From Alphaproteobacteria bacterium (GTDB taxonomy: Bacteria; Pseudomonadota; Alphaproteobacteria; Micavibrionales; CSBR16-224): DNA of 32,116 nt. The translations under genes and the position numbers were made by a program. The stretch's first letter is position 1; every line of letters begins with the position of its first letter. Under the pieces are notes generated by a model that saw nothing but the letters and a program-made list of their open reading frames with translations, made no database searches and was not told the origin of the DNA. This document shows positions 1 to 32,116 of this stretch, piece after piece. The stretch covers positions 1 through 32,116 of the forward strand of contig JAJFGX010000095.1 of assembly GCA_021775895.1 (NCBI GenBank), given 5' to 3'.

Positions 1-381
1 TGGCCCTCCCCTGCGCTTCAATTTTTTATTAGGGTTGTTTCCACAATAAAAATTACCGCCAATATTTTGTGGCGCGCCTGCAAGTGCAGTTATGGTTAAT
101 TTATTGTCATCACACCAAAAACTACCACCAATATTTTCTGGCGCTCCTTTAAGTGTAGTTAGCTGGTTATCATGGCAGAAAAAATGACCTTTAACTATTA
201 CCATGGTTAGATTAGGTGATTTTTTTAAGCTTTTGTATGATATATTTAAATCATCATCAACAGTGATATCACCTGTGTTTGTGTCTTCTGTGTATTCAAC
301 ACCAATTTTATCAAGGAATTCTTTTGCCTCAATATTTGAACTAGAACTTGATCCAGAATTATTATTAAATTGCCTTTGCAT
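1..381 (-). CDS. Leucine-rich-like repeat protein, N-terminal part (runs off left edge)
   Basis: The reading frame starts with an ATG at 379-381 and stays open to base 1, giving 127 visible residues. After a Ser/Asn-rich start (about residues 6-16) and an acidic segment, it enters a repeat of about 21-23 residues with the pattern F-x-C-x-x-N-x-L-T-x-L-x-G-A-P-x-x-I-G-G. Two good copies are visible (about bases 60-190) and a third, more degenerate one (CGNN…RRGGP) lies at the edge. I know this type from repeat proteins of gut Alphaproteobacteria and some phages; the role is unknown. No signal peptide is visible. The sequence just before the start contains AGGA, unusually close to the ATG. It lies downstream of the patatin gene on the same strand but has its own candidate promoter. 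Confidence 0.7.
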   Translation of the reverse strand, partial: MQRQFNNNSGSSSSSNIEAKEFLDKIGVEYTEDTNTGDITVDDDLNISYKSLKKSPNLTMVIVKGHFFCHDNQLTTLKGAPENIGGSFWCDDNKLTITALAGAPQNIGGNFYCGNNPNKKLKRRGGP

Positions 382-420
382 TAAACGTCCTAAAAATAGA
401 TATAAGATGAAAACATATTA

Positions 421-449
421 CTCTTAAGCCGATAAAAGGTATATGTCAA
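421..449 (-). promoter_or_regulatory. Candidate sigma70 promoter of the left-edge repeat gene
   Basis: On the minus strand a perfect TTGACA (bases 444-449) is followed after 17 bases by a weak -10, TAAGAG (421-426), ending 40 bases before the start codon of the repeat gene. The -35 is consensus; the -10 matches TATAAT at only three positions, so the assignment is tentative. Confidence 0.4.
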
Positions 450-516
450 GCCATTTGTGTAAATCAATGGGTTTTTAATAAATAAGTTGAGAAGGTGTAC
501 AAGGTACAGCTTAATG

Positions 517-1518
517 TTACTCTGTGTAATGAGTGCATAAAACTGTGTAAGCAGCTTTAATGTCAGGTAAAGCACGTTCAACCGCCTCTTCACCTTCATC
601 TATTAATTCTTCTGCACGGTCAAATTCCATTAGTCCAATATGACCTATTCTGGGGCTAATTAGTACATCTGGTGGATCGCCAGCTAGTCTTGAGCGTGCC
701 AAACGATCTTGTGCGATATTCATTGCAGATACCATTGTGCCGAACATGCTGGGTGAGTGTTTTTTTCGACTGAAAATACGTTGGGTTAAAGGCATTGTTT
801 TTGCTTTGTGTACTTCTGGATTTTTATCATCTTCATCTAATATATCAAAACCAGCTATTTTTGGTACTTGATCACTAGGGTTTGCAGCTTTACCAATTAA
901 ATCACCATTTGGGTTCACGGCAATAGTCATGCGAGCGCCCAAAGCTTGACAGGGTGAAACAGGCACTGGATTAACTAAAGCACCATCAATTAACCATCTA
1001 TTATTCATGAAGACAGGAGGAAAAACCCCTGGTAGAGAGAAAGATGCACGCATTACATCTACCAATTTTCCTGATCTAACCCAAACCTCGTGTCCTGTGG
1101 TTAAATCAGTGCTTATAGAAATAAATGGGTATGGAAGGTCTTCAACTTGCATGTCTTCAAAATGTTTATGCATGAGTTTTAAAAGGCGTCTACCACTGAT
1201 GATGCCACCGCCTCTAACATGAAAATCTAAATATGATAAAATTTTAAGTCTATTTAAAGAACAAGCCCAATCTTCCACTTCATCAAGTTTACCTGCTAGA
1301 TGTGCACCACCTATTAATGCACCCATAGAAGTTCCAGATACAATTGTTGGTGTTATACCATGGCGTTTTAATGCTCTTATTACACCTATATGTGCAAAAC
1401 CCCTAGCTAAACCGCTACCTAGAGCAATTCCTATTTGCGGTGGAGGTAAAAATTTAGGTGTTGATGTCTTTTTGTTCTGCTTTGTTGTTTCTTTTTTATT
1501 ATTTTTTTTACGGAACAT
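517..1518 (-). CDS. Patatin-like phospholipase (RssA/YchK type)
   Basis: The 333-residue protein carries the patatin signature. It has a glycine-rich oxyanion loop (GSGLARG, 34-40), the nucleophile elbow GTSMG (62-66, Ser64) and the catalytic DGA (178-180, Asp178), giving the Ser-Asp dyad of patatin-type lipid acyl hydrolases. The N-terminus is a short lysine-rich stretch with no signal peptide, so a cytoplasmic or membrane-peripheral enzyme is likely. Substrate is not predictable; the bacterial family includes phospholipases and lysophospholipases. It is transcribed divergently from msbA across a 67-base AT-rich gap. The middle of the protein (about 210-265) holds a charged insertion between the catalytic Asp and the C-terminal helices. 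Confidence 0.9.
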   Translation of the reverse strand: MFRKKNNKKETTKQNKKTSTPKFLPPPQIGIALGSGLARGFAHIGVIRALKRHGITPTIVSGTSMGALIGGAHLAGKLDEVEDWACSLNRLKILSYLDFHVRGGGIISGRRLLKLMHKHFEDMQVEDLPYPFISISTDLTTGHEVWVRSGKLVDVMRASFSLPGVFPPVFMNNRWLIDGALVNPVPVSPCQALGARMTIAVNPNGDLIGKAANPSDQVPKIAGFDILDEDDKNPEVHKAKTMPLTQRIFSRKKHSPSMFGTMVSAMNIAQDRLARSRLAGDPPDVLISPRIGHIGLMEFDRAEELIDEGEEAVERALPDIKAAYTVLCTHYTE

Positions 1519-1585
1519 GCTATCTTCACTATAAAATATTTATACGATATAACAATTATAGTATAACTTTTAAAAACTCTTTGCA

Positions 1586-3376
1586 ATGAGGTTTAATTTG
1601 TCGTTAGAAAAAAATAAGCAACAGGAATATGTGACAACAGGAACTTTGATGCAAAGAATCTTGCGTAATTATATTCGTCCACATCTTTTAACCATTGGTC
1701 TTGCGACATTCTTTATGATATTGGCGGCTGCAATGACTGGTGGTCTAGCAAAGTTGATGGAGCCAATTATTGATGATGTATTCTCTGCTGATGGTGCTAA
1801 TCATTTATGGCCTGTGGCTTTTGCTGTGTTCGGAGCATTCAGTTTACGTGGAATCGCAACATACGGTCATACTGTATTAATGAATAAGGTTGGGCAAAGC
1901 GTTATTGCAACAGTGCAGAGGGAAATGTTTGCTCATTTAATTAGCATGGATTTATCTTATTTTTATAAATTAACCAGTGGTCATTTAATAACACGAATTA
2001 TATCAGATACGACGATTATGCGTAGTGCCGTTATAGACAGTATTACTGGTATTGCTAAAAGTGCTTTAACACTCTTAATTTTAATGGGTGTAATGCTTTA
2101 TCAAGATTGGCGATTAACATTAGCCTCTATGTTTGTATTTCCAGTAGCGGCCTTTTTGGTGGCAAAACTTGGTAGACGGTTACGTGGACTGTCCATGAAT
2201 ATGCAAGAGGAAACGGGTGAGCTTTCCAGTCTTTTGAACCAAAGTTTTCAAGGTATAAGGCATATAAGAGCATATGGTTTAGAACAACATGAAGAAACAA
2301 GGATTGGAAAAACCATTACTAAGCTTTATAAACTATATTGTAAGGCGACTCGCATGTCAGCGCTTGCAACCCCAATGTCAGAGATTTTAAGCGGTTTTGC
2401 AATTGTCACTATAATTGTTTATGGCGGTTATCAAGTAATTGAAGGAACGACTACACCTGGTAAGTTATTTTCTTTTATCACGGCTTTTTTGCTTGCTTAT
2501 GAGCCTATGAAGCGACTAGCAAAATTAAATACAGTGTTGCAAACAGGTCTAGCTGCCGCAGAGCGTGTATTTGAAATTATTGATATAAAATCATCTGTTG
2601 TCTCTAAAAGCAAAGCCGATGTTTTACAGTTAAGTAATGCTCCTGCTCTTAGTTTTGCTAAAGTTGCCTTTTCTTATTCTGATGAAAACAATAAAAGCAA
2701 AGGTGCTTTAGATGCTATATCTTTTGAAGTTCCAGCTGGAAAGACTGTGGCTCTTGTTGGCCCATCAGGAGCTGGAAAGACAACAATTATTAACCTTGTT
2801 CTACGTTTCTATGATGCTAATTCTGGATTAATAAGTATTGATGGAAAAAATATTAATGATGTGACTCTGGAGAGTTTAAGGTCACATATTTCTTTAGTTA
2901 GCCAAGATGTAACAATTTTTAATGATACTGTTAGTGATAATATACGCTCTGGTAGATTTGATGCTAATGATAATGAAATAGAAGAGGCTGCAAAAGCAGC
3001 AACCGCTCATGACTTTATCATGGATTTGCCAGATGGTTACAATACAAAGCTGGGTGAACATGGTTTAAAATTATCAGGTGGACAAAGGCAACGTATAGCA
3101 ATTGCACGGGCAATGTTACGTAATGCTCCATTATTATTACTTGATGAGGCAACCTCAGCACTTGATAATTCATCGGAGCGTGCAGTACAACAAGCGTTGC
3201 AAACATTGCAAAAAGGTAGAACAACTCTTGTGATAGCGCATAGGTTGTCAACTGTACAAAATGCAGATATCATATATGTGATGGATGAAGGTTCTATTCT
3301 GGAACAAGGAACTCATAAGGAGCTATTAAAACAAAATGGACTCTACAAAAAACTCTACGGTAAAGACCAAAATTGA
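1586..3376 (+). CDS. msbA: Lipid A/phospholipid export ABC transporter MsbA (TMD-NBD half-transporter)
   Basis: This is a 596-residue exporter half-transporter that would flip lipid A core or phospholipid across the inner membrane as a homodimer. The membrane domain (about 25-320) has six hydrophobic segments; the nucleotide-binding domain follows. Visible motifs are Walker A GPSGAGKT (392-399), Q-loop VSQD (438-441), signature LSGGQ (496-500), Walker B LLLLDE (516-521) and H-loop His552. Length matches MsbA. The first ATG (1586) has no Shine-Dalgarno; a second ATG at 1649 (residue 22) has AGGA six bases upstream and begins closer to the usual MsbA N-terminus, so the true start may be there. 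The gene overlaps the next one by 41 bases. A generic multidrug exporter of the same family cannot be fully excluded. Confidence 0.87.
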   Translation: MRFNLSLEKNKQQEYVTTGTLMQRILRNYIRPHLLTIGLATFFMILAAAMTGGLAKLMEPIIDDVFSADGANHLWPVAFAVFGAFSLRGIATYGHTVLMNKVGQSVIATVQREMFAHLISMDLSYFYKLTSGHLITRIISDTTIMRSAVIDSITGIAKSALTLLILMGVMLYQDWRLTLASMFVFPVAAFLVAKLGRRLRGLSMNMQEETGELSSLLNQSFQGIRHIRAYGLEQHEETRIGKTITKLYKLYCKATRMSALATPMSEILSGFAIVTIIVYGGYQVIEGTTTPGKLFSFITAFLLAYEPMKRLAKLNTVLQTGLAAAERVFEIIDIKSSVVSKSKADVLQLSNAPALSFAKVAFSYSDENNKSKGALDAISFEVPAGKTVALVGPSGAGKTTIINLVLRFYDANSGLISIDGKNINDVTLESLRSHISLVSQDVTIFNDTVSDNIRSGRFDANDNEIEEAAKAATAHDFIMDLPDGYNTKLGEHGLKLSGGQRQRIAIARAMLRNAPLLLLDEATSALDNSSERAVQQALQTLQKGRTTLVIAHRLSTVQNADIIYVMDEGSILEQGTHKELLKQNGLYKKLYGKDQN

Positions 3377-4211
3377 TAAAATAGGCAGTCAATTATTGAG
3401 TCTAGTCTTTTATTTACTTATTGGCTGGGTGTTTGCAGTGACGTGTTTATTTGTTTTGCAAAGGCAGTTGCAATATTTTCCAGATAGCCTACCTATTGGC
3501 ACCCCTGATTCTTCTGTAATATCAACTATGCATAGTGTATCTATGTTGACTAGAGATGGTATAGTTTTAAATAGTTGGTATAGTCCACCAAAATCAAATG
3601 AACACCCCGTAATTGTTTTCTTTCATGGCAATGCTGGAACTGTTCGAAATAGAATCAATAAAGCAAAATTTTTTAGTGAATATGGTATCGGAGTTTTATT
3701 GGTTGAATATCGTGGATATGGTGGTAATCCCGGTAAGCCAACTGAAGGTGGTTTATATGCTGATGGTAGAGCTGCATTTAATTTTTTAATAAATAGAAAA
3801 AAAATAAATGCAAGTCGTATAGTTATATATGGTGAAAGCATAGGCACAGGTATAGCGACACAAATGGCGATTGAGTATGAAGAAGTAGGTTTAGTGTTAG
3901 AAGCACCATTTAGCAGTGTAACATCTTTGGCAAAACGGCGTTATCCATGGGTTCCAGTGGATGTCTTATTATGGGATAAGTATGATAATTATAGAAAAGT
4001 AGCTCATATAGATAGCCCTGTTCTAGTCATACATGGTACAAATGATACTGTTGTTCCATATGTTGAAGGTGAAAAATTGTACAATAAAGCAGCATACCCT
4101 AAGGACTTAGTAACTATTGATGGAGGGAAACACTCTAACTTATATGATTATACACAAACTGGGAGGTCAATTATTTCTTTCTTAAAGCAAAATAATATTT
4201 TAATGAAATAA
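3336..4211 (+). CDS. Membrane-anchored alpha/beta hydrolase (BEM46/YfhR-like)
   Basis: The 291-residue protein has one N-terminal membrane segment (about 20-42) followed by an alpha/beta-hydrolase domain. The oxyanion-side motif HGNAG (97-101), nucleophile elbow GESIG (166-170, Ser168), acid Asp237 in HGTND and His266 in GGKHSN form a complete triad. The family contains esterases and thioesterases of unknown substrate; orientation and substrate cannot be told from sequence. The start codon lies inside msbA (41-base overlap, other frame) with no clear ribosome site, suggesting translational coupling to msbA; a TTG at 3396 is a weaker alternative. Co-transcription with a lipid exporter hints at an envelope-lipid role, which is inference only. 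Confidence 0.85.
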   Translation: MDSTKNSTVKTKIDKIGSQLLSLVFYLLIGWVFAVTCLFVLQRQLQYFPDSLPIGTPDSSVISTMHSVSMLTRDGIVLNSWYSPPKSNEHPVIVFFHGNAGTVRNRINKAKFFSEYGIGVLLVEYRGYGGNPGKPTEGGLYADGRAAFNFLINRKKINASRIVIYGESIGTGIATQMAIEYEEVGLVLEAPFSSVTSLAKRRYPWVPVDVLLWDKYDNYRKVAHIDSPVLVIHGTNDTVVPYVEGEKLYNKAAYPKDLVTIDGGKHSNLYDYTQTGRSIISFLKQNNILMK

Positions 4212-4285
4212 TTATTTTTTTATTTTATAAACTTTTTATTAACTATTATTATGCGATGATAGGAATATAGGCAGAAAATAGCCTT

Positions 4286-4305
4286 GGTATGGAAGTACCC
4301 ATATC
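4286..4305 (+). promoter_or_regulatory. Hairpin in the flagellin 5' leader
   Basis: Bases 4286-4292 (GGTATGG) pair with 4299-4305 (CCATATC) around a six-base loop, with one G-U pair. The hairpin sits 47 bases upstream of the flagellin start codon, in a 141-base intergenic leader. Flagellin leaders in Alphaproteobacteria are known sites of post-transcriptional control (FlbT in Caulobacter), but a role here is only suggested by position. Confidence 0.35.
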
Positions 4306-4352
4306 TTGTATGTAGTAACTAAAACACACAACCTAGAAAAGGGAGAAAAACA

Positions 4353-5534
4353 ATGGCAGGAGAAATAACTCTAACCGCAGCTCTGAGATCGAATCTACAG
4401 AGCCTGCAAAAAACTACAACTCTTTTGGACATCACACAAGGTCACTTGGCTACTGGTAAGAAAGTAAACAGTGCACTTGATGATGCGACAGCATTCTTTG
4501 CATCGCAAGCATTGTCCGATCGTGCTGGTGATTTAAATCGTCTTTTAGATGGTATTGGTCAGTCTGTTCAAGTTTTAAAAGCAGCCGACCAAGGTATTAC
4601 ATCTTTAACTAATCTAGTTGAACAAGCTCAATCTATTGCTGAAACTGCTCGTGATCAGGCATCTGGTGCGGCAGCTATTACAAGTGGTAATATTTCAGCA
4701 ACAGAACAAGCTGATTTAACTACTATCGCTGGTATAGCCACTGGTGATCAGTTTAGCTTGCAAGCAGGAACTGGTAACCCGATTACAACTTTCACAATTA
4801 GCACAGGCGATAGCTTGTCAGATTTGGCTAGCCAAATTAATGGTACTTCTGGGTTTTCTGCACAAATTGTTGCAGAAGGTGCTGCAGGTGCTTCTACTGA
4901 TCGTCGTTTGGAAATTAGAACAACTAATGGTGAAGATCTAATATCAGCTGAGGTAACAAATACACCACTAGCAACTTTAGGTGCCCTAGCGGATAGCTCT
5001 GGTACATTCGCCGGTACTGAAGCGGCGACAAGTCAGCCTCCACAAGATCGTGTTCAATTAGAATCAGATTTTAATGCGATTAGAACACAGATAGATCAGT
5101 TAATCCAAGATACTGGTTTCCGTGGTACTAACCTACTTAACGGTGACGGTTTGACAGTTCAGTTTAACGAAAAAAACACATCATCTATTACTGTTGCTGG
5201 TACAACTTTTGATTCATCAGGATTAAATATTTCTGCTGCGACATTTGATACAGATGCTAATATTCAGCTATCACTTGATGGTTTGACAGCGTCTCTGGAT
5301 CAGTTGCGTTCACAAGCACGTACATTTGGTGGTAACTTATCTATTATTCAAAACCGTGAAGATTTCACGAAGGGTATTATTAATACACTTCAAGAAGGTT
5401 CTGATAAATTAGTACTAGCAGATCCAAACGAAGAAGCTGCGAAACTATTGTCTTTGCAAACGTCACAACAGTTAGGTATTACCTCTCTATCGTTGGCATC
5501 GCAAGCTCAACAATCGGTTCTACGTTTATTCTAA
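4353..5534 (+). CDS. Flagellin
   Basis: The 393-residue protein has the conserved D0/D1 ends of flagellin. The N-terminus (about 1-105) contains the LATGKKVNSALDDATAFF block and the heptad-rich stretch after it. The C-terminus (about 295-393) contains RTFGGNLSIIQNR and ends in the amphipathic sequence QQSVLRLF. The central part (about 110-230) is variable and Thr/Ala-rich, with a segment resembling the flagellin hook motif. No signal peptide is present, as expected for type III export. A strong ribosome site (AAGGGAGA) precedes the ATG. No other flagellar gene is in the window, so the filament apparatus must be encoded elsewhere. A sharp hairpin terminator follows. Codons for the conserved ends look ordinary; I see no truncation. 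Confidence 0.93.
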   Translation: MAGEITLTAALRSNLQSLQKTTTLLDITQGHLATGKKVNSALDDATAFFASQALSDRAGDLNRLLDGIGQSVQVLKAADQGITSLTNLVEQAQSIAETARDQASGAAAITSGNISATEQADLTTIAGIATGDQFSLQAGTGNPITTFTISTGDSLSDLASQINGTSGFSAQIVAEGAAGASTDRRLEIRTTNGEDLISAEVTNTPLATLGALADSSGTFAGTEAATSQPPQDRVQLESDFNAIRTQIDQLIQDTGFRGTNLLNGDGLTVQFNEKNTSSITVAGTTFDSSGLNISAATFDTDANIQLSLDGLTASLDQLRSQARTFGGNLSIIQNREDFTKGIINTLQEGSDKLVLADPNEEAAKLLSLQTSQQLGITSLSLASQAQQSVLRLF

Positions 5535-5555
5535 TCGTTGGAACAAAAAGATACA

Positions 5556-5593
5556 AAAATGCCGACAGTATTTATTTACTGTCGGTTATTTTT
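5556..5593. terminator. Bidirectional intrinsic terminator
   Basis: A perfect 9-bp stem, CCGACAGTA (5562-5570) with TACTGTCGG (5577-5585), has a six-base loop and is flanked by an A-run on the left and a T-rich run on the right. It lies between the convergent flagellin and glycosyltransferase genes and can serve both. Confidence 0.88.
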
Positions 5594-5606
5594 ATAGTAA
5601 TTCCAC

Positions 5607-6788
5607 TTAATTTTGAAGCAATTCTGAATAAACCGATAATGTTTCATTGCACATTTTTTCATTCATAAAATTATTAGCAACATGGCTCATTGCCTGCGTT
5701 GCAAGTAAGGCTCTTTGTCCTGCATCAAGTGAAAGAGCTGTATCTATGGTTTGTGCTAACATCTTAATATCACCTGATGGTATTAGCCAACCTGTTTCAC
5801 CAGAGCGTATAGTTTCCTGAAAACCACCATGATCTGTTGCAATTACAGGTCTACCCATCGCTTGTGCTTCAATTGGAATTCTACCAAAACCCTCTGGCTT
5901 TGTTGCTGGACAGACAATGACACTGGATATCATATATGCAGCTGGCAAATCATCGCAATGATCAATGATTCGTATTTGTCCATTTAGTCTCGATTCTTGA
6001 ATGTGCTTTTCTAGCTCAGCTCGATAATTACCTTTTTTATCTTTGCCTGCAAATACACAAAAGAAGTTTTTGTGGTTTAAAAGCTTAAGAGCATCAATAC
6101 ATTCATGATGACCTTTACCTCTGGTAAGTCTAGCAGGTAGTATAATAATGGAAGAACCATCAGGAACACGCCAATCTTTAGATATTTTAATCAACCTATC
6201 AGGAGTGACGCTATTTGGGTGAAACTTTTCTAATGATACGCCTCTATGTATTACACGTATTTTCTCAGCTGGTACATTGTATTCTGTTTGTAAATATTCA
6301 GCTAAAAAATTAGAAACAGTAATTACAATATCACCTTTAGTGATTGAAGAATTATAAAATCGTTTGATACCACTGCCTATATTATGAGCTGCATGGCAAC
6401 TAGTTACATAGTGAATATCAGAATCTTTAGCCGCAGTCTCAGCACTCCATGCGGGGGCTCTACTGCAAGCATGTACTAACTGCACCTTATACCGCTGTAT
6501 AATATTCTTAAGGTGCTTAATATTTCGTTTAATTGTAAGTGGGTTTTTGCTATGCACTGGTAGGTCTATATGTATTCCGCCAGCACGTATAATTTTATGA
6601 ACCAATGCTCCACCAGAGGATACAACAATTGACGTAGCACCAGCTGAGGTTAAAGCTGCATTAATATCTACTACACCTTGTTCAACCCCACCGCCGTTAA
6701 GTGCAGGTATAACCTGCATAATAACGGGAGGGCGATTCGATACAAAACACTTATCAATATGGTTTTGCTGCTCATTAATTTTTAGCAT
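5607..6788 (-). CDS. Glycosyltransferase family 4 (GT-B)
   Basis: This is a 393-residue GT-B fold glycosyltransferase. The N-terminal acceptor domain contains GGGVEQGVVDIN; the C-terminal donor domain contains PARLTRGKG and the E-x7-E type motif in EGFGRIPIEAQAMG followed by PVIATDHGG. This is the pattern of retaining GT4 enzymes that use nucleotide sugars at the cytoplasmic membrane face. I start it at the ATG 6786-6788, four bases after the trxA stop; a longer frame from 6869 would overlap trxA by 77 bases and add residues without family similarity. It probably forms a two-gene operon with trxA. Acceptor unknown: an envelope glycan is likeliest; flagellin glycosylation is possible because of the convergent flagellin gene, but this is speculation. 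Confidence 0.87.
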   Translation of the reverse strand: MLKINEQQNHIDKCFVSNRPPVIMQVIPALNGGGVEQGVVDINAALTSAGATSIVVSSGGALVHKIIRAGGIHIDLPVHSKNPLTIKRNIKHLKNIIQRYKVQLVHACSRAPAWSAETAAKDSDIHYVTSCHAAHNIGSGIKRFYNSSITKGDIVITVSNFLAEYLQTEYNVPAEKIRVIHRGVSLEKFHPNSVTPDRLIKISKDWRVPDGSSIIILPARLTRGKGHHECIDALKLLNHKNFFCVFAGKDKKGNYRAELEKHIQESRLNGQIRIIDHCDDLPAAYMISSVIVCPATKPEGFGRIPIEAQAMGRPVIATDHGGFQETIRSGETGWLIPSGDIKMLAQTIDTALSLDAGQRALLATQAMSHVANNFMNEKMCNETLSVYSELLQN

Positions 6789-6792
6789 TTTG

Positions 6793-7113
6793 TTAGATAG
6801 AACTTTCAATCCATTTTTTGCAGTCTTCTTTTCCCATTGCACCAACGTGTTGAGCAACAATCTCTCCACCTTTAAATAGCATTAGTGTAGGGATAGAGCG
6901 TACGCCATATTTAGTTGGGCTTTCAGGACTTTCTTCAATATTGACTTTAGTCATTTTTACAACGCCGTCCATTTCATCAGAAAGTGTGCTCATTACAGGG
7001 GCGAAAGCCTGACAAGGGCCACACCATTCTGCCCAGAAGTCAACAAGAACTGGTAGGTCTGATTCTAATACTTCAGTTGTAAATTCATTATCTTTTATTG
7101 CATGTACACTCAT
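6793..7113 (-). CDS. trxA: Thioredoxin
   Basis: The 106-residue protein has the exact size and layout of thioredoxin 1. The active-site WCGPC lies at 30-34 (Cys31, Cys34) after FWAE, and the cis-proline loop RSIPT at 72-76. It is a cytoplasmic dithiol reductant for ribonucleotide reductase, peroxidases and other targets. It has no signal peptide. A good Shine-Dalgarno (AAGGAG) lies ten bases before the ATG. It is the first gene of an apparent trxA-glycosyltransferase operon read leftward from the 256-base AT-rich gap at 7114-7369. Confidence 0.96.
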   Translation of the reverse strand: MSVHAIKDNEFTTEVLESDLPVLVDFWAEWCGPCQAFAPVMSTLSDEMDGVVKMTKVNIEESPESPTKYGVRSIPTLMLFKGGEIVAQHVGAMGKEDCKKWIESSI

Positions 7114-7369
7114 AGTTAAACTCCTTTTGTCGATTGTTTAGAAAAATAATATATCATGTTTATTAATGGATTTATATAAATATAATAGCATTAACACCAT
7201 AAAAGACTTCACATATGTACTGTAATAGTGTATATATACATATCTTATATAAGAATCATAACGGATATTTGCATTTTATGTGTAAATGGGGTAGTTTTGT
7301 AAGTTAATTTTAATAAATTGCGTTATTTGGTACAAATAGTACTTAAATGTTAGAAAAAAGGTTGGTTTA

Positions 7370-8326
7370 ATGCTGAATCCACAGCAAACAGATAAAGAAA
7401 AGGAATCTGCGGATACGTCTGTGCAAACAGATGCGAGCTCTCAGCCAAAACGAAAAGGTGGTTTCCTACCTTGGGAATATGCTAGAGAGCTGTGGGGTGA
7501 CCATAGATTCTGGAAGCAAATGACCGTTGTTAAGGGTGGTATTGGTATTATTGCTACGGGTGCTTTATTAATACCAACAGTTTTAAGTATGCCTTTTATG
7601 TTGGCAGCATCAGCTGTGGCATTAACTGGAGTTTTATTGGCAGCAGCTGTTTTTAGTGTTGGTTATGGTATATATGGATTATCAAGCACTTGTAAACATG
7701 CAAAAAGTAAGATTAAAAATAAATTTAATGATGCTTCTTCCCCAGATGAGCAAGGTATTAGTCCTGCCATAGATGCCCCAAGTGATGATATTTCTTTATC
7801 TGATACAAGAACAGCTTTCCAAGATATGTTATTAAAAAAATGGCCATTTAAACAAATAGCAGCAAGTAGTGTTGCTCAGAAAATTGGAAAAACAGAAGTT
7901 TGGAAAAAATTCTCTAGCTTTATGGCTGAAAGCGATAATTTATTAGATACACTCACAGTTAAGAATTCAGCGGCAAGTGTGGTTATTTTTGGTAGTATAT
8001 TGCTTACAACCCAAGCGGTTGTGCTACCTCTTTTTATACCTATTGCTATTGTTGCATATTCTGTTGCCTCATTGGGACTTGGAGCTTATATGGCATATGA
8101 TGGTCTGACTTCTTTAAAAGACCAAAAAGAGAAAAAACTTAAATTAGAAGAAGAAAAAAAACTTGCCGCTGCCTTAAAATTAGAAAATGCTAAGACTAAG
8201 AAAATGGGTGGCATACGCTTTAAATTTTGGCAAGCTAAAGAGGTTAATACCAAGACTCAAGAAGAGCCAATTAATGATAACAAACCAACTACAGCCGCAA
8301 TAAAAAATAATAATAAGCAACCATAG
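7370..8326 (+). CDS. Unrecognised membrane protein with duplicated hydrophobic domain
   Basis: I do not recognise this 318-residue protein. It has a polar N-terminus, a hydrophobic Gly/Ala-rich block (about 55-104), a charged linker rich in Lys/Asp/Ser (about 105-190), a second hydrophobic block (about 200-246) and a Lys/Glu-rich helical tail (250-290). The two blocks look like copies of one unit: each begins TVxxx, has four to five small-residue-rich stretches and ends GYGIYGLSS or AYMAYDGLTS. Each could form a helical hairpin in the membrane. No signal peptide is visible. It is followed after 64 bases by another hydrophobic-core protein on the same strand, and the two may act together. No enzymatic motif is seen. 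Confidence 0.7.
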   Translation: MLNPQQTDKEKESADTSVQTDASSQPKRKGGFLPWEYARELWGDHRFWKQMTVVKGGIGIIATGALLIPTVLSMPFMLAASAVALTGVLLAAAVFSVGYGIYGLSSTCKHAKSKIKNKFNDASSPDEQGISPAIDAPSDDISLSDTRTAFQDMLLKKWPFKQIAASSVAQKIGKTEVWKKFSSFMAESDNLLDTLTVKNSAASVVIFGSILLTTQAVVLPLFIPIAIVAYSVASLGLGAYMAYDGLTSLKDQKEKKLKLEEEKKLAAALKLENAKTKKMGGIRFKFWQAKEVNTKTQEEPINDNKPTTAAIKNNNKQP

Positions 8327-8390
8327 TATTTTACGCTTGACAAAGATAAGTAAAGACACTATGTTATATAAAAACATGAGGAGAAAATTA

Positions 8391-9131
8391 ATGGTAGAAT
8401 CAGTTGAAACAAAAAAACAGCAAACATCTGAAGAGAGTCACTACATAATGAAGTTTGCTTTAAAATATACTAGTTTTGAATTTAAGGATAATATGTTTCC
8501 TTCTGATAAATTTATTTTCAAGCATTTGCCTGAGGCAATTAATAAAGATAGAAAAGTAGCAAAAGCTGTAAAAGTGGCTGTTGGTGCTGCTGCTATAACA
8601 ACTGCTGCTGTTTTGGGTGGTGTAGTTGCACCAGCATGTATGGCAATTTTTGGTGGCTTATCTGCTGGAATGGCATTATACGTTGGGGCAATTAGTGCTG
8701 TGGTAGGTGCTATGAGCGGTATTGTCGCATTTGATGAAGCTAAAACAATAAAGGAACACCATGCCTCAGGTATTGGTAGACATATTGCAGCTAAACATAT
8801 TATGCAGAAAAAGAAAGACTGGAGCAATGATAGGCAACTTAAGGCAAAACAAGCAAAAGAAGCAAAGCTTATCCGTCAACAGAATCAAACACCTTCAGAC
8901 CAAGGTAAAATATCCAGTGTATTATCAGGTGTAAACTCAGCTAAAGATGCTTGGAACAATACAGTTACTGATGAGAGTAAGGCTAAAATCCAGAAGGGCT
9001 TGGATACAGCTCAAGAAGTGGCAACAGAAAAACTAAACAAAGCTAAAGATGCGGTGAGTGATGTGGCAAGTGACGCAGTTGATAATACAAAACGCAAGAT
9101 GCTTAAAATAGTTAAAAAATTAAGAAAATAG
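8391..9131 (+). CDS. Unrecognised protein: glycine-rich membrane hairpin plus amphipathic tail
   Basis: The 246-residue protein is not assignable to a known family. The ATG at 8391 is chosen because GAGGAG lies seven bases upstream; a longer frame from 8337 lacks a ribosome site. Residues 60-114 form one long hydrophobic region rich in Gly and Ala with small-residue spacing like glycine-zipper membrane hairpins. Residues 115-165 are basic. Residues 180-246 are Lys/Ala/Asp/Val-rich with an 11-residue-like periodicity, resembling the amphipathic helices of LEA or apolipoprotein-type tails. It follows the preceding membrane protein, which has the same plan of hydrophobic core and charged tail. 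A membrane-remodelling or stress role would be a guess. Confidence 0.7.
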   Translation: MVESVETKKQQTSEESHYIMKFALKYTSFEFKDNMFPSDKFIFKHLPEAINKDRKVAKAVKVAVGAAAITTAAVLGGVVAPACMAIFGGLSAGMALYVGAISAVVGAMSGIVAFDEAKTIKEHHASGIGRHIAAKHIMQKKKDWSNDRQLKAKQAKEAKLIRQQNQTPSDQGKISSVLSGVNSAKDAWNNTVTDESKAKIQKGLDTAQEVATEKLNKAKDAVSDVASDAVDNTKRKMLKIVKKLRK

Positions 9132-9209
9132 ATATAAATAATTATAGTTTATCTGTTTTTACTCTTTTGTCTTTGCAATAAGATAAGTTTAGAGTAGACT
9201 TTTAGTGAT

Positions 9210-9878
9210 ATGAGGCAATTATACCATTTATGGCTTCATCCTTTTTCAAGAAAAGTACGAATTGCACTTTTAGAAAAGGGGTTGGAGTTCGAACTCAAAG
9301 TTGAAAAAATATGGGAGCGGCGCACAGAGTTTTTAACACTCAATCCCGCGGGTGATGTTCCTGTGTTGGTTGAGCCAGATGGAACTATTCTGACAGATTC
9401 CCAAGTTATCGTTGAATATCTTGATGAAGTTTATAATACCACAGATTTAATTGGTAGAGATCCTTTAGTACGGGCAGAAACACGTCGTTTAGTTGCTTGG
9501 TTTGATAAAAAATTTAATGAAGAAGTTACCGAAAATCTTGTTGGTGAGAAAATGATGAAACAGTTTCTTAAAATGGGAGAGCCACATGGCCCTGCAATTC
9601 GTGCTGGACATGCAAATATTCACTATCACTTAGATTATATCGGATTTTTAATGGAACAACGTCGTTGGCTTGCTGGTGATGCTTTTTCTTTAGCAGACAT
9701 TACAGCGGCGGCACATCTATCTACAATTGATTATATTGGTGATGTTCCTTGGGACAAGCATCAGGCAGCTAAAGACTGGTACGCTCGTATAAAGTCTCGA
9801 CCAAGTTTTAAACCGTTATTGGAAGACACTATTCCAGGGTTTACACCCCCACAACATTATAGCATTGAAAATTTTTAG
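9210..9878 (+). CDS. fzlA: GST-fold cell-division protein FzlA
   Basis: The 222-residue protein has a glutathione S-transferase fold: a thioredoxin-like N-terminal domain beginning with the beta-strand LYHLWLHPFSRKVRIAL, the cis-proline segment DVPVLVEPD, the SQVIVEYLDE helix start, then an all-helical domain with the conserved SLADITAAAHL motif. Two points favour FzlA over a generic GST: the tail (PPQHYSIENF) matches the conserved HY…F C-terminus of that family, and the next gene is the SDR-type protein often found with fzlA in Alphaproteobacteria. In Caulobacter, FzlA binds FtsZ filaments and is needed for constriction; it is not a detoxifying enzyme. The queG gene that I recall lying between the two elsewhere is absent here. 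The start is the first ATG, with a weak ribosome site. Confidence 0.75.
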   Translation: MRQLYHLWLHPFSRKVRIALLEKGLEFELKVEKIWERRTEFLTLNPAGDVPVLVEPDGTILTDSQVIVEYLDEVYNTTDLIGRDPLVRAETRRLVAWFDKKFNEEVTENLVGEKMMKQFLKMGEPHGPAIRAGHANIHYHLDYIGFLMEQRRWLAGDAFSLADITAAAHLSTIDYIGDVPWDKHQAAKDWYARIKSRPSFKPLLEDTIPGFTPPQHYSIENF

Positions 9879-9899
9879 GTAGAAACAGGCGAAAAATCT

Positions 9900-10832
9900 A
9901 TGTCAGGTAATAAGTTAGGTACAAAATTATCTGGTTTTCCAGCAAATAAAAAATTATTTTGTTTTGGCTTTGGCTATACAGCCGCTGCTTTAGCTCTACA
10001 GCTATTGCAATATGGTTGGTCTATTGGCGGTACAACTACAGACAATGATAAACTCAAAGTTCTAAAAGATAATAATATTGATGCTCTAATTTTTGATAAA
10101 ACCCACCCTATTTTTTCTATTGATAAGCTATTACATGATACAACCCATATTTTGTTATCAATTCCACCGGGAGAAGACGGGGATATTGTTTTTGAATTTC
10201 ATGGAGATGAAATAAAATCTTTACCTAATTTAGAATGGGTTGGTTACTTATCAACGACATCTGTTTATGGCAATTATAATGGTCAATGGATAGATGAAAC
10301 AGCGATTACTTCTCCAATTAATCGTAGGGGTTCCTTGCGTTTAAAAGCAGAAGAGCAATGGACGGAGTTATTTTTGGAACAAGGTTTGCCAATGCATTTT
10401 TTCCGTTTAGCAGGTATTTATGGGCCAGGTCGTTCAACTTTAGATGTAGTGAGAGCAGGCAATGCACGCCGTATATTAAAAGAAGGTCATGTTTTTAATC
10501 GTATGTATATAGATGATATCGTTCAGTCATTAATGGCATCTATGATGCATCCGCATGCAGGTGAGATATATAATTTAGGTGATGATCTACCCACACCCAG
10601 CCATGAAGTAATTAAATATTCATGTGAGTTGTTAAAAATGGATGTGCCAGATTTGATTCCATATGACGAAATTGATTATTTAGCCCCGATTGTAAGAAGT
10701 TTTTATCAAGATAACAAACGCATAAAAAATGATAAAATTAAAAAAGATCTTATGGTTGAATTATTATATCCAGATTATAAAGCTGGTTTAAATGCTTGCT
10801 TTGCATTAGAACAAAGCTTACTTAAAATTTAA
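9900..10832 (+). CDS. SDR-family NAD(P)-dependent epimerase/dehydratase-like protein (YeeZ type)
   Basis: The 310-residue protein is an atypical extended short-chain dehydrogenase. The nucleotide-binding loop reads GFGYTAAAL near residue 24 instead of the usual GxxGxxG, the YLSTTSVYG segment carries the catalytic-type Ser/Thr and Tyr region, and AGIYGPGR is the conserved motif after it. This is the pattern of the YeeZ group, whose reaction is not known. It lies 21 bases after fzlA and 12 bases before the Ppx/GppA gene, so the three are probably one transcript. No signal peptide is seen. Confidence 0.83.
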   Translation: MSGNKLGTKLSGFPANKKLFCFGFGYTAAALALQLLQYGWSIGGTTTDNDKLKVLKDNNIDALIFDKTHPIFSIDKLLHDTTHILLSIPPGEDGDIVFEFHGDEIKSLPNLEWVGYLSTTSVYGNYNGQWIDETAITSPINRRGSLRLKAEEQWTELFLEQGLPMHFFRLAGIYGPGRSTLDVVRAGNARRILKEGHVFNRMYIDDIVQSLMASMMHPHAGEIYNLGDDLPTPSHEVIKYSCELLKMDVPDLIPYDEIDYLAPIVRSFYQDNKRIKNDKIKKDLMVELLYPDYKAGLNACFALEQSLLKI

Positions 10833-10844
10833 ATTGGTTATGCT

Positions 10845-12365
10845 ATGTCTGTAAAGAAAACAAACAAAGAACAAAACATTGCAGTTATTGATATTGGTTC
10901 TAATGCTGTTAGGCTTGTGATTTATGATGGGCTTAAGCGTTGTCCAATTAAAATCCATACAGAGCGTAATATTTGCGGGCTTGGGCGTGATATTTTAAAT
11001 ACTGGGCATTTAAACCCTGAAGGAGTAGAGCAGGCTCTAGACAGTCTTGGACGCTTCTCTGGTATGTTAGAAAGTTTAAAGATAAAGACAGTCTTTACAA
11101 TTGCAACTGCAGCTTTGCGAGATGCAAATGATGGCAATAAATTTGTTAAAAAAGTAGAAGATAAATTTGGTATTTCTATTAATGTAATTAGTGGAATTGA
11201 AGAGGCATATTTATCTGCTCAAGGAGTTGCTGCAGGTTTTGGACAAGTAACGGGAGTTGTTGGAGATTTTGGTGGTGGTTCTCTTGAGTTAATTGCAATG
11301 CATAATGGCAAAATATTAGAGCAAGAAACTCTACCATTGGGAGCATTAAGAATTCTGGCTCTTAAAGGTGAACAAGAAAGATGTGATTATATTCAGCATC
11401 ATTTATCAAATATTTCTTTGTTGCGTAATAATCAAAAACAAAATTTCTATGTATTGGGCGGGGCATGGCGCTCAATTGGTAAAACTCATATGCATATGAC
11501 GGACTACCCTCTACAAATTTTAGATCATTATACTATTCGTTATACGCCAGCTGTAGAGTTTATGTCTCTTTTATCTAATCAAAGCTCTGCATCATTAGAA
11601 AGAATGGCAGGTCTGCCAGCACGCAGAGTTAAAGATATTCCTCCAGCAGCCTTAGTAATGAAGCATGTATTAAAGTGTTTAAAGCCACAAAATATATGTT
11701 TTTCAGCCACAGGGTTAAGAGAAGGTGTTGTATTTGACAGGTTATCTCATCAATTACAAAAACAAAGTCCTTTATTAGCATCTTGTTTGGATTTAGCAGA
11801 AAGAACTAGTCGCTCAAGAGAGACAAAACACTTTAAATATATGGCAAAATGGCTACAGCCTTTATTTAAGAATGCCTCATTAGAAGATTTTGATACAACA
11901 CTGGAATCTGCATGTTTTTTAAGCGATATAGGTTGGTACGAACACGAAGATTATAAAGCTGATAATGCATATCAGCGTATCTTGCATTTGCCATTTTATG
12001 GAGCATCACATATGCATAGAGCGATTCTAGCTATTGCAACATATGTAAGATACAAAGGCTATATACGTAGAGTTCCAAGAGAAGATGATGTAAAAGCAGA
12101 AATAACAGCATCAGCACAATCTACTTTAACCAGATCACAAGTTGATTTAGCTGTACAGCTGGGGCTTTCGATTCGCCTAGCTCATTTATTAACTGGTGGT
12201 GCTTTATCTTTGTTAAAACATACAGAGCTACGCCTAACAGATAAAGTTCTAAGGCTTGTTCTTAGCGGTAAATCTATTGCTCTATCAGGGCATATTATTG
12301 AAGATACTTTGAATGATTTAGCCAGATTCTACAAATGCAAATCTATGATAACTCTCGCTCATTAA
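10845..12365 (+). CDS. ppx: Exopolyphosphatase/pppGpp phosphatase (Ppx/GppA family)
   Basis: The 506-residue protein has the ASKHA fold of Ppx/GppA. The first phosphate loop is IDIGSNAVRLVIYDG (15-29), the catalytic-Glu region is SGIEEAYLSA (116-125) and the second phosphate loop is DFGGGSLEL (141-149). The C-terminal ~200 residues form the extra helical domain typical of the longer alphaproteobacterial forms. Such enzymes remove terminal phosphate from polyphosphate and/or pppGpp; which one dominates cannot be decided from sequence, so the symbol is provisional. It ends the fzlA-SDR-ppx cluster; the next gene has its own ribosome site and 106 bases of leader. Confidence 0.9.
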   Translation: MSVKKTNKEQNIAVIDIGSNAVRLVIYDGLKRCPIKIHTERNICGLGRDILNTGHLNPEGVEQALDSLGRFSGMLESLKIKTVFTIATAALRDANDGNKFVKKVEDKFGISINVISGIEEAYLSAQGVAAGFGQVTGVVGDFGGGSLELIAMHNGKILEQETLPLGALRILALKGEQERCDYIQHHLSNISLLRNNQKQNFYVLGGAWRSIGKTHMHMTDYPLQILDHYTIRYTPAVEFMSLLSNQSSASLERMAGLPARRVKDIPPAALVMKHVLKCLKPQNICFSATGLREGVVFDRLSHQLQKQSPLLASCLDLAERTSRSRETKHFKYMAKWLQPLFKNASLEDFDTTLESACFLSDIGWYEHEDYKADNAYQRILHLPFYGASHMHRAILAIATYVRYKGYIRRVPREDDVKAEITASAQSTLTRSQVDLAVQLGLSIRLAHLLTGGALSLLKHTELRLTDKVLRLVLSGKSIALSGHIIEDTLNDLARFYKCKSMITLAH

Positions 12366-12471
12366 GTAATTTTTGTCTGATAATTATGTCCTGTAGAGGG
12401 AATCTTAACCTTTGTTTTCTATAATATCTTATAAGGCAAGAATTTTATAGAATAGAAGAGGATAAGATAAT

Positions 12472-13512
12472 ATGGCAGTACTTAATAAAAATGAAATGTT
12501 AGAAAAAGCAATTAAAACAGAAAACCTAGAATTACTTAAAAGTGTTTTAGAAGATGCTGAAATAGACGATCTAGCTTTAGGAGAAAAGAAAGAACATCCA
12601 TTATTATACTTATCCAATAATACAGAAGAATTAAATTTGAGTGAGGTTTTTACTATATTGCTATTAAATAAGTTTGTTGAGAGTGGCATGGATTTACTTT
12701 CAAGGGAGCATGATAAAGCTCCAACATTGGCAGCAGAGGCACTTGCTACACAGAAATTATCATGGCAGGAAAATATATTCTTGATGGTGAATGCTCTTCA
12801 TCAGTCTTTAACTGATATTGAAAGTGATCCTGATAGTTTAGTGCAGGAAATAGCAGATGTGGCACTAGAGAATTTTCAAAAGAGTTTTAATCAGGGTGTA
12901 TATAAAAATCCTTTCTATGATATGAAACTTATGTTGAGGTCTTTATCGGCTCTGCCTAAAAATACTGAAGTGCCAGAATTTGATGTAGTTATGAAAGCCA
13001 TTGATGATGGTCTTTTTGATGTTGAAGATTTAGTCTCTATAGTTTCAAAAAATGAAGAAAAAATAGATGACATACTCAATGGAAAATATGTAGGTGACGT
13101 GCTTATAGAGAAAGATAGTGATGTCGCTAGACTAATCATTGAGAGAATGGAAGAAAAATATGTTGGACAAGAAGGGCCAATAGAGCAAGCAAAAACCATG
13201 ATGCATCGGATTGAGTTTAATGAGCGTAGAGCTCCAGAAGGTGTTAAGTTGCCAAAACAAGGTATGCATATGGGTTTTGCGGGTAATCCTGGAACTCTAA
13301 AAACTACAATGGCTCGTGAATATTCAGATTTACTACACTCTCTTGGTCGTAGTAATGGGAATTTTGTTGAATTAACTCGTGAGAAAATTGTTGGCGCACA
13401 TATTGGAGAAACAGAAAAGAAAATCAATGAGTTCATTGAAAAAGCAATGGGTGGCGTTTTATTCATTGATGAGGTACATAACCTTGTTGTTGATGGAAAA
13501 AAAGATAAGTAA
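12472..13512 (+). CDS. N-terminal fragment of interrupted AAA+ ATPase
   Basis: This 346-residue piece begins at an ATG with AGAGGA about nine bases upstream. Residues 1-215 are helical and show no recognisable domain, possibly a substrate-binding region of ankyrin-like helices. Residues 225-346 are the first half of an AAA+ domain: GNPGTLKT (271-278, Leu where Gly is expected before the Lys), a GAHIGETEKK segment and Walker B VLFIDE (329-334). It ends at the TAA soon after Walker B, so on its own it lacks sensor 1 and the arginine finger and should not be a working ATPase. Confidence 0.65.
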   Translation: MAVLNKNEMLEKAIKTENLELLKSVLEDAEIDDLALGEKKEHPLLYLSNNTEELNLSEVFTILLLNKFVESGMDLLSREHDKAPTLAAEALATQKLSWQENIFLMVNALHQSLTDIESDPDSLVQEIADVALENFQKSFNQGVYKNPFYDMKLMLRSLSALPKNTEVPEFDVVMKAIDDGLFDVEDLVSIVSKNEEKIDDILNGKYVGDVLIEKDSDVARLIIERMEEKYVGQEGPIEQAKTMMHRIEFNERRAPEGVKLPKQGMHMGFAGNPGTLKTTMAREYSDLLHSLGRSNGNFVELTREKIVGAHIGETEKKINEFIEKAMGGVLFIDEVHNLVVDGKKDK

Positions 13513-13521
13513 GATTTTGGT

Positions 13522-14049
13522 ATGCGTGTAGTTGAAGCTTTGGTAGGAGCAATGGAACGTCACCGTGACGAGCTTACAGTATTTGTTGCTGGTTATGAAG
13601 ATGATATAGAAAGGTTTTTAAGCTCTGATCCAGGGCTGCGTGATCGTTTTTCAAGAGTAGTTAGATGTCATGATTATAATGAAGATGCTCTCTCAAAAAT
13701 TATGGACATTCATTTAAAAGAGCATAGTTTAACTATGTCTGACGATATAAAAGAACAAGCAATTAAAAGTGTCATGGAATATAAAGAAAAAGTTGGTGCA
13801 AGAGAATTTGGTAATGGTAGGGTTATTCGTAACTTTGTTGAACAATTGCCAGATTACATGGCAAATCGTGTATGCAATGATAGAGCGATGGATAATGCAA
13901 CACCAGATGAATTAAATGCTGTGCATATAGAAGATGTAAATTCCTATGTGGCTACACTATTAGATGGTGTTAAGAACGTTAAGAATGAGCAAAAAAATTC
14001 TGATGGTCATAGAATTGGGTTTAGAGCAAAGCTAAAAACTCCGGCCTAA
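13522..14049 (+). CDS. C-terminal fragment of interrupted AAA+ ATPase
   Basis: This piece is in the same frame as the upstream fragment, nine bases past its stop. The first ATG (13522) has no ribosome site, so independent translation is doubtful. It carries VFVAGYED (sensor 1 region), the SSDPGLRDRF finger, and the helical lid with a GNGRVIRNFVE segment like the sensor 2 helix of CbbX. The 3' end overlaps the convergent amidohydrolase gene by 18 bases. Confidence 0.55.
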   Translation: MRVVEALVGAMERHRDELTVFVAGYEDDIERFLSSDPGLRDRFSRVVRCHDYNEDALSKIMDIHLKEHSLTMSDDIKEQAIKSVMEYKEKVGAREFGNGRVIRNFVEQLPDYMANRVCNDRAMDNATPDELNAVHIEDVNSYVATLLDGVKNVKNEQKNSDGHRIGFRAKLKTPA

Positions 14050-14883
14050 TTTATTATTGTTCTTAATTATTGGTTGAGTTTTGAAGCTATAGTCAGATAG
14101 TTTTTTATATAGAGTTTCTATGTCTTGCTTTAGATTGTTAAAATTATCTGTTTTTTCGAATGTTTCTTCATTCATATAAAGGTTGCGTTTTATTTCAAAC
14201 TGTATTGAATGTATATTATTTTCTGGTTTGCTATGGCGTTTAACAATTTCTGCCCCACGATAACCTTTAATATTTACAGCAACATTATAACCCATTATTT
14301 CTAATTCAGTTTTAACAAAATTAAGTAGTTCATCTGAGCATGTTTTTCCATTGCGACTGCCCAATATAATATCCTCATTCTTGTATGAGCCATCTTGATT
14401 TGGGCTAGGCATAGAATGGCAATTTATATGAATGACTTTATTAAATTTTTTATGAGTAGTCTCAATAATGTTTCTTAAGTTTTCATGATATTCATCATAG
14501 TAATCTTCTATTCTTTTTTCTTTTTCTGCCGATGTCATTGAGTAATTATTATCGTATATAGGGACATTGTTAATACCGTTACATACAGTGCGGCAAAGTC
14601 CTCTGCCATTCTTTTCATTGATGCTACCCTCTACGGGAAGTGAGCGATTAGGGTCTATATAAGATCTAGGAAACAAAGCTTTAAGTAATACACTGCCATT
14701 TTGTGGTGCATGGCTAAATAGTTCATCGACATACATATCTTCTGCCATACGTAAATCATCAATATCACAAGCAAAGTTAAAATCATCTGGATATTCGGAG
14801 CCACTATGTGGGCTATCAAAAACCACAGAAGATGTTTGAATTTCTGATTTTAAGATTTCTATAATTTTTTTCTTTTTATCCAT
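14032..14883 (-). CDS. N-formylglutamate amidohydrolase-like protein
   Basis: The 283-residue protein shows the N-formylglutamate amidohydrolase pattern: SPHSG (24-28) near the start, DPNRSLP (77-83) and the metal-site HINCHSMPS (152-160). The family is zinc-dependent and cuts N-formyl-L-glutamate to glutamate and formate in histidine breakdown, though many members have untested substrates and no other hut gene is nearby. It is the last gene of the yidD-yidC-engB series, 12 bases after engB, and its end overlaps the convergent AAA+ gene by 18 bases. Confidence 0.85.
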   Translation of the reverse strand: MDKKKKIIEILKSEIQTSSVVFDSPHSGSEYPDDFNFACDIDDLRMAEDMYVDELFSHAPQNGSVLLKALFPRSYIDPNRSLPVEGSINEKNGRGLCRTVCNGINNVPIYDNNYSMTSAEKEKRIEDYYDEYHENLRNIIETTHKKFNKVIHINCHSMPSPNQDGSYKNEDIILGSRNGKTCSDELLNFVKTELEIMGYNVAVNIKGYRGAEIVKRHSKPENNIHSIQFEIKRNLYMNEETFEKTDNFNNLKQDIETLYKKLSDYSFKTQPIIKNNNKLGRSF

Positions 14884-14895
14884 AGCACAATAACT

Positions 14896-15516
14896 TTATA
14901 GGCTAAAATTATATATCGCATGTTGCAATTCAGAAACGCCTTGTCTTTTATGGGAGCTAGTCACAATTGGTGTCGGAAAAGCCGCAGGGTGTTTTTTTAA
15001 TGCAGCAGTAGTATCTTCAACACATTTGTCTAAAGCAGGCTTTTTAACTTTATCTGATTTTGTCAAAATTACTTGATATGGAACAGCGGCATCATCTAGC
15101 ATTTTCATTATATCTGTGTCTTTTTCTTTTAATCCATGTCTAGAATCAATTAATACATAGACATGTCTTAAGTTTGGTCTGCCTTTTAAGTAGTCTTTGA
15201 TTAGAGTATTCCATGCTTTAATTTCTGTTTTTGCAGCTTTAGCATATCCATACCCAGGTAGATCGACTAAACGTAAAGAGCCACCACCAACTTCAAAGAA
15301 GTTTAATTGTTGAGTGCGTCCCGGAGTATGTGATGTACGGGCTAAATTGCCCTGCTCTGTCAAAGCATTTAGAAGACTAGACTTTCCAACGTTAGAGCGA
15401 CCAGCAAAAGCAACCTCAGCCAGAGAAGTATCTGGAAGGACTTCTATAGATGGAACTCCAGCAATAAACTTACAATTGCCAGAGAACATTTGGCGTATGG
15501 CTTTTTCTGTAGACAT
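14896..15516 (-). CDS. engB: Ribosome-biogenesis GTPase EngB (YihA/YsxC)
   Basis: The 206-residue GTPase has G1 GRSNVGKS (39-46), the switch-I Thr in TPGRTQ (64-69), G3 DLPG (85-88) with the EngB-typical DLPGYGYAK, and G4 TKSD (152-155). This family helps mature the large ribosomal subunit. It begins six bases after the yidC stop, with AAGG upstream of the ATG. Adjacency to yidC is common in Alphaproteobacteria and supports the call. Confidence 0.95.
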   Translation of the reverse strand: MSTEKAIRQMFSGNCKFIAGVPSIEVLPDTSLAEVAFAGRSNVGKSSLLNALTEQGNLARTSHTPGRTQQLNFFEVGGGSLRLVDLPGYGYAKAAKTEIKAWNTLIKDYLKGRPNLRHVYVLIDSRHGLKEKDTDIMKMLDDAAVPYQVILTKSDKVKKPALDKCVEDTTAALKKHPAAFPTPIVTSSHKRQGVSELQHAIYNFSL

Positions 15517-15522
15517 TTTAGT

Positions 15523-17478
15523 TTATACCTTTTTTGGCTTTGATTTAGGTTTTGCTTTAGTTTTAGTACTATCCGCAGCTTTCGCTTTAGGTTTCGATTT
15601 TGACTTTGGTTTAGTCTTAGCTTTAGGCTTCGTTTCTTTATCAGACTCTACTTTTTCTTGGGAGTCGTCGTCTTCTTCCTCATCATCTTTTTTATCTAAA
15701 TGTCCTAAATGTCCACGTATTATTGAGATTGGCACTCCCATACGCTTCATAATGATGTATTGTTGCAAGATTGTTAGAAGGTTACTGATAGTCCAGTAAA
15801 TTACTAAACCAGAGGCAAAACGTGCCAACATCACGGCAAATAAGTAAGGGAAATAGTTTTTAATCATAGCTTGTGTAGGATCTGTAGGTTTCGGACTCAT
15901 ACGATTAAGGAAATACATAGAAAGACCCATCAAGCATGGCCACGCACCTATGGTTAACATAGCAGGTGTGTTAAATGGTAGTAACCCAAATAAGTTTAAA
16001 AGTGAAGTTGGATCTTTATCTGATAAATCACTAATCCAGCCAAAGAATGACGCGTGACGCAACATAACATTAGTTAAAATCACTTTATACAATGAAAAGA
16101 AAATAGGAATTTGAATCAACATCGGCCAGCAACCACTGAATGGGTTAACTCCTTCCTTCTGATAAAGCTCCATAAACGCTTTTTGTAGCTTTTCTCTATC
16201 ACCTTTGTACTTTTCTTTTATTTTGTTCATTTTAGGCTGCATTTTTGTAACCATAGCCATAGATTTATATGCTTTATAGCTAAGTGGAAATGTTACAGTC
16301 TTTAGAATTATGGTTAGAACTATAATTCCAATACCAATATGCCCAAAAAATGTTCCGAGCCATGTTAACAATGAAAATAAAGGTTTGGTCATGAAGTAAT
16401 AAATACCAAAATCAATAGCCAGCTCTAAATTAGGAATATTATATTGTTCCTCATATTTTTGTAGTATTGGCAGGACTTTTACTCCAGCATAAAGCCTTAC
16501 TGTGTGATTAACAGTACTATCAATAGGCAGTATATATTCTCTACCAACAATGTCTGTCTGATACTGTTGATTATCCTTTGTACCTGTTCTTAAGTAGCGA
16601 AGAGTATTCCTACTGTTGTCATTATCGGGGATAAGTCCAGTGAACCAATATTTATCTGTAAAGCCAATCCAGCCTTTTTCTTCGTGATATGTTTCATTTT
16701 CACCTATGTCGATATCATTATAATCAATTTCTTTTAAATCATCTTCAATAAATGCAAGAGGCCCTTCATGCAAAACAAAGAAGCCAGAATAATCTATAGG
16801 AAGACTATTCCTAGATAAAAGCCCATACGGATATAATGATGCTGTTTTATTGCTGTTATTGGTTACACTCTGAGTAATTGTAAACATGTAATCATGATCA
16901 AGAGTAATGTGTTTTTTAAACAAAAAACCCTGCCCATTATCCCAGCTAAAAATAACTCTATGTGCTACTTCAGCATCACCTTGAACTGAAGTATTTTCAA
17001 CAAGTTTCCAAATAGTTTTATCATCTGGCAGTATAATCGATGAGTCTTGCTTTGCAATCCAGCCAAAATCGGCAACATATGATTTCTTTCCATGTTCTGG
17101 GGTTAGTAAATGCACTAACTCAGTCTTTTCTGTAGTGGTGTAGTAATCAACAAGTGAAATATCATCAAGTTTACTACCTTGTCTGGAAATTGAAACATTT
17201 AGATGTTCTGTGTTAAAAGCAATACGCATATCATGCTCTGCACCTAGAATTTCTGCTCGTGAGTGCGGGATATCTTCATATGGTTCTTCTATTGCAGGCT
17301 CTATATTTTTTTCAACCATAACTTTTTGCGCACGTTTCTGAGCTTCTAACGCTTCAAGTCTAGGTTTATCAAAAATGAAATAAAAACTAATTAAAATAAC
17401 TAAGGACAGCACCACAGCAATAATAATATTTGAAGGTGGTAATTGTTTTGGATCATTATGCATATTGTGGTGTGACAT
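15523..17478 (-). CDS. yidC: Membrane protein insertase YidC
   Basis: The 651-residue protein has an N-terminal membrane anchor (about 17-38), a large periplasmic domain and the conserved insertase core in its C-terminal half. The core contains KTVTFPLSYKAYKSM (with a Lys where E. coli YidC has the groove Arg366), the cytoplasmic loop QKEGVNPFSGCWPMLIQIP and further membrane segments. It inserts and folds inner-membrane proteins alone or with SecYEG. The tail (about 596-651) is a low-complexity extension: an acidic run followed by KPK-type repeats, probably for ribosome contact. Between yidD (35 bases upstream) and engB (6 bases downstream) it forms the centre of an operon; AGAGA lies before the ATG. 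Confidence 0.96.
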   Translation of the reverse strand: MSHHNMHNDPKQLPPSNIIIAVVLSLVILISFYFIFDKPRLEALEAQKRAQKVMVEKNIEPAIEEPYEDIPHSRAEILGAEHDMRIAFNTEHLNVSISRQGSKLDDISLVDYYTTTEKTELVHLLTPEHGKKSYVADFGWIAKQDSSIILPDDKTIWKLVENTSVQGDAEVAHRVIFSWDNGQGFLFKKHITLDHDYMFTITQSVTNNSNKTASLYPYGLLSRNSLPIDYSGFFVLHEGPLAFIEDDLKEIDYNDIDIGENETYHEEKGWIGFTDKYWFTGLIPDNDNSRNTLRYLRTGTKDNQQYQTDIVGREYILPIDSTVNHTVRLYAGVKVLPILQKYEEQYNIPNLELAIDFGIYYFMTKPLFSLLTWLGTFFGHIGIGIIVLTIILKTVTFPLSYKAYKSMAMVTKMQPKMNKIKEKYKGDREKLQKAFMELYQKEGVNPFSGCWPMLIQIPIFFSLYKVILTNVMLRHASFFGWISDLSDKDPTSLLNLFGLLPFNTPAMLTIGAWPCLMGLSMYFLNRMSPKPTDPTQAMIKNYFPYLFAVMLARFASGLVIYWTISNLLTILQQYIIMKRMGVPISIIRGHLGHLDKKDDEEEDDDSQEKVESDKETKPKAKTKPKSKSKPKAKAADSTKTKAKPKSKPKKV

Positions 17479-17513
17479 TCTTTGTATCTCTTTAAAGTTA
17501 GTGTGATTAGAAG

Positions 17514-17849
17514 TTAATGATGTTTTTTACATCTTTTTTTGCGTCCATACCAGAGAAAACTATCAGGAACAGGATCATAGCCATGTGAACCCCAAGGGTG
17601 GCACTTAACAAATCTTTTTACAAAAAGATACCCACCTTTTATAACCCCGTGTTTTACAAGAGCTTCTTTAGCATAACAAGAGCATGTCGGGTGAAACCTA
17701 CAGCTTGGGCTGGTTAATGGAGAAATTGCTAATTGATAAAAGCGTATTATCAATAGTAGAATATTTTTTGGCATATTTAATGCTTTTTGAACAAAACTAT
17801 TGTTTGCTCGTTGCAATTTATTGGTCTTATCGTTATTAGTATCTATCAT
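17514..17849 (-). CDS. yidD: Membrane protein insertion efficiency factor YidD
   Basis: The 111-residue protein contains the YidD signature: an amphipathic helix [20 protein letters not shown] with the conserved SC/TCS cysteines, YAKEAL and the C-terminal [12 protein letters not shown]. YidD is an inner-membrane-associated protein that aids YidC-dependent insertion. The N-terminal 25 residues are an extra polar stretch before the helix, so the true start could be further in. It lies directly upstream of yidC, as in most bacteria, but the rnpA and rpmH genes that usually precede it are not here; instead a polysaccharide gene diverges from its start. Confidence 0.93.
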
Positions 17850-17923
17850 AGCCCATTTTTAAGGCAAAAGTTTTTATATTGCAAACTAAAACTTTCTATC
17901 TTGCTGGCAGGAACAGTTATATA

Positions 17924-19066
17924 ATGAATAAAAACAAACAAATACTTTTTGTATTAAAAAATCATTTCACAAATGATAGTCGTGTTTTGAAAGAAGCAAG
18001 AACTCTTATTTCAGCAGGATATGATGTTACTATACGCTGTTTATGGGATAAAGGACTCGCAAAACATGAAGTTATTGACAATATAAAAATTGAACGCCTT
18101 ATTTACTCTAAAAGAGGTGTAAAGAAATCAGCTGTAAAAAAAGTAACAAAATTAATTGAATATTATTATCAAGTTATTAAAGATTCTTCTAAGTTTTCTA
18201 TTATTCATTGCCATGACTTAGATACTCTACCAATTGGAGTTTTTATGAAGCTTATTAGTTTTGGTAAGAAAAAACTAATTTATGATGCTCATGAATATGA
18301 GACGGAACGACACCATATTCATGGATTTTTGAAATTGCTATTTAAAATTACAGAGCGTTTATTTATTTACTTTGCAAATACAGTTATTACAGTTAGCGAT
18401 GGCATAGCTAATGAGTATGTTAGGTTATATAATATAAAGAAACCTATTCTTGTTCTAAATTGTCCCTCATATAGGAAAGATACACTTGGTAAAGATATTT
18501 TCCGTGAGAAGTTTGGAATAAAAAAAGATCAAGTTATTTTTCTTTATCAAGGTGGTTTATATAAGGATAGAGGTCTAGAAACAGTTTTAGAAGCATTCAA
18601 AAATGTAGAAGATAAAAATAAAGTTGTTGTTTTTATGGGATACGGAGAGTTTGACACTATCATTAAGGAGAATGCAGCTAAGTATGAAAATATTTTTTAC
18701 CATGATGCTGTTAGTCCAGATGTTTTACTAGACTATACGTCATCTGCGGATATGGGTGTATTTTTCTGTAGAAATATTTGTTTAAGTTATTATTATTGCC
18801 TACCAAATAAACTTTTTGAATATACAATGGCCGGTCTACCAGTTATTGTGTCAGATCTCCCTGAGATGAAAAAAATTGTTAATAAATATAATAATGGTAT
18901 TGTAGTGCAAGAGAACCAAGAAGATTTTGTTAAGGCTATAAATAAAGTAAGCTTTAAAGATATTAATGATTATAAAAAGAATATATCTAAGGTGAAAGAT
19001 ACTTATAATTGGGAAGAACAAGAGAAAGTTTTGCTTTCTATATATGACGGTTTGGAGGAGCAATGA
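17924..19066 (+). CDS. Glycosyltransferase family 4
   Basis: The 380-residue GT-B protein begins at the ATG 17924 (AGGAA about ten bases upstream); a TTG at 17879 in frame is less likely. The N-terminal domain has FTNDSRVLKEARTL and HCHDLDTLPIG, followed by YDAHEYETERHH, a pattern of GT4 enzymes acting on surface glycans. The donor domain has GYGEFD and PNKLFEYTMAGLPVI with the conserved Glu. It is the first gene of the plus-strand polysaccharide cluster, facing away from yidD. Its stop overlaps the start of a 25-codon frame in an ATGA. Confidence 0.87.
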   Translation: MNKNKQILFVLKNHFTNDSRVLKEARTLISAGYDVTIRCLWDKGLAKHEVIDNIKIERLIYSKRGVKKSAVKKVTKLIEYYYQVIKDSSKFSIIHCHDLDTLPIGVFMKLISFGKKKLIYDAHEYETERHHIHGFLKLLFKITERLFIYFANTVITVSDGIANEYVRLYNIKKPILVLNCPSYRKDTLGKDIFREKFGIKKDQVIFLYQGGLYKDRGLETVLEAFKNVEDKNKVVVFMGYGEFDTIIKENAAKYENIFYHDAVSPDVLLDYTSSADMGVFFCRNICLSYYYCLPNKLFEYTMAGLPVIVSDLPEMKKIVNKYNNGIVVQENQEDFVKAINKVSFKDINDYKKNISKVKDTYNWEEQEKVLLSIYDGLEEQ

Positions 19067-19140
19067 AAATTAGTTACTTAATTCATAGCTTTCTTAGGCT
19101 TAATTTTAAACACACTATAAAATCCGATGGAGTCAATTAA
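19063..19140 (+). CDS. Short 25-residue frame between two glycosyltransferases
   Basis: An ATG overlapping the previous stop (ATGA, 19063-19066) opens 25 codons ending in TAA at 19138-19140, immediately before the next ATG. The first residues, MKISYLIHSFLR, look like the beginning of another glycosyltransferase. It may be the remnant of a deleted gene or a coupling peptide that hands ribosomes to the next gene. Existence of a stable product is unproven. Confidence 0.3.
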   Translation: MKISYLIHSFLRLNFKHTIKSDGVN

Positions 19141-19938
19141 ATGCCAAAAAAAATTTATATCCTTATTCCAGCCTATAATGAAGAGGCATCTTTAGCAGAA
19201 TTACTAGAGGTCGTGCATAATGAGGCTAAAAAACAGTCTTGGGATTATAAAATTATAGCTTGTGATGATGGCTCTTCTGACAAGACACAAGCAATTCTAA
19301 AGAAGTCACAAAAGAAATATGCCTTAGATATTATCACTCATAAAATTAATCGTGGGTTGGGTGAGACAGCAAGAGATCTTTTTGAAAAAGTTGCACTAGA
19401 AGCGAACGATAATGATGTTATTCTGCGTGTTGAAGGTGATAACACTCACAACCCATCTTATATGACTGATTTGGTTAATAAAATTGATGAAGGATATGAT
19501 GTTGTTGTTGCATCTAGGTTTGTTGATGGCGGAGGACAAACAGGTTTAAATAAAAAGAAAACTTTTATTAGTAATTGTGCAAATTTATTTATGAAGTTCT
19601 TTTTTCCGATTAAGGGGTTTCGTGAATATTCATGTGGTTTTAGGGCATATAGAGCTAGCATTATTAAAAAGTCTATTAAATTCTATGGCAATAATTTTAT
19701 TCAGCTTAAAGGTTTGGGCTTTACATGCACTTTGGAGAAGCTTGTAAAGCTTAGAATTTTAAAAGCTAGATTTGCCGAAGTGCCATTTGTTCTACAATAT
19801 GATAAAAAAATCAGTTCTAGCAAAATGGTAGGTAGTATTACAATGTTGGGTTACATTGTAATGGTTATTGTTTATTATTGGCCATGGGGTGGTTGGCGTA
19901 CAGGTTACGGTCAAAAGCTCAAACAAGAATCTATATAA
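19141..19938 (+). CDS. Glycosyltransferase family 2 (DPM1/GtrB-like)
   Basis: The 265-residue GT-A enzyme has the GT2 pattern: LIPAYNEEASL (8-18), CDDGSSDKT (41-49), the DxD-like EGD (98-100) and VVASRFVDGGGQTG. The C-terminus has one hydrophobic stretch (about 237-252) that could anchor it. Such enzymes transfer a sugar from a nucleotide donor to a lipid carrier or growing glycan at the inner leaflet. GGAG lies nine bases before the ATG. It is 17 bases upstream of asnB. Confidence 0.88.
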   Translation: MPKKIYILIPAYNEEASLAELLEVVHNEAKKQSWDYKIIACDDGSSDKTQAILKKSQKKYALDIITHKINRGLGETARDLFEKVALEANDNDVILRVEGDNTHNPSYMTDLVNKIDEGYDVVVASRFVDGGGQTGLNKKKTFISNCANLFMKFFFPIKGFREYSCGFRAYRASIIKKSIKFYGNNFIQLKGLGFTCTLEKLVKLRILKARFAEVPFVLQYDKKISSSKMVGSITMLGYIVMVIVYYWPWGGWRTGYGQKLKQESI

Positions 19939-19955
19939 TTTAAGGTAATGATTTT

Positions 19956-21875
19956 ATGTGTGGTATTTGTGGAATATCATCAGCTAATATATCAGTTAAT
20001 GATAGAAATATTGTAAAAAACATGATGGATACATTGTATCATCGTGGCCCCGATGGTGATGGAATATCTTATGGGCATGACTTTGTATTTGGACACCGTC
20101 GTTTAGCAATTATAGATATAGATCATGGCCAGCAACCAATTGCCTCTGAAAATGGCAGATATACTCTTACTTATAATGGAGAAATTTATAATTATATAGA
20201 GCTGCGTGATGATTTAAAGAAGCGTGGGGTTAACTTTAGAACAAATTCTGATACTGAAGTTTTGTTGCAATTATTAATTCATGATGGAGTAAAAGCTCTT
20301 GATAAATTAATTGGTATGTACGCCTTTGCTTTTCATGATGGAGAAACAGGGCAAGTTATATTGGCAAGAGATGAGTTTGGTATTAAACCTCTTTACTATA
20401 CAATAACCGATAATGGTTCGTTAGTTTTTGCATCTGAAATTAAAGCAATATTAAAACACCCATCAGTTAAAGCGGTTAGATCAAATGATGGATTGATGCA
20501 TTATTTGACTTTTCAGTTATGCCTTGGTGATGGAACACTGTTCTCTGGTATTAAGAAATTGAAACCAGGGTTTTATATTCTTTTTAATGCTAAAAACACT
20601 AAGGATATTAAGCAACAGAAATATTGGGACTGCGAGTTTAAAATTGATGAAGTCCATACTGAAAGTTATTTTCTTTCAAAGCTAGATACGTTACTTGAAG
20701 ATAGTATTAATCTGCAACTTCGTAGTGATGTTCCTTTAGGAACTTATCTTTCTGGCGGTGTAGATTCAAGTTTGATTACAGCCATTGCAGCAGGACAGTC
20801 AGATAATAAAATCTCTAGTTATCATGGACGTTTTGCGGAAGGTAATGATTATGATGAATCTGAATATGCTAAAATGGTTGCAGACTCTGCAAGTGCTGAA
20901 TATAAGGAAGTTGTACCAACGGCAAAAGATTTTGTTAGCTACCTACCAAAATTAATTTATCACATGGACGAGCCAGCCGCAGGGCCTGGATTATTCCCTC
21001 AATATTGTGTGTCAAAATTAGCTTCTGATAATCATGTTAAAGTTATTTTAGGTGGGCAAGGTGGCGATGAGATTTTTGGTGGTTATGCTCGCTATGTTGT
21101 AGGGTATTTAGAGCAAGCTCTTAAAGGTGCAATATTAGAAACACAAGAAGAAGGGCAGCATCTTGTAACATTATCATCTATCATTCCTAATTTGCCACTT
21201 TTGCGTCAATATGTGCCAATGATGAAGCAATTTTGGAAGAGTGGCTTGTTTGAACCCATGGATTCAAGGTATTTTAAATTGATAGATAGATCACCAAATC
21301 TTGCTCATATGCTTGAATCTGGTGTTATGAGCGAGGTTGATAAAGAAAAAATATTTGAAGATTTTAAATTAGAATTTAATTCTCCAGATACTCAATCATA
21401 TATTAATAAAATGACTTATTTTGATTTAAAAACATTACTTCCTGCTTTATTGCAGGTTGAGGATCGTATGAGTATGGCTGTATCACTTGAATCTAGAGTT
21501 CCTATACTTGATCGTAGGATTGTTGATTTAACTACGACCATTCCACCAGCTATGAAGTTTGCAGGGGGTAAAACTAAATATCTTTTGAAGAAAATATCAG
21601 AGAATAAGTTGCCACAAGAAGTGGTTAATCGTAAAGATAAAATGGGTTTTCCAGTCCCTTTGAAAGAATGGATGGAAAAAGGTATTGTAAGAGACTTTGT
21701 AAGTGATACATTGCTAAGTAAAGCATCAAAAGAACGTGGTATATTTAAGCCATCTGCATTAGAAATGTTAATTGATAAAGAAACAAAATTTGGTAGAGAG
21801 CTTTGGGGTGCTTTGTGTTTAGAGTTATGGCATCAGATTTATATTGATAAAACAATGTCTTTTGATAAAAGATAA
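19956..21875 (+). CDS. asnB: Glutamine-hydrolysing asparagine synthase-like amidotransferase
   Basis: The 639-residue protein has both AsnB domains. The N-terminal class II glutaminase begins with MCGICGI (catalytic Cys2) and continues with YHRGPDG and NGEIYNYIELR. The synthase domain has the PP-loop SGGVDSS (266-272) for adenylation. In surface-glycan loci such proteins usually amidate carboxyl groups of uronic acids rather than make free asparagine; which applies here is inferred from location. Length and motifs are normal. It sits in the middle of the plus-strand cluster, seven bases before the next gene. Confidence 0.92.
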   Translation: MCGICGISSANISVNDRNIVKNMMDTLYHRGPDGDGISYGHDFVFGHRRLAIIDIDHGQQPIASENGRYTLTYNGEIYNYIELRDDLKKRGVNFRTNSDTEVLLQLLIHDGVKALDKLIGMYAFAFHDGETGQVILARDEFGIKPLYYTITDNGSLVFASEIKAILKHPSVKAVRSNDGLMHYLTFQLCLGDGTLFSGIKKLKPGFYILFNAKNTKDIKQQKYWDCEFKIDEVHTESYFLSKLDTLLEDSINLQLRSDVPLGTYLSGGVDSSLITAIAAGQSDNKISSYHGRFAEGNDYDESEYAKMVADSASAEYKEVVPTAKDFVSYLPKLIYHMDEPAAGPGLFPQYCVSKLASDNHVKVILGGQGGDEIFGGYARYVVGYLEQALKGAILETQEEGQHLVTLSSIIPNLPLLRQYVPMMKQFWKSGLFEPMDSRYFKLIDRSPNLAHMLESGVMSEVDKEKIFEDFKLEFNSPDTQSYINKMTYFDLKTLLPALLQVEDRMSMAVSLESRVPILDRRIVDLTTTIPPAMKFAGGKTKYLLKKISENKLPQEVVNRKDKMGFPVPLKEWMEKGIVRDFVSDTLLSKASKERGIFKPSALEMLIDKETKFGRELWGALCLELWHQIYIDKTMSFDKR

Positions 21876-21882
21876 AAGTTAG

Positions 21883-23211
21883 GTGACTATTATTCTGAAT
21901 CAACAGCAATATAATTATATTATTAATGCAGGTAAATTGCGTTATTGGTCAAAAGAACATGGGAACAATCTTGTTTCTGAACTGCCAATTCCTGTCACAA
22001 ATAAAAATTTCAAATCAAAATTAATAGAAATTTCTTTACCAAGCTGGGCTGAAGATTTGGGCGCTTATGAAGGAAATATAATTCTAGTTGATGAATCTTG
22101 CCTGTTAGATGGAGCAAAAGAAAACTGGCAATTAGTTGATTGGTGGGCAGCGGCTTTCCATCATCTTAATGCAACAACTGAGCGTCTTTGGGAGCAAGAA
22201 AATGGGACTATACACTCATACTCTATGCGTTTAAAAACTGTAGATAGTCGTTTATTTGATTATGCTTGGGTAAATAGAATTTTCTTATTCCTACGACGTT
22301 GGGCAGCTAAAGAAGCTGGCAAAGATGAAGATGATATTTTTGGTGCATTACCTGCTCCACGAATTGATCTTACTCATGATGTTGATTATTTAAAGAAAAC
22401 AGTGCCTTTAAGGCTTAAAAAAACGGCATTTGATGGTTTTAATGCTTTGCGTCAATTATTGTCTTTAAAAATAAAGCAATCTATAGCAACCATATTTAAG
22501 GCAATTAAATTCTTTTTTGTGCCTCAAGCTTATTGGTGTATACCAGAAATAATGGAGGTTGAAGAACGTTATGGTTTTTCCAGTACTTTCCACTTTTATG
22601 GCGGGATAAAATCTATACCTAAAAGTTTCAAAAAATGGTTGTTAGATCCATCTTATGATGTAGAGGATACAGCTATAAGCAAGGTTATGATTGATATGAT
22701 TAGTAAAGGTTGGAGTGTTGGCCTGCATCAATCTTTTTTTAGTTGGAGCGATGCTAGCTCTATGAAAGAACAAATTAAAAAACTAGAAAATTCTACGGGA
22801 ACTAAAGCAATACGTTGCCGTCAACATTGGTTGCGTTTTTCTTGGGATAAAACTTGGCAGGCGCAGTTAGATGCTGGACTTAAACTTGATACTACTCTTT
22901 GTTTTAATGATAGAGCTGGATTTCGCAATGGCACTGCCTTAGAATTTACTCCACTGGGTAGTGGTGGAGCTTGCCTTGATATGCGTGCTTTGCCAACGGT
23001 GTTAATGGATTCTCATTTATGGGATTATTCAGATTATGATGAGCAAAAGCGTATAGATGAAATGAAAAGATGGATTGATGAAGTTATTTTTGTGCATGGA
23101 GAAATTAGTATAGTATGGCATCAGCGTGTCTACCATAAAGACTATGGCTGGGGCGGACTATATGAAGAATTACTGGCTTATATGAAAGAAAAAGGTGCTG
23201 TATCAACATGA
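21883..23211 (+). CDS. Polysaccharide deacetylase-like protein
   Basis: The 442-residue protein starts at a GTG. After an unassigned N-terminal ~150 residues it has LTHDVDYL (163-170), the metal/catalytic Asp motif of carbohydrate esterase 4-type deacetylases, followed by FHFYGG, SVGLHQSFFSW and the RCRQHWLRF segment, and a late HQRVYHKD. These match the divergent deacetylase-like proteins found in polysaccharide loci. It would remove N- or O-acetyl groups from a cytoplasmic or lipid-linked sugar, though the substrate is unknown and there is no signal peptide. Its last codons overlap the next gene in an ATGA. Confidence 0.8.
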   Translation: MTIILNQQQYNYIINAGKLRYWSKEHGNNLVSELPIPVTNKNFKSKLIEISLPSWAEDLGAYEGNIILVDESCLLDGAKENWQLVDWWAAAFHHLNATTERLWEQENGTIHSYSMRLKTVDSRLFDYAWVNRIFLFLRRWAAKEAGKDEDDIFGALPAPRIDLTHDVDYLKKTVPLRLKKTAFDGFNALRQLLSLKIKQSIATIFKAIKFFFVPQAYWCIPEIMEVEERYGFSSTFHFYGGIKSIPKSFKKWLLDPSYDVEDTAISKVMIDMISKGWSVGLHQSFFSWSDASSMKEQIKKLENSTGTKAIRCRQHWLRFSWDKTWQAQLDAGLKLDTTLCFNDRAGFRNGTALEFTPLGSGGACLDMRALPTVLMDSHLWDYSDYDEQKRIDEMKRWIDEVIFVHGEISIVWHQRVYHKDYGWGGLYEELLAYMKEKGAVST

Positions 23212-24800
23212 GTACTAACATCAATAATAATATTTATCTTGAACAAGTTTGGGGGAATCTTCCACGGTTACTTGCTTTTTATAATATGGACAAAACCAGT
23301 GAATTTTATGGTGTCGGTGATAGGCAGTTTTGGGGTTGGAAAACAATTGATTTTGCTAATGGCACATTCCAAGGTGCCGCTAATGGACTATCTTTATTGA
23401 TAAAAGAAAACTTATTGCCAGATTTTTTGGAGCAAGATGCAGCATTATCATTCATTGACGCACAGTTTTTAGGAACGTCTTGTTTAATTCGTGGAGATGG
23501 TTCTTTAGAGGAGGCATTCCCTTATGAAGCTTCATTTTGTGTAACAGCTCTAGTTGCATATGATTTATTATCTGCATGTGAAAATTTAAAAAATATAATC
23601 AGTGCTGAGAAAATAGATGAGTATATGGATATTATTGAAAGGCTAATAAAGTTTCTTATGGTCACAGATGAAACGCATGGCTTTATTTCTAATCACCTAA
23701 CTACAGCTTCGCTTGCTCTTTTAAAATGGGCGGAAGTGACTAATGATAAGAGTGCTTTTAAACGTGGTAATATGTTTTTAGAGCGTGTACTCAATCAGCA
23801 ATCGGATGAAGGTTGGTTTTCAGAGTATAGTGGTGCAGATGCTGGATATCAAACATGGACAATGTTTCATATGGCTGAAATATATAGTATGAAATTAGAA
23901 GATAATATAGCGACTGCTATAAAAAATGCTTTAGATAAATCATGCGATTTTCTAAAATATTTTGTGCAGCCAGACGGTTCTTTTGGTGGAATTTATGGGC
24001 AACGTAGTACAAGATTTTATATGCCTGCGGGTTTTGAGATTGTAGCACTAGAAATAAGCGATGCTTTATCGATTGCAGATTTTATGCGTAGTTCTATTGC
24101 TAACAAAACAACCGTAACATTAGATGCGATTGATCAACCAAATCTTATTCCATTTTTTAATGCTTATTGCTATGCTGCTGTTGCTCTGAAAAGAAACAAT
24201 TATTTAGAAAGCAGTGAGGCACTTCCAGCATTTGATAAAAAAGATATTAATAGAAAATATTTTGAAGAAGCAGGGTTATTAATTAATAAAGATAAAAATA
24301 ATTATACAGTTATATCTATTAAAAAAGGCGGTGTAATTCACTCTTATAATTACAAGAATAAAATCACGCATATTGATGCAGGTGCTTTGTATAAAAATAA
24401 AAAAGAAACGTTATACACAACTCAAACCAATAATGAACCGATAAAGCTTAAAGAAGAAGACGGAGGTTTAATTATAGATGCCCCATTAATAAAAATTAAT
24501 AGACCCTATCCAACAGCTTTTAAATTTATGGTATTAAGAGCTTTAAATATTACGGTGATGCGGTGGCGACCTTTGCGAGATTTAATAAAAAAGATGCTTG
24601 TTGCATTATTAGTTTCTGGTAGAAAACCTTCAGGAGGCATAAATAGACGAACCATTAATTTTTCTGAAAACATTGCAATTAAAGATGAAATTATCAGCAG
24701 TGAGAATTTAAATTTAGAAAAAGTAAATGATACTCAAACATATTACGGTACACATATGGCAAGCCAAGGTTATTGGCAAAAGCAGGACATGGGAAAATGA
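23208..24800 (+). CDS. (Alpha/alpha)-toroid-type protein of the polysaccharide locus, function unknown
   Basis: The 530-residue protein is coupled to the deacetylase gene by an ATGA overlap. About residues 1-330 are a series of paired helices with aromatic-rich motifs, including GVGDRQFWGWKTIDF near residue 36, DEGWFSEYSGADAGYQTW near 200 and PDGSFGGIYGQRSTRFYMP in the 250s, like six-hairpin glycosidase or lyase toroids. The rest (about 360-450) looks beta-rich, as in heparinase-type lyases, then ends in a basic helix. No signal peptide or certain catalytic residues are visible. Position between a deacetylase and an aminotransferase suggests glycan modification or editing. I cannot name the family with confidence. 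Confidence 0.72.
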   Translation: MSTNINNNIYLEQVWGNLPRLLAFYNMDKTSEFYGVGDRQFWGWKTIDFANGTFQGAANGLSLLIKENLLPDFLEQDAALSFIDAQFLGTSCLIRGDGSLEEAFPYEASFCVTALVAYDLLSACENLKNIISAEKIDEYMDIIERLIKFLMVTDETHGFISNHLTTASLALLKWAEVTNDKSAFKRGNMFLERVLNQQSDEGWFSEYSGADAGYQTWTMFHMAEIYSMKLEDNIATAIKNALDKSCDFLKYFVQPDGSFGGIYGQRSTRFYMPAGFEIVALEISDALSIADFMRSSIANKTTVTLDAIDQPNLIPFFNAYCYAAVALKRNNYLESSEALPAFDKKDINRKYFEEAGLLINKDKNNYTVISIKKGGVIHSYNYKNKITHIDAGALYKNKKETLYTTQTNNEPIKLKEEDGGLIIDAPLIKINRPYPTAFKFMVLRALNITVMRWRPLRDLIKKMLVALLVSGRKPSGGINRRTINFSENIAIKDEIISSENLNLEKVNDTQTYYGTHMASQGYWQKQDMGK

Positions 24801-26041
24801 TACCTCGTTTTTCTCCAGATTATAGATGGACAGATTTCTTGCAGTGCTTTATGCCTGTTAAGAAAAATGCTGTAGAGAAACTAGAGCAAGAATTTGCTTT
24901 AAAAGCCAAGCATGACAATGCTATTTCTTTTAGATATGGACGCACAGGGCTTTATTATTTGCTAAAGGCATTGGGGCATAAAAATAAGAAGATTATCATG
25001 CCTAGCTACTCTTGTGTGGTGGTTGCACATGCTATTGTCATGTCGGGAAATATACCTGTGTTTTTAGATAGTGCAGATAAGTCTTTTCAGCCTTTACCAT
25101 CAGCATATATAACCGCAATAGAAGAAAACATTGAAGATGCGGTAATGATTATACCTACACATTTATTTGGTATAGTAGAGGAAACACAAGAGCTTTATGA
25201 GACAGTAAAAAACAAATATCCCCATATTTTTATTTTACAAGATTGTGCACATGGTTATTTTTGCCAAGATAGCGGGCAAGAAGTTGTGACAAGCTGGGGT
25301 GACGCTGCTTTATTTGGTATGAATATTTCTAAATTAGTTAATAGTGTTAAGGGAGGCATGTTGACGCTAAAAGATGCTGAGCTTGCGAATGAAATCCGTA
25401 AATTATCCGCAAAAGATGAAATAAAAACTAAAAATAGTTTAGTGTCTAGGCTCTATGTTTTAGCAGTGTTCTTTGCATTTATGCCTATGTTTTACTCACT
25501 AGTTTATTGGCTGCAAAGAAAAACAAATATATTATCCTCTGAAACTAAATATTATCAAGATGATGTTATTGAGCTACCCAAAGATTTCAAGTTAAAGATG
25601 AATAGTTTTGAGGCAAGTATAGGTCTATCATCATTAGCTAGGTATGAGCAAAGAGTGAAGAATCGTCAAACTATAGCCAATATTTATACAGATTTACTAC
25701 GACCCTATAAAGAAAAAGGGCTTTTACAATATGCTGAACCACAAGCGGGTTACACATGGAGTCACTTTCCCGTTGTTATTAATGATTTAAAAAACAGAGA
25801 TAAAATTATTAATGCTCTTGAGCAAAATCACGGCATGGAAATAGGACTTATTGTTGACTACAGCATAGCTGACATGGAAGCGTATAAAAAAAGAGGGCAT
25901 TTAACTTGCCTAAATGCAAAACATACATCAGAGCATATTATTAATTTGCCATTGTGCCTAAAGGAACATAAATGTTTCCCAACTTTTTTATCTTCTGATA
26001 CAAAAATTAAAGAAATTACATGTTGCTTTAAAGAGATTTAA
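24797..26041 (+). CDS. DegT/DnrJ/EryC1/StrS-family sugar aminotransferase
   Basis: The 415-residue PLP enzyme is started at ATG 24797, which overlaps the preceding stop in ATGA; an earlier TTG (24773) is less likely. It has PSYSCVVVAHAI (69-80), LQDCAHGY (147-154, Asp149 for the pyridine nitrogen) and the cofactor lysine in MNISKLVNSVKGG (Lys179). The family transaminates 3- or 4-keto nucleotide sugars to amino sugars. The active-site segment deviates from the usual SFxxxKxxxxGEGG (no Glu before the last Gly pair), so it belongs to a divergent branch. No 4,6-dehydratase that would make its substrate is in the window. Its 3' end overlaps the convergent formyltransferase by 14 bases. Confidence 0.85.
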   Translation: MIPRFSPDYRWTDFLQCFMPVKKNAVEKLEQEFALKAKHDNAISFRYGRTGLYYLLKALGHKNKKIIMPSYSCVVVAHAIVMSGNIPVFLDSADKSFQPLPSAYITAIEENIEDAVMIIPTHLFGIVEETQELYETVKNKYPHIFILQDCAHGYFCQDSGQEVVTSWGDAALFGMNISKLVNSVKGGMLTLKDAELANEIRKLSAKDEIKTKNSLVSRLYVLAVFFAFMPMFYSLVYWLQRKTNILSSETKYYQDDVIELPKDFKLKMNSFEASIGLSSLARYEQRVKNRQTIANIYTDLLRPYKEKGLLQYAEPQAGYTWSHFPVVINDLKNRDKIINALEQNHGMEIGLIVDYSIADMEAYKKRGHLTCLNAKHTSEHIINLPLCLKEHKCFPTFLSSDTKIKEITCCFKEI

Positions 26042-26639
26042 TATATTTCTGAGCAGCAACTACTCCTGCCTTTGAAGCTATAAGTTCATTCTTCCAGTAT
26101 GGTTTAGATGGCTCAAGCAAGTAAGGCTCTGTAAGTATTGTAGAGCCAGTATCAATGGATTTCTCCATAATATGAATGGTTGCTTCTTGCTTATAGTCTT
26201 TATTCTTTAGGGCATTACTAATACTGCCTAAGCCTATATAATCAGGAAGTCGTGCATAGTGAACATTTATACAATTCACATTTGATAATATATTTTCTTT
26301 AACTAGCAAGCCCCCACGAAAAGCTATAAGTGTTTTTATTTCAGGGTGTTTTCTAATGATATCTGCAAGTTCATCATTACTTTTAACTGTGTTATCAAGA
26401 GTACATTGAACATTTCTCATTAATATAAATTTTTGCACATATGATGAAATAAGTTGTTTAAGAAGCCAGAAAAATTTAATTCTTCTTTTTCTAAGTAAAC
26501 GTATAATTTTAGATAAAGATACTGAACTATCACCTACAATATAAAATTGATCTCTATTAAATGGTGCCAATACTTCATTGGCTAGTATTTTTGTATTGGT
26601 ATCATTAGAGATAAGAAAAAGTATTGAAGGTTTATTCAT
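26028..26639 (-). CDS. Formyltransferase family protein
   Basis: The 203-residue protein has the core of 10-formyl-tetrahydrofolate-dependent formyltransferases: INVHYARLPDYIG (124-136, with Asn125 and His127) and SIDTGSTIL (161-169, Asp163), matching the Asn-His-Asp triad. The N-terminal half is weakly conserved. Methionyl-tRNA formyltransferases are about 100 residues longer, so a sugar N-formyltransferase for an amino sugar fits, especially opposite a DegT aminotransferase gene. Substrate is inferred. It probably shares a transcript with the methyltransferase 20 bases upstream. Confidence 0.8.
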   Translation of the reverse strand: MNKPSILFLISNDTNTKILANEVLAPFNRDQFYIVGDSSVSLSKIIRLLRKRRIKFFWLLKQLISSYVQKFILMRNVQCTLDNTVKSNDELADIIRKHPEIKTLIAFRGGLLVKENILSNVNCINVHYARLPDYIGLGSISNALKNKDYKQEATIHIMEKSIDTGSTILTEPYLLEPSKPYWKNELIASKAGVVAAQKYIKSL

Positions 26640-26659
26640 TAGTAGAATTTTGTCCTGAA

Positions 26660-27418
26660 TTAATTTTTTGTTGTTATATATTTTATAATAAGATTTGTAT
26701 CAAATGGTAAAAATGAAAATGGCCATGATTGATGTTCTAGTTTTCCACGCTTTTTAAATTGTTTTATAATTTCATCACATGTATTTGGGTGTTCCCAACA
26801 TACAATTTTTATTAAGTCTATATCATAGTCCCTTTTAACTGCCCGCTTTGAAGTAATAAAACGACCAAGTCCCCAAGCTAACCCTCCCTCTGTTGGTATA
26901 GCACCAATTAGTTTGCCACCTGGTTTAAGAACACGGAAAATTTCATCTAGCCAACTATCAAGTGGGTATAAATGCTCCATAGAATAAAAACTAAACATGA
27001 CATCAAGACTATTATCCTCAATAGGAAGCTTTGATGAATAAGCATCAATTTTATGACAGGTTGAGCTTATATTACACTTTTTTAAGTTTTCTTGTACAGT
27101 TGGAAAAAAGTCAGAGCAAACATCAAAAGCATGATAGTGTTCTGGCGTTCCATTAAAATAATTGGTGTGATAACAACCACCTGGCCCAATTTCACCTATG
27201 GTTTTATTGTTAAGGTTGACTGTTGAAATTACTTCATATCCAGCATCATTAATTTTTGCCTGAACAGAGCCTTTACGTTGAGTAAGTTCGTATACTTCCG
27301 TATAAAGTGAAAGCCACTTTTCCCAGTCAGGGTCATTGTCCCAAGCCTTTTGACCGTATTTCTCTCGATCTCCAAAAAGTTGTTTATTGATAAATTTAGG
27401 TAAAATTTTTCTTAACAT
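26660..27418 (-). CDS. Class I SAM-dependent methyltransferase
   Basis: The 252-residue protein has motif I EIGPGGCYHT (76-85), the acidic strand-4 region LDVMFSFYSMEHL (138-150) and LKPGGKL (164-170) of class I methyltransferases. An open frame continues to 27691, but that part overlaps the oppositely oriented flippase gene and reads as shadow, so I start at the ATG 27416-27418; an ATG at 27464-27466 is an alternative. No ribosome site distinguishes them. It probably methylates a sugar of the surface glycan; acceptor unknown. It diverges from the flippase across about 100 bases. Confidence 0.8.
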   Translation of the reverse strand: MLRKILPKFINKQLFGDREKYGQKAWDNDPDWEKWLSLYTEVYELTQRKGSVQAKINDAGYEVISTVNLNNKTIGEIGPGGCYHTNYFNGTPEHYHAFDVCSDFFPTVQENLKKCNISSTCHKIDAYSSKLPIEDNSLDVMFSFYSMEHLYPLDSWLDEIFRVLKPGGKLIGAIPTEGGLAWGLGRFITSKRAVKRDYDIDLIKIVCWEHPNTCDEIIKQFKKRGKLEHQSWPFSFLPFDTNLIIKYITTKN

Positions 27419-27518
27419 GGCAATACACACATTTTTTATTAAATAAAAAGCTTCCCAAGTGAACATATTATGAATGATAATGCAAGACTGAATATTTTTA
27501 CAATTAAACAATAATGAA

Positions 27519-28829
27519 ATGTATAAAAAATTACTTACAGATTTGTCGATATATGGTTTAGGTGCCATTTTTATTAAATCGCTAGCCTTTTTTACTCTTC
27601 CTATATACACAAGGATTTTTTCTCCAAGTGAATTTGGAGTAATTGAGATGTTTGCAACTATTGGCGGGATATTATCTATATTTATGACCATGGGACTTGA
27701 TAGCGCTCAGAGCTATTATTTTATGGAGGCAAAAAATAAAAAAACTCGCGATATTAAAGAAGTTACAACTTCAATTCTGGGGTTAAGAATTGTTTTAGGT
27801 ATTGCTGTTATCGGTGTTGTAAGTATTTTATCTCCTTTTATTTTAGACTTTGCTTTTGAAACTAAACTGCCGATAATATATCTCTTAATCGTCGCAAGCT
27901 CCATATTCTTTGCAAATCTTATATCGCAGAGCTTAGAGATTTTTAGATTACTGTATAAACCATGGCACTATATAGCACTTAGCTTTGGGCAAACTATTCT
28001 TAATATAGGGTTGATATTATATTTTACTTATATTGAGAATATGGGTATATATGGCTACTTTTTGGGCAGTTTAATTGCCTCATTTATTGTTATGCTTATT
28101 GGCTGGGTTGTCACAAGAAATTATAGGTACTTTAGGAGTCTAAATATAGATTTGTGGAAAGATTTTTTGAAGTTTGGCGCTCCTCTAGTTCCTGCGGGCT
28201 TTGCAATTTGGTTTATGCAGGCGGGCGATCGATGGTTTGTGATGAAAATACTTGGCAGTCATGATCTTGGTATTTACTCGGTAGGGGCAAAATTTGCGAT
28301 GCTTATTGCATTGGCTGTTGAAATATTTAGAAAAGCATGGTGGCCAATTGCTATGGATATAATGCATAAACCAGAAGCTAGTGAGTTTATTCGAAAAATT
28401 AGTTTTTGGTATATTTTACTTGGTAGTATCGGCGCTGTAATTTTGGCTCTGATTGCACCGTATTTAGTAAAGTTTTTAGTTACGGAAGAATACCACGAAA
28501 GTTATAAACTAATAGGCATACTTGGTTGGAGCGGTATTTTTTATGGCTTTTATTTAATAAGCGAGCTTGGGATATTTAAAAGTAAAAAGACATATCTTTC
28601 AATTATTACAAATTTTACTGGGGCTTTACTTAACTTGCTTTTGAATTATTTTCTAATACAAATATTTGGTCTTATTGGTGCCGCCTATGCAACTATAATA
28701 TCATTGATGATGGCCAATATTGTGGGAATGAATATTAGCAATAAGTTTCTACATGTAAAATGGCAATGGTTTAGTTATGCTTTATTTATTTCTACATCAC
28801 TGGCTATTATTACTTATTTAGGGAGATAA
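27519..28829 (+). CDS. Wzx-type polysaccharide flippase (MOP superfamily)
   Basis: The 436-residue integral membrane protein has about twelve hydrophobic segments and the start typical of O-antigen/capsule flippases: LSIYGLGAIFIKSLAFFTLPIYTRIFSPSEFG, split over the first helix. It would move undecaprenyl-linked oligosaccharide across the inner membrane. The next gene follows after four bases. It diverges from the methyltransferase gene, and its upstream gap (27419-27518) is where promoters for both should lie; I see no convincing consensus there. Confidence 0.85.
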   Translation: MYKKLLTDLSIYGLGAIFIKSLAFFTLPIYTRIFSPSEFGVIEMFATIGGILSIFMTMGLDSAQSYYFMEAKNKKTRDIKEVTTSILGLRIVLGIAVIGVVSILSPFILDFAFETKLPIIYLLIVASSIFFANLISQSLEIFRLLYKPWHYIALSFGQTILNIGLILYFTYIENMGIYGYFLGSLIASFIVMLIGWVVTRNYRYFRSLNIDLWKDFLKFGAPLVPAGFAIWFMQAGDRWFVMKILGSHDLGIYSVGAKFAMLIALAVEIFRKAWWPIAMDIMHKPEASEFIRKISFWYILLGSIGAVILALIAPYLVKFLVTEEYHESYKLIGILGWSGIFYGFYLISELGIFKSKKTYLSIITNFTGALLNLLLNYFLIQIFGLIGAAYATIISLMMANIVGMNISNKFLHVKWQWFSYALFISTSLAIITYLGR

Positions 28830-28833
28830 TTAC

Positions 28834-30351
28834 TTGCAAAAGAAAATTCAGAAATTTATAGATATATATGGTTACAAAGGGTTAATACCTTTGTTCTTTC
28901 ACCCAGTTCTTGTGCTTCCTCTAAATCTATATGCTTTAATTGGTAGTTTAATTAATATTATAAAAGTATTAAGCAAAGGCGATTGGCATTATCTTAGTGG
29001 GAACACAATGCATACGGCATACAATAATTTATTTTATTATATTCAGAGCTTAAATATTCAGAAATTTGGTAGGTATGGAACTAGTTCTTTTGTTGGAGTA
29101 GGACGTGATTTTTCTTTGAAAAATTGGTTTCATACCATGCCTCTTGCATTAAAAGCTCAGTCATATTTTGGGACTGTAATGATGTTGTTTTTTGCAATGA
29201 TAGTTTGGTCTAGCTCTTTATTTTTTATTGCAGATTTTACTTGGCAAAATGCCTTAATAATTATGCTTACTTGTAGTTCCGCTTACTTTTTTGCAAATTT
29301 TATTGATGGACAAAATTATAATGTTTTAGCTTGGATGTTTTTGCCACTTTCTTTCTACGCTCTTTTTGAACAGAGTTATTTTTTATATGGTTTAATTGTA
29401 TTTGCAATGTCATTCTTTAGTTTCACTGCTATTTTTATATTTGGAATAATAACATTTATTTTTGGTTTATATTGGCAAGATTTTTATATTATTTTAGCAA
29501 CAGTTCCTGCAACTATTAAAGTTGCAATTCCTGTGTTAATTTCTCTCAAAGAAAATGCATTGAATAAAATTGGCGGGGCAGTTGGGGTTCATAATAAAGT
29601 TAAGTATAGAAGGCCAGGTAAAAAAATAAATATCTTATTTCTATACTTTCTAGCTTTAAATTCTTTATTTATTGGGTGGTATTTTCTTAAATTTGGCATA
29701 GATGAGTATTTTATTTTGCAAATGATTGCTCTGCTACTGTTTATAGTGAATTATATATTTCTTAGATTTGCGGATAGTCAGACTATTTATATAATATTTT
29801 TATCGGTTTTTTGTTTTTCGTTATTAAATAAAGAATTGGATTTAATTACGGCTATAATTTATGCCTTATCTATAAATCCATTTTATTTTATTCTTGGTTA
29901 TCGCCCAGCAACAAAAGTGATTAGCCCAGATATTAGGAAACCTATTAATACTAAAGAATTAATAGATTATATTGCTAGTGCGGCTAATAAAATGGGGGAG
30001 AAAAAAAGAGTTCTTTTCCTATTTAACAATCCTAATAATCAATACAATAAAATATTTGATGGGTATAGGGTGATAGTTGAACCTATCTCATATGCATTAC
30101 AGAAAAGTGGCTCAACCATATTCCCAGATTGGTATTACTGTTTTGAAAACAACAAAGAAAGTGACACAGACTTAATTTGGTGGAATAAAGATGCTGAGTT
30201 ATTAAAAGAAAGCATAAAATTATTCGATGTCGATTATATACTTACATATGAAGGTATCTTTGAGAATGAAGAACCAGACTTTCTAAAAAAGGCAGAGGAA
30301 GTTTATATTGAACACATAGATAAGAATATAATATTTTATAAAATCTATTAA
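28834..30351 (+). CDS. Multi-pass membrane protein, candidate GT-C glycosyltransferase or Wzy polymerase
   Basis: The 505-residue protein starts at a TTG with GGGAGA nine bases upstream, inside the end of the flippase operon. It has about ten hydrophobic segments (roughly 15-375), an early periplasm-type loop (WHYLSGNTMHTAYNN) and a soluble C-terminal domain (about 385-505) with no known motif. Size, topology and position next to a flippase suggest an oligosaccharide polymerase or GT-C transferase; no family-defining motif was recognised, so this is inference from context. Its stop lies five bases from the convergent tdh stop. Confidence 0.6.
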   Translation: MQKKIQKFIDIYGYKGLIPLFFHPVLVLPLNLYALIGSLINIIKVLSKGDWHYLSGNTMHTAYNNLFYYIQSLNIQKFGRYGTSSFVGVGRDFSLKNWFHTMPLALKAQSYFGTVMMLFFAMIVWSSSLFFIADFTWQNALIIMLTCSSAYFFANFIDGQNYNVLAWMFLPLSFYALFEQSYFLYGLIVFAMSFFSFTAIFIFGIITFIFGLYWQDFYIILATVPATIKVAIPVLISLKENALNKIGGAVGVHNKVKYRRPGKKINILFLYFLALNSLFIGWYFLKFGIDEYFILQMIALLLFIVNYIFLRFADSQTIYIIFLSVFCFSLLNKELDLITAIIYALSINPFYFILGYRPATKVISPDIRKPINTKELIDYIASAANKMGEKKRVLFLFNNPNNQYNKIFDGYRVIVEPISYALQKSGSTIFPDWYYCFENNKESDTDLIWWNKDAELLKESIKLFDVDYILTYEGIFENEEPDFLKKAEEVYIEHIDKNIIFYKIY

Positions 30352-30356
30352 ATTTT

Positions 30357-31406
30357 CTAAAGCCAATTGAGTATTACTTTACCTGATCGCCCAGAATTCA
30401 TGATATCAAAGCCTTTTTGAAAGTCATCTATTGGAAATTGATGTGTAATAACGGGGGCTACATTTAAACCGCTTTGAAGCATAGAACGCATTTTATACCA
30501 TGTTTCATACATTTCACGGCCATATATACCTTTTAGAAATAGACCTTTGAAAATAACCTTGTTCCAATCAATGCTAGTATCTTTAGGTGGTATACCTAAG
30601 ATTGCGACATGTCCACCATAGTTCATTGTGTCAATTAATTGATTGAAAGCTTTCGGATTTCCAGACATTTCAAGTCCAACGTCAAAGCCTTCTGTCATGT
30701 CAAGCTCAAGCATAACATCTGTTAGGTTTTCCTTTGCAATATTTACTGCTCTAGTAACTCCAATATTGCGTGCTAAATCAAGGCGATATTCATTAACATC
30801 AGTTATAACCACATGTCTTGCTCCAACATGTTTGGCAATAGCTGCCGCCATAATGCCAATTGATCCTGCACCTGTGATTAATATATCTTCCCCAACCATA
30901 TTAAATGAAAGTGCTGTATGGGTAGCATTACCTAAAGGGTCAAAAATAGTCGCAAGGTTATCAGAAATATCATCAGGAATAGGAAATACATTAGAGGCAG
31001 GCAAAGATAAGTATTCTGCAAAAGCACCAGAACGATCGACCCCAACTCCAATAGTGTTTCTACAAAGGTGCTGTTTTCCTGCTCGGCAATTACGGCAATT
31101 CCCGCAAGTAATATGCCCCTCTCCAGATACACGCATACCAATTTTTAAGCTGTGTGAGTTGTTATTGTTACTAGAAACAGCAGAGCCACATTCTACAATT
31201 TCACCAATATATTCATGTCCTATAACCATCGGAACTGGAATGGTAGCGCTTGCCCAATCGTCCCAGTTATAAATATGCATATCTGTACCACAAATCGCTG
31301 TTTTATGAATTTTTATTAATACATCATTTACGCCAACCTCTGGCATTGGTGCATCATTAACTAACCAGATACCTTGTTCTTTTGCTTTTTTTACTAATGC
31401 TTTCAT
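30357..31406 (-). CDS. tdh: L-threonine 3-dehydrogenase
   Basis: The 349-residue medium-chain dehydrogenase is very close to E. coli Tdh over its whole length. It has the catalytic zinc ligands Cys39 (AICGTD) and His64-Glu65, the structural zinc cysteines in [15 protein letters not shown] (101, 104, 107, 115), NAD-binding GAGSIG (179-184) and Tdh-typical stretches such as [11 protein letters not shown] and KGIYGREM. It oxidises L-threonine to 2-amino-3-ketobutyrate. The partner kbl is not adjacent. Relative to E. coli there is a short Ser/Asn-rich insertion (SSNNNNSHS, 78-86). GGGAT before the ATG is a weak ribosome site. Confidence 0.94.
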
Positions 31407-31506
31407 TTTTCTAATCCCAGTTCATTGAATTGCTTTTATAGCAAAAATTAGCTCAATGACCTAAATGTTTTTTATAAAACTCATCTAGGGGTCAGGGCTT
31501 ATTAAT

Positions 31507-31518
31507 CTGAATATTCAG
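31507..31518. promoter_or_regulatory. 12-bp perfect palindrome abutting the -35 element
   Basis: CTGAATATTCAG reads identically on both strands and ends on the base directly before the TTGACA of the next promoter. Its place is suited to an operator or activator site, but no cognate regulator is known. Perfect 12-mers also occur by chance in AT-rich DNA. Confidence 0.3.
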
Positions 31519-31547
31519 TTGACATAAGTCTTGTGCCGTGGTAAAAT
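31519..31547 (+). promoter_or_regulatory. Strong sigma70 promoter of the right-edge gene
   Basis: TTGACA (31519-31524), a 17-base spacer and TAAAAT (31542-31547) make a near-consensus sigma70 promoter. Transcription would start about 31554, some 28 bases before the ATG of the edge gene. It is the best promoter in the window. Confidence 0.8.
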
Positions 31548-31581
31548 GGAGGCACTTACTAGATAAATTAAAGTGGCTAAT

Positions 31582-32116
31582 ATGTACAATAAGTTGAAAA
31601 AACAAAATGGCGAGAAGTTCGTACGAACAATCAGGGATTACCACAACGGAATCTTGGAAATTCCTGATGTTGATATTATCCTCCGCCATGCAGGGCGAAA
31701 CGCAGAGCCTTTACTGCCATACCTTACAAGCTTACTCACTGTTGATGATTCTGAGCCTATACCCGAACCACAAGATCCACTAGCTCTGCTTAAGCAGGCA
31801 GGATATAAGGCTTTTCACGCTGACACATTGGAAAAACAAAATAGCATTAAGCACTATTTTAAAAAAGGTGAACTACTATGCACTTTTAATGACAATGCCA
31901 GATATAAACGATATCATATTGTCCACGCTGTTAAAAAAGACGTAGATAAAATTAAACGTAAGGATTTTAACGGAAAAGAAAAGCGTGAAGATGAATACGG
32001 TACTTCAGTGATTTCTATTCAAATGCTAAAAAAAGGCGGTTTTATCAGTATCAAAAACCGCTATAACCATACAGTTTCTAATTGTGACAATACGTTTGGA
32101 AGCAATCCAGATAATA
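31582..32116 (+). CDS. N-terminal part of a gut-alphaproteobacterial repeat-type protein (runs off right edge)
   Basis: The ATG at 31582 opens 178 codons to the window end; GTG at 31573 is an alternative and neither has a strong ribosome site. The N-terminus reads MYNKLKKQNGEKFVRTIRDY, then ILEIPDVDIILRHAGRNAEP and LLKQAGYKAFHAD; later parts contain KRYHIVHAVKKDVDKIKR and DEYGTSVISIQMLKKGGF with SIKNRYNHTV. I recall this N-terminal domain from multi-copy proteins of gut Alphaproteobacteria that continue into repeat domains, but cannot verify that here, and the function is unknown. No signal peptide is visible. Base composition is visibly higher in GC than the genes to its left. A near-consensus promoter precedes it. 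Confidence 0.7.
   Translation, partial: MYNKLKKQNGEKFVRTIRDYHNGILEIPDVDIILRHAGRNAEPLLPYLTSLLTVDDSEPIPEPQDPLALLKQAGYKAFHADTLEKQNSIKHYFKKGELLCTFNDNARYKRYHIVHAVKKDVDKIKRKDFNGKEKREDEYGTSVISIQMLKKGGFISIKNRYNHTVSNCDNTFGSNPDN

Follow-up and report, generated by a model that had tools for sequence, protein, structure and literature searches.

A toroid-type protein of bacterial glycan cassettes as a candidate cytoplasmic C5-epimerase of lipid-linked uronic acids

Few enzymes are credited with uronate C5 chemistry on bacterial glycans. Human DS-epi1, which carries out such chemistry on a glycan during biosynthesis, is a luminal protein with a DUF4962 domain and a metal site, and the residues proposed for it, in the sections of PMC8006597 that treat them, are His205, Tyr261 and Tyr473. 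The archaeal D-glucuronyl C5-epimerase Agl32, as described in parts of PMC13308652, works on an oligosaccharide that is linked to lipid and yet to be flipped, and consists of a helical domain alone, for which the closest solved structure is cellobiose 2-epimerase; the same text quotes H184, H243 and H374 as the catalytic histidines of cellobiose 2-epimerase 3vw5. An (alpha/alpha) toroid joined to an antiparallel beta domain is the plan of PL33 and heparinase II/III-type lyases, and PL33 uses N238, Y291 and H444 in catalysis (PMC11848413, passages on the active site). For Porphyromonas gingivalis, the pathway passages of PMC7468200 describe a 2,3-diamino glucuronamide made through WbpA/B/D/E, the AsnB-type protein WbpS, which makes the uronamide, and VimE, a putative deacetylase thought to remove the C2 acetyl of 2,3-diacetamido-glucuronic acid.

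Here we describe a protein from a 32,116-nucleotide stretch of an alphaproteobacterial genome (the window) that has features in common with each of these systems. The protein, TOR (530 residues, 23208-24800, plus strand; from the open reading frame list and an AlphaFold2 model), consists of an (alpha/alpha) toroid domain (residues ~5-334, 23220-24209; model helices and a VIA-align aligned range of 5-334) and a beta domain (residues ~345-530, 24240-24797; structure models and VIA-align). It lies in a glycan cluster at 17879-30351, in which the plus strand encodes a GT4 protein, a GT2 glycosyltransferase (19141-19938; closest NCBIfam model, scored below its cut-off, that of an undecaprenyl-phosphate sugar transferase), an AsnB/WbpS-like amidotransferase (19956-21875; Pfam, NCBIfam), a VimE-like deacetylase (DEAC, 442 residues, 21883-23211), TOR and a DegT-type aminotransferase (24797-26041; PF01041, E = 9.2e-42). 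The 3' part of the cluster holds formyltransferase-like (26028-26639; Pfam and neighbour tblastn) and methyltransferase (26660-27691; Pfam) genes on the minus strand, followed on the plus strand by a Wzx-type flippase (27519-28829; PF01943, E = 3.3e-20) and a membrane protein; because the methyltransferase frame overlaps the next gene, its true start is probably internal. DEAC scores 60.9 bits against the VimE model NF053580 (E = 8.4e-17), below the cut-off of 440, and by this sequence comparison the two are related, not equivalent. The preliminary description of this DNA had placed TOR in translational coupling with a deacetylase-like gene, and the sequence bears this out: the DEAC stop and the TOR start overlap in an ATGA (23208-23211). 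In a second ATGA (24797-24800), the TOR stop overlaps the ATG of the aminotransferase.

Two other genes of the window deserve mention. The membrane protein beside Wzx (28834-30351, 505 residues, assigned by eye), which reaches the cut-off of no Pfam or NCBIfam model, is kept next to Wzx in a sister genome (81%) and in two further loci, L015 and L017 (26-28%); it may serve the cassette as a polymerase or a membrane glycosyltransferase. At 12472-14049, an AAA ATPase lies in one frame that is interrupted by an in-frame TAA (13510-13512), with PF00004 before the stop and AAA_lid_6 after it; a recent nonsense mutation or an assembly artefact could account for this.

To assess the conservation of TOR, we investigated its distribution and gene neighbourhoods. 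Of 55 near genomes, 3 carry the gene, the window's own being one of them, as do 5 of 385 genomes sampled from the class. A pattern scan of named genomes returned relatives in 60 loci, two of which (L029 and L030) are probably the same records as the contigs G045 and G001. These relatives fall in Pseudomonadota, Bdellovibrionota, Planctomycetota, Acidobacteriota, Nitrospirota, Campylobacterota, Chloroflexota, Bacillota, Cyanobacteriota and other phyla; plasmid records yielded a single relative, in Phyllobacterium, and phage records none. All 60 loci are free of stops across the matched region, so TOR is not a chance reading frame.

Neighbours were counted by tblastn, as the gene caller errs in GC-rich loci, in 64 loci with a TOR match (65 were taken, and L070 had none at the cut-off). 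Among the 17 closest loci (at least 34% identity to TOR), every one encodes DEAC, with DegT and AsnB in 15 each, GT2 in 11 and the methyltransferase in 10; the pairing of deacetylase and toroid therefore holds in other glycan loci, a point on which the preliminary description had wanted evidence. The 47 more distant loci include AsnB in 22, DegT in 5 and DEAC in only 4, which indicates that part of the family does without the deacetylase. TOR starts within -76 to +41 bases of the upstream stop in 21 of 22 loci, an approximate range since several starts are the ends of open frames. In the class sample, DEAC was found in 18 and TOR in 5 of 385 genomes, with both in 3 (Fisher p = 0.0008), although in one of these three the DEAC match is weak and on another contig. 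A clade of 13 rows made up solely of deacetylase-linked loci (support 100/95) spans several phyla, which points to movement of the cassette between lineages. The GT2-AsnB-TOR-DegT run is present in two loci of ultra-small bacteria (L026 and L028; Paceibacterota, Parcubacteria), where tblastn recognized no deacetylase, and a Rickettsia endosymbiont of Bryobia (L041) has kept methyltransferase, GT2, AsnB, deacetylase, TOR and DegT.

An AlphaFold2 model of TOR built from a full-length alignment of 53 rows, the set used for all residue counts below, is confident (mean pLDDT 94.4, pTM 0.94) and shows an all-helical domain followed by a beta domain whose modelled fold spans residues ~345-497, in agreement with the toroid plus beta-rich, lyase-like plan proposed from the sequence at the outset. 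Whole-model Foldseek matches included PL33 (E = 1.2e-5), GH127, PL17, DS-epi1, chondroitin AC lyase and heparinase III, and DS-epi1 had the highest TM-score by query (0.51, at 11% identity) among the 50 matches listed. TOR thus has the toroid and antiparallel beta plan of the heparinase II/III and PL33-type lyases and the two-domain plan of DS-epi1. The beta domain modelled alone (pLDDT 85.2) had no Foldseek match at E <= 0.001, and its best VIA-align rows were beta domains of carbohydrate enzymes, with PL26 (Z = 9.3, rmsd 4.6, 129 aligned) and PL33 (Z = 6.9, rmsd 4.2, 125 aligned) both near the noise level of the tool.

The toroid compared alone gave a different ranking. Sugar 2-epimerases came first in VIA-align, with cellobiose 2-epimerase 3vw5, an (alpha/alpha)6 protein, at Z = 25.1 (rmsd 3.0, 304 aligned), and GlcNAc 2-epimerase proteins aligned with TOR at P = 2.3e-5 in hhalign; the toroid fold itself is that of the N-acylglucosamine 2-epimerase superfamily. 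These matches, and the presence of beta-D-glucuronate dehydratase 9nwf among the Foldseek matches listed, raise the prospect that this scaffold serves some other activity in TOR: sugar isomerisation of a different kind, as in a 2-epimerase-like enzyme, hydrolysis or dehydration. We consider this improbable. The 2-epimerases use several catalytic histidines (3vw5; PMC13308652), whereas no histidine column is invariant across the 53 rows of TOR, the best being 163 and 516 (45 rows each) and 254 (42 rows); furthermore, TOR has an extra beta domain and its two-domain plan matches lyases and DS-epi1.

At the level of sequence, the family is distant from those now catalogued. All structural matches listed by Foldseek and VIA-align have at most 16% identity to TOR, and scans of TOR against Pfam and NCBIfam, including the curated models of heparinase II/III and PL33-type lyases, gave no match at E <= 1; eight family members scanned yielded three weak Pec_lyase matches (best E = 0.015). 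A sequence search of the PDB returned only chance-level matches, GRB2 chains among them, and a profile search returned complement C4 toroid chains, again at chance level (best E = 0.011). A literature search on cytoplasmic lyases and C5-epimerases of operons like this one, made at the level of titles and abstract openings and covering few subscription journals, turned up no paper seen to describe the TOR family. TOR is therefore new to the literature and databases searched, on a scaffold that is already known, and the expectation that it lacks a close characterized match has held. We also considered and rejected identity with the GlcE-type C5-epimerases, as TOR has no match to PF06662 (C5-epim_C) at E <= 1; that domain was not found in the window's own genome or in 190 genomes searched.

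Eleven residues are invariant in all 53 rows: Gly35, Arg39, Gln55, Asn162, Trp203, Glu206, Tyr207, Asp211, Tyr214, Arg266 and Asp309. Several of these coincide with a lyase-type site. In an hhalign comparison with 30 heparinase-type proteins, collected with the Hepar_II_III_N model, TOR aligned at P = 3.1e-6, with Asn162-His163 (23691-23696; His in 45 rows, Gln in 8) on N238-H239 of the NNH motif and Tyr214 on Y292 of the SPTY motif in the protein from locus L075. Tyr214, which aligns with the lyase catalytic tyrosine, closes the motif EGWF.EY.G.D.GY (residues 201-214, 23808-23849), which also contains the invariant Trp203, Glu206, Tyr207 and Asp211. The three heparinase-type proteins that have both motifs (NNH and SP.Y) gave the same register (P = 8.8e-5). 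They are the only three of the 30 to do so, and the aligned columns hold Asn in 6, His in 6 and Tyr in 8, so most sampled alphaproteobacterial heparinase-like proteins are without the site as aligned. An alginate-lyase profile (P = 0.0057) placed the SNH of TOR on NNH, and a GH88 profile gave P = 0.0046; in controls, P was no better than 0.08 for seven unrelated families, 0.22 for reversed columns and 0.18 for eight shuffles. The spacing between the paired Asn and Tyr is 52 in TOR and 53 for N238 and Y291 of PL33 (PMC11848413, active-site passages), and the sole observation bearing on a counterpart of PL33 H444 is the column of His516 in the beta domain (24753-24755), with His in 45 rows, Tyr in 7 and Phe in 1. 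By analogy with the lyases, His163 (45 of 53 rows) and Tyr214 are candidate counterparts of the histidine and one tyrosine of the triad proposed for DS-epi1. PL8 lyases use an Asn/His/Tyr/Arg tetrad in which the arginine lies ~54 residues past the tyrosine. The invariant Arg266 (24003-24005) of TOR sits 52 residues past Tyr214.

A fold and an Asn/His/Tyr set in common with polysaccharide lyases (PL33 itself uses N238, Y291 and H444; PMC11848413, same passages) are what a cytoplasmic lyase would also present, one that works by beta-elimination, either to correct or detach lipid-linked glycans that are wrong or stalled or to leave an unsaturated sugar at the end. Because lyases use the same residues, elimination fits the sequence equally well. 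We nevertheless regard a lyase as unlikely, since cutting the product within its own biosynthetic operon would be wasteful and since, in the window and in close relatives, the gene lies among deacetylase, methyltransferase and aminotransferase genes and not among degradation genes. TOR further differs from the PL33 and heparinase II/III-type lyases in having a cationic helical hairpin, no signal peptide, no Pfam match, no invariant histidine in the beta domain and a place in biosynthetic operons.

The absence of a signal peptide, noted in the preliminary description, was upheld across the family: no row of the 53 contains an N-terminal stretch of 19 residues with hydropathy above 1.6. Within the beta domain, predicted helices at 437-448 and 454-470 interrupt the fold in the AlphaFold2 model and form an inserted cationic, hydrophobic hairpin (residues 432-474, 24501-24629; charge and hydropathy). 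Its net charge is positive in every one of the 53 rows, from +3 to +11 with a median of +7. In 50 of 53 rows, no non-overlapping window of equal length matches the hairpin in both positive charge and hydrophobicity. We propose that it is a putative docking element on the inner face of the inner membrane. A basic membrane hairpin and gene overlaps with enzyme genes would also suit a non-catalytic scaffold or a glycan-length sensor at the membrane, yet the Asn, Tyr, Arg, Glu and Asp residues at lyase-like positions are invariant in all 53 rows across phyla, which makes such a role very unlikely. The structural role that had initially been kept alongside enzymatic ones is, in its pure form, disfavoured, since these invariant residues are polar and of types that enzymes use catalytically.

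The substrate is suggested by the setting. In the window's own genome, a second contig (C77) encodes side by side a nucleotide-sugar dehydrogenase (TIGR03026) and a UDP-GlcNAc 2-epimerase (TIGR00236), both over cut-off, and in the same run a Gfo/Idh dehydrogenase, a DegT aminotransferase and a hexapeptide acetyltransferase. Named by similarity and order, this run has the gene content of a WbpA/B/D/E/I set. Parts of a Wbp-type set also lie near TOR in L013-L016, L018, L028, L031, L052, L071 and others, that is, in only part of the loci, and L028, from the ultra-small bacteria, has the full set. Gene types similar to those of the P. gingivalis pathway thus accompany TOR, whereas the pathway passages of PMC7468200 name no TOR-like gene.

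The reading that best unites a lyase-type site, a biosynthetic uronic-acid cassette, residence in the cytoplasm and a membrane hairpin is that of a peripheral enzyme on the cytoplasmic side of the membrane, which would modify a uronic acid or uronamide within a lipid-linked oligosaccharide. Its most likely activity is C5-epimerisation, and we give this epimerase reading a probability of roughly 0.4. Catalysis itself, epimerisation over elimination, the substrate and the lipid-linked stage are all points that we infer. In the proposed mechanism, the cationic hairpin would hold TOR at the inner membrane face by the glycosyltransferase, the WbpS-like amidotransferase and the VimE-like deacetylase, where it would meet a 2,3-diamino-uronic acid from Wbp enzymes. 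Tyr214 would abstract the C5 proton while Asn162 and His/Gln163, with Arg266, would hold and neutralise the carboxyl or amide; return of a proton on the opposite face would give an L-gulo or L-ido sugar, ahead of flipping of the unit by Wzx. Should AsnB act on this sugar beforehand, amidation would remove the carboxylate, which counts against an epimerase. Precedent for the step comes from Agl32, whose activity on a lipid-linked glycan is reported in parts of PMC13308652; the analogy is with the step, Agl32 and TOR having been compared by description only, and kinship of the two is no part of our claim. The epimerising or editing role on lipid-linked intermediates that had been suggested from the sequence fits the conserved Asn/His(Gln)/Tyr/Arg set, as well as the cationic hairpin and a gene context of Wbp/VimE-like type, and is to that extent supported.

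A more specific form of the epimerase reading is that TOR founds a new bacterial family of C5-epimerases whose substrates are 2,3-diamino-uronic acids carried on undecaprenyl at the inner membrane face, with inversion from D-manno to L-gulo and from D-gluco to L-ido, and that it belongs to a deacetylase-epimerase-aminotransferase cassette that has moved between phyla; we hold this as a somewhat doubtful proposal. If an epimerase it is, the TOR family would provide candidate enzymes for the L-configured uronic acids of O-antigens, capsules and exopolysaccharides, and a scaffold best known from degradation would have been turned to synthesis within the cell. The cassette offers a defined gene set for functional tests.

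Heparinase II/III-like proteins are common in the class, being present in 48 of 115 genomes, and NNH is missing as aligned in most of the 30 sampled. The window's own genome encodes one on another contig (C103; PF16889 and PF07940, L174:7874-9493), where it comes after RsmB-like and ribulose-phosphate epimerase-like reading frames, named by eye.
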